From: an uncultured Bacteroidota bacterium
GTDB lineage: Bacteria; Bacteroidota; Bacteroidia; Chitinophagales; LD1
Reading direction: 5' to 3'
Assembly: GCA_903861145.1 (NCBI GenBank)
Contig: CAIOTH010000128.1
Span: 1 to 57,755, forward strand
DNA length: 57,755 nucleotides
Shown here in pieces: positions 1-57,755 of this stretch (the stretch's first letter is position 1; every line of letters begins with the position of its first letter). Below the pieces are notes generated by a model. The model did no database searches and was not told where the DNA came from. It was given only the letters and a program-made list of their open reading frames with translations. The translations under genes and the position numbers were made by a program.

Positions 1-64
1 CGGTAAGGCTGCTGCTTAGCTGTTTTTCTATCAGTGGAAAGTATTTTTCAGAGACTTCGAGCAT
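1..64 (-). CDS. IS66-type accessory ORF, N-terminal fragment (runs off the window)
   Basis: An ATG at 64-62 on the minus strand opens a frame coding about 21 residues, beginning MLEVSEKYFPLIEKQ, that stays open to base 1. The helical, charged start resembles the small helix-turn-helix accessory proteins (TnpA-like) of IS66 elements in Bacteroidota. Only the first residues are visible, so this is an inference supported mainly by its position inside the putative IS end. Confidence 0.35.
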   Translation of the reverse strand, partial: MLEVSEKYFPLIEKQLSSSLT

Positions 65-135
65 GGTGTATGTTTTGCGCGCAAATTTAGCGACCGGTTA
101 CGCCATGCGCAAGATGCACTTCACCGGATGCTTAC
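1..135 (-). mobile_element. IS66-like insertion sequence, one terminus (rest outside window)
   Basis: Read on the minus strand, the segment starts at 135 with GTAAGCATCCGGTGAAG. IS66-family elements begin with GTAA, and a small accessory ORF starts about 70 bp inside the end; here an ORF starts at 64, 71 bp inside. Viperin-homologous sequence begins immediately outside, at 136. The family assignment rests on the terminal bases and spacing only. Eight-base target duplications are usual for IS66, so AATTGTTC (136-143) should recur at the far end. Confidence 0.5.
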
Positions 136-865
136 AATTGTTCCTGAATCAAATACCCAGATGAAAGGTTCTTATGCAATGGTTGACCCCGCAGGTAGGT
201 TTTACGATAACGCAATGGGAAAACATAACTACAGCCGACCTATTTTAGAAATTGGTAGCCGACTTGCTATTCAACAAGTTAACTATGATTTTTCAAAGTT
301 TGTATCCAGAGGGGGCATCTACCATTGGACAAGACCCCAATCTATTCCTTCCAGGATTACACTTTCAGGCGAAGTGGCTTCAGGGAAAAGTACTATTGGC
401 AAATTGTTAGCTGAAAAGCTCTCATACACATTTATATCAATTGGAAATCAAACACGTGCTTATGCTGAACAACAGGGAAAGTGCATTGTGGAATTTCAAA
501 GAGACTGTTTAAACAATCCTGAATTAGACAAGGAAATTGACTCAAAATTTTCTTCAGAATGTAATTCCAAGAAACAACTAATAATTGATTACCGATTGGG
601 ATTCAAATTCATTGAAAACGCATTTCACATCTGCCTAAAAATTTCGGAAGAAGTTGCTCAAAACAGATTGTCGAAAGAGGGGAGAGTAAACGAGACTCAC
701 GTGACACTTCAAGAGCGAAATGCAAGCTTCAGAAACCAATTTCAAAGCACTTATGCTATTGATTATATGGAAGAGAGCAATTATGATTTGATAGTTTATG
801 TTGAACAATTTAAGTCAGCAGAGGAAATTGCCGAATACATTATAAAAACAATCGGACAACAATAA
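128..865 (+). CDS. Viperin C-terminal remnant fused to a cytidylate-kinase-like domain
   Basis: Residues 4-68 match the C-terminus of prokaryotic viperins, the radical-SAM enzymes that make chain-terminating ddh-nucleotides: SYAMVDPAGRFYDN (15-28) and RGGIYHW (61-67). The radical-SAM core with its CxxxCxxC cluster is missing, because homology begins at 136 where an IS66-like end stops. The ATG at 128 lies inside that IS end, so the IS supplies the start codon in frame. Residues 76-245 form a P-loop nucleotide kinase: Walker A GEVASGKST (81-89), followed by a cytidylate-kinase-like pattern including an NRLSKEGR segment (179-186). Kinases are known neighbours of bacterial viperins, where they are thought to supply the triphosphate substrate. 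Viperin activity must be lost; the kinase could still be made. The next gene starts 5 bp downstream. Confidence 0.75.
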   Translation: MLTIVPESNTQMKGSYAMVDPAGRFYDNAMGKHNYSRPILEIGSRLAIQQVNYDFSKFVSRGGIYHWTRPQSIPSRITLSGEVASGKSTIGKLLAEKLSYTFISIGNQTRAYAEQQGKCIVEFQRDCLNNPELDKEIDSKFSSECNSKKQLIIDYRLGFKFIENAFHICLKISEEVAQNRLSKEGRVNETHVTLQERNASFRNQFQSTYAIDYMEESNYDLIVYVEQFKSAEEIAEYIIKTIGQQ

Positions 866-870
866 AGCCC

Positions 871-1170
871 ATGAACAATCAAATTTTAGAGTTCAGGAAA
901 ACAGACCATTTCCTATATAAACAATGGGACAGGAGAATTGACGACAAAATGTTGTATAGCATTTTGCCATTTGTGGAATGCACTAAATGTGAAAAAGATG
1001 TGGTGTTTGTGTTGCCGTCATTTCTAAAAAGGAAGGGGTTATCAATTGACGATGTTCAATGCTTAATCTTGATTACAAGAGGGAATCTCCTTCTTACAGG
1101 TTACTGGTGTGACCATCCCAATTATCTGTTCAACAAAGAAAAAGAGTCTCATTTCCAAATTCTTTATTGA
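871..1170 (+). CDS. Small uncharacterised protein, probable operon partner of the viperin-kinase
   Basis: A 99-residue soluble protein with no family I can name. It starts 5 bp after the viperin-kinase stop, so it is almost certainly co-transcribed. Visible features are a basic N-terminal helix containing YKQWDRRID, a CTKCEKD pair of cysteines (36-42), a hydrophobic strand and an aromatic C-terminal patch (TGYWCDHPNYLF). The size and alternating basic/hydrophobic pattern loosely recall compact RelE/DUF4258-type folds, but I cannot support a toxin assignment. The role is unknown and inferred only from defence-island context. Confidence 0.6.
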   Translation: MNNQILEFRKTDHFLYKQWDRRIDDKMLYSILPFVECTKCEKDVVFVLPSFLKRKGLSIDDVQCLILITRGNLLLTGYWCDHPNYLFNKEKESHFQILY

Positions 1171-1257
1171 AATGGTTAAACCCGAAGTCCAAACAAAACC
1201 AAGGGGGCGAATTGCTGAACCGCAGATATAGTAAGCACTAACATTAAAACTTGCACA

Positions 1258-1353
1258 ATGGCAGAAACAAAGCCACCAGTAAATGCTCCGAGCACTACTG
1301 GTAAACCATCAGGTGGTGACAGGGGAAACAATCCTCCAAAACCCAAAAAATGA
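1258..1353 (+). CDS. 31-residue Pro/Gly/Lys-rich small protein
   Basis: A complete small ORF: ATG at 1258, stop at 1351-1353. The product is rich in Pro, Gly, Lys and Asn, ends NNPPKPKK, and has no hydrophobic core, so it should be disordered. A strong intrinsic terminator begins only 8 bp after the stop, suggesting that this short unit is the end of a genuine transcript, possibly continuing from the viperin-kinase operon 88 bp upstream. Its function is unknown. It may be coding, or simply an open stretch in a transcript tail. Confidence 0.4.
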   Translation: MAETKPPVNAPSTTGKPSGGDRGNNPPKPKK

Positions 1354-1360
1354 GAACTGG

Positions 1361-1388
1361 AAAGGGGGCTAAGCCCCCTTTCCTTTTT
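1361..1388 (+). terminator. Intrinsic terminator
   Basis: A perfect 9-bp stem, AAAGGGGGC / GCCCCCTTT with a TAA loop, is followed by CCTTTTT. It lies between the rightward viperin/small-ORF unit and the converging HIT gene, whose stop is at 1408. Confidence 0.8.
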
Positions 1389-1407
1389 ACAATGCTAGTA
1401 GAGGATA

Positions 1408-1773
1408 TTAATAATCGCCCTTTCCTGGAACACAATGACGAACACCTCCTCTGGGATTTGATGTATCCCCTTTATAACGCGGGATTACATGGCAATGAAA
1501 ATGAAATACCGATTGACCCGCTGCTTCACCGCAATTCATTCCGATATTATAACCATCAGGCTTAAACTCCAATTCAATTGACCGTTTGGCTTCCAGAATA
1601 ACTTCTCCCAAGCTTTCTCTCTCTATAGCTGAAAGCTCGAAGTAATCAACCTTTAGTTCATTGGAAATAATCAGCGAATGACCTGGTGAAACAGGATAAA
1701 GGTCTCTTACAATGAAAAAGTATTCCCCCTGATAAAGAATCCGCTCCTTTGGGATGTTATTGAATGTCATCAT
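1408..1773 (-). CDS. HIT-family nucleotide hydrolase/transferase
   Basis: A 121-residue histidine-triad protein. The catalytic motif HFHCHV lies at residues 91-96, followed by IPRY, and the C-terminal tail is GGVRHCVPGKGDY. HIT enzymes act on nucleoside phosphoramidates, dinucleoside polyphosphates or adenylylated compounds. It begins 23 bp after the HNH nuclease stop on the same strand, so the two form a two-gene operon (HNH first). That pairing in a defence island suggests a joint role, for example removing an adenylylated or nucleotide product, but the substrate is unknown. The length is typical for a stand-alone HIT protein. Confidence 0.88.
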   Translation of the reverse strand: MMTFNNIPKERILYQGEYFFIVRDLYPVSPGHSLIISNELKVDYFELSAIERESLGEVILEAKRSIELEFKPDGYNIGMNCGEAAGQSVFHFHCHVIPRYKGDTSNPRGGVRHCVPGKGDY

Positions 1774-1796
1774 AAATATTAAATGTTGAAATGGGT

Positions 1797-2909
1797 TCAG
1801 ATGTTCCAGGCTTCATAACCACGATTCGAGATTAAATAATTACAACTGCTTTGTAACTGATTGATTGCGCTTTTATGCCAGTTGCTAAAAGGGTTATTCC
1901 CCAACAGAGCAACTTGAATTTCCTTTTGAAAGCGCTGAGGGCGATTGGCATGGAGCAATTCCCAATATTGGATTATCAAATCCTTTCTTTTTTCAATCAA
2001 ATCGGCAGAAGGAATCTTATCCCGCTTTTGATTATTTGTTGTTGATTGAGAAGGGAGGAGATTCCACAAATCATTATTCTTCCAGACAGAAAATGGAATC
2101 ACATGGTCAATATCATAACTTGTAATTGCTTTGCCTGTCCAGACACAAAGGATTTTGCCTTCTTTACTAAGCTTATCTCTAAAAACTTTGTCCGATTCCC
2201 TCATATCTCTTTCACTTATCGGACTTCTCAGGACTTCCTTTACAACTTTATCTATTGATAAATTTCCCCCTGAAGCATTAACCGAAAATTCCGCCCACTT
2301 AAACAGAATAGAATCCTGACCGCTGATGAAGCTTCCCAAAAATTTGAATGCTTCGTAGTATTCAACAGGAATTGAAAAAGTGCCAAAACTGCTTATCAGG
2401 AATTCAATATCAATGTTACCTGCTTTCCCTTTTCGCTTTCCAGGCTCAAATTGAAAGATTGAATAGTAATCATTGCTGAGAGACCGACCAATGTATTTCA
2501 TCGGCATTTTCGTGATTGTTTCGCTCAATTTCCTTGATAACTCCAGGAAAGCTGGTTTTAATTCTTTCGGAATGCCTTTATTCTTTAGGTCGTTGTAAAA
2601 AGCAGAAAATCCATTGTTCCCCCTATAGGAGTGAATGATTTTTCTGAACTGAACTTCAAAAGCAAGATTTGTTTCCCCGTTGATTTGAGGGATATATGTG
2701 TCCGACTCCAAAATAGGATAGTAATAAATCATCCATTTTTCAATCAGCAAGCCAGTAGGAATTTTAACTCTGTCCTTCGAAAACGAAATGAACGGAGAGT
2801 TGTCCTGAATGATGTCAATAACACCTCGCAATAGGGCAAACTTGTAAGTGGTGCTCTTACTATCTCGCTCGATTATTTTGCTGATGTTAGAAAAGACAGT
2901 GTTGTTCAT
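1797..2909 (-). CDS. HNH endonuclease domain protein
   Basis: A 370-residue protein with a long uncharacterised helical N-terminal region (1-240) and a C-terminal HNH domain (about 255-300). The sequence CVWTGK leads into YDIDHVIPFSVW, then WNLLPS and NNQKRDKIP, giving the His/Asn metal and catalytic positions of the HNH_2-like fold (IDH 267-269). There is no zinc CxxC pair. It is probably a DNA nuclease or restriction-like effector. It is transcribed leftward with the HIT gene and diverges from the PLD gene at 3030. The N-terminal part may carry the sensing or specificity function, which cannot be read from sequence. Confidence 0.8.
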   Translation of the reverse strand: MNNTVFSNISKIIERDSKSTTYKFALLRGVIDIIQDNSPFISFSKDRVKIPTGLLIEKWMIYYYPILESDTYIPQINGETNLAFEVQFRKIIHSYRGNNGFSAFYNDLKNKGIPKELKPAFLELSRKLSETITKMPMKYIGRSLSNDYYSIFQFEPGKRKGKAGNIDIEFLISSFGTFSIPVEYYEAFKFLGSFISGQDSILFKWAEFSVNASGGNLSIDKVVKEVLRSPISERDMRESDKVFRDKLSKEGKILCVWTGKAITSYDIDHVIPFSVWKNNDLWNLLPSQSTTNNQKRDKIPSADLIEKRKDLIIQYWELLHANRPQRFQKEIQVALLGNNPFSNWHKSAINQLQSSCNYLISNRGYEAWNI

Positions 2910-3029
2910 TAAAAATGATTTGATAGTATCACAGTAGAGTGAATTTAGATAAAAGCACTAAATTTCATCATTATTGGTTTTCCCTTTATTTTAGACTTTG
3001 AATATTAACCCAAAGATGAAAAATTAAGT

Positions 3030-3770
3030 ATGGCAGAATTTTTAAACACCACAGGAGTTTCTCACTACTTGACAAAACTCATCAATAACGCTAACGACAA
3101 GCTCTATTTAATCAGTCCTTATTTGCAACTGAATAATCAACTTAAATTGTCGCTTGAGGATAGGCACAAATTTTCAATTGACATCATAATTATTTATGGG
3201 AAAGTTAGTGACATTAATCCTGATGATAGCAGTTGGCTGCAATCAATGCAGGGAATTAAGCTGTTATTTCACAAAGACCTCCATGCTAAGTGCTATTTTA
3301 ATGAGAAAGAAGCAATCATAACCTCAATGAACTTGTATATGTTCTCACAGCAGAACAATGTTGAAATGGGCATATACATTTCAAAGGAGAAAGACGAGGA
3401 ACTTTACAAGCAAGTAGCAACTGAAGTGGATAGGATAAAAAGAGGAAGTGAGCACAGAACAATTTCTGTCCAAAAAGTTGAGAATAAAAAGGTTGAAACA
3501 AAGAAAGAGCAATTAATTTCAAAAACAGAAGCGAAAAAAGGTAACGGCAAGCTTACTGGTTATTGTATAAGGACAGGGAAACAAATCCCTTTCAATCAGA
3601 AAAGACCATTGAGTGAGGAAGCATATCAGAGTTGGGCAAAGTTTAGTAAAGAAGATTATCCAGAAAAATTCTGTCATTATTCAGGTGAACCTTCAAACGG
3701 AGAAACAACTTTTGCGAAACCCATTTTACGCAAGAATTGGAAAAAGGCAAAGGAAACTTTTAACCTTTAG
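3030..3770 (+). CDS. Phospholipase D-like nuclease with a degenerate C-terminal zinc ribbon
   Basis: 246 residues. The N-terminal half is a single-HKD PLD-like nuclease: a LYLISPYL strand, then LHAKCYFNE with the HxK pair H85/K87, then ITSMNL at the usual GSxN position. One HKD motif implies dimerisation. Residues 145-172 are a Lys/Glu linker. Residues 177-240 match the C-terminal Cys-rich module seen on many such proteins (GYCIR..IPFN, YPE..CH), but most expected cysteines are replaced (RTGK, LSEEAY, HYSGE, PILRKNW); only C179 and C215 remain. The helicase gene follows 50 bp downstream on the same strand, which points to a PLD-helicase module. Confidence 0.82.
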   Translation: MAEFLNTTGVSHYLTKLINNANDKLYLISPYLQLNNQLKLSLEDRHKFSIDIIIIYGKVSDINPDDSSWLQSMQGIKLLFHKDLHAKCYFNEKEAIITSMNLYMFSQQNNVEMGIYISKEKDEELYKQVATEVDRIKRGSEHRTISVQKVENKKVETKKEQLISKTEAKKGNGKLTGYCIRTGKQIPFNQKRPLSEEAYQSWAKFSKEDYPEKFCHYSGEPSNGETTFAKPILRKNWKKAKETFNL

Positions 3771-3820
3771 CAATACGGAACTATCGGATTTAGCTCAGCC
3801 AGTAAATGAAAAGCATCTAA

Positions 3821-6466
3821 ATGAAAGGTTTTGGGAATCTTTTCTTATGGTTAATCCTTGGCTTAGTCGGCTATTTGTTTTACAAAAATTACAAGGAGAA
3901 AGAGCAACGTGCAGAGGAAACTCGGCAAAAGCTATTTGACTTTTTTAAAGCCAAACTTGAAAGGATTAGGATAGCCAACAGCCAGTTCAGCAAATACCTC
4001 GACCAGAAGACGGGGTATTTTACCAATTATCAGTTGACCCTTTGGAAAAGTCAGCAAGCAACCCTTTTCACTGAAATCAAGGATAAGCCGTATCAGGCAA
4101 TTCAACTTACTGGGGAAGAGGTAAAATCAATAACAACATTTAAGGATTACTGCAACAACGCAGATAAATTAAGAAGTGACTTTAATAAGATATTCGTATT
4201 CGAGGAACTGAAAAATTACAGCAAATTCTTTGACAGTGTTGAGGGACGAAAACTTGACACCCAACAAAGAACTTCAGTTGTTTCAGATGAGGACAATAAT
4301 ATCGTAATTGCTGGGGCAGGTTCAGGCAAGACGACTACCATTGTAGGGAAGGTAAATTATATAATTGACCGCTATAAGGTCGCTCCTGAAGAAATTCTGC
4401 TTATTTCCTTCACGAATAAATCAGCTTCAACCCTGGCTGAACGTATTAACATAAAAGGGGTAGATGCAAAGACATTCCACAAATTTGGGAAAAACATCAT
4501 CACGGAAGGTGATGGTAAGCAACCAAGTATTTTTGATGAGGCACAATTCAAACCTTTACTTACAAGATTTTTTACCGAATTGATGCGCGATGAAAAGTAT
4601 CTGCAAAAAGTGATGATGTATTTCGCGAACTTCCTTAAACCTGCTGACTCGCAATTTAATTTTGAGAATCAAGGTGATTACATCCAATACATGAAAGACC
4701 AGAATTTCAGAACTTACAAGTTGAAGGAAATTCCAACAAATGGGAAAACAACTTATAAAATGGAAGTTGTGAAAAGCATTCAAGAATGCAAAATCGCAAA
4801 TTTCTTTCTGTTCAATGGTATAAAATACGAATATGAACTTCCATATGAATATGATACAGCGACTGAATCATTTAGTCAATATAAACCTGACTTCACTATA
4901 AATCAGAATAATAAGAAGGTTTATATAGAACACTTCGGGATTTCGCGAGAAGGTAACGTTCCCAGTTTTTTTGCAAAAGAAGGGGAAACACCATTTGATG
5001 CCAAAAAAAGGTATTGGGAAAAAATAGAATGGGCAAGAGACTTACATAAGCGCCATGATACCAAACTAATTCAAACTTACAGCTATGAAATGGACGAGGA
5101 AATTCTCGAAAACAACTTGACAAAGCATTTGGAGGAAGCAGGGATTACCCTTCATCCAAAATCAGCCTTGGAAGTTTGGCAAATAATCTCTAATGCTGCA
5201 CAGGATGAAGTAGAAGGTTTCACTACTTTGTTTGGAACCTTTATCACATTAATGAAATCAAATAACTACTCGATTAATGACGTAATAAGCAAGAACAAAC
5301 AGTTAAAAGACGGCTTTTTCAAGAAGAGGAATGAATTGTTTATTGAAATCATAAAACCAATCTATGAACGCTATGAACGTCATTTAGCCGAGAGAGGTGA
5401 AATTGACTTCAGCGATATGATAAACAAAGCATCGAATCACATTTCAACTGGCAAATACAAGCGAAAGTTTAGTTACGTCATTATTGATGAATTTCAAGAT
5501 ATTTCTATTGGTAGGTATCAACTCGTCAAAGCAATTAAGTCATCTAACCCAGCCTGTAAACTTTTTTGTGTTGGCGATGACTGGCAATCAATCTATCGGT
5601 TCGCTGGTAGTGATATTGCCCTCTTCAAAGATTTTGAGAAGTTCTTCGGTTTCACAGTTAAATCAAAAATTGAAACAACTTATCGGTTTCATAATCCCCT
5701 TCTAAAACTCTCAAGCGATTTCATAGGTAAGAATCCAAATCAAACCAAGAAAGAGCTAAGGGGATTTTCAAATGAAAGAAGCACCAACTATAAAATCAGT
5801 TACTCATATGGGGATAGCCAGGATGATACTCAGGCTCTTCAAAATATTTTCAATGAGTTATTGACTTCCGACCCAAAAATTGCACAAAAAGAAATTATCA
5901 TCCTTGGCAGATACCGTATGGATATAGAACGAATTAAAAATGGGAACGGAGTTTTTCAAATTGATAAAGAGAAAGGAACAGTATCGTATAGTAGCGATAA
6001 TGTCAATCAACTTAAAGCACAATTTCTCACAGTTCATAAATCCAAAGGACTTGAAGCCGACATTGTGATTATCCTTAACTGCAATTCAGGCAAATTCGGA
6101 TTCCCATCTGAAATGTCCGATGACAAAGTATTAAACCTGCTATTGAGTGAAGCCGACCAATTTGAAAATGGAGAAGAAAGGCGTTTATTCTATGTAGCTA
6201 TGACTCGTGCAAAAGAAAGGGTTTACTTCGTTGCTGATAGCTCATTTAAATCAAAATTTATCACCGAGTTAGAAATAGAAAGCAAACAATCTCCGAATAA
6301 AAAATGCCCCCGTTGTAAATCGGCGGATGTTGTTCTAAGAAAGGAAGGAATGGCAAAAAATGGAAATGGTTACAAATTTTATGGTTGCACAAATTACCTA
6401 TATGGTTGCGAGTATACGACCACTGAATGGGAGAATAAAAATCAAACGGTAGCTAAAACAGCTTAG
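3821..6466 (+). CDS. UvrD/helicase IV-like SF1 helicase with inserted nuclease domain and topoisomerase-type zinc ribbon
   Basis: 881 residues. An N-terminal membrane helix (about 6-21) and a coiled helical region are followed by Walker A GAGSGKTTT (165-173), SFTNKSAS, the Walker B segment VIIDEFQD (about residue 555), GDDWQSIYRF, and late motifs TVHKSKGLEAD and RRLFYVAMTRAK. Between the helicase lobes (about 330-400) sits a restriction-endonuclease-like insert, KPDFTI...KVYIEHFGI, as in helicase IV relatives. The C-terminus is a CPRCK...GC.NY..GC topoisomerase-type zinc ribbon. It is probably a DNA-processing effector working with the upstream PLD nuclease. A housekeeping helicase IV role is possible, but the island location argues for defence. 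Confidence 0.85.
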   Translation: MKGFGNLFLWLILGLVGYLFYKNYKEKEQRAEETRQKLFDFFKAKLERIRIANSQFSKYLDQKTGYFTNYQLTLWKSQQATLFTEIKDKPYQAIQLTGEEVKSITTFKDYCNNADKLRSDFNKIFVFEELKNYSKFFDSVEGRKLDTQQRTSVVSDEDNNIVIAGAGSGKTTTIVGKVNYIIDRYKVAPEEILLISFTNKSASTLAERINIKGVDAKTFHKFGKNIITEGDGKQPSIFDEAQFKPLLTRFFTELMRDEKYLQKVMMYFANFLKPADSQFNFENQGDYIQYMKDQNFRTYKLKEIPTNGKTTYKMEVVKSIQECKIANFFLFNGIKYEYELPYEYDTATESFSQYKPDFTINQNNKKVYIEHFGISREGNVPSFFAKEGETPFDAKKRYWEKIEWARDLHKRHDTKLIQTYSYEMDEEILENNLTKHLEEAGITLHPKSALEVWQIISNAAQDEVEGFTTLFGTFITLMKSNNYSINDVISKNKQLKDGFFKKRNELFIEIIKPIYERYERHLAERGEIDFSDMINKASNHISTGKYKRKFSYVIIDEFQDISIGRYQLVKAIKSSNPACKLFCVGDDWQSIYRFAGSDIALFKDFEKFFGFTVKSKIETTYRFHNPLLKLSSDFIGKNPNQTKKELRGFSNERSTNYKISYSYGDSQDDTQALQNIFNELLTSDPKIAQKEIIILGRYRMDIERIKNGNGVFQIDKEKGTVSYSSDNVNQLKAQFLTVHKSKGLEADIVIILNCNSGKFGFPSEMSDDKVLNLLLSEADQFENGEERRLFYVAMTRAKERVYFVADSSFKSKFITELEIESKQSPNKKCPRCKSADVVLRKEGMAKNGNGYKFYGCTNYLYGCEYTTTEWENKNQTVAKTA

Positions 6467-6529
6467 AAAGGATATTAAGCCGCCCTTTAAAATTCATTCT
6501 ATTCAGACTCATTACTGGGTTTGCCTACT

Positions 6530-6955
6530 TTAAGGTAGAAAGGTGATAGTAAGCTTATTGTTTTTAAATGTGAAATCACGAACTTTTCTGCTATTAAGGA
6601 TAGCTTTAGCCTGACGATTGAGGTGGGATTGGGAAATGTATCCCTCCAGGCGTATTTTCTCCGCTATTGCGATGTTGGGCACATCGTTTGGTTTTATTAG
6701 AGCATAATACACCCCGCGCTTACCATCAGCAGGTTTGTGTCCTTGTGCTACAGCTTCTGAATACGAAAGCTTAATAAGCATTTTTTTTCGTAGGTTACTG
6801 AGGTATTCATTTGCGAAGTCTGCTCTTTGGAGAACAGGTTGAAGGGTGCTTCCATCAATAATTTTTTTGCGCTTAAAAAGACTGTGAATTGCCTGCATGG
6901 TTACCAAGATAGCTTTACTGATTTGGACTTGGTTCCGTCGTTTCGGTTCACTCAT
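6530..6955 (-). CDS. Uncharacterised basic island protein
   Basis: 141 residues, strongly basic. The N-terminal half is helical and may be winged-helix-like (LFKRKKII, then SNLRKKMLI). The C-terminal half is strand-rich (VYYALIKP, FTFKNNKLTITFLP). No family is recognised. It diverges from the excisionase-like gene at 7020 across a 64-bp spacer containing a palindrome, which fits a regulator/accessory pair of a mobile element, but DNA binding is inferred only. Confidence 0.6.
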   Translation of the reverse strand: MSEPKRRNQVQISKAILVTMQAIHSLFKRKKIIDGSTLQPVLQRADFANEYLSNLRKKMLIKLSYSEAVAQGHKPADGKRGVYYALIKPNDVPNIAIAEKIRLEGYISQSHLNRQAKAILNSRKVRDFTFKNNKLTITFLP

Positions 6956-6976
6956 GGCATAAATTTAAGCCAATTT

Positions 6977-7005
6977 AAAACACCTTATATAATTTAAGGT
7001 TTTTT
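6977..7005. promoter_or_regulatory. Inverted repeat between divergent island genes (candidate operator)
   Basis: Arms AAAACACCTTA and TAAGGTTTTTT pair with one mismatch around a 7-nt AT spacer, midway between the starts at 6955 and 7020. This is ideally placed to control both genes. TATAATTT inside the repeat could also act as a promoter core. Confidence 0.45.
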
Positions 7006-7019
7006 TCAAATTTGCAGCC

Positions 7020-7292
7020 ATGATAGCAAATGTCGTAACAATGGAAGACCTGGAGCGATTTAAAAAAGAATTGCTCGATGAAATTAAAACCCTTTTATCT
7101 AATTCAGCACCAGCCAAAAAGCAATTTTTGAAATCTCCAGATGTAAGAGAAATGCTGGGTATTTCACCTGGGACATTACAAACGTTGAGGATAAACGGGA
7201 CTTTATCCTACACAAAAATTGGGGGAACACTTTATTATGAATATGCTGATGTGGTTAAAATATTTGAAAAGAATAAGCATAGCAATAGATGA
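7020..7292 (+). CDS. Helix-turn-helix (MerR/excisionase-like) DNA-binding protein
   Basis: 90 residues. An N-terminal amphipathic helix (MEDLERFKKELLDEIK) is followed by an HTH_17-type wing: FLKSPDVREMLGISPGTLQTLR, then GTLSYTKIGGTLYYEYADVVK. This architecture is common on Bacteroidota integrative elements, where such proteins act as excisionases or regulators of transfer and integration. It lies in the same island as the tyrosine recombinase at 9176-10381. Whether it is Xis or a transcriptional regulator cannot be decided from sequence. Confidence 0.75.
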   Translation: MIANVVTMEDLERFKKELLDEIKTLLSNSAPAKKQFLKSPDVREMLGISPGTLQTLRINGTLSYTKIGGTLYYEYADVVKIFEKNKHSNR

Positions 7293-7311
7293 GCGTTGGG
7301 CTTAAAGGCAC

Positions 7312-7668
7312 TCATTTTTCAAGAGCTGATGCCAATTTAATTACCTCTGAAATGCGCTTTCTATTTATGGAGTAATAAATTTTTTGCCCATCTCGTTTCG
7401 TAGTTACAACATTAGCTCTTCTTAGAATAGCAAGCTGTGAGGACGCTACCGACTGCTCAATTTTAAATTTGCGATATATTTCCGATACCCCAATTTCGCC
7501 GCTTCGTTCAATCAGTTCGAGCAATTTCTGGCGCAATGGATTTGAGATTGCCCTCAAGGTAAGCTGAGCTCTTTTGATAACATCCATGTCCACCACAACC
7601 TTTTCTTTATTGCCTGAAATAGATACGATTAAGTTACCCTTTGAGGTGTGTATTGATTTCTTTTCCAT
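7312..7668 (-). CDS. ArsR-family winged-helix transcriptional regulator
   Basis: 118 residues. The N-terminal ~35 residues are strand-forming and variable. The ArsR-like HTH spans about 36-115: LRAISNPLRQKLLELI, then IGVSEIYRKFKIEQSVASSQLAILRRANVV, then the wing TTKRDGQKIYYSIN. No CxC metal-binding motif is visible, so it may be metal-independent or sense something else. It converges on the 7020 gene with a 19-bp gap. It probably autoregulates, as is usual for the family. Confidence 0.82.
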   Translation of the reverse strand: MEKKSIHTSKGNLIVSISGNKEKVVVDMDVIKRAQLTLRAISNPLRQKLLELIERSGEIGVSEIYRKFKIEQSVASSQLAILRRANVVTTKRDGQKIYYSINRKRISEVIKLASALEK

Positions 7669-7736
7669 AATATAAATTACTATTCATGACAAACATATTC
7701 ATTTCAGACCAAAAAAAAGCAATCACTTTCTACTCC

Positions 7737-8174
7737 CTATCCGTTAATCGCCCCTTTTCCCGTTACCTTGATAAGAGCGTTATGAATGACCTGTTTAAGT
7801 TGTTCAAAATCACCTGGCTTTCGAATGAAATTATTCGCTCCTATCTTGAAGAGCAGGTTCATCATATCCCGCTCGTAGCTCATGTCCCGCGGATAAGAGG
7901 TTGAAAACATGACCACAGGAATATCTTTCAGTATTATATTTTCCTTTATCTCAGAAAGACATTCAAACCCGCTTTTGCGGGGCATGTTAATGTCGAGAAA
8001 AAGAACGTCAGGGAGCTGTTCGGAATTTTTATTAAGGTAATTCATCAACTGCTCCCCGTCACGAACAGTTGTAAGATAAGAGGAGGTCGGTAACGCCTGC
8101 AACGCTTTATCAAAAAAATTGCAATCATCAATATCGTCATCAGCAAGAAGAACGCGAAGCTGTTTAGAATTCAC
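7737..8174 (-). CDS. Stand-alone response regulator receiver domain
   Basis: 145 residues, CheY-like receiver only. The acidic cluster is LADDDIDDC, the phosphoacceptor lies in VLFLDINMP, the switch Ser/Thr in VMFSTS, and the conserved Lys in FIRKPGD. There is no output domain, so it should act by protein contact or phosphorelay. The family is typical of Bacteroidota Rcp1-like receivers paired with PAS/bacteriophytochrome-type kinases. No kinase lies beside it here. Confidence 0.9.
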   Translation of the reverse strand: MNSKQLRVLLADDDIDDCNFFDKALQALPTSSYLTTVRDGEQLMNYLNKNSEQLPDVLFLDINMPRKSGFECLSEIKENIILKDIPVVMFSTSYPRDMSYERDMMNLLFKIGANNFIRKPGDFEQLKQVIHNALIKVTGKGAING

Positions 8175-8192
8175 TTTTTATTCAACTCTTAT

Positions 8193-8351
8193 TTAGCCAA
8201 ACATTCTTTTTCCAAAGATAATATTCACTAATATGCAAATGACAGCAATTACAAGAAGGATATGTATGAGCCCACCCGCAGCATAACCGATAAACCCGAT
8301 TGCCCAGCCTATAATTAACAGCACTGCGATGATATAAAGTAAGTATGCCAT
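8193..8351 (-). CDS. lmo0937/DUF5670-type small membrane protein
   Basis: A 52-residue ORF, almost entirely hydrophobic, with two membrane helices separated by GYAAGGLIHI. The pattern of helix, G-[FY] turn, AGGLIHILLVIAVI and short basic tail matches the lmo0937 small membrane protein family, often linked to stress. It is transcribed in the same direction as the receiver gene, 18 bp upstream of it, so they may share a transcript. Confidence 0.8.
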   Translation of the reverse strand: MAYLLYIIAVLLIIGWAIGFIGYAAGGLIHILLVIAVICILVNIIFGKRMFG

Positions 8352-8390
8352 GTTATTTGATTTTAGATATTAAACTATTGTTTATTAACT

Positions 8391-8564
8391 TTATTTTTTC
8401 AAATCGTTTCCAAAATCACCGAAAGCATTATGACGATTCTCAGCATAATCGTTGAATTTGCTTTTGAAAACTTCTACAGCCAAAGCATTTCTAATACAAA
8501 TGTCACTCTTTTCTTGACGGGAGGCATTACACAATTCCAGCCAAGAGTTACATAATTCACGCAT
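8391..8564 (-). CDS. Small acidic/helical protein, possible frameshifted remnant
   Basis: 57 residues from ATG at 8564 to TAA at 8393-8391: MRELCNSWLELCNA, an EKSDICIRNA helix, and a polar C-terminus NAFGDFGNDLKK. The composition looks coding. Immediately upstream, another minus frame carries the coding-looking stretch MRGKGRNAAIDFYQ, so a longer gene broken by a frameshift near 8580-8590 is possible. No family is recognised. Confidence 0.4.
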   Translation of the reverse strand: MRELCNSWLELCNASRQEKSDICIRNALAVEVFKSKFNDYAENRHNAFGDFGNDLKK

Positions 8565-8690
8565 TTCGTAAGTAGCTGGTAAAAGTCAATTGCGGCGTTT
8601 CTACCTTTCCCTCTCATACCAAACGATACCTTGCCGTGATTAATATTTAAACAACAGATGAGAATTGGGTTAAAATGACTGCTGGTCATT

Positions 8691-9119
8691 TTACAATTCT
8701 GATTCATACTCCACAAAACCAACATCAGCACAGTCAAAACCCAAATCCTTTAGTGCTTTTTCCTGCTCAGCAGAAATCGAACCATATATCAATGACTTGC
8801 ATCTAACCAGTCCATATGTGCGCACTGGCGGTTGAGATGAATATGTTTTATGCAGTTGTTCTGCTTCAGATTCCTCCAGGATAAGGTCAACAGTTATGCT
8901 CTTACCAAACTTCATATACCCAGATGTGGTGGGAATGAAGTGAATGGTTAATGCTTTGTTGCCAACCCTGTTAATGCTGTATAAATACTCCCGTGAGAAT
9001 TTTCGGTTCCCTTTTCGAAGTATTAGTTCTTGTTCGACTTTTTCTTTGAGGTCGGGGTTAGCAGTGCAATGCTCCCAAATCACCGCCAACTTTTTACTAT
9101 CCAATTCCTCCAAATTCAT
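8691..9119 (-). CDS. Uncharacterised integrase-linked protein
   Basis: I place the start at the internal MNLEELDSKK (ATG at 9119), because a decayed duplicate at 10465-10532 preserves exactly this start region. An upstream in-frame ATG at 9179 overlapping the integrase stop would add 20 residues. The product is about 142 residues, with a helical N-terminus (VIWEHCTANPDLKEKVEQEL) and a strand-rich remainder. No known family. It lies directly downstream of the tyrosine recombinase on the same strand, so it is probably an element-encoded accessory protein. Confidence 0.6.
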   Translation of the reverse strand: MNLEELDSKKLAVIWEHCTANPDLKEKVEQELILRKGNRKFSREYLYSINRVGNKALTIHFIPTTSGYMKFGKSITVDLILEESEAEQLHKTYSSQPPVRTYGLVRCKSLIYGSISAEQEKALKDLGFDCADVGFVEYESEL

Positions 9120-9135
9120 TTCGCCTTTCGTTAAT
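9069..9135. repeat. Direct repeat copy A flanking the integrase
   Basis: 67 bp covering the start of the integrase-linked gene. It is about 85% identical by eye to 10465-10532, in the same orientation. Shared blocks include GCCAACTTTTT and AAATTCATTT. Confidence 0.7.
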
Positions 9136-9175
9136 GTTTTCGGTTGGAAAATACATAGGAATGAGCAGTTGGGCT

Positions 9176-10381
9176 TCAAAATTTACAAACCTCCTCATTC
9201 ATAGCATCTATCACCTCCTGGTCAAAGCTGTCAAGGTAAGACTCAGTTATTTTATTTCCAAAACTATGACCTAATGACTCGGAAATAAGTTCTTTTGAGT
9301 AGCCCATCCTTTTGGCTATCGTTGCCCAGGAATGACGGGCGAAATATGTAGTTACATTGACAGGCAGTTTTAGCTCTTCAGCAATACGTTTCAAATATTT
9401 ATTACAGACTTTTACAGCCTGCTGGATGGCAACCCTTTCATTAATGGTTTTCGGGAGAATATGGTCAGCTAATAATGGCAAAATGTATCTCGCACCTGGT
9501 TTCTGGTATTCAATAATAATTTCCTTTGCCGTATCGGTTAATTTGATGTTATACAGTTTATGCGTTTTTTTCCTTCTATAAACTAACCTGTCATTTAAAA
9601 TATCTTCTGGCTTTATACTTGCCATATCTGTAAAGCTCATTCCTCTCAAATTAAAGGACAGCGTAAAATAATTCCTGCTGTGCCATAATTGGCTCTGTGG
9701 TATTAACTGCATTTCAGCTATGGCTTTAATCTGTTCCTTACTGATATTTCGCTTGGCTGTGGTCTCGCCCTTAATTTTAAATTTTCTGAAAGGGTAGAAT
9801 TTAAACTCAACCAGTTCTTCATTAATCGCCCTGTTGAAAATCGCCCTCCAAGCTCTATTGTATGCAGCGATGGTGTTCTTTTTTAGCCCTGCTGTCAACA
9901 TTTTATTTTCAAGCAAACATAATAGCCCATAGCTCACCTCCTTAAACTGTATGTCCGACCTGCCTGAATGGGTTTTTAAAGCTGTTAGTGCGCACCGATA
10001 AGAACTTGCATTCCCGACCCTACCAACAGATTGCATTTGTTCCATAATCGCATATCCAAACTGACTGAAGCTCAACCTTGGCTTTGGCTTTACTACTCTT
10101 GCTTTGATTATACTTGAGGTGATGACCTCGTCCTCTATTTCAAGCCTTAGTATAGCCTGCTGCACTTCCAGAACCGTTTTTTGAATCTTCAGGTTAATCA
10201 ATTTACTGCACGGATGATTTGCAATCACGCTCTGTGTGCTGTCATCAAATTCATTTTCCATTAAACGAGTCTTCAGGGTAATATCCCTGCGGTCATTACC
10301 ATTGAAAATTCTAACTATTAAGGGATAGGAGCCATTTTTAAGCTGTCTTCTCTTGTCGAGTAATACTTTGAATGTTGACAT
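9176..10381 (-). CDS. Tyrosine recombinase/phage-type integrase of a Bacteroidota mobile element
   Basis: 401 residues. The N-terminal Arm DNA-binding domain begins TFKVLLDKRRQLKNGSYPL, followed by a SAM-like core-binding domain (about 105-205) and the catalytic domain. Catalytic positions: Arg in FNLRGMSF, Lys in YRRKKTHK, the HxxR-equivalent TTYFARHSWAT (first His replaced, as often in this family), His in ESLGHS, and the nucleophilic Tyr in ITESYLDSF. It is complete. It probably integrates the island at the tRNA-like att site about 400 bp beyond its start (10771-10804). It is flanked by degenerate direct repeats. Confidence 0.9.
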   Translation of the reverse strand: MSTFKVLLDKRRQLKNGSYPLIVRIFNGNDRRDITLKTRLMENEFDDSTQSVIANHPCSKLINLKIQKTVLEVQQAILRLEIEDEVITSSIIKARVVKPKPRLSFSQFGYAIMEQMQSVGRVGNASSYRCALTALKTHSGRSDIQFKEVSYGLLCLLENKMLTAGLKKNTIAAYNRAWRAIFNRAINEELVEFKFYPFRKFKIKGETTAKRNISKEQIKAIAEMQLIPQSQLWHSRNYFTLSFNLRGMSFTDMASIKPEDILNDRLVYRRKKTHKLYNIKLTDTAKEIIIEYQKPGARYILPLLADHILPKTINERVAIQQAVKVCNKYLKRIAEELKLPVNVTTYFARHSWATIAKRMGYSKELISESLGHSFGNKITESYLDSFDQEVIDAMNEEVCKF

Positions 10382-10464
10382 AGGATTTTGGGTTTAATCC
10401 AAGTTCTGCTAAAAATTGCTGACTTTACTATCCCATCAATCTTCCGAGGAACACCAGTGTCAAT

Positions 10465-10532
10465 AATGCTCCCCAATCACAGCCAACTTTTTGCTATCCA
10501 GGTTCCGTCAAATTCATTTTGCCTATGGTTAA
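10465..10532. repeat. Direct repeat copy B: decayed start of the integrase-linked gene
   Basis: Read on the minus strand, this starts with ATGAATTTGACGGAACC and hits a stop codon after 7 codons, where the intact copy continues. It is therefore a dead duplicate of the gene start at 9119, now upstream of the integrase. Confidence 0.65.
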
Positions 10533-10770
10533 CCTATTTGAAGCGGAAATTACTTATCTATTAGCATAGGTCAGAAACTTAATTTTATTATGTCGGATTC
10601 AAGTATTACTATTGCTAAATCAAACAAGTTCATTGAAATGTTGAAACCACGGAAATTGGCAATCCAGTTCCCATATAGTTCCCAAAAGAACGTTGGATGC
10701 ATTATAATAATACTAAGCATCTGCTGAAACGTTGGATGGATTTGGGTTTCAGAATACAATAAGAAATAAA

Positions 10771-10804
10771 GGGTTTCACTGGTTCGAACCCAGTAGTTCC
10801 CACA
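10771..10804 (+). other. tRNA 3'-end-like segment, candidate attachment site
   Basis: ACTGG-TTCGAAC-CCAGT forms a perfect T-arm with a canonical T-loop, followed by a 7-nt acceptor strand AGTTCCC and ACA. No D-arm, anticodon arm or matching GGGAACT 5' strand precedes it, so this is only the 3' part of a tRNA. That is the usual footprint of site-specific integration. The amino-acid identity cannot be determined. Confidence 0.6.
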
Positions 10805-10813
10805 TTGAAAATC

Positions 10814-10850
10814 AAAGGGTTATGAGGTTTTATACTTCATGACCCTTTTT
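10814..10850 (+). terminator. Terminator downstream of the tRNA-like fragment
   Basis: Stem AAAGGGTTATGA / TCATGACCCTTT (one G-T pair), followed by TT. It sits 10 bp after the tRNA-like end, as expected for a tRNA transcript terminator. Confidence 0.6.
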
Positions 10851-10953
10851 CATTTGCCCAATATTTGCCCAAAACAGGGCATCATATCCATTTATTACCG
10901 CTTTAGATTGCAAAAGTTATTCTATGATTCAAAGCCATGTGGGATGACTGCGC

Positions 10954-11070
10954 CTATTTGATTACCACTTTGGGATGTAGCTTTTTCAGGAGTGCCACTG
11001 CCCTTTTGTGCCGCTGCTCCCGTTCCTTTTTGATTTGCTCAAAAGTTTTTCTTTCTTTTTTAGTTTCCAT
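10954..11070 (-). CDS. 38-residue highly basic small protein
   Basis: ATG at 11070-11068, TAG at 10956-10954. The product is a Lys/Arg/Glu-rich helix starting METKKERKTFEQIKKE and ending LLKKLHPKVVIK. Its composition strongly suggests real coding sequence on this strand, and the opposite frame is artefactual here. The start codon coincides with the point where adhesin homology begins, so the ORF marks the island edge. Function unknown. Confidence 0.5.
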   Translation of the reverse strand: METKKERKTFEQIKKEREQRHKRAVALLKKLHPKVVIK

Positions 11071-11071
11071 T

Positions 11072-13306
11072 GTTTATTATTATACCCTCGCTATTACTGA
11101 TACTGTAACCGGTTGCGCAGATACTTCGCTGCCATATCTAATTACTGTAAATGATACGCCGGTTTCTCCGATAGTAACAATTGTTGGCCCTATTACTGCA
11201 TGCCAGGGCGATACCATTACTTTGATAGCCTCCAACCCCGATACCACCGCTGCAATACATTGGAGCGATGGTGCCGTTGGTGATACAGACCGTGTAACGG
11301 CATCGGGTTGTTATACTGCTATTGTGGTAGACTCGAACGGTTGCGATAAATCAACTAAAGTATGTGTTACTATACATCCGCTACCTGATATTTGTCCATT
11401 CTGGACCGGTTGCCTTGATACCTGCTCGCCATTTGTAATACACGGACCACCGGGAAATGCCACTTATCAATGGTTGAGAAACGGGACGCCAATTGCGGGG
11501 GCCACATCTCAAAATTATACAGCCACCATTAACGGGGCATACTCGCTTATATTAACCAGTTCATTTGGGTGTACCGATACCACCGGTGTGCTTAATCTTA
11601 CCTTGCATAGTTGTGATACCTGTGCACATATTGTAACCGATTCTGTTCGTTGCAACGGGCAGGGGCAGTATACTTATTGGTACCATGTTGTTAACCACTC
11701 CGGGCATACCATTAATCAAATCAACCTGCTTATACAGGCGCCATATCTTAATGCACTTTACGGACCGGTTACAACTCTGGACTCAATACCTGACGGTGGA
11801 ACCTCTTCAACCCACAGTACAACTCTGTATAACATGACCGAAGGTGATCATCCGTGTTTTGTGGCTCATATTCAGCAGATGGATGAGAATAATGAAGAAC
11901 TGTTCTGTTGTAATACTGATTCCGGTTGTGTTACGCTTCCGCCTTGCGATACAGCTTGTTGCTACCTTCATATTCTTTCTGATTCGGTTTGGTGTACTGG
12001 TACAAATCCTGAGGGCTTAAATACTTATGGTTTCCAGGTGCTGGTAAACGGCTGCGGGAATCTTGAGCTTACTACTACTCATGGCACTATCACAACTGCT
12101 ACCCATTACCAGCTTACGCAACACGATACGCTAATTACCGGATCGTACACACAGACACCGCCGGTAAGTAATTCGTTATGCCTTGGCTTTACTCTATATA
12201 ATAATGGCGCTGCGTGTCACGATACATCGGTATGCATGCCATTACCAAGTTGTGACACCACTTGCTGTTACGTCAATTTCTTATCCGACTCGATTAAGTG
12301 CCGCGGTGTTGATACCGCCGGTAATCATATTTACGGTTTCAGGCTATGGATAAATGGTTGCGGGCATTTGGACCTGGTAACTCCTCAAGGTACTATTACC
12401 TCCACCACCAACTTTATACTTACACCGGGCAATACATTAATTACCGGTACGTTTACCGATGCCCCGCAAAATAATGGCAACTTCTGCTTAGGGTTAATCA
12501 TGATAAACGGCCCGATAGTTTGTTCAGACACAACTGTTTGTATACCATTACCAGCTTGCGATTCTGTGCCGGTTATACCGCAATGCTATCTTGAGTTCCC
12601 TGATTCAATTTGTGCAGGGCATTCGGCTTCGTTCTTATATACCGGTAGCTTAGCGGGTCATACTTTTGTATGGACATTTACTGGTGGAACGCCTGCTACA
12701 GCAGCGGGCCCCGGCGCACACGTCGTAACTTACAATACGCCGGGCTGTTATCCTGTGCAGATGGTTATTTATACCGGTAACCAAAAATCGGTTTGCTACG
12801 ATTCGATTTGTGTAATTGCGCCACCGGTGGCTACTATTACACATTCGGGCAATACGCTCAATGCGTTCCCTGCCGGTATGAATTACCAGTGGTATGTGGG
12901 CCAACCAAATTGGTCCGCTATCAATGGCGCCAACAACCAGTTTTATAACCCTACTGGTAATGGATTTTATTGCGTGGTTGTTACCAACAATCAGGGCTGT
13001 AGCGATACGGCTTGTACCGATTACGCACATGATGGCATTAATCAGCTAAACGATTTATTTAAGTGGTCGGTGGTGCCAAATCCGAATAGCGGCAGCTTTG
13101 AACTCGTAATTCAAAATGCCAACGGAGATAAAATGAGTTACAGTTTAACTAATGCTGTGGGCCAGGAAATTATGCACCGTGAATTTGAAACGAGCGTAAG
13201 TGATGTAACTAAAATACCGGTGCAGCACGTTTTGGCGGCAGGTATCTATTTTATCAAACTCGAATCGGACAAGATATCGGTTGTTGGTAAAATGGTGGTT
13301 AAGTAA
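11072..13306 (+). CDS. T9SS-sorted Cys-rich adhesin-like protein, 5'-truncated
   Basis: Coding character begins abruptly at about 11075 in the middle of an Ig-like repeat (YTLAITDTVTGC), with no signal peptide. An in-frame ATG at 10937 exists, but the stretch between is antisense to a small ORF. Visible parts are Ig/PKD-like repeats (ACQGDTITL, FGCTDTTG) and two to three tandem ~100-residue Cys-rich repeats (CDTxCCY..SDS...NGCG.L.L.T..GTIT). The C-terminus is a type A sorting domain (WSVVPNPNSGSFEL, then AAGIYFIKLES). The native protein would be exported by T9SS to the cell surface. The 5' end appears to have been removed by the island; without it the protein could not enter the Sec pathway. 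Confidence 0.75.
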   Translation, partial: VYYYTLAITDTVTGCADTSLPYLITVNDTPVSPIVTIVGPITACQGDTITLIASNPDTTAAIHWSDGAVGDTDRVTASGCYTAIVVDSNGCDKSTKVCVTIHPLPDICPFWTGCLDTCSPFVIHGPPGNATYQWLRNGTPIAGATSQNYTATINGAYSLILTSSFGCTDTTGVLNLTLHSCDTCAHIVTDSVRCNGQGQYTYWYHVVNHSGHTINQINLLIQAPYLNALYGPVTTLDSIPDGGTSSTHSTTLYNMTEGDHPCFVAHIQQMDENNEELFCCNTDSGCVTLPPCDTACCYLHILSDSVWCTGTNPEGLNTYGFQVLVNGCGNLELTTTHGTITTATHYQLTQHDTLITGSYTQTPPVSNSLCLGFTLYNNGAACHDTSVCMPLPSCDTTCCYVNFLSDSIKCRGVDTAGNHIYGFRLWINGCGHLDLVTPQGTITSTTNFILTPGNTLITGTFTDAPQNNGNFCLGLIMINGPIVCSDTTVCIPLPACDSVPVIPQCYLEFPDSICAGHSASFLYTGSLAGHTFVWTFTGGTPATAAGPGAHVVTYNTPGCYPVQMVIYTGNQKSVCYDSICVIAPPVATITHSGNTLNAFPAGMNYQWYVGQPNWSAINGANNQFYNPTGNGFYCVVVTNNQGCSDTACTDYAHDGINQLNDLFKWSVVPNPNSGSFELVIQNANGDKMSYSLTNAVGQEIMHREFETSVSDVTKIPVQHVLAAGIYFIKLESDKISVVGKMVVK

Positions 13307-13326
13307 GAGCAAATCGTGCTTATGCA

Positions 13327-13366
13327 GTGCGCCGAGGCCGGTTTTTGGCTTCGGCGCACCTGTTTT
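13327..13366 (+). terminator. Intrinsic terminator after the adhesin gene
   Basis: A 13-bp stem, GTGCGCCGAGGCC / GGCTTCGGCGCAC, with a 7-nt loop, followed by CTGTTTTA. Confidence 0.8.
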
Positions 13367-13434
13367 ATGGTGAATAATTACAGTGAAGTCGATAACCCAC
13401 GTTCCCTATATTAGCACCTCAAACCCAGTATTAT

Positions 13435-16400
13435 ATGCCTGCACAGAAATTCAAAAAGCTATTGATAGCAAACCGTGGGGAAATTGCCATACGCATATTA
13501 CGCGCCGCTTCTGAACTTAAAATAAAAACGGTTGCCGTTTATACGTATGAAGACAGGTATTCTCTTCACCGCTATAAGGCCGATGAATCCTATCAAATTG
13601 GGATTGATGACGAACCACTAAAACCTTACCTGGATATAGAGGAAATAATAAAAGTTGCCAAACTTAATGGTGTTGATGCCATTCATCCGGGTTACGGTTT
13701 CTTATCGGAAAATGTAAACTTTGCGAAGCGTTGTGCTGAAGAAGGTATAACCTTTGTGGGTCCGCGACCCGATGTTATGGAGTGCCTTGGCGATAAAGTT
13801 GCCGCAAAGAAAATTGCGCGCGAAGTGGATGTGCCTCTTATTCCTGATAGCCGTATTCCGCTCAAAAAATTGTCTGACGCTATTATCGAGGCGGAACATA
13901 TTGGTTACCCGGTAATGCTTAAAGCTGCCGCAGGTGGTGGTGGCAGAGGGATGCGCGTGGTTAAAAGCGAAAGTGAACTTTCGAACTCGTTTACGGAGGC
14001 CCGGAATGAAGCAAAGAAATCTTTCGGAGATGACACTGTATTTATCGAAAGGTATATTGATAGTCCCAAGCACATTGAGGTGCAGATACTAGGTGATAAC
14101 GCCGGCAGCATTGTGCACCTATATGAAAGAGATTGTTCGGTACAACGTCGTTTTCAGAAGGTGATTGAAGTGGCCCCTTCGATATTGAAGCTGGAAACGC
14201 GTGAAAAGCTATACGATTATGCTTTGCGGATTGCCAAACACGTAAAATACAACAATGCCGGTACCGTTGAATTTCTGGTAGATAAGGACGATAACATTTA
14301 CTTTATTGAAGTAAACCCGCGCATACAGGTTGAGCATACTATTACAGAGGAGATAACCGGTATTGATTTAGTACGCTCGCAAATACTAATTGCATCGGGT
14401 TGTGAATTGAGCCATGCGCAAATATTCCTTCATTCGCAAGATGATGTTAAGTGTAATGGTTATGCCATTCAATGCCGCATTACGACAGAGGATCCTGAGA
14501 ACGACTTTAAACCTGATTACGGAACTATTGTTGCGTATCGCAACGCCGGTGGTTTTGGAATTAGGTTAGATGAAGGAAGCTCATATGCCGGGGTAAAAAT
14601 CAGCCCATTCTTCGATTCAATGCTGGTAAAGGTTTCTGCCTGGAGCCGCACTTTAAAGGGGGCGACAAAAAGAATGAACCGTACCCTGCAGGAATTTCGA
14701 ATCCGCGGTGTAAAAACAAACATTCCGTTTTTAGTAAACGTGATGGAAAACGAGGATTTTCAATTGGGTAAAGCCACCGTTGGGTTTATTACCCAAAACC
14801 CTCAATTGTTAGTTCCAAAATGGGGATATGATAAAGACCGCGGCACAAAAATAATTCGTTACCTGGCCGAGTTGGAAGTGAACGGCCACCCCGATGTAAA
14901 AAGCTACGATGCCGGTAAAAAATTCAGGAAACCAATAGTGCCATCCTTTGATAAGTTATCCGCCTATCCCAAAGGAACAAAGGATATGCTTACTGAATTA
15001 GGGCGTGAAAAATTTATCGACCAGATTAGTAAGGATAAGAAAATTCATTACACCGATACAACGCTGCGCGATGCGCATCAATCTCTATTTGCCACGCGTT
15101 TGCGTAACGTAGATATGCTAAGTGTTGCCGAAGGCTTCGCTAAAAATAACCTGGGTGTTTTCTCGATGGAAGTATGGGGTGGCGCAACCTTTGATGTGTG
15201 TATGCGCTTTTTGCATGAAGACCCGTGGGAGCGCCTTCAGTTAATACGTAAGGCTGTGCCTAACATTTTATTGCAAATGCTATTTCGCGGTAGTAATGCA
15301 GTTGGCTATGCTGCCTATCCCGATAACCTGGTAGCAAAGTTTATTGAAAAAAGCGCCGAAAATGGTATTGACATCTTCCGCATTTTCGATTCCCTCAACT
15401 GGCTTGATGGTATGAAAATGAGCATTAAAACCGTGCGCGAAAGGACTAACTCAATAGCCGAAGCATGTATTTGTTACACTGGGGATATAATGGACCCACA
15501 GCGCCAAAAGTTTAGCCTGAAGTATTATGTCGAACTTGCTAAACAACTTGAAAATGAAGGAGCGCATATATTGGCAATTAAGGATATGGCTGGTCTGTTA
15601 AAGCCTTATTCTGCCGAGGTGCTGATAGGAGAGTTGAAGCAAAATATTAAGATACCCATCCATCTACACACGCATGATACATCCTCCATCCAAGCGGCTA
15701 CTTATTTAAAAGCTATTGAAGCCGGGGTTGATATTATTGATGTTGCGTTGGCTTCTATGAGTGGGCTTACTTCCCAGCCCAATTTCAATTCTATTGCTGC
15801 CATGATGAAAGGGCACAAGAGGGATAACCCTATGAACATAGATTCGTTGAATGATTACAGTAATTATTTTGAAGTGGTGCGCGAATATTACTATCCTTTC
15901 GAGTGCGAATTAAAAGCCGGCACTGCCGAAGTTTATGAGCACGAAATACCCGGAGGGCAATACTCTAACTTACTGCCACAAGCTCGCTCTTTAGGCCTCG
16001 AAAGCCAGCTAGATACCATTAAGCATAACTACAAAGTGGTAAACGAAATGTTTGGCGATGTGGTTAAAGTAACCCCATCTTCAAAAGTGGTGGGTGATAT
16101 GGCTTTGTTTATGACCTCGAATAAGCTTACTGCTGCGGAGGTAATCGAAAAAGGGGATACACTTTCTTTTCCAGATTCGGTAAAGCAAATGTTCCGTGGT
16201 GAACTCGGCCAGCCTTTCGGTGGTTTTCCAAAAGAGCTTCAAAAAATTATTCTTAAAGATGAGGTTCCTTTTAGCGACCGGCCTAATGCCCATTTGGGTG
16301 CTATTGATTTTGACAGAGAGTTGGCTGAATTCAGAAAGAAATATGATGACCAGCAAACGATGGAAGATTTTCTTTCGATGAAAATGTATCCAAAAGTGTT

Positions 16401-16878
16401 TGATGAGTTTTACCAGTTTCGGAAAAATTTTGGCGATGTATGGCAATTACCTACGCCTGCCTTTTATTACCCACTGCTACCTAACCAGGAAATAATTGTT
16501 GGCATAGAAGCAGGTAAAAACCTGCTCATCAGGTTTATGTACATGAGCGCTGCGAATGAAGATGGCATGCGCGATGTTTTCTTTAAAATAAATGGACAAA
16601 CACGTTCGGTCAGTGTGCGTGATAGAAATATTAAGGTTGCCAAAATAGAGCATTACAAAGCACAAGCCGAAAAGGAAATAGGTGCGCCATTACAAGGTAA
16701 GCTGGTAAAGGTGTATGTAAAGGAAGGGGAGAAGGTTATCAAAAACCAACCTCTTTTTGTAATTGAAGCCATGAAAATGGAATCAACAATTACTGCCCCG
16801 TTTGCCGGTACTGTCAAAAAAATGCACTTAACCGAAAATACCATGGTTGAGCAGGACGATTGTGTAGTTAGCATGTAA
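13435..16878 (+). CDS. pyc: Pyruvate carboxylase
   Basis: 1147 residues, the full single-chain length. It makes oxaloacetate from pyruvate, bicarbonate and ATP using biotin (anaplerosis and gluconeogenesis). Biotin carboxylase domain: LLIANRGEIAIRI, HPGYGFLSEN, AAAGGGGRGMR, FIEVNPRIQVEHT. Carboxyltransferase domain: TDTTLRDAHQSLFATR, SMEVWGGATFD, LHTHDTS. Biotinyl domain with the lysine in EAMKMES (about residue 1114). The fused order BC-CT-BCCP separates it from two-subunit forms. pckA, the next gluconeogenic step, is 15 kb downstream. It is followed by a secreted phosphatase and appears monocistronic. Confidence 0.97.
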   Translation: MPAQKFKKLLIANRGEIAIRILRAASELKIKTVAVYTYEDRYSLHRYKADESYQIGIDDEPLKPYLDIEEIIKVAKLNGVDAIHPGYGFLSENVNFAKRCAEEGITFVGPRPDVMECLGDKVAAKKIAREVDVPLIPDSRIPLKKLSDAIIEAEHIGYPVMLKAAAGGGGRGMRVVKSESELSNSFTEARNEAKKSFGDDTVFIERYIDSPKHIEVQILGDNAGSIVHLYERDCSVQRRFQKVIEVAPSILKLETREKLYDYALRIAKHVKYNNAGTVEFLVDKDDNIYFIEVNPRIQVEHTITEEITGIDLVRSQILIASGCELSHAQIFLHSQDDVKCNGYAIQCRITTEDPENDFKPDYGTIVAYRNAGGFGIRLDEGSSYAGVKISPFFDSMLVKVSAWSRTLKGATKRMNRTLQEFRIRGVKTNIPFLVNVMENEDFQLGKATVGFITQNPQLLVPKWGYDKDRGTKIIRYLAELEVNGHPDVKSYDAGKKFRKPIVPSFDKLSAYPKGTKDMLTELGREKFIDQISKDKKIHYTDTTLRDAHQSLFATRLRNVDMLSVAEGFAKNNLGVFSMEVWGGATFDVCMRFLHEDPWERLQLIRKAVPNILLQMLFRGSNAVGYAAYPDNLVAKFIEKSAENGIDIFRIFDSLNWLDGMKMSIKTVRERTNSIAEACICYTGDIMDPQRQKFSLKYYVELAKQLENEGAHILAIKDMAGLLKPYSAEVLIGELKQNIKIPIHLHTHDTSSIQAATYLKAIEAGVDIIDVALASMSGLTSQPNFNSIAAMMKGHKRDNPMNIDSLNDYSNYFEVVREYYYPFECELKAGTAEVYEHEIPGGQYSNLLPQARSLGLESQLDTIKHNYKVVNEMFGDVVKVTPSSKVVGDMALFMTSNKLTAAEVIEKGDTLSFPDSVKQMFRGELGQPFGGFPKELQKIILKDEVPFSDRPNAHLGAIDFDRELAEFRKKYDDQQTMEDFLSMKMYPKVFDEFYQFRKNFGDVWQLPTPAFYYPLLPNQEIIVGIEAGKNLLIRFMYMSAANEDGMRDVFFKINGQTRSVSVRDRNIKVAKIEHYKAQAEKEIGAPLQGKLVKVYVKEGEKVIKNQPLFVIEAMKMESTITAPFAGTVKKMHLTENTMVEQDDCVVSM

Positions 16879-17051
16879 CCATTGGGTATTAATATCTCGT
16901 TTTCATCCTCACCTGCAACAATGCGATTCAACTGGTGTGCTAATGCCTTTTTGCATTTGTGGCCGGCTTTTCCATTTTTAACTATTAATGTATTCTTTAC
17001 TTATTCTTAACTCAGGCTTAATGTGTAGTTTTGGGAGTTATTTGTGCTTGT

Positions 17052-19352
17052 ATGAAAAAGAAGATTTACACGTTGTTGTTGGTTGCAGCGTTCTATATGG
17101 GCTCCGCCCAAATTACCGACAGATATCCCATTATTCAATCTCCCAATGAAAACAGTGTTGTAATTGGTTGGAACAATGCAACTGCCGGAGTCGGTAACGT
17201 AAAATGGGGCACTACTTTCGGTTCATTAATCAATACGGTTTCAGAACAATCGGCTAACCAGGTGCATGGTATAACAATAAACGGCCTTCAGGCAAATACC
17301 AAATATTATTACCAGGCAAGCTGCGGAAGTTTCCAAAGCGCTGTGGAATATTTCTATACAGCCAAACCCGATAGCGTCAGAAAAATGGATTTTGTAGTAT
17401 ATGGCGATTGCGGGTTTAACAACAGCCAACAAGATCAAATATCTTCTTTAATGGCAGCTCAAACTCAGGATTTTGGTTTAGTGGTTGGCGATGTTGACCA
17501 GATAGTGGGCAACAATTACGATGTAAATTATTTTCCTCATTACAAGGCAATGACCAAACACACCTGTCATTTTACTGCTATCGGTAATCACGATGTAATG
17601 ACCAATAATACCAATTATACAGATGCCTTTATTTTGCCCCATAATAATCCTGCCAATACCGAATTGTATTACTCGTTTACCTGGGGCAATGCAAAATTTA
17701 TTGCGTTAGATGGTAATATTGATTATACCGCAGGTTCGGCCCAATACAATTGGTTGCAAAATGAATTGAAGTGTAATGACAGGGAATGGCTGGTCGTTTT
17801 CTTTCATCAACCACCGTGGAGTAATGCCTGGGATGCGTCATATTATATACCGCTTACTCCGTTCTTTTTATACGAAGGCAATACCGATATGCGTAATTCC
17901 ATCGTGCCTCTCTTCGAACAATACCACGTGGATTTTGTGTTGAGCGGCCATACACACGATTATCAGCGAGGTTCGCTTAATGGCGTTAAATACTTTATTG
18001 CCGGCGGTGGTGGCACTTCTACGCCTGACACACATACTAACAGCAATTCGCCTAATATCAATTTCGAACAAGACTTGAACAATTTTATGAAGTTTTCAAT
18101 CGACCATGATACGGCCCGATATTATACCTATGACTTGAACGGCAACAAAATTGATTCAGGTGTTTTTACTAAATCGTTTACTCCATATAACGCCACTTTA
18201 AATACAGTTAATGTTGCCTGTAACGGACAGCAAACCGGTAGTGCGGCTATACAAGTTGCGGGCCCCAAAGCGCCTTACTCATATTTGTGGACTACAGGTA
18301 GCATTGCCGACTCACTTAACGGATTGGCTGCCGGTAATTATACGGTTACCATTACCGATGTTAGCGGTTGTATTAAGATAGATAGCACCACCATACAACA
18401 AACAAATCCGCTGATATTATATACGTCTATAACTAACGCCAGTTGTCCTGGGTTTCATAACGGCGCCATTTCTTATTCCCTTATGGGTGGAACCGCTCCA
18501 TACCAATATCAATGGTCGACAATTGATTCATTGAATGAATTGGGTAGCGGCACCTACACGACTACTGTTACGGATATAAATAACTGTTCAGTAGTTCAGG
18601 CGTTTACGGTTCAAAATATTGGTGGTAACGTAACGCCATCTTTAACCGTGCAAAACCACGATAGCCTTATTTGTAAATACGATAGCCTGGGGATTAATTC
18701 TACGCAAGGATTTATAACATATAGCTGGAACTCAGGAGAAAGTAATCTGAATATATATGCCCATCAGGGCGGATTGTATTATTTACAGGCTACTGATAGT
18801 TTTGGCTGTATAGTAAGCTCAGATACCGTTAAACTTATAAGCGATTCAATTCCTGATATGCTGCTTACTTATACTACCTATGGCCTAGCTGCAACTTTAT
18901 ACTCAGGGCAACCCGGTTTAAGAGCTTATCATTGGAACCTCGGTAACGGATATTCTGTTACCAATACGGATGCTAATATCATTTACATTTATCCTGATTC
19001 CGGCACATACACTGTTGCGCTAATCACTCATTATTATTGTGGCACCGATACCCAAAAGGCAATAGTGCATGTACCCGAAATAGTGAACGGAATCAGTAAT
19101 TTAACTTCAACATTTAATGTCCATGTAGCACCTAATCCTTTTCATCAACGAACTACTGCAACCGTAGATTACAATACCGGTCTGGCTTATCACGCGGGTA
19201 TATACAGCGTTGACGGCAAAATGGTTCTTGATATGGGAGAGCATATTGAAAATATGCTTACTATTGAGCGAAACAACCTTGCCCCGGGCGAATACATGCT
19301 AAAAATAACCTGCGGCGAAGACAATACTGTGTTGAGGTTGGTGATTGAGTAA
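17052..19352 (+). CDS. T9SS-sorted purple-acid-phosphatase-like metallophosphatase
   Basis: I start at MKKKIYTLLLVAAF (signal peptide ending near GSAQ), not 7 codons earlier. An FN3-like purple acid phosphatase N-domain (VVIGWNNATAG...TKYYYQ) is followed by a calcineurin-like phosphoesterase with metal-binding motifs VVYGDCGF, LVVGDVDQ, AIGNHDVM, FFHQPPW and SGHTHDYQRG. Two to three SprB-like repeats follow (YSYLWTTGS, AAGNYTVTITDVSGC), then a PKD-like segment and a C-terminal sorting domain (VHVAPNPFHQRTTA...LAPGEYMLKITC). It is probably a secreted or surface phosphomonoesterase for phosphate scavenging. A TAGTTTTG (-7-like) element lies just upstream. Confidence 0.9.
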   Translation: MKKKIYTLLLVAAFYMGSAQITDRYPIIQSPNENSVVIGWNNATAGVGNVKWGTTFGSLINTVSEQSANQVHGITINGLQANTKYYYQASCGSFQSAVEYFYTAKPDSVRKMDFVVYGDCGFNNSQQDQISSLMAAQTQDFGLVVGDVDQIVGNNYDVNYFPHYKAMTKHTCHFTAIGNHDVMTNNTNYTDAFILPHNNPANTELYYSFTWGNAKFIALDGNIDYTAGSAQYNWLQNELKCNDREWLVVFFHQPPWSNAWDASYYIPLTPFFLYEGNTDMRNSIVPLFEQYHVDFVLSGHTHDYQRGSLNGVKYFIAGGGGTSTPDTHTNSNSPNINFEQDLNNFMKFSIDHDTARYYTYDLNGNKIDSGVFTKSFTPYNATLNTVNVACNGQQTGSAAIQVAGPKAPYSYLWTTGSIADSLNGLAAGNYTVTITDVSGCIKIDSTTIQQTNPLILYTSITNASCPGFHNGAISYSLMGGTAPYQYQWSTIDSLNELGSGTYTTTVTDINNCSVVQAFTVQNIGGNVTPSLTVQNHDSLICKYDSLGINSTQGFITYSWNSGESNLNIYAHQGGLYYLQATDSFGCIVSSDTVKLISDSIPDMLLTYTTYGLAATLYSGQPGLRAYHWNLGNGYSVTNTDANIIYIYPDSGTYTVALITHYYCGTDTQKAIVHVPEIVNGISNLTSTFNVHVAPNPFHQRTTATVDYNTGLAYHAGIYSVDGKMVLDMGEHIENMLTIERNNLAPGEYMLKITCGEDNTVLRLVIE

Positions 19353-19353
19353 A

Positions 19354-19818
19354 ATGAAACCAATAGTCTGCAAAACATATTTATTACTGATTTGTACCCT
19401 TTGCTTAGGTGTTTTGACTCTACGTGCGCAACAAAATCAGCAACTACTAAAAGCCAAGCCATGTTTTTTTAAAGGCTCATGGCAGTTGGTTCAAACATTT
19501 TCAGTAGGTGGATTACACCAGGTAAACAAAAGCGATTACGATGGCATTATGTGTTTTCGCTCATTGCACCGCTATTACGAAGAAGTAAACTACGAAAGCA
19601 ACCATTGGATTATTGAAGGCAAATGGCGCATTAACCGGAAGAAAAAAACACTTGAACTAACCTCAAGAAATTATACCGTTGGCCAACTGGAAGAGCATCC
19701 GAAGGATATAACCTTAAGCATTTTTCAATCAGACAAAAAGAACTGGGCCGGTGGCACTACCGATAAAGGACAAGATGTAAAAGTATATTACACTCATATA
19801 GCCAATAACTGTAAGTGA
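19354..19818 (+). CDS. Secreted lipocalin-like protein
   Basis: I choose ATG at 19354, 2 bp after the phosphatase stop; a TTG three codons earlier is less likely. The product is 154 residues with a signal peptide (TYLLLICTLCLGVLTLRAQ). The mature part resembles lipocalin-like/DUF4488-type domains: FFKGSWQLVQTFSVGG, then YDGIMCFRS, then WIIEGKWRINRKKKTLELTS. These small barrels are common in the Bacteroidota periplasm, with unknown ligands. The tight spacing suggests co-transcription with the phosphatase. Confidence 0.65.
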   Translation: MKPIVCKTYLLLICTLCLGVLTLRAQQNQQLLKAKPCFFKGSWQLVQTFSVGGLHQVNKSDYDGIMCFRSLHRYYEEVNYESNHWIIEGKWRINRKKKTLELTSRNYTVGQLEEHPKDITLSIFQSDKKNWAGGTTDKGQDVKVYYTHIANNCK

Positions 19819-19838
19819 ACGAGTTGCTTGTGTCTGTA

Positions 19839-21365
19839 TTATTTTGCAACAACAAATTTCTTTGATTCGCAGCTTCCTGAGGCTAAGATTTCGGCGACGT
19901 ACACACCTGGCGCGATATTACCCGTATTTAATATGAATCGGTTTGTTTGATGCAATAGCTGACTGATTACTAAACGCCCGCTTGCATCATAAATATGGAT
20001 AGATCCATCCTCATTTGTTTTCAGATTGAGTGCTTCGATAACAATTTGATGCGTGGTTGGATTTTGAAAAATGAGGAGATTAGCGCTTTCAGTCTTAAAA
20101 CTAAAAAGTCCTGTTGCCAGAGGATATTCATAAGCGCCTATGTCAATAATTCCTCCTGATGTTGTTCGTGATTCTGTATTTGCCGAGTCGATGTATTGCA
20201 TTGTTGGCGAAAGCAAAAAGGGTGCAGGTGAAATGTTATAAACCCAACCGGCTGCAATTCCGACATTGATGGCAGGCGATGAATCGGTTAAGTTATAGTT
20301 ATAATTTGGTGCGTCTACCAGATTTATTGCCACAATACTTGTGTTTTTAAGATTATTGCTTGAATCAATTACACTAAAATTGGGGCTACCATTAAACAGC
20401 GTACCAGGCCCGGCAAAAATATTATTGAGCATAGTGAGGGTGTCGTTAGTGCTAAGAGGCATAAACATAAAATAGCCCGTTGTTTGGTCGTTAACCAGGG
20501 TATTGTTAATGAGGTAAAGGTTTTGTGGTGGCGCATTGGTAGAGCCCTCGTTGTAGCATATTATACTGTGGTTGGTTTTTTGAGGCCCACCTTCAATCAG
20601 GTTGCTCATAATAACAGTTGGCCCACCCTGGGCAATATCAATATCATAGCTGCTGGTACCATCGGCAAGGTCCATAATGCTGTTGTACAAAATGTAGTTG
20701 TTTCTGGCCCGCGTTTTTACATTATGGCCATTAATGGCACCATGAGAGTATGAACCCAATAATATAAAGCTGCAGTAACCGCTACCTATATACATGTTAT
20801 GTTCATAGCCCGGGTTGCAACCACTGGCATCGCCGGTGGGACAGCCGTTGTATGCAAATACCGAGTTTTCTATGACCACATCTGCCGAATCATTACCTGC
20901 TGATGGGTTACAAAGTATGCCGTTTTGATTGTGATGGAAATAGCAGTTCCTGATAGTATAACTGCCCCCCTGTGCCCTTAATCCTGCCCCATTGCCCCCT
21001 TCGGAACCACTTATTGATGCCCCGGAAAACTCCATATTTTCAATAGTTACGCTGTCAGCACCGGCATTTATTACCCAAATTCCCTTATACCCGCAAACCG
21101 AGTTAATGCAGTGTGCCCAGCCGTTGCCAACGCCTTGAAGCAGTAAATGGCTTTTGGCCCAAACAGCGCAATCTGTATATGTGCCCGAGTCTATTTGAAC
21201 GGTATCGCCGGTATTTACAAGTGTTGCTACAGCGCTGGGCAAAGTATATACCCTTGTGGGACCAACCTGCCAAACGGTGCAATACGCAACACTATTAAGG
21301 AGTAATGCAGCCATTAACAAAAGACCCGATTTTGAAATAGAAAAATTGCCGGTATCACTTTTCAT
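19839..21365 (-). CDS. T9SS-sorted right-handed parallel beta-helix protein
   Basis: 508 residues. The signal segment (GLLLMAALLLNSVAYC) is followed by a pectate-lyase-like beta-helix, seen as repeating short turns: TVQIDSGTYTDC, VTIENMEFSGA, YTIRNCYFHHNQNGI, VVIENSVFAYN, LYLINNTLVND, LTMLNNIFAG. It ends with DIGAYEYP and a type A sorting domain (LLIFQNPTTHQIVIEAL...IAPGVYVAEIL). The fold suggests polysaccharide binding or cleavage, but no catalytic residues can be assigned. It converges on the lipocalin-like gene and diverges from the subtilase. Confidence 0.85.
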   Translation of the reverse strand: MKSDTGNFSISKSGLLLMAALLLNSVAYCTVWQVGPTRVYTLPSAVATLVNTGDTVQIDSGTYTDCAVWAKSHLLLQGVGNGWAHCINSVCGYKGIWVINAGADSVTIENMEFSGASISGSEGGNGAGLRAQGGSYTIRNCYFHHNQNGILCNPSAGNDSADVVIENSVFAYNGCPTGDASGCNPGYEHNMYIGSGYCSFILLGSYSHGAINGHNVKTRARNNYILYNSIMDLADGTSSYDIDIAQGGPTVIMSNLIEGGPQKTNHSIICYNEGSTNAPPQNLYLINNTLVNDQTTGYFMFMPLSTNDTLTMLNNIFAGPGTLFNGSPNFSVIDSSNNLKNTSIVAINLVDAPNYNYNLTDSSPAINVGIAAGWVYNISPAPFLLSPTMQYIDSANTESRTTSGGIIDIGAYEYPLATGLFSFKTESANLLIFQNPTTHQIVIEALNLKTNEDGSIHIYDASGRLVISQLLHQTNRFILNTGNIAPGVYVAEILASGSCESKKFVVAK

Positions 21366-21487
21366 AGACTTGTTTTTAAAACGGACATGAATCCGTATAT
21401 CTGTTGTTCTTCAAGTTTAGTCAAAACGGTTGATACTTTACTCATTCAAAAAATACATACCTTTAAAATGCCAAAAGCGAATAACCT

Positions 21488-23356
21488 ATGAATAGACTTT
21501 TACCATTGTTTTTTTCCGTTGTCATTTGTTTTAACCTAAATGCGGGAAGTTTAACTGATTACCAAAGCCATGTTGCTACCGACCGGCTGATTGTAATTTT
21601 TGACCAAAACGTAAGCGCAGTTCAGCAAGACGCTATTATCAAAAACTCGGGATTGGTTTCCGATTTCTGGCACCTGCCGCATCCGCGATTAACCGTTTGT
21701 GTTACTAGTAATTTGCAGGCGGCGGAAGATTATTTTAGCACTGCGCAGGGTGTTAATTTTGTTTCGTTTTTTATTACTGATGGCCGGGGGCATTACGGAG
21801 GCGTTTTGAATGATTTTTTTGTAAAGATTACCGACAGAAGTTTTGAACCGCTGCTACAAGCAAAATTAAAGGCATCGGGATTAGGCGCTGCCATGCCTGA
21901 TACGTATATCCCAAACCTTTATAAAGTAAATAACACCCTGTATAAAGTGCATAATACGGTTGATTGGTGTGCCCTGCTACAAAACGAAAGTTGGGTGCAG
22001 TACGCTTCGCCAAATTATCTGCTAAACCCCGAGGTAACCAGTAATGACCCTGATTATACCCGCGAATGGCAAATCCATAATACAGGCAGCGTCTTACAGG
22101 GTAGCGGAACCCCCGGTGCCGATATGAAAGTGGATACCGCCTGGGGCATAACTACTGGTGATAGCACCATCAAAATAGGATTGATTGACTCGGGTACCGA
22201 TACGACTCATGCTGATTTGAAGCCAAATCTTTTACCTGGCCATGATGCCGTAGGTGACTCTACAAATGGTTATCCAACTCCGAATTATCCTGATGATGGT
22301 CACGGAACATGCACTGCGGGTATTTTGGCTGCAGTAAAGGATAATGGCATTGGGGTAGCCGGAGTTGCCCCTAGCTGCAAGGTAATTCCGGTTAGGGCGT
22401 TTTATTATATAAGTGCGGGTGGCACCAACATACCTTACTCTACTGCCGCTATTTTTGCCGATGCTATAGGCTGGGCCTGGGATACAGCCCATGCTGATGT
22501 TCTAAGCAATTCGTGGGGTATTACCAGTCTGCTTATTCTCGATTTGCCGGGAGGTTTGCCACCTGTTGAAGATGCGATTAGGCGGGCACATAGTAATGGC
22601 CGTGGGGGGAAGGGTATTTCGCTGTTTTTTAGCAGTGGTAACGATAACGATAGTGCGGGTTCTATTTGGCCGGGCTATATGGCCGAGTGCATATCGGTTG
22701 GGGCCACTAACCAATGCGATACCCGCAAATCGCCAACCGATTGCAGCCATGATGCCTGGGGAGATGACTTTGGCGCAGGATTGCAGATAAGTGCGCCGGG
22801 CGAAAACATTCCCTCTACCGATATGATAGGTGCCCACGGTTTTTCAAACAGCAACTATTATTTTGCCTTTAGTGGTACCTCGGCGGCTTGCCCTAATGCC
22901 GCGGCTGTTGGGGCCCTTATGCTATCGGTTAACCCCCAATTAACGGCCGAGGGCGTGCGCAATGTTATTGAACAAACCTGTGACAGGGTGGGTGGCTATA
23001 CCTATGATTCTACCTATGCCAACGGAACATGGTGCAGGGAACTGGGTTTTGGCCGGGTAAACGCTTATAAAGCGGTGATGATGGCGCAGACATACACCGC
23101 GATACCAGAGGTAGGTGAGGGCATCCAATTGAACATCTTCCCTAATCCATCCCGCGATGCCGTGAATATACAATATGAGGGGCCAGAAAACGGAATTTTA
23201 AGAGTGTATGACTTAAATGGGCATTTGGTAACCAGCCAGGCCATTTATCGGGGAATAAATGTTGCGGATGTCTCAGTTTTAGCTGGTGGGGTATATTTAG
23301 CAAGAATCGAGGTCAGTGGCGGTTCGGTTACCCGAAAGTTGGTGGTGTGCAGGTAA
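21488..23356 (+). CDS. T9SS-sorted subtilisin-family serine protease (S8)
   Basis: 622 residues. After a signal peptide (LLPLFFSVVICFNLNAG) and an I9-like prodomain (about 25-180) comes the S8 catalytic domain, with Asp in IGLIDSGTDTTHADL, His in DDGHGTCTAGIL, the oxyanion Asn region SNSWG, and the nucleophile in SGTSAACPNAAA. The C-terminus is a sorting domain (LNIFPNPSRDAVNI...LAGGVYLARIEV). It should be secreted through T9SS as a zymogen and degrade extracellular protein. All triad residues are present. It is monocistronic, with divergent spacing from the beta-helix gene. Confidence 0.93.
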   Translation: MNRLLPLFFSVVICFNLNAGSLTDYQSHVATDRLIVIFDQNVSAVQQDAIIKNSGLVSDFWHLPHPRLTVCVTSNLQAAEDYFSTAQGVNFVSFFITDGRGHYGGVLNDFFVKITDRSFEPLLQAKLKASGLGAAMPDTYIPNLYKVNNTLYKVHNTVDWCALLQNESWVQYASPNYLLNPEVTSNDPDYTREWQIHNTGSVLQGSGTPGADMKVDTAWGITTGDSTIKIGLIDSGTDTTHADLKPNLLPGHDAVGDSTNGYPTPNYPDDGHGTCTAGILAAVKDNGIGVAGVAPSCKVIPVRAFYYISAGGTNIPYSTAAIFADAIGWAWDTAHADVLSNSWGITSLLILDLPGGLPPVEDAIRRAHSNGRGGKGISLFFSSGNDNDSAGSIWPGYMAECISVGATNQCDTRKSPTDCSHDAWGDDFGAGLQISAPGENIPSTDMIGAHGFSNSNYYFAFSGTSAACPNAAAVGALMLSVNPQLTAEGVRNVIEQTCDRVGGYTYDSTYANGTWCRELGFGRVNAYKAVMMAQTYTAIPEVGEGIQLNIFPNPSRDAVNIQYEGPENGILRVYDLNGHLVTSQAIYRGINVADVSVLAGGVYLARIEVSGGSVTRKLVVCR

Positions 23357-23541
23357 TCGGGATATTTGATAAGGGTAGGACCATAAGCAGAATTGAAGGG
23401 GCTTACTGCTTAAGCCAACCCTAATTTTACTTATGCGAATTTTGTTTGTTTGAAAAGTTCGTTAATTTCAAATGTAAAATTATAACAGCGCAAGCCGAAA
23501 AGCTTTAAAAGAGTAGGCATTAAAAACTAAAATAATGTGTT

Positions 23542-24108
23542 ATGGCAACTAAAAAGAAATCTTCCGGTGCCAAAAAAGCCGCTAAAAAAAGCACCCCCAA
23601 AAAAGCTGCGGTAAAGAAGAAAGCGGCCCCTAAGAAAAAAGCACCGGCTAAGAAAAAGGCCGTTGTAAAAAAGAAAGCCGCTCCCAAAAAGAAAGCAGTG
23701 GTAAAAAAGAAAGCCGCCCCGAAAAAGAAAGCTGTGGTAAAGAAAAAAGCAGCGCCTAAAAAGAAAGCGGTGGTTAAAAAGAAAGTTGTGGCTAAGAAAA
23801 AGGCTGTGGTAAAAAAGGCTACTCCTAAAAAGAAGGCAGCGCCGAAAAAAGCAGCACCCGTTAAGAAGGAGGCACCTAAAAAAGCTGTTCCGGTAAAAAA
23901 GGCCGCAGCTAAAAAGAGCCCACCGGTTCAAAAACCTAAGTTTGAGCAAAAGCAAATGCCCGCTAATGACGTGGTGATAATTGAAGAAGTTATTGAAACG
24001 TATGAACTGCCTTCAGCTACAGTCGATTTATCGGAACGCGGAGGCATAGAAATTGAGATACCGGATGATAACGACGATAATCAGGACGACGATAACACCA
24101 ACTGGTAG
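23542..24108 (+). CDS. Histone H1-like Lys/Ala/Pro-rich protein
   Basis: 188 residues. Residues 1-135 are low-complexity, with near-perfect tandem KKKAAPKKKAVV-type units. The last ~45 residues are acidic (VVIIEEVIETYELP, then DDNDDNQDDDN). The basic part resembles the C-terminal tails of eukaryotic H1 and of bacterial HctA/AlgP/Hc1-type chromatin proteins, so it probably binds and compacts DNA. The acidic tail may neutralise or regulate it. The long opposite-strand ORF here is a compositional shadow. It stands alone with its own promoter-sized leader and a terminator at 24150. Confidence 0.8.
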   Translation: MATKKKSSGAKKAAKKSTPKKAAVKKKAAPKKKAPAKKKAVVKKKAAPKKKAVVKKKAAPKKKAVVKKKAAPKKKAVVKKKVVAKKKAVVKKATPKKKAAPKKAAPVKKEAPKKAVPVKKAAAKKSPPVQKPKFEQKQMPANDVVIIEEVIETYELPSATVDLSERGGIEIEIPDDNDDNQDDDNTNW

Positions 24109-24149
24109 TACAACTCGATTGGACGATAATTTTGTCTGTTAAAAATTTG

Positions 24150-24210
24150 TGCTGTTGTAAGGCGTTATAGTTGCCAGCTATAATATCTCACAACAGCATT
24201 ATTTTTTACG
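24150..24210 (+). terminator. Two-tier hairpin terminator
   Basis: The outer stem TGCTGTTGT (24150-24158) / ACAACAGCA (24190-24198) encloses an inner stem TTATAG (24165-24170) / CTATAA (24178-24183), followed by TTATTTTTTA. It is longer than a minimal terminator and could be a stable 3' RNA structure of the histone-like transcript. Confidence 0.65.
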
Positions 24211-24229
24211 CTAATAAGTAAATTGCAAA

Positions 24230-25459
24230 TTGAAAACTTACTGTAACTTTTTAATTGCCTGTTTTTCAGTAATTGCAACATGTGCATTTGCAGGTTCAAT
24301 TGATACCTTGCATGGCGGCGACTTTAATAATGCACCGACGCTGGCCTGGAAGTTTAAAGCTAATGGCCCCTTCTTCGGGTCACCGATTATTGATGGGCAA
24401 ACAGTCTATGTTGCGGGGCTCGATAGCACACTTTACGCTTTAGATTTAATTACCGGAAAAGCAAAATGCAGGTTTACAACACATGGCCCAATGAGGGCAA
24501 CACCCTGCATTAACGGTATGGAATTATTTTTAAATGGCGGCGATGGTAATTTGTATGCTCTTGATAAGAACAGCGGCAAATTGTTGTGGAAATTTACCAC
24601 CGGCGGCGAGCGGCTTTATGATCCTTTCGATTACTATCAGTCATCTCCGGTTTTTTATAACGATGTAGTTTACTTTGGTTCGGGCGATAGTTGCGTTTAT
24701 GCTGTAAAAGCGGCAACCGGTAAAATGGTTTGGCGTTTTGCTACAAAGGGTGTAGTTCACAATACGGTGACTATTGGTGGTAATAAACTATTTGTTGGGT
24801 CGTACGATGGAAATGTTTACGCTCTCAATATTCAAAGCGGGCAATTGATTTGGAAGTTTAAAACGGTAGGCCATAACTATTTTCCTAAAGGCGAGCTTGA
24901 ATTTTCTCCAACAATATGTAATGGCCTTTTATTTATTAGCGGGAGAGATTACAACTTATACGCCTTGGATTTGGAAAAGGGATATTGCCATTGGAACCGG
25001 GCATTCGAGAGGGGCTGGGCAACGCGAATAACTGCTTCGTTAAAAAACGATTCTCTGATTTATGTCAGCACATCTGATGATTATTTAATCATTGCCATGA
25101 GAGCGTATACGGGAGAGATAGTATGGAAAACCAACGTTAGGAATAACATAATGAGTTCATGCGCATTAACCGGTGGCATGGGATATTTAGGACCCCTGCT
25201 GGGCAAATTTTATGGTTTTGATTTAACTACCGGTGCCATTAAATGGACTTTTGCTACGGATGGATACAATGACAACCACCTCAAGTATTACAAAGCTGAT
25301 GATTCATTTAGAGATGATATTTATTCCATCATTCTTTCTAACGAAGCCCTGGTAGTTGCGCAACAAAATACAGGTGGCATAAATTCAACACCTGCAATAG
25401 CTAACGATTTAATGGTGGTGAGTAGTACGGATGGTACAATTTATTGTGTCAAAAAATAA
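24230..25459 (+). CDS. Secreted PQQ-type beta-propeller repeat protein
   Basis: 409 residues. The only workable start is TTG at 24230: an in-frame stop at 24215 lies just upstream and no ATG falls between. A signal peptide follows at once (NFLIACFSVIATCAFAG). At least six repeats of the type VYFGSGDSCVYAVKAATGKMVW form a BamB/PQQ-like beta-propeller. There is no sorting domain and no lipobox, so it is probably periplasmic. No dehydrogenase active-site residues are evident, so it is likely a scaffold or binding propeller rather than a quinoprotein enzyme. It converges with the SnoaL-VOC gene. Confidence 0.85.
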   Translation: MKTYCNFLIACFSVIATCAFAGSIDTLHGGDFNNAPTLAWKFKANGPFFGSPIIDGQTVYVAGLDSTLYALDLITGKAKCRFTTHGPMRATPCINGMELFLNGGDGNLYALDKNSGKLLWKFTTGGERLYDPFDYYQSSPVFYNDVVYFGSGDSCVYAVKAATGKMVWRFATKGVVHNTVTIGGNKLFVGSYDGNVYALNIQSGQLIWKFKTVGHNYFPKGELEFSPTICNGLLFISGRDYNLYALDLEKGYCHWNRAFERGWATRITASLKNDSLIYVSTSDDYLIIAMRAYTGEIVWKTNVRNNIMSSCALTGGMGYLGPLLGKFYGFDLTTGAIKWTFATDGYNDNHLKYYKADDSFRDDIYSIILSNEALVVAQQNTGGINSTPAIANDLMVVSSTDGTIYCVKK

Positions 25460-25486
25460 AATGCTTAGTTGCAGTAAGGATGGACG

Positions 25487-26302
25487 TTATGACGTACCCG
25501 GCGTATCAAATAACTCCTCATTTTTCGGCTCCCATAATTCAATTTTGTTTCCTTCGGGGTCCATTATCCATCCAAATTTTCCGTAATCTTAACTCTCGGT
25601 TTTTTCGAACACATAAACTCCGTCTTCCTTTAATCGTTGTAACATCACATTAAGGTTGTTAACCCTAAAGTTGAACATATAATCTTTCACTGACGGAGCA
25701 AAGTAATCTGACGTAGCCTTAAAAGCGGAGAACGTAAGGCTGCCAATATGCTCCTTATTATCGCGTTGCCTGAACCGGAAGGTAGTATACTCGTTATCGC
25801 CAAAACGGGTACCCAGATGTTTGTCGTACCACGTGCAAAGCGCCTTAGGGTCGGCTGATTTAAAGAAAACGCCACCAATACCGTTTATTTTGCCCTCTTC
25901 ACCCACCGCGGTGGCGTAGCGGTTGATAATTTGTGCCGGTAACATTGTATCTGCGTACACCTGCCAAAGAGCGACTTTATTATCGCGCACAACTGCTTTC
26001 CAGGCAGCGGGTATTCTAAAGAAGGCTTTGTCTCCCTCCGCTTTCAAATTGTTGTAAGTGCCTTGCGCAAAACCAAAAATTGCAAACTCGTTACCGCTGC
26101 GCAGTATTTTTTCGGCTTCAATATTGTAATCCGGAAACCAATCAAAATAAAACATCCAACCTACCAGCATTTTGCCTTTGCCATTTACTGCGTTGTTTTG
26201 TGCATCTATAAAAGTGTGGTCATCAGTCATTAAAGCTGATAACTCATCCATGTCGTGCTCATTAATTGCGTAAATAAACTGGCGCAATATCTCTTTCTCC
26301 AT
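25487..26302 (-). pseudogene. SnoaL-like + VOC (glyoxalase-like) fusion interrupted by an in-frame stop
   Basis: Residues 1-125 form a SnoaL/NTF2-like domain (LRQFIYAINEHDMDELSALMTDD), and residues 135-237 most of a VOC/glyoxalase domain (GIGGVFFKSADPKALCTWYDKHLG, then SLTFSAFKATSDYF). Translation stops at TAA 25591-25589, after FEKTES. Without any frame change, the sequence downstream of the stop reads DYGKFGWIMDPEGNKIELWE and continues to a second TAA at 25489-25487. That is the canonical VOC C-terminus, including its metal-binding Glu. A single substitution (for example GAA or CAA to TAA) therefore removes the last strand. This is a recent nonsense mutation, a sequencing error or readthrough. 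The truncated protein probably lacks a complete metal site. Confidence 0.8.
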
Positions 26303-26350
26303 GCTGCTAATAAATCGTTAAATGTGTTTTTGTATTGGTTATGTGGTTCT

Positions 26351-27982
26351 TCAATCTCTACAGATCCATTTTAAATTAACCTGCCCGCTACTTGATTGAA
26401 TTTGCACAATATACATACCGGCTGCCAATTTAGGAGCGGTTAGATTGATCATATTGATACCCGTTGTAACCTGCCCTTGGCTGGAAAACAATTCGTTACC
26501 TGCAAGGTCGATTAACCTAATGTTGAGGTTCTCTGTTTGTTCACTTGTTAGCCTTATATAAAACTGCTCGCCGTTACCAGGGTTTGGAAAGAGCATGACC
26601 CCGGATAATGACATGCCCGGATTGATAATACCTGTTGTTACGGTATCTTTAGCAAGTGTATCGATAAAGCTTTGCGCGTAAATGCCGCTTGTATTGTTGC
26701 GGTCATCTTCCCAAACCAAAACAGCCTGGTAGTCTTTATACAGTCCTAACGATGGATTAAGCTTACTGCTGGTTTGCGTGCATGCGTAACGTTGCCAAAT
26801 TTTATTACCGGTAAAATCAATTTTATCGGCTTTGATTTGGCTGCTATCATTTAGATACATATAAACCAAGCCATCGTTTTCGAGAACAATTCCACCATCG
26901 GTTTGCCCTGAATCAAGAGGTTCTGTTTCAATGCCAGATGCTGTAAATTTCGGATTTCCGGCACTGTCGATTTTCTGGACCTTAACGCCATAATATGTCT
27001 GGTTCAGATCGGTTTCGGATTCGATAACATACAGGTTTTTTTGTGCAGGTGCGTATGCTATTCCTGTTACAAATTTCAGCACTGAGGCATCGGTAGAAAC
27101 ATCCAATCCGTCCGTTCCCCACAAAGTATCACCCGCATTGCTAACGTGTTGTGCAAATCCATCCTGGTTAACATTGGTATAAGAAGTAAAAGCCGTGAAA
27201 AAACCATCGCGGCCATCGGATGAACAGAGAATAGCCTCCCAAACAACTGCGGTTTGGCTCGAAACCTGTGTTGGGTTGGTCCATTTTTGAGCACCGGTGC
27301 TATCGTACCGCATTGCGTACAAAGTACCGTATTGAAAATTATTGCCAGCCAGAAAATATTCAAGAATAAAATCTTCGGAGCTGGTATTGACGAGGCCCAT
27401 GTTTTCAACCTTGGTTGGCAGGGTATCGGGTTTAGCCCATGATAATGTGCCATTAGCGGTTAGCCTCCAAATTAATCCACCTCCCCGTGCTGCAACTATA
27501 ATATTGTTTTGCGGGGTAACACAAAGCACCGGGCTAAGTGCCGCACCCAAGGCAATTCCATTTGCACCCCAAAGTGCTGTGCCCGATGGCGATATTTTGG
27601 TAACAAATACCGTATCGGTATAACTTGCAGTATCAATAAACTGCGCACCCAATATAGCATTGCCATCATTATCTATTTTTAAATCGTATAGGCTAACTGA
27701 TGTGCCGGATGGCTTGGTGCATGCAGCTACCCCGTCGGCTCCCCACAACTTTACACCGGCCGTATCAAGTAACTGAAGAAATAAAGTGTATTGCGCATTA
27801 GAGTCGGGCCAATAGTATGAAACATAGGTAAAGCCATTGTTCATAGTAGCGGTCATGGGCGTAACGCTTCCGCTTAAAACACTTACCGGCGTGTTTTGCA
27901 TTAAGTTGTTGGTCCATTGGGCCGTTGCGGTTGTAACGGCAAACAGAACTGCACAAGCAAGTAGGTATAATTTATTTTTCAT
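26351..27982 (-). CDS. T9SS-sorted secreted protein with beta-propeller-like repeats
   Basis: 543 residues with a signal peptide (LYLLACAVLFAVTTATAQ). Repeats of the form LWGADGVA...DNDGNAILGAQFID...VTKISPSGTALWGANG recur every ~50 residues, the pattern of delta-60/SBBP-type propeller blades. The C-terminal type A sorting domain reads VMLFPNPGNGEQFYI, ending AAGMYIVQIQS. It is surface-attached or released; no enzymatic residues are recognised. It lies between the SnoaL-VOC gene and rsmI on the same strand, with separate spacing (44-48 bp). Confidence 0.82.
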   Translation of the reverse strand: MKNKLYLLACAVLFAVTTATAQWTNNLMQNTPVSVLSGSVTPMTATMNNGFTYVSYYWPDSNAQYTLFLQLLDTAGVKLWGADGVAACTKPSGTSVSLYDLKIDNDGNAILGAQFIDTASYTDTVFVTKISPSGTALWGANGIALGAALSPVLCVTPQNNIIVAARGGGLIWRLTANGTLSWAKPDTLPTKVENMGLVNTSSEDFILEYFLAGNNFQYGTLYAMRYDSTGAQKWTNPTQVSSQTAVVWEAILCSSDGRDGFFTAFTSYTNVNQDGFAQHVSNAGDTLWGTDGLDVSTDASVLKFVTGIAYAPAQKNLYVIESETDLNQTYYGVKVQKIDSAGNPKFTASGIETEPLDSGQTDGGIVLENDGLVYMYLNDSSQIKADKIDFTGNKIWQRYACTQTSSKLNPSLGLYKDYQAVLVWEDDRNNTSGIYAQSFIDTLAKDTVTTGIINPGMSLSGVMLFPNPGNGEQFYIRLTSEQTENLNIRLIDLAGNELFSSQGQVTTGINMINLTAPKLAAGMYIVQIQSSSGQVNLKWICRD

Positions 27983-28026
27983 AGAATAAATTTGTGACTA
28001 ACAATATAGTAAAAATTGAAGTTACG

Positions 28027-28698
28027 CTAGACTATACCTGCAATCACCACCACAAACTCCCCGCGTGGTTCCTTTTTTGTAAAGTGAGCAATTAACTCAT
28101 CGGCGGTGCCCCGAACGGTTTCTTCAAACATTTTTGAAATTTCGCGCGAAGCGGATATTTGACGTTCTATACCTATATGTAGCTTGAGCTCTTCCAGTAG
28201 CTTGAGAACTCTAAACGGTGACTCATAAACAATTTGGGTACGTGGCTCTGCAGCAATTTGCTTCAGTTTGGTTTGCCGGCCTTTTTTGTGCGGGAGAAAT
28301 CCAATAAAGACAAACTCATCGGTAGCAAAGCCTGAATTAATGAGCGCCGGCACAAAAGCCGTTGCACCCGGAAGGCATTCGACAGTAGTTCCTTCTTTTA
28401 CGCAGGCTGCAATAAGTATATGGCCGGGGTCCGAAATGCCGGGCGTGCCACCATCACTGACCAACGCAACATTTTGGCCTGAGCGAAGTCGTTCTGTAAC
28501 GGCCTCAACCATTTTGTGCTCGTTAAATTTATGATAGGAGATAAGCTGCTTTTGAATTGTAAAATGACCGAGCAGTTTTTTTGTTTGGCGGGTATCTTCG
28601 GCCAAAATAATATCTACCTCTTTCAAAACTTTCAAAGCCCTGAGGGTTATATCTTCCAGGTTGCCTACCGGTGTGGGTACAATGAAAAGTTTGGCCAT
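28027..28698 (-). CDS. rsmI: 16S rRNA (cytidine1402-2'-O)-methyltransferase
   Basis: 223 residues. A tetrapyrrole-methylase fold with RsmI hallmarks: VPTPVGNLEDITLRAL, AEDTRQTKKLLGHF, NVALVSDGGTPGISDPG, and the CLPGATAFVPALINSGF loop. It uses SAM to 2'-O-methylate C1402 in the ribosomal P-site. The length is slightly short of E. coli RsmI (which has an extra C-terminal HTH) but typical for this phylum. It is transcribed in the same direction as purS, 99 bp upstream, separated by an inverted-repeat element. Confidence 0.95.
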   Translation of the reverse strand: MAKLFIVPTPVGNLEDITLRALKVLKEVDIILAEDTRQTKKLLGHFTIQKQLISYHKFNEHKMVEAVTERLRSGQNVALVSDGGTPGISDPGHILIAACVKEGTTVECLPGATAFVPALINSGFATDEFVFIGFLPHKKGRQTKLKQIAAEPRTQIVYESPFRVLKLLEELKLHIGIERQISASREISKMFEETVRGTADELIAHFTKKEPRGEFVVVIAGIV

Positions 28699-28701
28699 TT
28701 T

Positions 28702-28800
28702 TAGTATTTAGTAGCAAGTGTTAAGTATAAAGACATGAGGTTTAGCTAATGCCCGTAATCCAGCATTATCTAAATACTTATGTCTAACTACTTAATACTA
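28702..28800. repeat. Intergenic inverted-repeat element
   Basis: Arms TAGTATTTAGTAG (28702-28714) and CTACTTAATACTA (28788-28800) match at 12 of 13 positions. Inner AGACAT/ATGTCT segments extend the pairing. The right arm overlaps the purS stop codon. It looks like a dispersed palindromic element and may act as a purS terminator or 3' stabiliser. Confidence 0.5.
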
Positions 28801-29046
28801 TTCAGCAACAACTTCAAACTTATATCCTTCCATAATAGGATTGGCCAAAAGTTTCTTGCAGGCATTGTCAACCTGCGCATGCGCCGCTTCTTTCGATTCA
28901 GCCGAAAGCCTGATAGTAATGTGTTTGCCAATGCGCACATCTTTAACATCAAAATTCAGTTTATCTAAACTGTGCTCAACTGCTTTGCCTTGAGGGTCTA
29001 ACAATTCTTTCAAAGGCATTACATCTATTTCAGCTTTAAAGTTCAT
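28798..29046 (-). CDS. purS: Phosphoribosylformylglycinamidine synthase subunit PurS
   Basis: 82 residues, exactly the PurS size: MNFKAEIDVMPLKELLDPQG, then VEHSLDKLNFDVKDVRIGKHITI. PurS dimers form the ammonia-channelling bridge between PurQ (glutaminase) and PurL (synthase) in step 4 of de novo purine synthesis. purQ and purL are not in the window, so the complex is encoded in pieces. The gene lies 41 bp downstream of pssA on the same strand. Confidence 0.93.
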   Translation of the reverse strand: MNFKAEIDVMPLKELLDPQGKAVEHSLDKLNFDVKDVRIGKHITIRLSAESKEAAHAQVDNACKKLLANPIMEGYKFEVVAE

Positions 29047-29087
29047 AGGTTATGGTATTATGATAGTTTAATAATTGGTATCTTAAT

Positions 29088-29837
29088 TTATTTCGCCTTT
29101 CCGCTTTCAAGCGCTTGTTTTACAATGGAAACAAGCACATATAAAATTACGATAAGCGATATAGCCGCGAATTTAAGTGTTGCCAGTAAAACAACTGAAA
29201 GAATTATAAACAGGTAAGTAATTTCATTTCCCTTCCAGCCAAACGATTTAAACTTAAATGCAAACATGGGTATCTCCGAAACCATGAGCGCGGAAATCGT
29301 TAATGTAATGGCGTACAGCACTATTTTATCAAAAATGATTGGTGCCAAACCAAAGCTGTTATTTAAAAACATCAGCAACGCGCCAATAATGAAAATAGTG
29401 GCAGCAGGTGTGGCAAGGCCTAAAAAACTATCGCTTTGGCGGGTATCAACATTAAACTTACCCAATCGTAGCGCGGCAAAAAGTGTAACCAGGAAAGCAG
29501 GCGAGGAGTATAGATAAATTTTAGCCGTGCTGTAAAACTCGCTATCTGAAGAATATTTTTGAAACAGCAACTGAAATAATACCAAGCCGGGAACCAAACC
29601 AAAACTCACTACATCGGCCAGCGAATCGAGCTGCTTGCCAATATCGGAGGCACTTTTAAAGTAGCGTGCAGCAAAGCCATCAAAAAAATCGGCTACCAGC
29701 GAAACCGCAACACAGTAGGGCACCAGTTCGATATGGTAGTTAAAAATGAAAACCACCGCCATGCAGCCCGAAAACAGGTTTATTAATGTAAGTATGTTGG
29801 GAACGCTTAGAAGAGAGAAGAAATCCATGAGATTCAA
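29088..29837 (-). CDS. pssA: CDP-diacylglycerol-serine O-phosphatidyltransferase
   Basis: 249 residues and a hydrophobic multi-helix membrane protein. The CDP-alcohol phosphotransferase signature DG-x2-AR-x8-G-x3-D-x3-D appears as DGFAARY...GKQLDSLAD (residues about 53-77). It condenses serine with CDP-diacylglycerol to phosphatidylserine, the precursor of phosphatidylethanolamine, at the inner membrane. At least six hydrophobic segments are visible, and the length is normal for PssA of Gram-negatives with the short form. It is upstream of purS in a probable shared transcript. Confidence 0.93.
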   Translation of the reverse strand: MNLMDFFSLLSVPNILTLINLFSGCMAVVFIFNYHIELVPYCVAVSLVADFFDGFAARYFKSASDIGKQLDSLADVVSFGLVPGLVLFQLLFQKYSSDSEFYSTAKIYLYSSPAFLVTLFAALRLGKFNVDTRQSDSFLGLATPAATIFIIGALLMFLNNSFGLAPIIFDKIVLYAITLTISALMVSEIPMFAFKFKSFGWKGNEITYLFIILSVVLLATLKFAAISLIVILYVLVSIVKQALESGKAK

Positions 29838-29877
29838 AATTTATGCCTATAATACTGAGACGGAAAATATTGCGTCT

Positions 29878-31167
29878 CTATGCGTTCATTAACTCTTCAA
29901 TTTCTTCCGCCTCTATTGGTATGTTGGCCATCAGATCAATAGGTTTTCCGCTGGTAACCAAAATATTGTTTTCAATACGGATACCCATTTTTTCTTCGCG
30001 GATATAAATACCGGGCTCACAGGTTAATACTGCACCGGCACGTAGTTTTTCAAAACGGTTGCCAAGGTCATGCACATCGAGCCCCAAAAAGTGGCAGGTT
30101 CCGTGTGGAAAATACTTTTTGTAAAGCGGTGCATTTGGGTCTTGCTTCCGCACTTCGGCGGTGCGCAGTAACCTCAATTGAATTAATTCGGCCTCCATTA
30201 ACTTACCGGCTTCAATATTTATTTCGTTCAGCACAACGCCTGGTTTCATCATTTCTTTTACTGCCCTATGCACCCGTAAAACTGCGTTGTAAACGTTTTT
30301 CTGGCGCTTGGTAAATTTGCCGCTTACCGGCACTGTGCGGGTTAAATCGGCATTGTAGTTGGCATACTCGGCAGCAGTATCCATCAATAGCAAGTCGCCC
30401 TCTTTGCATTGCGCATCGTTGCTGACGTAATGCAGCACACAAGCGTTTTCGCCGGTGGCAATAATGGGTTCATAAGCATGGCCGGTTCCGCGGTTGCTTA
30501 TATATTCATGTATAAGTGCTGCTTCAACTTCATATTCCCAAACGCCGGGCTTAATGGTTTTAAGCGTGCGCATAAATCCCTTTTTGGTAATGTCGATTGC
30601 ACGGTTTAAAAGAGCAACTTCATAATTGCTTTTAGCTACGCGAAGGTGATGCATAATAGGCGCCGATCTTTCATATTTATGCAGCGGGAAATCATTTATC
30701 ACTTTGCGGGCAAACTTAACCTCGGTAGCCTCGCTCATGCCAACACTTCTGTCATGCTCGTTGGTATTTAGGTACACGTTTTCGGCGTAGTGCATAAGCA
30801 TGTTAAAAATAGCATCAAACTGGTCGTTCCACATTACATTTTGAATGCCGCTGGTACGTTGTGCGCTTTCAATGCTATGTTTTTTGCCTTCCCACCACAT
30901 CAGGTAGTCGTTAGTTTTTCTTGTAAAAAGAACTTCCTGGTACTTAGCTTCAGGTGCATCAGGGAAAAGAATTAAGAAAGTCTCCTCCTGGTCAATGCCG
31001 GTAAGGTAAAAGAGGTCGGGGTTTTGGCGCCACTTATATGCAGAATCGGCACTGCGGGTAATAATATCATTTGAAACAAAAACTGCCAGCGAGTTCTTTT
31101 TCATTTGTTTAGAAAAATTCTTGCGGTTCAGCTTAAATAAGTCGGCATTAATAGAATCGTAGCGCAT
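29878..31167 (-). CDS. Aminopeptidase P family (Xaa-Pro aminopeptidase)
   Basis: About 429 residues from the chosen Met at 31167 (MRYDSINADLF). An in-frame ATG at 31233 would add 22 atypical residues, and a TACTTTCG promoter-like box lies within that extension. The N-terminal creatinase-like domain holds NSLAVFVSNDIITRSADS. The pita-bread metallopeptidase domain carries the dinuclear metal ligands: LLMDTAAEYANYNADLTRT (two Asp), HGTCHFLGLDVHD (His), TCEPGIYI (Glu) and IRIENNILVT (Glu). It removes N-terminal residues preceding proline. It is cytosolic. Confidence 0.92.
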   Translation of the reverse strand: MRYDSINADLFKLNRKNFSKQMKKNSLAVFVSNDIITRSADSAYKWRQNPDLFYLTGIDQEETFLILFPDAPEAKYQEVLFTRKTNDYLMWWEGKKHSIESAQRTSGIQNVMWNDQFDAIFNMLMHYAENVYLNTNEHDRSVGMSEATEVKFARKVINDFPLHKYERSAPIMHHLRVAKSNYEVALLNRAIDITKKGFMRTLKTIKPGVWEYEVEAALIHEYISNRGTGHAYEPIIATGENACVLHYVSNDAQCKEGDLLLMDTAAEYANYNADLTRTVPVSGKFTKRQKNVYNAVLRVHRAVKEMMKPGVVLNEINIEAGKLMEAELIQLRLLRTAEVRKQDPNAPLYKKYFPHGTCHFLGLDVHDLGNRFEKLRAGAVLTCEPGIYIREEKMGIRIENNILVTSGKPIDLMANIPIEAEEIEELMNA

Positions 31168-31362
31168 ATACACTAATCTGTTTTGGGCGAAAGTAAATAA
31201 AATTGAGAGACGGAATAGAACGGGTGTTCGCATAATGTCCTTTGATAACGGTAATTAAAAATTGCAATCGTATTATGATAAGTGTTTATGGCATTTGATG
31301 CAAGATGCTTTTAACAAGGTTTTAGGCTCAAAAAGAGGTGTATATAATATGATACATGGGTG

Positions 31363-31398
31363 GTTGATTATTATGATGTTTATCATAATAAAATCAAC
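31363..31398. repeat. Long hairpin upstream of pckA
   Basis: GTTGAT+TATTATGAT, loop GTTT, ATCATAATA+AA+ATCAAC: 15 paired bases with a 2-nt bulge. TATTATGATAA also occurs at 31271-31281, as a perfect inverted partner of 31380-31390. It may be a small dispersed palindrome or an RNA structure. Confidence 0.6.
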
Positions 31399-31478
31399 TT
31401 TCCCCATAGATAAAACGTTAAGTATTGCAATGTGGGTTAGCATTAGCATAATTTCCTTTTTTTCCTGTTAGAATCTCT

Positions 31479-31486
31479 TAGATTTG
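31479..31486 (+). promoter_or_regulatory. Bacteroidota -7 box of pckA
   Basis: TAGATTTG matches the TAnnTTTG -7 consensus of Bacteroidota, 33 bp before the chosen pckA ATG. A T/C-rich stretch sits where the -33 element is expected. Confidence 0.5.
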
Positions 31487-31519
31487 CCCCCACAAAATTC
31501 TGCAACAAAACTAGCTGGT

Positions 31520-33133
31520 ATGAACGTAGTAGGCTTCAAAAATCCTAAAGCAAATCTGGAAACGATTGGAATAAAAAATACAAGAACCCAGTATTGGAAT
31601 TTAAATGCTGAGGAGCTGATTGAGGAAACGATTAAAAGAGGGCAAGGAGTTTTAAGTGATACCGGAGCGCTTGCTATTGATACCGGAGAATTTACAGGCC
31701 GCTCGCCTAAGGACAAATTCATTGTAAAAGATGACAATACAAAAGACTCGGTAGATTGGGGTGGATTTAATAACTCTATTTCGGCCGAAACCTTCGATAA
31801 ACTTTATGATAAGGTTACTGCTTACTTGCAAGGAAACGACATTTTTGTGCGCGATTGTTACGCATGTGCCGATGATACTTACCGTTTAAATGTACGTGTT
31901 ATTACTGAGGCACCGTGGGCGAACCTTTTTGCTTACAACATGTTTCTGCGTCCTGAAAAATCGGAGTTGAGCGCTATGGAGCCTGATTGGTTGGTATTAC
32001 AGGCACCAGGCTTACTATGTATGGGTGCTGAAGATGGAATCCGCCAACACAATTTCTCTATCCTGAACTTTACTAAGAAGATTGCCATCATTGGCGGCTC
32101 TGCTTATACCGGCGAGATAAAGAAGGGCATTTTTACCGTGTTGAATTACGTGTTGCCGCACGAAAAGAAAGTGTTGGCAATGCACTGCTCGGCTAACGTA
32201 GGTAAAGATGGCGATGTTGCTTTGTTTTTTGGCCTTAGCGGAACCGGCAAAACAACTTTATCGGCCGACCCTAACCGTCCGCTGATTGGTGATGATGAGC
32301 ATGGCTGGATAGGCAATTCAGTTTTCAACTTTGAAGGTGGTTGTTATGCAAAAACTATTGACTTATCAGCTGAGAAGGAACCGGATATTTACAAGGCTAT
32401 TCGTCACGGTGCGATTTTAGAGAACATTGGGTTTCACGAAGGTACCCGTACTGTAGATTTTGCCTACAAGAATAAAACTGAAAACACACGCGTATCGTAT
32501 CCTATCCATTATATCGAAAACGCTTTGAAAAAATCGGTAGGTGGTGGACCGAAGAATATCTTTTTCCTTACTTACGATGCTTTTGGTGTGTTGCCTCCTA
32601 TTTCAAGGTTGAACGTTGGGCAAGCCATGTATTTCTTCCTTTCAGGCTTTACCTCGAAGGTTGCAGGTACCGAAGCTGGTGTTACTGAACCTCAAACTAC
32701 TTTCTCTACTTGCTTTGGTGCGCCTTTTTTACCGCTGCACCCTACTAAATATGCATCATTACTAGGTGAAAAATTACGCAACTCTGATATTCGCGTTTGG
32801 TTATTGAACACCGGTTATACTGCCGGCCCTTACGGTGTTGGTAAGCGTATGAGTTTGCCAAACACACGTGCTATTATTACTGAAGCTCTAAGCGGCGCTT
32901 TAGATAAAGTTGAATACGAAACACATCCGGTGTTTGGCGTATCAATGCCAAAAACATGTGCTAATGTGCCTGCATCCATTTTAAACCCGCGCAATACATG
33001 GGCTGATAAGGCTGCTTATGATGCTAAGGCCAACGAACTTGCACTGGCATTTAACAAAAACTTTGAAAAGTTTGCGGCAAAAGCTGAAGAGGAAATTCTG
33101 AACGCGGCGCCCAAGGCTTTACATGCAGTTTAA
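31520..33133 (+). CDS. pckA: Phosphoenolpyruvate carboxykinase (ATP)
   Basis: 537 residues from the ATG at 31520. A TTG 12 codons upstream sits right on the promoter box and is rejected. It interconverts oxaloacetate + ATP and PEP + CO2 + ADP. Signatures: DTGEFTGRSPKDKFIV, the IIGGSAYTGEIKKG segment, kinase-1a loop FFGLSGTGKTTLSADP, kinase-2 LIGDDEHGW, and FEGGCYAKTI. The P-loop type identifies the ATP-dependent enzyme rather than the GTP form. With pyruvate carboxylase in this window it forms the pyruvate-to-PEP bypass of gluconeogenesis. Confidence 0.97.
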   Translation: MNVVGFKNPKANLETIGIKNTRTQYWNLNAEELIEETIKRGQGVLSDTGALAIDTGEFTGRSPKDKFIVKDDNTKDSVDWGGFNNSISAETFDKLYDKVTAYLQGNDIFVRDCYACADDTYRLNVRVITEAPWANLFAYNMFLRPEKSELSAMEPDWLVLQAPGLLCMGAEDGIRQHNFSILNFTKKIAIIGGSAYTGEIKKGIFTVLNYVLPHEKKVLAMHCSANVGKDGDVALFFGLSGTGKTTLSADPNRPLIGDDEHGWIGNSVFNFEGGCYAKTIDLSAEKEPDIYKAIRHGAILENIGFHEGTRTVDFAYKNKTENTRVSYPIHYIENALKKSVGGGPKNIFFLTYDAFGVLPPISRLNVGQAMYFFLSGFTSKVAGTEAGVTEPQTTFSTCFGAPFLPLHPTKYASLLGEKLRNSDIRVWLLNTGYTAGPYGVGKRMSLPNTRAIITEALSGALDKVEYETHPVFGVSMPKTCANVPASILNPRNTWADKAAYDAKANELALAFNKNFEKFAAKAEEEILNAAPKALHAV

Positions 33134-33160
33134 ATATTATAACCACTTATAATTGTAACA

Positions 33161-33786
33161 ATGAAAAATGCTTTCATCGCTGTACTCATGTTATTGAGCA
33201 TGGCCTCCTTTGCACAAAATTTTGAGGGCGAGATTGTTTATGCCAATACCTACAAAAGTAAAAGCGTAATGGCCAGCGATGAGCAAATTGCCAGTATGAT
33301 GGGCTCAAAACAGAGCTACTTTATGAAGGGGGCTGAATATAAATCGGTAATGAATGGTAAGTTAATTGAGTGGCAGTTATATATTAGTAAAGAAAATAAA
33401 CTTTACAATAAAATGAGTTCGAAAGAAACCGTTTATTGGAACGATGCTTCAAAAATGAAGATGAAGTTTTGAAATCGGAATTGCACAAAGCGGTAACAAC
33501 CATTTTAGGTTATAAGTGCGATGAACTTGTTTTAACCTGCAAAAGCGGTACACAGAAATACTACTTCAACACAAAGCTGGGTATTGATGCGAAGCTATTT
33601 GTGAATCACAAATACGGTAATTGGTATGACTATGTGAAGCAAGCCAATGCGGTGCCTTTAAAAATGGTTATTGATACAGAGCAATTTTCGATGGAGAGCA
33701 CAGCTACCGAAATAAAACCCGGTAAGTTGGATTATAAAGTGTTTACCCTTGCTCCGGGAACTAAGACAGAGAAAAGTCCGTTTTAA
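33161..33786 (+). pseudogene. Secreted protein (DUF4412-like) split by a frameshift
   Basis: The first frame (33161-33472) gives a signal peptide (FIAVLMLLSMASFAQ) and the N-terminal half, ending in DASKMKMKF-stop. The second frame (codons in phase with 33436) carries the rest: NEDEVLKSELHKAV, ILGYKCDELVL, YYFNTKLGID, PLKMVIDT. Adding one A to the A5 run at 33451-33455 restores a continuous DASKNEDEVLK reading, so one base has been lost there. The joined protein (~208 residues) resembles outer-membrane/periplasmic beta-sandwich proteins of the DUF4412/LolA-like type. This is a real pseudogene, a homopolymer error or, less likely, programmed slippage. Confidence 0.8.
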
Positions 33787-33790
33787 TCTC

Positions 33791-34672
33791 CTACCAGGTC
33801 AACTCCATCAACAAAGCATAATGGTCTGACAAATCCTCATGGTCTGACCGCCAGCGTTGGCAGTATTGCTTAATAGTGCGCTCCATTTTTTGTGGTTGAA
33901 CGCCATTGGGGCGATAAAAAATGTAATCAATAATGTCGCGGTACCCGGGTTCGAACCATTCCATGTCGTTATTCAAATGATCGTTGGTTACTTTCAGTTC
34001 GCCGGTAATGCGACCATCTTCGGCATCCAGGTTTGATACGAGAGCGTTGTAATATTTTGGATCGAGGTTAGAGGTGTTGTAATCACCTACGCAAAACTGA
34101 GGTATGCCGGGTTTTGCAAATTCTTTTACCAATTGGCCCATTTCCCGGTACTGGCTTGTTTTAAGATCTACCGAGCCGCCACCATTCATATGTGTGGCCG
34201 CTATTTGAAAGATATGCTTGCCGTCGTTCACTTCTACCAGCATCACTCCTTTGCGGGCCCAACAATCAAAATCGTTGCACTGGCTGTATTGCACGGTGCC
34301 TAATTGTTTAAGCGGGTACTTGCTACAAATTAACACGCCGCCGTTTATTTTAAAGCCCGGTTTTTTGTTGAGTGGCCCAACTATATAGGGATATTTTTCT
34401 TTTAACGCTTTGCACAATATTCTATCCGCCTTGCCATCAAAGGCTTCCTGAAAAACAACGATATCGGCATTTTCTTCAAGGATATATTTTGGAATGATAT
34501 GTGCGCGAACTATAGGATAATGATGCTGGCTTTTAATAATGCGAGGCAGCATTTTAATGTTGTATGAAAGGATGCGCAGGTTATTTTGTGCAGGGAGGCT
34601 ATTGTTTTCATTACCACCAGCCAGGCAAGTAAGGGAGCAAATAATTACTGCAGCAAACAGGAAGAATTTCAT
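33791..34672 (-). CDS. Secreted endonuclease/exonuclease/phosphatase-family hydrolase
   Basis: 293 residues with a signal peptide (FLFAAVIICSLTCLAG). EEP-fold motifs in order: LRILSYNIKMLPR, the Glu of VVFQEAFDG, AATHMNGGG, VGDYNTSNLD, DIIDYIFYRP and the final SDHYALL with its catalytic Asp-His pair. The substrate could be nucleic acid, sphingomyelin or another phosphodiester. The spacing of THMNG and the compact size resemble sphingomyelinase/phospholipase C-like members, but that is not decisive. It is probably exported to the periplasm or outside. Confidence 0.88.
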   Translation of the reverse strand: MKFFLFAAVIICSLTCLAGGNENNSLPAQNNLRILSYNIKMLPRIIKSQHHYPIVRAHIIPKYILEENADIVVFQEAFDGKADRILCKALKEKYPYIVGPLNKKPGFKINGGVLICSKYPLKQLGTVQYSQCNDFDCWARKGVMLVEVNDGKHIFQIAATHMNGGGSVDLKTSQYREMGQLVKEFAKPGIPQFCVGDYNTSNLDPKYYNALVSNLDAEDGRITGELKVTNDHLNNDMEWFEPGYRDIIDYIFYRPNGVQPQKMERTIKQYCQRWRSDHEDLSDHYALLMELTW

Positions 34673-34879
34673 TATTGGAGGTTTGGAGGCGTAAAAGTAG
34701 AAATTAAATGGTTGAAGGGCTTAAATAAGAGATGAGACAGCTTCGCAATTTGGAAACGTTTCAGGGCATAATTTATATTATATTGGCTTTCAATATAGCT
34801 TGTCAGGCAACCAAATTCAGGCAACCGAATAAGCTGGTTATGAACCGGTGGCATTATTTCTCTCTGAAAAAACTTTATC

Positions 34880-37864
34880 ATGAATAGGGCTTACCTTCTT
34901 ATCCTGGCAATTGCATTTTCGGGGATATTTAGCGGGGTGTTTGCACAGGAAGAAGATGAACAACCCTGCGGCTATTATCCTTTTAAAAGTATAACGGAGG
35001 AAAAGCAGTTTCCTTACGATAACTTTTTCTTTCAACGCTCTTATCCCGATTATGGCAATATCCTTCCGGCTTTTGAACATGCCAAGCAAATAGCGGTTGC
35101 CCGTTTGCATGATGTATCGCGCTCGCACAATTTTAATCTTCAATGGAATCTTGAGGGGCCTATTAACGTAGGCGGGAGGGTGAATGTTGTTACTATTGAC
35201 CCTACCGATAGCAATATCATGTTTGCCGGTACTGCCAATGGTGGTATTTACAAAACGACTGATGGGGGAAATAACTGGGCCTCGGTGGTAGATACCTTGT
35301 ACTATTTTTCAGTAGGTGATATTAAGATTGACCCGGTTAACCACAACATTATTTACGCTGGGCTAGGCGATCCGAATATTTCCGGCTATCCTGCTATTGG
35401 CAATGGCATTTTAAAATCTTTAGATGGCGGCGCTACGTGGAACAACATAGGGTTGAGCGAAACGCGCATCATTTCTAAAATTGAGATTCATCCGCTTAAC
35501 CATAACATTGTTTACGCTGCCGCCATGGGCCTGCCTTATGAGCGCGATAGCCTGCGGGGTCTTTACAAATCGGAAGATGCCGGTAATACCTGGAGGCAGG
35601 TTTTGTTTGTAAGCGACTCGGCCGGTGTTATTGATTTGCTTTTGGATAATACTGATACCAACATTGTTTATGCCGTTAGCTGGAACCGCATCCGCCAAAA
35701 TTTATATGGTTTAATTGGCGGCCCCGATGGCAAAATATGGAAAAGCACTACCGGCGGAAATAGCTGGGTGCAACTTACCAACGGTTTGCCAACCGGTTCT
35801 TTTTCGCGCATTTCAATCACCAAATCGGCGCAAAACCATAATACCTTGTATGCGGAGTTTGTGGATTCATCGACCCTTGAAGTTTATGGGATATACAAGA
35901 GCACAGATGCTGGTGCTTTGTGGACTACTATTGGCACCTCAACGCTAACGTCACAATCGCCATTGGGTGGTTTTGGCTGGTATTTTGGCAACCTTACTGT
36001 TAACCCGTACAATGACAATGATATTTATGTTTTGGGTGTTGACCTTTGGCATACCACCGATAGCGGAACCACCTGGACGGAAGTGGGCCCACCCTGGTTT
36101 ACGTACGAGCTGCATGCCGATAAGCATTGCCTGCGGTTTGTAGGGCCAAACTCGATGATAGTTACTACCGATGGTGGTATTTCAAAATCAACCGATGCCG
36201 GTAATAGCTGGACTTATATTGCCAATTTGCCCAACACCCAATTCTACCATGTTTCGTGCGACCCTAATCAACCGGGTACTTATTACGGTGGTGCGCAGGA
36301 TAACGGAACCTCGGGCGGTAATGCTGCAACGCTGGCAAACTGGCCAAGATACTATGGTGGAGATGGTTTTCAGCAACGCTTTGTACCCGGTAGCCCGCTT
36401 ATATGGTATACCGAAACCCAATGGGGTGCCATGGTTTATACGGATGATGGAGGAAACTCTTTTAACGATGCCACGGCAGGAATAAACCCGGGCGAAACGC
36501 ACAATTGGGATATGCCGTATATTATTAGCAGTTCGAATTCGAATACGATGTATACCGGTACCTCTTTAATGTACCAAAGCACCGGATCGTACATTCCTAA
36601 TTGGACACCAACAAGCTTTGATTTGACAAAATACAATGGCACGGATGACGCTGAATTTCACTCAATTTCAACCATTGGAGAATCGCCTATAAACCCAAAT
36701 AACCTTTACGTAGGTACCAGCGATGGTAACGTTTGGAATACAACGGATGGCGGAACTACCTGGACATTGGTTTCGACTAACCTGCCCAATAGGTATGTAA
36801 CCAAAGTGAAGGCTTCGAATTTATATGCCAACGTTGTGTTTGTTGCGCACTCAGGATATAAGGATAATGACAACATACCGCACATGCACCGGTCGGTAGA
36901 TAATGGAGTGACGTGGACAGATATTTCGGGCAATTTACCACCGTTTGCAGTTAACGATATTGAACTAAGCAACATTAACGACAGCCTGATTTTTGTGGCC
37001 ACCGATGGCGGTGTTTATTATACCATGGACATGGGTGTAGACTGGAACCGGTTGGGCACTGACTTCCCTTTATTCCAGGTATATGATATTGAATTGGAGC
37101 CATCGACAGAAAAGCTGATAGCCGGTACTTTTGCGCGTTCTATTTGGAGCATAGGTGTTGATAGCATTCTATCATCGTTTAACCTGGCGCTTAGCGTAAG
37201 CAGCAACGACACTATTTGCCAGGGCGGCCAGGTTCAACTGCACGCGTCGGGTGCGGCTAATTATGTTTGGTCACCAGATAGTACGCTTAACTGTTCAAAC
37301 TGTCCAAGTCCGGTTGCCACACCATCTATCACCACTCATTATATTGTTACAGGCACATCTGGTGGCGCAAGTGCCTCTGATACTATTACGGTGGTGGTGA
37401 ACCCGGTGCCCGGTTCAGCAATTGCCCAAACCGGAGATACACTTTATGCTCCTACAGGAAGTTCTTACCAGTGGTACCAGGATGGGGTACCCGTTACAAA
37501 TGCAACCGGCAATTTTTATGTTGTTACTGCCAATGGGGTTTATAATGTGGTAGTGTTTAATGCTTTTAACTGCTCGCAAACATCAAACTACGTTACCATT
37601 TCGAACGTAGGTATGAACGAAATTTCATTGAATAACGGTATAAGGCTTTATCCAAACCCGGTTAGCGAAAAATTGCAGGTAGAAAAAGCGTTGCCCGGCG
37701 AGTGGCAATTGGTTATTACCGATGTTGAAGGCCGTGCAATAGCGCACACTACTTTGGTAAACCCCAAAACCGAAATTGATATGAGCGAAATTTTGAGTGG
37801 AATCTATCTTGCCCAAATCAATAATGGAACTACATGCGTAACCAAAAAGATTTCGAAATTTTGA
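34880..37864 (+). CDS. T9SS-sorted BNR/sortilin-like beta-propeller protein
   Basis: 994 residues with a signal peptide (AYLLILAIAFSGIFSGVFAQ). At least eight Asp-box/BNR repeats (IYKTTDGGNNWASV, ILKSLDGGATWNNI, LYKSEDAGNTW, IWKSTTGGNSW, VWNTTDGGTTW, MHRSVDNGVTW) make sortilin/VPS10-like ten-bladed propellers (about 40-760). An Ig-like segment (SNDTICQGGQVQLHASG) and a type A sorting domain (IRLYPNPVSEKLQV, LSGIYLAQIN) follow. The family includes xyloglucanase-like glycosidases and adhesins, but no catalytic acids can be identified. It is surface-exposed or secreted. Confidence 0.9.
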   Translation: MNRAYLLILAIAFSGIFSGVFAQEEDEQPCGYYPFKSITEEKQFPYDNFFFQRSYPDYGNILPAFEHAKQIAVARLHDVSRSHNFNLQWNLEGPINVGGRVNVVTIDPTDSNIMFAGTANGGIYKTTDGGNNWASVVDTLYYFSVGDIKIDPVNHNIIYAGLGDPNISGYPAIGNGILKSLDGGATWNNIGLSETRIISKIEIHPLNHNIVYAAAMGLPYERDSLRGLYKSEDAGNTWRQVLFVSDSAGVIDLLLDNTDTNIVYAVSWNRIRQNLYGLIGGPDGKIWKSTTGGNSWVQLTNGLPTGSFSRISITKSAQNHNTLYAEFVDSSTLEVYGIYKSTDAGALWTTIGTSTLTSQSPLGGFGWYFGNLTVNPYNDNDIYVLGVDLWHTTDSGTTWTEVGPPWFTYELHADKHCLRFVGPNSMIVTTDGGISKSTDAGNSWTYIANLPNTQFYHVSCDPNQPGTYYGGAQDNGTSGGNAATLANWPRYYGGDGFQQRFVPGSPLIWYTETQWGAMVYTDDGGNSFNDATAGINPGETHNWDMPYIISSSNSNTMYTGTSLMYQSTGSYIPNWTPTSFDLTKYNGTDDAEFHSISTIGESPINPNNLYVGTSDGNVWNTTDGGTTWTLVSTNLPNRYVTKVKASNLYANVVFVAHSGYKDNDNIPHMHRSVDNGVTWTDISGNLPPFAVNDIELSNINDSLIFVATDGGVYYTMDMGVDWNRLGTDFPLFQVYDIELEPSTEKLIAGTFARSIWSIGVDSILSSFNLALSVSSNDTICQGGQVQLHASGAANYVWSPDSTLNCSNCPSPVATPSITTHYIVTGTSGGASASDTITVVVNPVPGSAIAQTGDTLYAPTGSSYQWYQDGVPVTNATGNFYVVTANGVYNVVVFNAFNCSQTSNYVTISNVGMNEISLNNGIRLYPNPVSEKLQVEKALPGEWQLVITDVEGRAIAHTTLVNPKTEIDMSEILSGIYLAQINNGTTCVTKKISKF

Positions 37865-37883
37865 GTATACCCTGGTTGATAAA

Positions 37884-38612
37884 CTAGCCTACCATTTGCG
37901 CCAAACAATTCCGTATCTCAGGTAAAGAATCGTATAACTGATCGAATGAATTCATCACAAAGTATTTATCCTGTATAATATCGTTGCGGTAAGGGGTATG
38001 CATCATTACCGAAACATCGTAATCGAGTTTAACGGTTGATTGATTGAGACAATTTAGGGTTTCGCTATGCGATGAGATGATACCTGCACCGTAAATTTTT
38101 ACTTCGTCTTTTTCGCGCAGCATACCAAACTCTATAGTAAACCAATAAACACGGCTTAATAAATCAATGGCTGTCGGGTTATCAATAAACTCTAAGGCAA
38201 TATTACTGAGGCCACGAAAAAAATCGCAGTAGGCAGTGTTGCTTAGTAACGGCACATGGCCAAATACATCGTGAAACATATCGGGCTCTTCCAGGTAATC
38301 TAGTTGTGCCATAGTGCGCAGCCAGCAGGTAGCGGTAAACTTTTTTTCAGAAAGAAACTGGAAGAACTCTTTTTGCGGACAGATGTTAGGCACAACTTCC
38401 ATACCCCAACCAGTGGCAGGATTTAATATACCATCAACTTCCCGAAAATCAGGAATGTGATTGGCCCTGAAGTTTACTTTGTCAAGCGCATCGAGATAGG
38501 ACGATGAAACGGATGGCTCCAGTATTTCCATCTGGCGGTTATAAAGAGTTTTCCATACGGCAAAGTCTTCGGTGGTGTAGTTGCTGTAAATCTGTTGTGT
38601 CGGTCGTTTCAT
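37884..38612 (-). CDS. phhA: Phenylalanine 4-monooxygenase (aromatic amino acid hydroxylase)
   Basis: 242 residues, the compact bacterial catalytic-domain-only form without ACT regulatory domain. The iron facial triad is visible: H114 and H119 in FHDVFGHVPLL and E161 in YWFTIEFG. The pterin-site region RLRT-type TCWLRTMAQLDYLEEPD and GAGIISSHSE are conserved. It hydroxylates phenylalanine to tyrosine with tetrahydropterin and O2, so the host is aerobic or microaerobic. It is convergent with the BNR gene, 19 bp apart. Confidence 0.95.
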   Translation of the reverse strand: MKRPTQQIYSNYTTEDFAVWKTLYNRQMEILEPSVSSSYLDALDKVNFRANHIPDFREVDGILNPATGWGMEVVPNICPQKEFFQFLSEKKFTATCWLRTMAQLDYLEEPDMFHDVFGHVPLLSNTAYCDFFRGLSNIALEFIDNPTAIDLLSRVYWFTIEFGMLREKDEVKIYGAGIISSHSETLNCLNQSTVKLDYDVSVMMHTPYRNDIIQDKYFVMNSFDQLYDSLPEIRNCLAQMVG

Positions 38613-38633
38613 GGTTGCTGCTTTATTGGTTTT

Positions 38634-38671
38634 ATAAAAACAAAAAGCCCGTTCCTTTACGGAGCGGGCTT
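38634..38671 (-). terminator. Terminator of the DEAD-box helicase gene
   Basis: Stem AAGCCCGTTCC / GGAGCGGGCTT (one G-T pair) with a TTTAC loop. On the minus strand it is followed by TTTTTGTTTTT. It lies 140 bp beyond the helicase stop, giving a long 3' UTR. Confidence 0.85.
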
Positions 38672-38809
38672 GTATTTTGTTGCTGTTTATTTTGCTATTT
38701 CATGCAATACTTTACCCTCCGGAGTTTTCGTTTCCGTAATAGTAATAATAAGTATTGCTGTTGTTGACCACGAAATGAATATAATGATAATTGGTCGAAA
38801 TTCAAAAAA

Positions 38810-40144
38810 CTAGTGCTTGGTATGATGCCCACCGCCTTTGTAACCACCGCTCTTATTACTGCCACCACTTTTAAATCCACCACCTTTATGTCCACCACCG
38901 CCTTTCCCCTTACCAAACGAACCTCGCATGGGTTTGCCAGCATTGGCTTTAGGATCATATACAGGGCCCTCGCCTAAGTGTGGAGGAATGGCAATCTTAT
39001 TTATTTCATACCCAATCAACTCTTCAATTTTCTGGAATTTGCGCTGATCGTGCGGGTTGATGAAGGTAAGTGCTACACCGGTGGTTGCGGCGCGGGCTGT
39101 TCTACCAACACGGTGTATATAATCTTCAGCATCGCCGGGCACATCGTAATTAATTACCAGGCCTATAGAGTCAATATCAATACCACGCGAAAGGATATCG
39201 GTAGCTACCAGCGTTTGTAAATTCTTGTTTTTAAATTGGCGTAATACTTCATTACGTTCATCCTGCTCAAGGTCGGAGTGGATGGCGGATATTTGAAAGC
39301 CCGAGCGTTTAAAGTCTTTTTCAATCTCTTTCACCTTGTCTTTGGTAGAAGAGAAAATAAGGATGCTCGCTACTTTTTTATCCTTCAACAGGCTTTTAAG
39401 CAACTCTGTTTTTTGGTTATCGTACACCACATAGGCAGCCTGTAACACTCCCTCAGCAGGTTTCGATAAGGATATATTTATCTGCTCCGGGTTATGCAAA
39501 ATCTTTTTTGCCAGGTCGCGTATTTTTGGGGGCATGGTAGCCGAGAAAAGCAGCGATTGCCTTTTTTTAGGGAGGAAACTGATGATCTTATTGAGGTCAT
39601 CACTAAATCCCATATCGAGCATGCGGTCGGCTTCGTCCAGTATCAGGTGTTTCAGTTCACTGATTTTTACGTAACCCATATTGAGGTGCGAAATCAGTCT
39701 ACCAGGCGTAGCAATAATGATGTTAGCCCCTTGTGTTAAGGCTTTCTTTTCTTGTTCGAAAGATATACCACCTGTGCCGCCGTAAATGGCAATATGGCTT
39801 ACTTGCGCGTAATAAGCAAAGCCTTGTAATGCCTCGTCAATTTGTATGGCTAGCTCGCGGGTAGGGACAATTATGAGCGTATCGATATAATCGCCGGGAT
39901 GCTGAATGATTTTATTGATGGTTGGAAGTAAATAAGCCGCCGTTTTTCCGGTACCTGTTTGCGCGCAGGCAATCAGGTCATGGTCCTTCATAATTACGGG
40001 TATGGCCTGTTGCTGTATGGGCGTAGGTTTTTCAAAACCCATGGCGTTAAGGCCCTCCATCAATTCAGGCTGAAAATTCAGGTCTTTAAAGGTAAAGGGT
40101 GGGGTGGGTGTTGTTTCCGGTTGTGTAACTTCTTCGTCTTGCAT
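38810..40144 (-). CDS. DEAD-box RNA helicase (RhlE/DeaD-like)
   Basis: 444 residues. Q motif GFEKPTPIQQQAIP, motif I AQTGTGKTAAYLLP, Ia PTRELAIQ, II LDEADRMLDMGF, III FSATMPP, V ATDILSRGIDID, VI HRVGRTARA. A 60-residue Gly/Lys/His-rich tail (GKGKGGGGHKGGGFKSGG) follows the core, typical of Bacteroidota RhlE-like helicases and likely used for RNA binding or condensation. It acts in ribosome assembly or mRNA decay and is often cold-induced. Separate promoter and terminator. Confidence 0.95.
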   Translation of the reverse strand: MQDEEVTQPETTPTPPFTFKDLNFQPELMEGLNAMGFEKPTPIQQQAIPVIMKDHDLIACAQTGTGKTAAYLLPTINKIIQHPGDYIDTLIIVPTRELAIQIDEALQGFAYYAQVSHIAIYGGTGGISFEQEKKALTQGANIIIATPGRLISHLNMGYVKISELKHLILDEADRMLDMGFSDDLNKIISFLPKKRQSLLFSATMPPKIRDLAKKILHNPEQINISLSKPAEGVLQAAYVVYDNQKTELLKSLLKDKKVASILIFSSTKDKVKEIEKDFKRSGFQISAIHSDLEQDERNEVLRQFKNKNLQTLVATDILSRGIDIDSIGLVINYDVPGDAEDYIHRVGRTARAATTGVALTFINPHDQRKFQKIEELIGYEINKIAIPPHLGEGPVYDPKANAGKPMRGSFGKGKGGGGHKGGGFKSGGSNKSGGYKGGGHHTKH

Positions 40145-40221
40145 GCGGGGCGAATATAGTGCTATTTCGGGAATACAGTTTCACGCCAAGTGTGGCAAAG
40201 AAACAGCCAAATACAGGTTCT

Positions 40222-40260
40222 CGCAAAGGGCGCAAAGGAGAGACGCAAAGAAACGCAAAG
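40222..40260. repeat. CGCAAAG short interspersed repeats
   Basis: Four CGCAAAG copies (40222, 40231, 40244, 40254) with 2-6 nt spacers lie in the 139-bp gap between the divergently placed ends of the RetSat-like and DEAD-box genes. Such CGCAAAG tracts are common intergenic filler in Bacteroidota. Confidence 0.6.
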
Positions 40261-40283
40261 TTAAAGCGGTGGTTTAAGAGGCC

Positions 40284-41873
40284 TTATATCCTGCTCAACA
40301 AATTCTTCTTAGTAATAGCCATAGCTGTTAATAAGCCACTGAATAGAGCCCCGCCAATACCGCAGCTAATTACATCCTGCCCGGTTAAGAAGAGGTTTTT
40401 TACGGGGGTGTTTACGCGCAAAAACTTTTGGTTAAAGCGTTCGGTGGTATGGTCGAGGCCGTATAACTCGCCGTATTGGTAATTGGCGAAGTGTTGGGTG
40501 CTGAGGGGTGTTGAGAATTCGTAAAAGTCTATTTGTCCTCTTAGGTTAGGATGCTTTTTATAGAGCGTTTCCAATAATCGTTGAGCAAATTTTTCTTTTA
40601 GGGCGTCATATTCGGCTCCGCGCTTTTTCCAGCGTTTATCCTGCCATTCCTGATACCACTCAAATGGTGCAGGGCTGATGATTTCGATGGTTGTTTTGCC
40701 GGGAAAACGGCGCTCCCAATCGGGGTCTTTGGATGAGGGGAATGAAATATAAACTACAGGTAACTCGGCATCGGGGTTTGCAATAAATGCGTCCAGGTTT
40801 TTATCGTGGTCGTAGTTATCGGGAAAAATCCAGTAGTTGGCTTTGCCCAATTTCAACTCATCATTTGATTTGTTGATGCCGATATATAAACATACGTGGC
40901 CCACAGATGGCCGAACATGTTTAAACATGTCATCGGTGTTATGTTCTTTGCGTTCAGTTTCAGGCAGTAAATGTTTGTAGGTATTTACTATGCCCGCATT
41001 ACTAACTACAATGGGGGCAAGTATCTCCTTGCCATCAATCATTCTTACACCAACGGCCTTATTATTTTTTACAATAATTTCTTTTACCATGGCATTGGTA
41101 AAAATCTCCCCACCGGTTTTTTGTATTACCGGTGCAATTGTTTCAAATATCTGCGAAGCCCCACCAATAGGATAATTACCGCCTTTCATGTAATGCTTTA
41201 CCAGCATGGCGTGCATCATAAAGCTGCTTTTAGATGGAGCGAGCCCATAATCGCCGTATTGCCCGGTTAAAACGGCTATCAGTTTTTTGTTTTTGGTGAG
41301 GCCACTTAATACCTCTTCCGTAGTTTTATTTTGTTGCAGCGCTTTTTTACGCATCCAGTTACCAAATAGGTTACTCAAAAAAACGGGTAAAACCTTTTCG
41401 GCAAAGTATAATTTTTGGCTGCGCTGTGTGGCATAAATAAGGTCAACATATTTGTCAATAGCCTCCTGATCTTCGGATGCAGTAAAATGCTTTTTTAGTT
41501 CGACTTTAAACTCTTCAGGTCCTGCAACAAAATCATAAACTTCATTACCAAAAAACAGTTTGTCATAAACGGGGTCCATTTCGGCCCATTTCAAGTTGCC
41601 ATCGGTAACGTATTTGAACATTTTTGTCAAATCGTTTTGCTCGCGGTTTACTTCACCAATGTAATGCAGGCCGACGTCCCATTCGTAACCACGGCGGTTA
41701 AATACGTGGGTAAAGCCACCGGCAGTATAATGCTGTTCAAGCACTAATACTTTCTTACCTTCTTTTGCAAGAAACGCAGCAGTAGTGAGCCCACCTAAAC
41801 CCGAGCCAATAATAATGGCATCGAAGTTTCCGGTAACTTTATCCTGCTTATAAGATTTGGTGAGGTTAGACAT
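40284..41873 (-). CDS. RetSat/CrtI-like FAD-dependent oxidoreductase
   Basis: 529 residues. The N-terminal FAD/NAD-binding Rossmann motif is AIIIGSGLGGLTTAAFLAKEG (14-34), followed by LEQHYTAGGFTHVF and WDVGLHYIGEV. The C-terminal motif is FLTGQDVISCGIGGALFSGL. This combination is characteristic of the all-trans-retinol 13,14-reductase (RetSat)/carotenoid isomerase branch of phytoene-desaturase-like enzymes. It probably saturates or isomerises a polyene lipid or carotenoid, but no carotenoid genes adjoin it, so the substrate is unknown. Confidence 0.88.
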   Translation of the reverse strand: MSNLTKSYKQDKVTGNFDAIIIGSGLGGLTTAAFLAKEGKKVLVLEQHYTAGGFTHVFNRRGYEWDVGLHYIGEVNREQNDLTKMFKYVTDGNLKWAEMDPVYDKLFFGNEVYDFVAGPEEFKVELKKHFTASEDQEAIDKYVDLIYATQRSQKLYFAEKVLPVFLSNLFGNWMRKKALQQNKTTEEVLSGLTKNKKLIAVLTGQYGDYGLAPSKSSFMMHAMLVKHYMKGGNYPIGGASQIFETIAPVIQKTGGEIFTNAMVKEIIVKNNKAVGVRMIDGKEILAPIVVSNAGIVNTYKHLLPETERKEHNTDDMFKHVRPSVGHVCLYIGINKSNDELKLGKANYWIFPDNYDHDKNLDAFIANPDAELPVVYISFPSSKDPDWERRFPGKTTIEIISPAPFEWYQEWQDKRWKKRGAEYDALKEKFAQRLLETLYKKHPNLRGQIDFYEFSTPLSTQHFANYQYGELYGLDHTTERFNQKFLRVNTPVKNLFLTGQDVISCGIGGALFSGLLTAMAITKKNLLSRI

Positions 41874-41901
41874 AGATTGTGGTGGAAAGATAAAAATTAA
41901 C

Positions 41902-41949
41902 CAAACAAAAAGGCCCGAAAAACACTGTGTTCTTCGGGCCTTTTGTTTG
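41902..41949 (-). terminator. Strong terminator after the lipoprotein gene
   Basis: A 17-bp stem, CAAACAAAAAGGCCCGAA / TTCGGGCCTTTTGTTTG (one bulged A), lies between the lipoprotein stop (41965) and the RetSat-like start (41873). It is U-rich in both directions and insulates the two genes. Confidence 0.85.
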
Positions 41950-41964
41950 AATTCGTTATATCTA

Positions 41965-42690
41965 CTAATAGTAAACGATATTGTTCGAATCGGCTTGCAT
42001 GCCTTTTTGGTAAGTTGCTTGTGATATTACACGGCCTTTATCGTCGAATTTGTATGAAAAGATCACATCAAGGCTATCGCCTTTTGAAGTAACCTGTACT
42101 GCTTTTTTCATCAGGTTTTTCGAATCTGTTCCACGGAATTTCATACCTTGGTTTTCAGGTGAAAGTGAGTTTAACTTATCGCTATAGTAATCGAAATACA
42201 CGGTTGCCATTGGTTTCATGGTTTCGTCAGATATTACGCGTGATACCTCGTTTCCGTCTTTAAACACAAAAGACGTAGTACGCTTTAACTGGCCACCCAA
42301 AAATTCCTGGGTAAGTGTATTGTGTCCTTCAGCATCGTGGGTATTAACGGTTAATATGCTTCCCATAGGATTGGCCATTTCAAAACTATCTACGTATCCT
42401 GCTGCCGAAAGGTGTAAGGTTTGCATTCTTGGCTCGGGACTTTGCGGGTTAGTTACCGATTGGGTTATGGTATTGCCTGCATAAGTAAACGTTACTTTGG
42501 TTGTATCAGGACTACCACCGTAAACCTTGATAACACTTACTTTATTATCGGGCGAGTAGGTAAACGCGGTGGTTTGCCCTTTAGCGGAAATCATGGCTTT
42601 AACCCTGTAAGCTGTGGTTGAGCCGCCTTTATTACATGCTGTAAGTATTGTGGCAAAAGCAATTACAGCAAATAGCATTATGTTTTTCAT
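41965..42690 (-). CDS. Lipoprotein with YD/DUF4595-like repeats
   Basis: 241 residues from the Met at 42690; the ATG at 42723 adds 11 residues unlike a signal peptide. The signal peptidase II signal is LFAVIAFATILTAC, so the Cys is lipidated and the protein anchored in a membrane. The mature part repeats strand pairs of the type FTYSPDNKVSVIKVY, FTYAGNTITQSV, LHLSAAGYVDSFEM, FVFKDGNEVSRVI, FSYKFDDKGRVISQ, as in DUF4595 or RHS/YD-like barrels. Function unknown. It diverges from the cysE leader. Confidence 0.8.
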   Translation of the reverse strand: MKNIMLFAVIAFATILTACNKGGSTTAYRVKAMISAKGQTTAFTYSPDNKVSVIKVYGGSPDTTKVTFTYAGNTITQSVTNPQSPEPRMQTLHLSAAGYVDSFEMANPMGSILTVNTHDAEGHNTLTQEFLGGQLKRTTSFVFKDGNEVSRVISDETMKPMATVYFDYYSDKLNSLSPENQGMKFRGTDSKNLMKKAVQVTSKGDSLDVIFSYKFDDKGRVISQATYQKGMQADSNNIVYY

Positions 42691-42797
42691 GGTTAAATCG
42701 TTTATTTTGATTTTAGGGCGCAAGGATACGAAAAAGAATTGTTTTAAGCGCCCCCTATTGTATTTTTATAACCATAATTGCTTATTTTAGCATTATA

Positions 42798-42869
42798 ATG
42801 AAACCAATCTCTCAAATATGTGCCTGCTGTTGCTTCTTTTATAGAGGGGGAAAGGGCATTTATGTATAA
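42798..42869 (+). CDS. Cysteine-rich leader peptide of the cysE-cysK operon
   Basis: A 23-codon ORF (ATG 42798, TAA 42867-42869) with four Cys in five codons: residues 8-12 are CACCC (42819-42833). It precedes a strong intrinsic terminator (42901) that itself precedes the serine acetyltransferase ATG (42941). The regulatory amino acid matches the product of the operon (cysteine), which is the hallmark of ribosome-mediated attenuation. The AAAGGG at 42851-42856 can pair with CCCTT at 42903-42907 in the 5' arm of the terminator and so form an antiterminator. A ribosome stalled at the Cys codons leaves this segment free; one at the stop codon covers it. Confidence 0.8.
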   Translation: MKPISQICACCCFFYRGGKGIYV

Positions 42870-42900
42870 CGTTAAATAAACCGAAAACAATAAATTACCG

Positions 42901-42932
42901 AACCCTTCGCCGTTGCGAGGGGTTTTTTATTT
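42901..42932 (+). terminator. Attenuator terminator upstream of cysE
   Basis: A 10-bp stem, AACCCTTCGC / GCGAGGGGTT (one T-G wobble), has loop CGTT and is followed by TTTTATTT. It ends less than 10 bp before the cysE start, so transcription must read through it to express cysE-cysK. This makes it an attenuator and not a 3' terminator. Confidence 0.85.
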
Positions 42933-42940
42933 AAAACAAG

Positions 42941-43762
42941 ATGATTATGCAAACAGAGACTGTTAAACAAATTGACCTTTCGAAACTGCCGAGCCGGATA
43001 GTGGCATATAGGTTTTTGGATGAATTATTAGATTTTCTGTTTCCCGTAGAAGCGGGTTTTGGACTTAACGATGATTTATCGGATGAGCGAACGGAGCGAC
43101 TGAAAAGAATATTAATGGAAGTAATTAGGCCCTTAAAGGATAAGTTGCCAATACCGGAAGAGGTGGTGCTGCAAACATTTTTCGAGGGCTTGCCTGCGGT
43201 TTATAATAAATTGATTTTAGATGCCCGTGCCTTTGTGACATCGGACCCGGCAGTTGAGTGTATTGAAGAAGTTATAGTAGCGTACCCGGGCTTTTATGCT
43301 ATTTCGGTTTACCGCCTGGCACATGAATTATATAAACTTAAAGTGCCTATACTGCCGAGGTTAATAACGGAATATGCCCATAATAAAACGGGTATTGATA
43401 TCCACCCGGGAGCCAAAATTGGCAACTCGTTTTTTATTGACCACGGCACGGGCGTTGTTATTGGCCAAACCACTGTTATTGGCGATAACGTTAAGTTATA
43501 CCAGGGTGTAACTCTTGGCGCTTTAGCAGTGAGGAAAGAAACACAAGGGGCCAAGCGACATCCTACTATTGAGAACAATGTTATTATTTACGCCGGTAGC
43601 TGCATATTGGGTGGTGAAACGGTAATTGGACACGATAGTGTAATTGGCGGAAATGTATGGCTAACACAAAGTATTCAACCTTACTCGGTTGTTTATCATA
43701 AAAGCGATATAAAAATACGTGATAAGAGCGATTTGAATGAAGTGATTGATTTTATTATTTAA
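42941..43762 (+). CDS. cysE: Serine O-acetyltransferase
   Basis: 273 residues. ATG at 42941; a second in-frame ATG at 42947 is possible. A helical N-terminal domain (1-150) is followed by a left-handed beta-helix of hexapeptide repeats: GIDIHPGAKIGNSFFIDHGTG, VVIGQTTVIGDNVKLYQGVTLGA, then IENNVIIYAGSCILGGETVIG. It transfers acetyl from acetyl-CoA to serine, giving O-acetylserine for cysteine synthase, encoded 36 bp downstream. The longer N-terminus resembles the EpsC/plant-like SAT class. It is expected to be controlled by the upstream attenuator and by cysteine feedback. Confidence 0.93.
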   Translation: MIMQTETVKQIDLSKLPSRIVAYRFLDELLDFLFPVEAGFGLNDDLSDERTERLKRILMEVIRPLKDKLPIPEEVVLQTFFEGLPAVYNKLILDARAFVTSDPAVECIEEVIVAYPGFYAISVYRLAHELYKLKVPILPRLITEYAHNKTGIDIHPGAKIGNSFFIDHGTGVVIGQTTVIGDNVKLYQGVTLGALAVRKETQGAKRHPTIENNVIIYAGSCILGGETVIGHDSVIGGNVWLTQSIQPYSVVYHKSDIKIRDKSDLNEVIDFII

Positions 43763-43797
43763 CAGCATTGATTATCTAACAGTATAATATATAGCAA

Positions 43798-44712
43798 ATG
43801 AAAGCAAACAACATTCTTGAAACCATTGGCAACACCCCGCACCTACGTATTAATAAGTTATTTGGCCAACATGAAGTTTGGATAAAACTTGAGCGTCAAA
43901 ACCCAGGCGGAAGCATTAAGGACCGAATTGCATTATCTATGATTGAAGATGCCGAAGCAAAAGGTTTGCTGAAGGCAGGCAGTATAATTATTGAACCAAC
44001 CAGTGGTAACACCGGTATAGGGCTGGCCATGGTGGCGGCCGTAAAAGGATACAAGCTTGTTTTGGTAATGCCCGAATCGATGAGTATTGAGCGCAGAAGA
44101 CTGATGAAAGCTTATGGAGCTACTTTTGAATTGACGCCCCGCGAAAAAGGGATGAAGGGGGCTATTGAAAAGGCAAAGGAATTGGCGGCTGCAACCCCTA
44201 ACTCGTGGATACCGCAGCAATTTGATAACCCCGCCAATGTCGACGTGCATGTAAAAACTACCGCGCAGGAAATATTGAAAGATTTTCCTAACGGTGTTGA
44301 TTACCTAATTACCGGTGTGGGCACCGGTGGCCATATTACCGGTGTTGGAAGGGTGCTGAAAGAGAAGTTCCCTAACACAAAGATATTTGCTGTAGAGCCA
44401 GTGCTTTCACCGGTAATAAGCGGTGGGCAACCAGGGCCACACCCCATACAAGGTATTGGTGCCGGCTTTATACCATCTAACCTGGATATTACAATACTTG
44501 ACGGAGTGATACAGGTTACCAAAGAAGAAGCTTTTGATTATGCGCTACGCGCAACTAAAGAAGAAGCCCTTTTTGGTGGAATATCATCGGGTGCTACATT
44601 AGCTGCTATAGCAAAAAAGTTACCTGAAATACCTGCCGGTAAAATCATACTTGGCTTTAATTACGATACAGGCGAGCGATACTTATCTATTGAGGGCTTA
44701 TTTGAGTTGTAG
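43798..44712 (+). CDS. cysK: Cysteine synthase (O-acetylserine sulfhydrylase)
   Basis: 304 residues, PLP fold-type II. The PLP lysine is K41 in [14 protein letters not shown], the phosphate/substrate loop [11 protein letters not shown] (68-78), and the PLP-phosphate glycine loop [15 protein letters not shown]. It combines O-acetylserine with sulfide to give cysteine. It lies 36 bp after cysE, in one operon behind the Cys-rich leader. The CysK/CysM subtype is not separable by eye; [10 protein letters not shown] is shared by both. The length is normal. Confidence 0.95.
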
Positions 44713-44908
44713 GAAACTCTAACCTGCTTTCAAATTGCGCGCTGTTATTTAATACATCCACTAAGGCCTTTTCTTTTCGCTTTTTAAAGTACTCGGGCAG
44801 GAGGTTTATTACAGCCTCTTTGTATTTGCATTGCAATATGGGTAAGGTTTGTTCGGGGTGGGGTAATATCCATTCCTGGGCACAAATCTGTATTCGGTAG
44901 GTTAGCAT
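44687..44908 (-). CDS. Small hypothetical protein overlapping the cysK 3' end
   Basis: 73 residues, antiparallel to cysK, with the last 26 bp overlapping it. It looks protein-like ([20 protein letters not shown], then [18 protein letters not shown]) with helical composition and no low complexity, and starts with ATG at 44908. No family is recognised. It may be a genuine small gene convergent with cysK, but the overlap lowers confidence. Confidence 0.4.
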
Positions 44909-45048
44909 GCCGCAAATTTAATAGCCGGATGCGCAATGTATTTGCGCAGAGCGTAAGTAATGAGGCGTTCTATAAAAGATGGAATAGCACTTTATTGCGC
45001 TGATAATCATTTGATAAGAAGGGAGCTGAAGAAAGTCAGGCCCCCTTC

Positions 45049-45065
45049 TTTGGAATCATTCTAAA
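45049..45065 (+). promoter_or_regulatory. Fur-like box 1
   Basis: TTTGGAATCATTCTAAA is a 6-5-6 inverted repeat matching the palindrome TTTAGA-ATnAT-TCTAAA at all but one position. Confidence 0.55.
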
Positions 45066-45088
45066 TAAAGTTTTGATTTGTCTTGTTA

Positions 45089-45105
45089 TTTAGATTTATT
45101 CTAAA
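45089..45105 (+). promoter_or_regulatory. Fur-like box 2
   Basis: TTTAGATTTATTCTAAA has perfect 6-bp arms with a 5-nt spacer, 40 bp (about four helical turns) from box 1. Paired sites of this form upstream of an iron receptor suggest Fur repression. Confidence 0.6.
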
Positions 45106-45284
45106 CAAGTAAAGTGAAGAGCAAATTCCTTTCGTCTTTCATATCGGGTTTAGCTATAAATGCCAATTTTCTTCAGCTCGGTAACTGTTTTAAATCATAC
45201 CGCTGGAGGGAGCCGTTCCGCATTTTTGACCTGTTTCCAAATCAGAACCGTTTTTATCGAATTTATCAAAACTGATTACTGCAC

Positions 45285-47495
45285 ATGTATTTAAAATTGA
45301 CCCGCTTTATTTGTGCCCTCGCTACCTTAACCCCTGTTCTTTTTGCAAGCGCTCAGGTACGAAATGATACGGTTAGCAAAACGCCTAAAACCTATAACAT
45401 ACAAGAGGTGAGCATTACCGGTGTAAAAAGTTTAAAAGGCATGGGCCATTTAAGCGATGAAGTGGGTGGAATTGTGTATGCCGGTAAAAAAACCGAAGTT
45501 TTGTTGTTGGATAGTATTGATGCCAATATAGCGCAAAGCAATCCACGCCAGTTATTGGGCCGTTTGCCCGGTGCTGTTTTTTCGGAAACTGAAGGGGGGG
45601 GATTTCCCAGTAATGGTATTGGTTTTCGGGGTGTTAATCCTGTACAGTCCATAGAGACTAACACCCGGCAAAATGGATACAATATTTCGGCAGATCTTTT
45701 TGGGTATAATGAGGCCTATTTTTTGCCCCCGCTTGAGGCGGTGGAGCAAATTCAAGTAATTCGTGGTGCCGCATCGCTTCAGTTTGGGCCGCAGTTTGGC
45801 GGGGCTATTAACTATATAGTTAAACAAGGCCCAAAGGATAAACCTTTTGAGTTTAACACCGAGCAAACGTTGGGTAGTTATGGTTTCTTTAATTCATACA
45901 ATAGCATAGGCGGTAATTATAAGCGTTTTAGCTATTTCGGATATTTTGATTTTAGCACCCAACAAGGGTGGAGGCCAAATTCAAACTTTAGGCAGTATAA
46001 TGGTTATGTGCACTTGCAATACAATTTTAACGACAATGTAAAATTGAGTGCCGAGTATTCGGCTATGCAGAATCGCATTCATATGTCGGGAGGTTTGAAT
46101 GATGCAGAGTTTGCAGCTGATCCTCGAGCGTCGTATCGCGACCGTAACTGGTTAAGCAGCCCCTGGAACATTGTAGCCTTGATGCTTGATGCAAAAATCG
46201 GAACACATGCGTCGTTTACCTGGAAGAACGCATTTATGAATAGCGCCCGCAATTTAGTTTGGCGTAATGAGGATGGTGGCCCACAGGTTTTGGATACCAT
46301 TAACCCTGCAACTAACCAATACGATAACCGCGAAGTTGAGCGTGAGCAATTTCGCAATTTTACTTCTGAGGGTCGTTTTTTGGTGCATTATAACCTTGGC
46401 CAAACCGAAAATACCTTTGCCGGCGGCTTAAGATTTTATTATTCAGCATTGGGCAGAATGGGGCATGGAAACGGAACTACCGGTGCTGACTTTGATATGA
46501 GCATTGATAGCAACGGCTGGGGCACTGATTCCAAATACACTACCGTTAATGTGGCGCCGTTTTTTGAGAATGTTTTTAGGGTGACATCCAGATTTTCAAT
46601 AACACCGGGTTTTAGGTTTGAGTATATCCACTCATCCGAGAGCGGTTATACCGATGCATACAGTAGCAGCAATCCTCCTCCGCCTTCTAGCCGTACCCGT
46701 TACATACCGTTGGCTGGTATTGGTTTGCAGTACGACGTGGCGCGCCGCATGCAGTTTTATGCCAATATCTCGCAAGCGTACAAGCCGATGGATTATGATG
46801 CTATTACCCCGTTTGGAAGTACTGCTGTTATTGACCCTCATTTAAAAGACGCCTCAGGTTTTAATTCAGATTTGGGCTTTAGAGGAACCTTAAAAAATTA
46901 TTTGATGTTTGACGTAAATGCTTTTGCATTGCTTTACAACAATACTATCGGTATCGTTCAAAAAACTGATTCGGGTGGTACCTATGATTTTGAAACCAAC
47001 GTTGCTAATAGCCTGCATATAGGAACAGAAACTTACGTTGAACTTTTCCCGGTTAAGATGCTTACCAGTAGTGAAAAATACGGGCAGTTTAGCTTTTATA
47101 ATTCGTTTAGCTATATACACGCCAAATATATTTCCGGGCTTTATAAAGGCAATTGGGATGAAAACGCTCCGCAATTTGTTGAGCGTTTGGGAGCCACTTA
47201 TGCCATTAAAGGGTTTTCGGCAACGTTTAACTTTAGCTATACCTCCATGTGCTATACTGATGCGACTAATACCAGGTATAGCGCTGATGACGCAACTGTG
47301 GGTATCATTCCTTCGTACATAGTTATGGATGTTTCGGCCACGTATAAGTTTTTGAAGAGGTTTAATATAAAGGCGGGTATTAATAACCTGGCCAATACTA
47401 ACTACTTTACTTTGCGTACAGGCGAATACCCAGGCCCGGGCATAATTCCCTCCGTAGGCCGTAGTTTTTATGTGGGTATTGGTGCGCGTTTCTAA
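45285..47495 (+). CDS. TonB-dependent receptor, FecA-like (ferric citrate/siderophore type)
   Basis: 736 residues with a signal peptide (LTRFICALATLTPVLFASAQ). The N-terminal plug domain includes QLLGRLPGAVFSETEGGG, GIGFRGVNP and VEQIQVIRGAASLQFGPQFGGAINYIVKQ, typical of the FecA branch. The 22-strand barrel region follows and ends FYVGIGARF, with the terminal aromatic needed for BAM insertion. It imports an iron chelate across the outer membrane using TonB-ExbBD. There is no N-terminal FecR-signalling extension or CarboxypepD repeat, and no SusD partner follows, so an iron rather than glycan role fits. Two Fur-like boxes lie upstream. Confidence 0.9.
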   Translation: MYLKLTRFICALATLTPVLFASAQVRNDTVSKTPKTYNIQEVSITGVKSLKGMGHLSDEVGGIVYAGKKTEVLLLDSIDANIAQSNPRQLLGRLPGAVFSETEGGGFPSNGIGFRGVNPVQSIETNTRQNGYNISADLFGYNEAYFLPPLEAVEQIQVIRGAASLQFGPQFGGAINYIVKQGPKDKPFEFNTEQTLGSYGFFNSYNSIGGNYKRFSYFGYFDFSTQQGWRPNSNFRQYNGYVHLQYNFNDNVKLSAEYSAMQNRIHMSGGLNDAEFAADPRASYRDRNWLSSPWNIVALMLDAKIGTHASFTWKNAFMNSARNLVWRNEDGGPQVLDTINPATNQYDNREVEREQFRNFTSEGRFLVHYNLGQTENTFAGGLRFYYSALGRMGHGNGTTGADFDMSIDSNGWGTDSKYTTVNVAPFFENVFRVTSRFSITPGFRFEYIHSSESGYTDAYSSSNPPPPSSRTRYIPLAGIGLQYDVARRMQFYANISQAYKPMDYDAITPFGSTAVIDPHLKDASGFNSDLGFRGTLKNYLMFDVNAFALLYNNTIGIVQKTDSGGTYDFETNVANSLHIGTETYVELFPVKMLTSSEKYGQFSFYNSFSYIHAKYISGLYKGNWDENAPQFVERLGATYAIKGFSATFNFSYTSMCYTDATNTRYSADDATVGIIPSYIVMDVSATYKFLKRFNIKAGINNLANTNYFTLRTGEYPGPGIIPSVGRSFYVGIGARF

Positions 47496-47617
47496 CTATG
47501 CCCTTTTAAGGTAGTGAAAGAAGATTGTTGCTTTCAGCTTTACTTTTACTTTTACGCTGCATTATTAAACTTATCGATACAAGCTTTATGCTTGTAAAGG
47601 TGCAGTTGTAAATATTC

Positions 47618-49042
47618 ATGAGCAGCCAACAAAAAAAAATATACCACGGGCTTTTTGCCACAACTATAGTGGCCCTTTTGGTTTTTAAATGGGGCGACCT
47701 GCACCTGCCATTTTTTTGGGATGAGCTGGGGGTTTATTCGCGAGCTGCCCATCACCAATTTATTAATGGTATTAGTTTATTGCCATCATCATTACCTCCT
47801 GAATTATCGCGGGGGCACCCTCTGTTATTTACTTTTATGAATGCACTGGCCTGGCGCGTTTTTGGAGAGCAGGTATTTGCTGCGCATCTTTTTTGTTTTT
47901 CTATTTCGATGCTTTTGTTGCTGGCGATATACGTTAAGGTGAGCAAATATTTTGACTCACTAACTGCCATTATTAGTGTGATTGTGCTAAGCGTTCAACC
48001 GCTTTTTTTGGCTCAATCGGCAATGGTATTGCCTGAAATTATGCTTGCACTTTTAGTTTTTCTGGCCATTTGCAGTTATTATGAAAATAAGTTTTTGCTG
48101 TTTGCAGTGTTTGCCTCGATGGCCATTCTTACAAAAGAAGCGGCGATTGTTATACCTCTTATTGCGCTCACCTATTCGGTTAAGCGTGCGGTGTTAATGC
48201 GTAGGCTACTGCCGTCACTAAAATTTGGTGCATTGCTTTTAACTATCGTTCCTTACGTAATATTTGGGCTGTTTCTTGTTATACAAAAGCAGCAAAACGG
48301 TTGGTATTTTTTTCCATTGCATATTGACCATGTTGGATTTAGTGTTGATGTATTTGTGCAGCAGATTCAGTCATTTACTTCCTTTTTATTTTGGGGACAG
48401 GGTAGAAATTTATCTACAATAGTATGTATAGTGGGCGCAATTGTTGCCATGTTGTTAGGTAAGTACCGATTGGTAAGCGTAGGGCGGAGCTTTACTCTTT
48501 TGCTTTTAATTACCGGGTTAGCATTTTTGGGATTTAACTCGATTACTGATCTCTACATGGAAAGATATGTAATTGTTGTAATGGTATGTTTTTCAATTTT
48601 TACTGCTTCTGCGCTGACCACTGTTTCCAAAAATAGATTAGTTGCTGCGGGGTTTGTAATTGCGCTGGTTATAATAAGCAGTCAAAATCTTGAGGGGAAT
48701 GTTTTTCACTATGATGCCGATTTGGGATACCGGCACGAGGTGAACGTTAATCAGCAGGCGGTTAATTATGTAGTTAAAATACAGAAGCCCGGGGATGAGG
48801 TAATGGGCAATTTTCCTATTGGGTTTTCCCTTAACTTTTCCGCTGGTGGTTACTTAGGTGAAGGAGATGTTAGATATAAGAGGGATGATGATAATAGTTA
48901 TTATTTGCTTATTGCTGACCCGGGCACGGATTATCATCCGGAGGGTCCAAGCGACGAGCGAATATTGATTAAAAATTTTGATGACCACTTTGCGCACGTC
49001 CAGGTTTATTGGGTGAGGAAAAAGAAAGTTGAGCAACTATGA
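47618..49042 (+). CDS. GT39/ArnT-like membrane glycosyltransferase
   Basis: 474 residues with about ten hydrophobic helices. The N-terminal luminal loop after TM1 carries FFWDELGVYSRAAH, the acidic DE catalytic-type motif of GT-C enzymes (PMT_2/ArnT). GHPLLFTFMNALAWRVFG follows, the G[HR]P loop of the family. It should transfer a sugar from a polyprenyl-phosphate donor in the inner membrane, to lipid or protein. The short, soluble C-terminus contains a YRHEVNVNQQAVNYV segment. Its stop overlaps the next start (ATGA), so the two genes are translationally coupled. Confidence 0.85.
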   Translation: MSSQQKKIYHGLFATTIVALLVFKWGDLHLPFFWDELGVYSRAAHHQFINGISLLPSSLPPELSRGHPLLFTFMNALAWRVFGEQVFAAHLFCFSISMLLLLAIYVKVSKYFDSLTAIISVIVLSVQPLFLAQSAMVLPEIMLALLVFLAICSYYENKFLLFAVFASMAILTKEAAIVIPLIALTYSVKRAVLMRRLLPSLKFGALLLTIVPYVIFGLFLVIQKQQNGWYFFPLHIDHVGFSVDVFVQQIQSFTSFLFWGQGRNLSTIVCIVGAIVAMLLGKYRLVSVGRSFTLLLLITGLAFLGFNSITDLYMERYVIVVMVCFSIFTASALTTVSKNRLVAAGFVIALVIISSQNLEGNVFHYDADLGYRHEVNVNQQAVNYVVKIQKPGDEVMGNFPIGFSLNFSAGGYLGEGDVRYKRDDDNSYYLLIADPGTDYHPEGPSDERILIKNFDDHFAHVQVYWVRKKKVEQL

Positions 49043-49377
49043 ATATTGAAGAGCTTCGTAAATTTTGTCTTTCGCAAAAAGGTGCCACTGAAGATGTAAA
49101 ATGGGGCGCCGACCTCTGTTTTTGTATTGGTGGTAAAATGTTTTGTGTTACCGGGTTCAATCCGCCCATGAAGGTTTCGGTAAAAGTAAGGGATGAAGAA
49201 TTTGACGAATTGTGCAGCCGGGAAGGAATTATTATTGCACCTTACACCGGGCGTTACAAATGGATTTACATTGAAGATGCAAATGTTTTTAGCGATAAGG
49301 AGTGGAAACATTACATACAGCAAAGCTATGAGCTGGTAAAGGCGAAACTGCCTAAGAAGGTGTTAGCAGGTATTTAA
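49039..49377 (+). CDS. MmcQ/YjbR-family protein
   Basis: 112 residues, the typical size of the CyaY-like YjbR fold: MNIEELRKFCLSQKGATEDV, KMFCVTGFNPPMKVSVKV, and RYKWIYIEDANVFSDKEW near the conserved KW.W motif. Members are often called DNA-binding, but the biochemical role is not established. It overlaps the upstream glycosyltransferase gene by 4 bp; the functional link is unclear. Confidence 0.9.
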   Translation: MNIEELRKFCLSQKGATEDVKWGADLCFCIGGKMFCVTGFNPPMKVSVKVRDEEFDELCSREGIIIAPYTGRYKWIYIEDANVFSDKEWKHYIQQSYELVKAKLPKKVLAGI

Positions 49378-49500
49378 TGATTGCATAGCTGCTCTTCTGT
49401 CTTACTTTGTCTATTTAACCAACACCTTGCTTTATAGGCCCTAATCATCCTCATTTCTTTAAAACAATTACTTTAGCCAGTAACTAACCATCTATACCTG

Positions 49501-51885
49501 ATGAGAAAACATTACCTTCTTCCGATTCTTGTATTACTTGCTTTTTGTTTTAAGCTGGACGCAGCAAGCGTATCGCAAACAGATGCACAGCAAGTAGCGT
49601 TGAATTTCTACAAAATTAAAACCAAGGATAATCCTTCGCGTATAGCGCCGTTTGCCAATTTGGTGTACTATCAAACAGATGTAGATAGCAGAGTTGTTTT
49701 TTATGTTTTTGACATGAGCCCTGCGAAGGGTTTTGTAATTGTTGCGGCTGAGGATAATGTGATACCGGTACTTGGGTATTCGACCGAAAGTAATTTCAAA
49801 ATGAATTTCAGCCGTATCGGGTTAAATCATTGGATGAAAAAAACTGCGGTAAATATTCACCTCGCTTTAATAAATAACGCCGTGGCTGATGAACGTATAA
49901 CTAATCAATGGAGTGCTTATAGAGCGGGGAACAATCCGATGGCTGAAAAGAGCAATACCGTTGCCCCTTTGGTTACTACTACATGGGACCAGGAAAACGA
50001 TATCAGTAATCCGCCACCTTTTATTTACAATTTGCTTTGCCCTTGGAATAGTACCGATAACCAACGATGTTTAACCGGTTGCGTGGCTACGGCGCAGGCA
50101 CAGGTTATGAAATACTGGAACTATCCTGCTACCGGGGCAGGGTCTTTTTCTTATGTTGACAGTATATCAAATGGTTATTCGAATGATTATGGAACACTCT
50201 CTTCAAATTTTGCAGCACATACATATCAATGGCAATTAATGCCCTCGGTGTTAACCGGTAGCGAGCCTTTGGTGCAAGATTCGGCGGTGGATGTGTTGAT
50301 GTATGATTGTTGCGTGAGTGTTGGCATGGATTTTGGCGATGATAACCAGAGTGGTAGTGGCGCTGAGGCGCTTTTGTCGCTTGAATTGCCTTATGATTCT
50401 TTTTGCAGCCAGTATGCACTGGGTAAGTACTTTGCTTACAACTGGGATACCATGCAGGGAATTATTGAAGCAAATTATTCGGCGGCGGCATGGACCGCGT
50501 TAATTGAACATGAAATGAACGTAGGCCGCCCCGTAATTTATGAAGGCGATGATGCCAGCCAGGGTGGCCATGCATGGGTATGCGATGGTTACGATGCCAA
50601 CAACAATTTGCACATGAATTGGGGATGGAGCGGATTTGATAATGGTTACTTTGCAATTAATAATCTTACCACCTCGGGTAATTTTAACCCGGTGCAGAAT
50701 GATGATGCACTGATTGGTATAATGCCTAAATTCCCACGCGCACCTATTACTAACTTTACGGCAAGTCTAACAAGTTCATGTACGGGTAATGTACAGTTTA
50801 CTGATTTCTCGCAGGATTTGCCTACGTCGTGGAGTTGGGATTTTGGCGATGGGGCAAATTCAACGCAGCAAAGTCCGGTGCACAGTTATGCCACCAATGG
50901 AACTTATACTGTAACCCTTACGGCGACCAACCCTGCGGGCTCAACGCCTAAAACCATGACTAATTATGTAACGGTTAATATGCTGACTGCACCGACGGTA
51001 ACCAATGTTTCTGCCGCTAGTCCTCAATCATTCTCACTTTCGGCAACAACCGCAAATACGGTTGCCTGGTATGATGCAAGCGGAACATTGCTTTCAACTT
51101 CTAATCCTTTTGTTACACCTGTAGTTAGTTCTACAACTACTTACTATGTTCAGGATTCGGTAGCGTCTCCATCAACACATGTGGGGGCGGCCAATCAACA
51201 AATTGGCAACGGCGGTTATGCAACCGATCCATATGCTGTGCAGTTTAACGTGCTTAGTCCGTGCGTAATTCATAGTGTTTATGTGTACGCACAAAATGCG
51301 GCTTACCGTAATTTCCAGGTAATTGATTCTACCGGACATACTATGGCGCAGAGTTCAGTATTTTGCCCTGCCGGGGGCAGCACCGCAGCAATAAACTTAA
51401 AGCTTGATGCAGGCGGCCCGTATTTTATGCAGGTGGGTGATACGCTTGGTTTATATAGTAATAGTGCCGGTGGAAATTATCCTTATACAGATTCATTGGG
51501 TCTGATCAGCATTACCGGTAATACAGCATTTGACCCCGCGGCCTACTATTATTTTTACAATTGGGTGGTTAAAGCTCCGGATTGTGTTTCGCCGCGCGTG
51601 CCGGTAACGGCAAGTATTACCACCGGTATCAATACTTTAACCGACGCTATTACATTCAACATGTTCCCTAACCCTGCGGCCGATGATGTAGTACTGCAGA
51701 CTAATGAAACCGGTAGTGAATTGATTTGGAGTGTGAAAAATATTTTGGGACAAACTGTTATTACCAAAAACGCGGAGGCAGCCCAAACTCATATCAACCT
51801 TTCAAATATGGCCAATGGTATTTACCTGGTAGAATTAAGGGCCGGTGAAAAATCGGCGGTTAAGAAACTTGTTATAAGTCGTTAG
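49501..51885 (+). CDS. T9SS-sorted C10 (streptopain-like) cysteine protease with PKD domain
   Basis: 794 residues. Signal peptide, then an inhibitory propeptide of the SpeB/interpain type (DAQQVALNFYKIK...GFVIVAAEDNVIPVLGYS). The peptidase C10 domain has the nucleophile C194 in CLTGCVATAQAQVMKYW and general base H357 in GGHAWVCDGYD, plus MNWGWSGFDNGYF. A PKD domain (WSWDFGDGANSTQQSP) and an Ig-like domain precede the type A sorting domain (FNMFPNPAADDVVL, MANGIYLVELRAG). It should be secreted as a zymogen and degrade proteins extracellularly. Both catalytic residues are present. Confidence 0.93.
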   Translation: MRKHYLLPILVLLAFCFKLDAASVSQTDAQQVALNFYKIKTKDNPSRIAPFANLVYYQTDVDSRVVFYVFDMSPAKGFVIVAAEDNVIPVLGYSTESNFKMNFSRIGLNHWMKKTAVNIHLALINNAVADERITNQWSAYRAGNNPMAEKSNTVAPLVTTTWDQENDISNPPPFIYNLLCPWNSTDNQRCLTGCVATAQAQVMKYWNYPATGAGSFSYVDSISNGYSNDYGTLSSNFAAHTYQWQLMPSVLTGSEPLVQDSAVDVLMYDCCVSVGMDFGDDNQSGSGAEALLSLELPYDSFCSQYALGKYFAYNWDTMQGIIEANYSAAAWTALIEHEMNVGRPVIYEGDDASQGGHAWVCDGYDANNNLHMNWGWSGFDNGYFAINNLTTSGNFNPVQNDDALIGIMPKFPRAPITNFTASLTSSCTGNVQFTDFSQDLPTSWSWDFGDGANSTQQSPVHSYATNGTYTVTLTATNPAGSTPKTMTNYVTVNMLTAPTVTNVSAASPQSFSLSATTANTVAWYDASGTLLSTSNPFVTPVVSSTTTYYVQDSVASPSTHVGAANQQIGNGGYATDPYAVQFNVLSPCVIHSVYVYAQNAAYRNFQVIDSTGHTMAQSSVFCPAGGSTAAINLKLDAGGPYFMQVGDTLGLYSNSAGGNYPYTDSLGLISITGNTAFDPAAYYYFYNWVVKAPDCVSPRVPVTASITTGINTLTDAITFNMFPNPAADDVVLQTNETGSELIWSVKNILGQTVITKNAEAAQTHINLSNMANGIYLVELRAGEKSAVKKLVISR

Positions 51886-51916
51886 GCAAGCACCTTGTAC
51901 ACCAGATCGTTTTTGG

Positions 51917-51949
51917 CTGGCCGGCATTAATGCCGGCCAGTTTTATTTT
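51917..51949 (+). terminator. Intrinsic terminator after the C10 protease
   Basis: A fully palindromic CTGGCCGGCATT / AATGCCGGCCAG stem (51917-51940) is followed by TTTTATTTT. Confidence 0.85.
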
Positions 51950-52106
51950 AAGGGGTGAGGGCATTAAAATTGACACTAAAAGCTGCTTTTTAGATCAAAA
52001 CTGGAGCGAATTACGTGTATGTTGCCGAATACTGCGTTAACTGTTGGTTCTCTTTGAAACTCAAAGCCTGTTTTAGAGTATAAATACCTAAACACTGGCC
52101 ATTTTT

Positions 52107-53909
52107 ATGCTGACAGTTTCGAATATTGGGATTGACTTGAATAACCTTATTCTGGAAGCTGAGGAATTGGTAGAGAGAAGAAAGCCAGAGGCATTGCTTT
52201 TGGCCGAAAGGGCCATGTTGCTTGCCCTGCAAACTAAGGAGCCACGTAACATTGCTTATGCCAAATATATTGTTGCATTTTATCACTGCCTGGTGGTTAA
52301 CGATTATGACCGCGCCATCCAATTGTGCAACGACACTCTAAAGGAATATGAGGCGAATGATATTGCCGATGTAGTATATAAAATATACATGACCCTTGGT
52401 AATGCCTACCATCTAAAGGGCGATGCATTTTCAGCACATGATAATTACCTAAAGGGCCTTAAGAAATTGGAGGCCCGTAATGAGCTTACCATTCGCGAGA
52501 AAGGCTTTGCGGCTTCTTTTTATTACAACGCATCTCTGCTTTTAATTGCTGAACAAAATGAAGCCGCTGAGGAATATTTACTAAGAGCTATTGAAATTTA
52601 CAAAGAAATTGAAAGCGGTTTTAAGCTGTCGAAAAGCTATTGTGCTTATTCAGCAGTACTCAAAAACCGTGGTGAATTTGAACAGGCCATTGAACTTTTG
52701 TTTAAGGCTCTGGAAATTGACCAGCGGATTAATGACCCATACAGCATTGCCCTTACAAAAGCTAACCTGGGCATCCTTTCGTTGCGCACCGGTAAATTAG
52801 ATGAAGCATTTAATTGGCTTACAGATTCACTGGGTTATTATACCGATAACCAAATGGAGTATGAAATGGCCATGACAAAAGTAAGCATGGGCGAAACATT
52901 ATTTGCCATTGGGCGCCAGGATGAAGCAATTGAACAAATGCTGGAGGCGGAGGAACTGTTTAATAAACTTGAGAACAAGCGCGAGCTATCGGGCTTATAT
53001 AAATCGCTGGCAGATTTTTTTGGAAAGCTGGAAGATTATAAGTGTGCCTGGGAATATGAACAAAAGCACAGCGAGAGCCTGAAATATTTCTTCAATATCG
53101 AAAGAGAAAATGCCGTAACCCGCGCCCGTAAAGAGTTTGAAACAGGACAGAAAGAAAAAGAAGCTGAATTGCTAAAAGCAAAGAACGAAGAAATACAGCT
53201 TTACGTGCGCAAGTTGGAATCATCTAACAACGAACTTAAACGGTTTGCCCATGTGGCATCGCACGATTTGAGAGAACCTTTGCGCATGGTGAATTCGTAC
53301 ATGAACCTATTGCTTAAAAGCATGAAGGGCAACATTACTGAAACACAGGCCGAGTTTATTGCGTTTGCTATTGATGGTTCAAAAAGGATGGACCAGCTGA
53401 TTATTGACTTATTGAGCCTTGCAAGGGTTGACAGAGACCCGAGGATTGCGAAGGTTAACTTGCGTACCGTTTTTGAAGAAATTGCACTGAATCTGGATGC
53501 TTTAATAAAAGAAAAGAATGCGACAATTAAATTGCCGGACCATTTACCCGAAATAATGGCAGACCGAACCCAAATGCTGCAAGTGTTTCAAAACTTAATT
53601 GCCAATGGAATAAAGTATAACACCAGTGAAACACCGGCTATTGAAATACAATGTATAAAGAGAAAAAATGACATCGAAATTTTGGTTGCGGACAATGGGG
53701 TTGGTATTTCGGAAGAGTTTAGGGGCAAAGTGTTTGAAATATTTCAGCGGCTTAATTCGGTAAAGGATGCCAAAGGTTCGGGTATCGGCTTATCTATTGC
53801 CAAAAAAATTGTTGATAGTTTGAATGGCAAAATATGGATTGAAGATAACCAGCCCCGGGGCTGCGTTTTTGCCATTAGTTTACCGGTTAGCCTTATTGTT
53901 AATGTTTAA
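52107..53909 (+). CDS. Cytoplasmic TPR-containing sensor histidine kinase
   Basis: 600 residues. No signal peptide or membrane helix. Residues ~30-325 are six or seven tetratricopeptide repeats (for example RAIQLCNDTLKEYE, EQAIELLFKALEIDQ, DEAIEQMLEAEELF). A coiled linker (about 340-380) leads to the HisKA domain with H-box FAHVASHDLREPLRMV. HATPase: N box NLIANGIKYN, G1 LVADNGVGIS, F box VFEIFQRL, G2 GSGIGLSIAKK. Unlike the usual Bacteroidota TPR kinases it lacks the transmembrane segment between TPR and kinase, so it senses cytosolic partners. No response regulator is adjacent. Confidence 0.93.
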   Translation: MLTVSNIGIDLNNLILEAEELVERRKPEALLLAERAMLLALQTKEPRNIAYAKYIVAFYHCLVVNDYDRAIQLCNDTLKEYEANDIADVVYKIYMTLGNAYHLKGDAFSAHDNYLKGLKKLEARNELTIREKGFAASFYYNASLLLIAEQNEAAEEYLLRAIEIYKEIESGFKLSKSYCAYSAVLKNRGEFEQAIELLFKALEIDQRINDPYSIALTKANLGILSLRTGKLDEAFNWLTDSLGYYTDNQMEYEMAMTKVSMGETLFAIGRQDEAIEQMLEAEELFNKLENKRELSGLYKSLADFFGKLEDYKCAWEYEQKHSESLKYFFNIERENAVTRARKEFETGQKEKEAELLKAKNEEIQLYVRKLESSNNELKRFAHVASHDLREPLRMVNSYMNLLLKSMKGNITETQAEFIAFAIDGSKRMDQLIIDLLSLARVDRDPRIAKVNLRTVFEEIALNLDALIKEKNATIKLPDHLPEIMADRTQMLQVFQNLIANGIKYNTSETPAIEIQCIKRKNDIEILVADNGVGISEEFRGKVFEIFQRLNSVKDAKGSGIGLSIAKKIVDSLNGKIWIEDNQPRGCVFAISLPVSLIVNV

Positions 53910-53919
53910 GTAACCGGAT

Positions 53920-55326
53920 TTATTTCACCACCATTATTTTTCCGGTAGCTTTTCCCGTTTCGGTCTGCACCTCAACAAAATAAATACCGGCAGATTGCCC
54001 GGTAAGGTTGAGGGTGTTTTGTGTTTTGGTCAAAGTAAGTTGTTCGACTTTTTGACCGAGGGTGTTGTAAACTTCAACCGGGTAGTCGCCTTGAGTTCCG
54101 GGTAATTGAATTATAAACTCACCGGTGGATGGGTTGGGGGAGATTTGGAGTTTGGGGGCCGGTAATATTGCGGGGATGGAAGTAGCTGTATCGATGATTT
54201 CAAGCAATTTGCTCTCCGGACCTAAACCATCAATACTATCAAAGTGATGCAAAACTGTCTCGGTAAAAGTAATTGGGGCGAAACTGTAAAGGGTGCCAAA
54301 TCCGTTAGCGCCACCTGTCTGGGTAGTACCGTATAAAAGTCCATCACTGGCTTTTGTAGGAGGAGCCACAGGAAAAGAACCATCACTGCCAAAACCGAAA
54401 TCATGCAACACTTTATATTGGTCTGTGGGAATACTATAACTGAAAAGGACGCCCGAATGATTAAGTCCTCCCAATGGTGTTACACCGTATATAATGGTGT
54501 CTCCAAGCAAAAGCAAACCCGGCGATAACCATCCATAAACGCCATAACATCCTGAAGTTGTGTCAAAACTGTGAATATTAGCGACTGTGTGGCCATTAAT
54601 ATCATATTTGAAAATTAAGCCTTTGTTGGAGCTTCCACCCAAAATGGATATACCATAAAGCGTACCTCCACTAGTTTCTACGAGATCACCTTCTGGTCTA
54701 AAATTCGGAAAGGTAGAAACATCGATGCAGGCATGTGAGTTAAAGTTGTAACTGTAAATATTGCCCGAAGATGCTATGCCATATAACAATCCATTGTTTG
54801 CTAAATATAGCGAGCCGTCAGGGCTAGATACATCGCTATTAAAGTTGTAGGCATATTCAATACTATCATTTAGTAGATTACAGCTGATGATGGTTCCATA
54901 GCTAAGGCTGCCACCTCCTGCGGTAGTGGCTAATAGGATACTGTCACTTACTTGAACAAGTGCTGATTGGGGAAGCCTTCCAGTGCTACTGCCTGCTATA
55001 CCGCCATTCGGAAAACTCGTTAATACTTTTAGAATGCTGTTTGTTGGATTGTAGCTAAATATGGTGCCATTATCGTAGTTACCCGATTGGGGTGTGGTCC
55101 CATAAAGTAATCCATTACTTGCTTTGATGAGAGAAGTATAAGACCGGTATCCTGTGGAATCAATGAACTTATAGGCGGTTTGCATAATATGCGTGGATAA
55201 ATTGTAGTTGAAAATTACCCCGTTTCTTCCTCCCCCGAAAGCTGTCGTTCCCCAAAGCACCGAAGTCTGTGCTTTACATGAAAAACTGGCAATTGTTATT
55301 AGTAAGACCAGTAAATTATGTTTCAT
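53920..55326 (-). CDS. T9SS-sorted GloVer (TIGR03803-like) repeat protein
   Basis: 468 residues with a signal peptide (NLLVLLITIASFSCKAQ). Tandem ~50-residue units such as LYGTTPQSGNYDNGTIFSYN, LLATTAGGGSLSYGTIISCN, LYGISILGGSSNKGLIFKY and LYGTTQTGGANGFGTLYSF match the Gloeo/Verruco choice-of-anchor repeat, a probable propeller. The C-terminus is a type A sorting domain (LQISPNPSTGEFIIQL, SAGIYFVEVQTE). It is a surface protein of unknown ligand. It converges on the histidine kinase gene with a 10-bp gap. Confidence 0.88.
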   Translation of the reverse strand: MKHNLLVLLITIASFSCKAQTSVLWGTTAFGGGRNGVIFNYNLSTHIMQTAYKFIDSTGYRSYTSLIKASNGLLYGTTPQSGNYDNGTIFSYNPTNSILKVLTSFPNGGIAGSSTGRLPQSALVQVSDSILLATTAGGGSLSYGTIISCNLLNDSIEYAYNFNSDVSSPDGSLYLANNGLLYGIASSGNIYSYNFNSHACIDVSTFPNFRPEGDLVETSGGTLYGISILGGSSNKGLIFKYDINGHTVANIHSFDTTSGCYGVYGWLSPGLLLLGDTIIYGVTPLGGLNHSGVLFSYSIPTDQYKVLHDFGFGSDGSFPVAPPTKASDGLLYGTTQTGGANGFGTLYSFAPITFTETVLHHFDSIDGLGPESKLLEIIDTATSIPAILPAPKLQISPNPSTGEFIIQLPGTQGDYPVEVYNTLGQKVEQLTLTKTQNTLNLTGQSAGIYFVEVQTETGKATGKIMVVK

Positions 55327-55412
55327 ACCTAAATGTAAACTAAATATTGCAATATTTTAATTTATGGCCTTAAATCCAAAGGCCGATTATCCCTTCCAAT
55401 CAAATTAAATTT

Positions 55413-55440
55413 CCGTATACTTTAGTATACTTTACGAAAA
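55413..55440. promoter_or_regulatory. Imperfect palindrome, TATAC-TTTA-GTATA core with TACGAAA flank
   Basis: CCGTATACTTTAGTATAC is followed by TTTACGAAAA. It shares the TACGAAA half-site with the perfect palindrome at 55680, which suggests a common DNA-binding protein. It is close to the start of the leftward GloVer gene. Confidence 0.35.
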
Positions 55441-55446
55441 TAGTCA

Positions 55447-55467
55447 TTTGTAAATAACACATTATCA
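55447..55467. repeat. Direct repeat copy 1 (TTTGTAAATAAC..ATTATCA)
   Basis: 21 bp, matching 55524-55544 at 19 positions. The two copies are 77 bp apart, close to an integral number of helical turns. Confidence 0.55.
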
Positions 55468-55523
55468 ATTTGTTGGAAGTAAGAAAATGACCAAAAACAA
55501 GCAATTTTCTCAAGTGTATACCC

Positions 55524-55544
55524 TTTGTAAATAACTGATTATCA
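55524..55544. repeat. Direct repeat copy 2 (TTTGTAAATAAC..ATTATCA)
   Basis: Second copy of the 21-bp repeat upstream of parE. Only the two central bases differ from copy 1. Confidence 0.55.
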
Positions 55545-55679
55545 TGTTTATGTGCGTTTCTAACCGCTATAAATACCTCAATTATCCGCATTTAATCAAT
55601 GTTTGTAATGGTATTTTAAACAATAAGTCAAAGAACGGCCACTTATTTCGATAGCAATTTCAAAATCTTAATTTTGCTA

Positions 55680-55699
55680 TTTCGTATTATATTACGAAA
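55680..55699. promoter_or_regulatory. Perfect TTTCGTA-N6-TACGAAA palindrome (candidate operator)
   Basis: Perfect 7-bp arms around TTATAT, the form expected of a dimeric HTH repressor site. It lies 290 bp before the parE ATG and directly upstream of a possible structured RNA. Confidence 0.5.
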
Positions 55700-55989
55700 C
55701 TAGTGAGTTTCCGTGGCATAACAGAAGGGTGGGGACAACTATTCTTATTCCGCAGGCATATCGTTAGCTCCTGTTAATCTTTAGTCCCCTCAAAATTCTG
55801 ATTCATACAATTTCCAGGAAAAATTGCCCAAAACCCCCAATTTACCTGTATTCTACACCGTCCAATATCTTATCAACAGGGGTTAGTTGTGGATTAATAG
55901 AGGCTTTATACATTCGCAACCGCAATAAATTTACGCAGATAATGATGGCTACGCAAATACATTGCGCAGCTAACACACAATTTTGGCAC

Positions 55990-57755
55990 ATGGCAACTAA
56001 GCAAGTAGTAGATACAGGATACGATGAGAGTGACGTAAGAACCCTCGATTGGCTGGAGCATATCCGCATACGCCCGGGTATGTATATTGGCAAAACAGGC
56101 GATGGTAGTAGTATTGATGATGGTATTTATATTCTTTTAAAGGAGGTGATAGATAACTGTATTGATGAATACCAAATGGGCCACGGCAAAAAGGTGGATG
56201 TAAGTGTTACCAAGGAAAAAATATGCGTGCGCGATTATGGCCGCGGTATTCCGCTTGGTAAATTGATTGATTGTGTGTCGCAAATTAATACAGGTGCCAA
56301 GTATGATTCGAAGGCGTTTAAAAAGTCGGTGGGTTTGAACGGGGTTGGTACTAAGGCGGTGAATGCGCTATCGGTTTACTTTAAGGCATACGCTGTGCGC
56401 GAGGGGCAAAAGAAAATAGCTGAGTTTGCCGCTGGTAAATTAACCAAAGACCACAAGCTTGAAAAAACCGACGAGCCTAACGGAACATATATTGAGTTTT
56501 TACCTGATAGCAAGATATTTAAGAACTTCCACTACATACACGAGTATGTAGAGCAGATGATTCAGAATTATACTTACCTCAACACCGGCCTCAGTTTTTA
56601 TTACAATGGCAACCGATATATAAGCCAGAAAGGTTTGTATGATTTGCTATCGCGCAAAAAAGATGTTGAAACACTTTGTTACCCTATTATACATTTGGTA
56701 GGAGAGGAGATTGAACTGGCGATGACCCACAATCACCAATACGGTGAGGAGCATTATAGTTTTGTGAACGGCCAATACACGGTACAAGGCGGAACGCACT
56801 TATTGGCGTTTAGAGAAGCTATAGTTAAAACGGTGCGCGAGTTTTATAAAAAAGATTTTGATACGGTTGATATACGGGAAGCTATTGTGGCTGCCATTTC
56901 GGTAAGAATACAGGAGCCTGTATTTGAGTCGCAAACCAAAACAAAACTGGGAACCGATAAACTGCATGGCGAGGAGCGCACCATGAAACAGTTTGTATAT
57001 GAGTTTGTGAAGGAACACCTGGATAACTACCTGCACAAAAACCCTGAAACAGCTGATGCATTGCTGAAGCGCATTTTGCAAAGCGAACGCGAGCGTAAAG
57101 AAATTGCCGGTATTAAGAAACTGGCCAACGAACGCGCTAAGAAAGCCAACATACACAACAAAAAACTACGCGATTGCAAAATACACCTCACCGATTTAAA
57201 GGATGAAGAAAGGTTAGGCACTACGTTGTTCATTACCGAAGGAGACTCGGCTAGTGGTTCTATCACCAAAAGCCGTAACCCTGATTTGCAGGCGGTGTTT
57301 TCATTGCGAGGTAAGCCACTTAACTGCTTTGGATTAACGAAGAAAGTGGTGTATGAAAATGAAGAGTTCAACTTGTTGCAACACGCTTTAAATATTGAGG
57401 ATTCGATTGATGATTTGCGTTATCACAACATAGTAGTAGCTACCGATGCCGATGTGGATGGTATGCACATACGGTTATTGTTGCTTACGTTCTTCCTGCA
57501 GTTTTTTCCTGATTTAGTGCGTAACAACCACGTAAAGATTTTGGAAACGCCGTTGTTTAGAGTGCGCAACAAAACGCAAACGCACTACTGTTATAACGAA
57601 GAAGAGAAACAGGCCGCTATTAAAAAACTAAACGGTAAAGCCGAGATTACCCGATTTAAAGGTTTGGGTGAAATAAGCCCCGAGGAGTTTGGTGGTTTTA
57701 TTGGTGAGAATATTAAGTGGAGCCCGGTGATTGTTGAAGATAAAACCAAGGTTGA
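55990..57755 (+). CDS. parE: DNA topoisomerase IV subunit B (type IIA, GyrB/ParE-like), 5' part
   Basis: 588 codons are visible from the ATG at 55990, and the frame is still open at the window end. GHKL ATPase: [34 protein letters not shown], and [14 protein letters not shown]. Transducer domain: [34 protein letters not shown] (catalytic Glu), FSLRGKPLN and [14 protein letters not shown] (Asp pair). [15 protein letters not shown] follows. It pairs with ParC to decatenate chromosomes using ATP. The Bacteroidota-type [19 protein letters not shown] wording fits ParE better than GyrB. The last part of the gene lies beyond the window. Confidence 0.93.

Follow-up and report, generated by a model that had tools for sequence, protein, structure and literature searches.

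A predicted cysteine-responsive transcription attenuator with a polycysteine leader peptide upstream of cysE-cysK in an uncultured Bacteroidota bacterium

How might an uncultured bacterium of the phylum Bacteroidota (lineage Bacteroidia; Chitinophagales; LD1) adjust cysteine synthesis to cysteine supply? This question was raised by a locus in the window, i.e. the whole stretch of 57,755 nucleotides analysed here (contig CAIOTH010000128.1), in which a very short ORF with clustered cysteine codons and a hairpin precede a cysE-cysK gene pair. Amino-acid operons use leader peptides rich in their own product, as in attenuators of the trp, his and leu type (Yanofsky), and the sequence-only reading of this locus had proposed a cysteine-responsive attenuator. 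The features of the locus are as follows.

42783-42790, plus strand: −7 box TATTTTAG of the TAnnTTnG type, 7 nt 5' of the leader ATG, from an upstream alignment
42798-42869, plus strand: leader ORF of 23 codons plus stop, peptide MKPISQICACCCFFYRGGKGIYV, from sequence, translation and relatives
42819-42833, plus strand: Cys-Ala-Cys-Cys-Cys, the regulatory codons and proposed stall site, from sequence; the cluster is kept in relatives
42844-42856, plus strand: leader segment complementary to the terminator 5' arm, GAGGGG at 42844-42849 with AAGGG at 42852-42856 as an alternative, from a pairing comparison and folding
42844-42908, plus strand: predicted antiterminator hairpin, −15.5 kcal/mol in a fold of 42841-42911
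42900-42928, plus strand: intrinsic terminator with an 11-bp stem (42900-42910/42915-42925) and a T-run (42923-42928), from sequence and folding
42941-43762, plus strand: cysE, serine O-acetyltransferase by homology and context, from a hexapeptide-repeat match
43798-44712, plus strand: cysK, PLP-dependent enzyme of the cysteine synthase type, from a PALP match (PF00291, E 7.7e-74)

The leader ORF extends from the ATG at 42798 to a TAA stop at 42867-42869. Its codons 8-12 read C-A-C-C-C, placing Cys at codons 8, 10, 11 and 12. The 5' neighbour, lipoprotein-like by eye, is encoded divergently on the minus strand, so that the leader is intergenic. The sequence and the domain matches confirm the earlier description of a 23-codon ORF, with Cys at four of five consecutive codons, ahead of cysE-cysK, and the coordinates given for the element were correct to a base or two. 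The reported spacer is also present, although the distance from the stop to the first stem base is 30 nt rather than 31. Nine distinct short ORFs with a C.?C.?C cluster were found on the two strands of the window, the leader included. A Cys-cluster ORF alone is therefore weak evidence, and the weight of this element comes from its combined features and its relatives. Own-genome protein matches to the leader peptide (L002 and L003) were discarded, as by eye they lie inside other reading frames.

Folding of the terminator stem gave −17.2 kcal/mol (z −4.75), and none of 200 shuffled sequences was equally stable. The hairpin and T-run before cysE had been described as a 10-bp stem ending less than 10 bp from the gene; both are there, but the stem has 11 bp and 12 nt separate the T-run from the cysE ATG (42941). 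In the minimum-energy antiterminator, GAGGGG (42844-42849) pairs with CCCTTC (42903-42908), with an additional upper stem. The pairing of AAAGGG (42851-42856) with CCCTT that had been suggested holds insofar as AAGGG (42852-42856) is able to pair, but we rejected it as the main antiterminator segment and retained it as an alternative, since the minimum-energy fold prefers GAGGGG. The energy of the window antiterminator is only modestly better than that of shuffled sequences (z −1.67, 14 of 200 as good), and other shuffle tests on the window alone gave p values of 0.115 and 0.035. Comparison of 42500-43300 with Rfam produced a best score of 23.6 bits against a cut-off of 50 and no family at gathering score; at the leaders of 12 other loci no leader family reached its cut-off, the one match being a tRNA. 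A riboswitch or T-box was rejected on the basis of these Rfam results for the window and the 12 loci.

We consider, with a probability of about 0.83, that this element controls cysE-cysK by ribosome-mediated transcription attenuation in response to charged tRNA-Cys. Transcription would begin at or just 5' of the leader ATG. When cysteine is ample, the ribosome would pass the Cys codons and reach the stop, thereby covering 42844-42856 and allowing the terminator to form. When Cys-tRNA is short, the ribosome would stall at codons 8-12 with the end of its footprint near 42844, and the freed segment would pair with the emerging 5' arm of the terminator. The terminator would then be blocked and cysE-cysK made. 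Conservation, matched arms and gene context support this interpretation, which is that of the sequence-only reading, and from such features we infer promoter use, leader translation, stalling, termination and the cysteine response itself.

Sixty relatives were searched for cysE, which yielded 24 strong loci in the window's family, the window included. Leaders with at least three clustered Cys precede cysE at 20 of these 24 loci, and the leaders of L015 and L018 have fewer (CC and CCRWC, respectively). No Cys leader was found in the 1500 nt upstream of cysE at L006, which comes from the same genus (G011) and encodes a CysE that is 81% identical; a GC-rich, repeat-like stretch is seen there in place of the leader. 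L009 begins at a contig edge, and a Cys leader from the same genome ends another contig, L076. At L014 the cysE leader begins about 34 nt after the end of a tRNA gene (2461-2534, minus strand). Two more cysE loci with leader and terminator were identified in Cryomorpha ignava (L040, two Cys) and in a Saprospiraceae MAG (L056). The set of 23 cysE loci used below consists of 21 family loci, window included, together with L040 and L056. Outside this set are L006 and L028-L031 (leader absent), L009 (contig edge) and L024 (Ns in the terminator). L042, with CCC at the end of its ORF, was dropped when no terminator was found.

Terminators were chosen by requiring TTTT after the stem. The distance from the last Cys codon to the terminator is 45-66 nt in the 23 loci, and that from the stop to the terminator is 25-43 nt in 22 of them and 16 nt in L040. 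The best-pairing leader segment starts 9-19 nt past the last Cys codon and, L056 excepted, its 3' end is 4-21 nt short of the stop codon's end. A ribosome on the last Cys codon would thus leave the segment more or less exposed, and one at the stop would cover it or come close to doing so. Apart from its Cys run the peptide shows little conservation, and its length and sequence vary widely. Among 36 named loci, six had a leader with a terminator before cysE, four of them in genomes already among the relatives, and the Flavobacterium and Polaribacter cysE loci in this group had no such combination. A class-wide survey found a leader with a terminator at 2 of 28 cysE loci. Taken with the 6 of 36, this result indicates that most of the cysE loci examined outside the window's family are without the element.

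If the leader segment and the terminator arm interact, each segment should match the arm of its own locus. Pairing with the own arm was stronger than with swapped arms in the 23 loci (mean −10.9 vs −9.4 kcal/mol, permutation p 0.00025; a helix-score version also gave p 0.00025), in 33 leaders that belong to other genes or other families (p 0.00005) and in a thinned set of 32, made up of eight cysE representatives and a single leader for each combination of family, gene and tandem position (−11.7 vs −9.0, p 0.00005), although these p values are optimistic because all of the sequences are related. Covariation is apparent in individual segment/arm pairs such as GCTGAAGGG/CCCTTCAGT (L020), TGGAAAGG/CCTTTCCA (L142), GGTGGAG/CTCCACC (L151) and CGGGAGG/CCTCCCG (L194). 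The terminator arms are diverse (CCCTTCGC, CCCTTCAG, CCTTTCCA, CTCCACC, AGCCTCTC and CCTCCCG), and the segments change along with them. Cys codons, terminator and antiterminator with compensatory changes, which had been suggested as something to look for in relatives, were thus found in the 23 cysE loci and the swap tests. Taken locus by locus, about half of the 23 failed to beat their own shuffles at 0.05 in the pairing test, and 13 of 23 failed to do so in a second single-locus shuffle test.

The effect of ribosome position was modelled on nascent RNA. In this model the ribosome covers the RNA as far as 13 nt downstream of where the A-site codon starts, and the remainder is folded up to the terminator loop. 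The probability that the terminator 5' arm is paired in the 23 loci averaged 0.89 with a Cys codon in the A site and 0.12 with the ribosome at the stop, the latter value being low partly because less RNA remains for pairing. In 22 of the 23 loci the value exceeded 0.5 at Cys and fell short of 0.5 at the stop. The single miss was L056, in which leader and terminator are kept but no antiterminator appears in the model (0.03). Shuffling of the stretch after the Cys codons gave a set mean of 0.52 (sd 0.06), and the maximum of 200 sets was 0.71 compared to the observed 0.89. For the 33 other leaders the values were 0.73 at Cys and 0.19 at the stop, with Cys exceeding stop in all 33, and their shuffles gave 0.51 with a maximum of 0.59 among 100 set means. 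The modelled pairing therefore bears out the suggestion that the antiterminator is free when the ribosome stalls at Cys codons and masked when it reaches the stop. Without a ribosome, arm pairing was mixed (mean 0.61 over the 23 loci), and on the question of whether an untranslated leader terminates the model is accordingly silent. A protector (1:2) hairpin appears in the window fold, but the mean of 0.61 does not support such a hairpin as a general feature across loci. Observations against the attenuator include the modest folding at single loci, the missing leader of L006, the sparse Cys codons of L015 and L018, the antiterminator missing from L056, and the rarity of the element at cysE loci outside the family.

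A box of the TAnnTTnG type is located no more than 24 nt from the leader ATG in 20 of the 23 loci, at distances of 4-10 nt, whereas 300 shuffles gave a mean of 1.2 loci and a maximum of 5. The TAnnTTTG box of Flavobacterium psychrophilum spans −12 to −5 according to the available text of PMC9723704, such that a distance of 4 puts the A of the ATG at +1. The distance of 7 in the window then predicts a transcription start near 42795 and a 5' UTR of about 3 nt. The leader transcript is thus predicted to be leaderless or nearly so, and given the conserved −7 box before the leader ATG, a transcription start downstream of 42932 is unlikely. In the wider set of leaders the box occurs 4-11 nt from the ATG in 14 of 33, a count without a shuffle control, and all four second leaders of tandem pairs lack it. 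A leader ORF predicted to be leaderless is notable in that leaderless or very short 5' UTRs are just 3.7-5.5% of those mapped in the phylum, i.e. 5.5% in F. psychrophilum and, for UTRs shorter than 10 nt, 3.7% in Bacteroides thetaiotaomicron (PMC7366714), as given in the portions of these reports available.

The short distance between hairpin and gene is relevant to the strongest competing explanation, namely attenuation at the level of translation, with a hairpin serving chiefly to mask the first gene's start region, as reported for mycobacterial polycysteine sORFs. The accessible descriptions of the mycobacterial Cys attenuators call them translational. Besides the 12-nt gap in the window, the likely cysE start lies 8-25 nt past the T-run in 21 of the 23 loci, and distance consequently provides no argument against hiding of the start region. 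Termination is favoured, however, by the stems of the 23 loci, which are as strong as intrinsic terminators and carry a T-run, although TTTT was a condition of their selection. In addition, the first in-frame ATG is 53 and 56 nt past the T-run in L017 and L056, and before sulfite reductase genes the hairpin may sit about 150-320 nt upstream of the gene. We therefore regard control of translation as improbable, and a terminator that would act on transcription as the better description of the hairpin.

Related leaders were also detected before other sulfur genes. The first MAFFT alignment set the stem one column off in the L019-L025 group, and the RNA model was built from 13 of 18 rows. This model, from 13 loci, detected leaders in other families. 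Weak matches were not counted on their own, since a C.?C.?C leader could be seen by eye at the match in only about 6 of the 36 loci L093-L128. The own-genome matches C52 and C107 were rejected, no Cys leader being visible at either; C52 precedes a gene for a base-excision repair protein. Leaders were found before a gene for a NirA-type nitrite/sulfite reductase (below NCBIfam cut-offs; Pfam NIR_SIR) together with a tetrapyrrole methylase, before metY with an alpha/beta-hydrolase gene resembling metX, before a gene for a cystathionine gamma-synthase/lyase type enzyme, before a peroxiredoxin gene followed by cysH (L140), and before a 141-aa ORF without a Pfam match followed by a MoeZ-like gene. 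A further leader precedes cysM (below the NCBIfam cut-off) with genes for a Prok-JAB protein, a ThiS-family carrier and a ThiF-rhodanese protein, a set familiar from mycobacterial CysO-dependent cysteine synthesis. At L142 a leader with seven consecutive Cys is followed by a gene (1533-2573, plus strand) for a RimK-like ATP-grasp protein without a Pfam match, and this leader suggests that the protein has a role in cysteine or thiol metabolism. A Met- and Cys-rich leader with a terminator, MMMCMCTCITRMYHIYHGC, begins at position 1648 of L111 on the plus strand (G251), and by eye it is followed by an OsmC-like ORF and, more distally, by an aspartokinase-like ORF; this is perhaps a different attenuator.

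Over the class, 26 of 47 sulfite reductase loci have a leader. This number combines 12 of 30 loci by the strict rule, six added under a looser Met/Cys rule, two with a single Cys, and 8 of 17 further loci, the leaders of which are absent from the swap, ribosome and Met counts. A Cys leader precedes cysM at 5 of 11 loci over the class, the query's own locus included. The sulfite reductase leaders differ in codon content from the others. An internal Met lies within 4 residues of the Cys cluster in all 19 sulfite reductase leaders counted (mean 2.2), compared to 5 of 24 cysE leaders and 3 of 7 cysM leaders (19/19 vs 8/31, Fisher p 1e-7), a p value that is optimistic because tandem pairs and near relatives were counted singly and three leaders (L191, L195 and L196) came from the looser rule; without these three the count is 16 of 16. 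Sulfide feeds both Cys and Met, and Met-plus-Cys leaders thus fit sensing by codons.

This codon content also bears on the idea that the signal is not Cys-tRNA but a metal, the redox state or a drug, to which the Cys-rich nascent peptide itself would respond by stalling the ribosome. Although Cys runs could bind metal and one related leader precedes the peroxiredoxin-cysH operon, there is little conservation of the peptide outside the Cys run, and the addition of Met in every counted sulfite reductase leader is as expected if codons for both products of sulfide are read. Sensing by the peptide is accordingly very unlikely in our judgment, and we retain the reading in which charged tRNA would be the signal.

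The same-genus genomes G013, G005 and G002 lack a close cysE match (G013 has a partial one, E 5e-4). These three genomes carry cysM behind a Cys leader (L146, L150 and L151, respectively). Two of these leaders end in GYWW(T/A) and the third in GYGWR, and in G013 the JAB and ThiS-ThiF genes lie downstream of cysM. The presence of cysM with a Cys leader in genomes of the same genus without a close cysE indicates that the pathway behind the attenuator was exchanged. Two attenuators in series precede one operon at L169, L170, L137, L145, L235, L243, L245 and L250, each leader (Cys or Cys/Met) having its own terminator. At L137, L169, L170 and L145 the second leader begins within a few tens of nucleotides of the first T-run and has no −7 box. 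At L252 (G120) two polycysteine leaders with terminators lie in series about 0.8 kb upstream of a cysM match. An ORF with its own terminator could in principle be a separate transcription unit for a small functional cysteine-rich protein unrelated to cysE control. We give this idea hardly any credence, in view of the Cys codons and the terminator-complementary segment, which persist through wide variation in length and sequence, and of the unit staying with cysteine genes across unlike operons, namely cysE-cysK for the window and cysM-JAB-ThiS/ThiF for G013.

The combination of leader and terminator was also sought upstream of 252 control genes from the window and part of the fetched loci, with L001-L033, L070-L092 and L149 onward excluded against repeats. 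A Cys-cluster ORF was present no more than 420 nt upstream of 23 of these genes, and the ORF with a terminator preceded 15: cysE (6), sulfite reductase (3), cysM (2), metY, the cystathionine gamma-synthase/lyase type gene, peroxiredoxin-cysH and the RimK-like ATP-grasp gene. Fourteen of the 15 are sulfur or cysteine genes, and none of the remaining 237 control genes had leader plus terminator. As several loci were chosen for their leaders, the proportion of 15 in 252 should not be read as a frequency, but the absence of positives elsewhere is a fair control. The chance occurrence of a short Cys-rich ORF beside the ordinary terminator of another transcript, while consistent with how common such ORFs are when counted alone (nine in the window, 23 of 252 genes), has next to no likelihood against the 14 sulfur or cysteine genes among 15 positives, the 0 of 237 others, and the steady spacing and matched arms of 23 cysE loci.

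The element resembles attenuators of the trp, his and leu type in having a product-rich leader peptide, a stop near the antiterminator segment and mutually exclusive antiterminator and intrinsic terminator. It differs from them in the use of Cys or Cys plus Met, in its occurrence in Bacteroidota, in a predicted leaderless start, in the tandem arrangement of some leaders and in the protector hairpin, which is not generally supported here. Actinobacterial Cys leader peptides without conserved terminators were described by Seliverstov et al. in 2005 (PMC1262725), and cysteine-responsive polycysteine leaderless ORFs of mycobacteria by Canestrari et al. in 2020 (as related in PMC13236596, PMC9094748 and PMC9031893). 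On the basis of the portions of these sources available, the mycobacterial sORFs share with the present element a polycysteine short ORF, a leaderless arrangement (predicted here), a position before cysteine or sulfur genes and attenuation by cysteine supply (likewise predicted here). Compared by these descriptions, they are translational and have no conserved terminator hairpin (PMC1262725), whereas an intrinsic terminator and a matched antiterminator are found here.

A predicted Cys attenuator with a terminator is also described in the available text of PMC8632094, uORFC-8-2 before cysS in Rhodobacterales. It shares Cys codons in a short ORF, a terminator with a U run and proposed ribosome-mediated attenuation. 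As described there, uORFC-8-2 precedes a cysteinyl-tRNA synthetase gene in alphaproteobacteria and has two tandem Cys codons in the first stem, whereas the Cys clusters here are mostly longer, lie upstream of the pairing segment and precede biosynthetic genes. In the same phylum, F. psychrophilum has leader-peptide attenuators before amino-acid biosynthesis operons, and the part of PMC9723704 available names no cysteine leader. A search of mostly open-access literature for cysteine attenuation in Bacteroidota found no account or experiment. Comparison across loci makes a strong case for predicted ribosome-mediated transcription attenuation, a known mechanism, in Bacteroidota with Cys or Cys plus Met as the signal, an intrinsic terminator and a putatively leaderless leader.

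We think it probable that in many Bacteroidota much of the supply of cysteine and sulfide is governed by a family of cis-acting leaderless polycysteine attenuators and not by a shared repressor or riboswitch. Codon content would then be the signal (Cys for cysE-cysK and cysM, Cys plus Met for sulfite reductase), some attenuators would act as serial pairs, and the element would be kept or regained when the pathway is exchanged. An attenuator family read by codons may name the genes that it regulates, including one for an unassigned ATP-grasp-like protein. If this interpretation is correct, two attenuators in series would multiply repression, and the tandem attenuators together with the Met-plus-Cys leaders raise the question of how two amino-acid signals combine.
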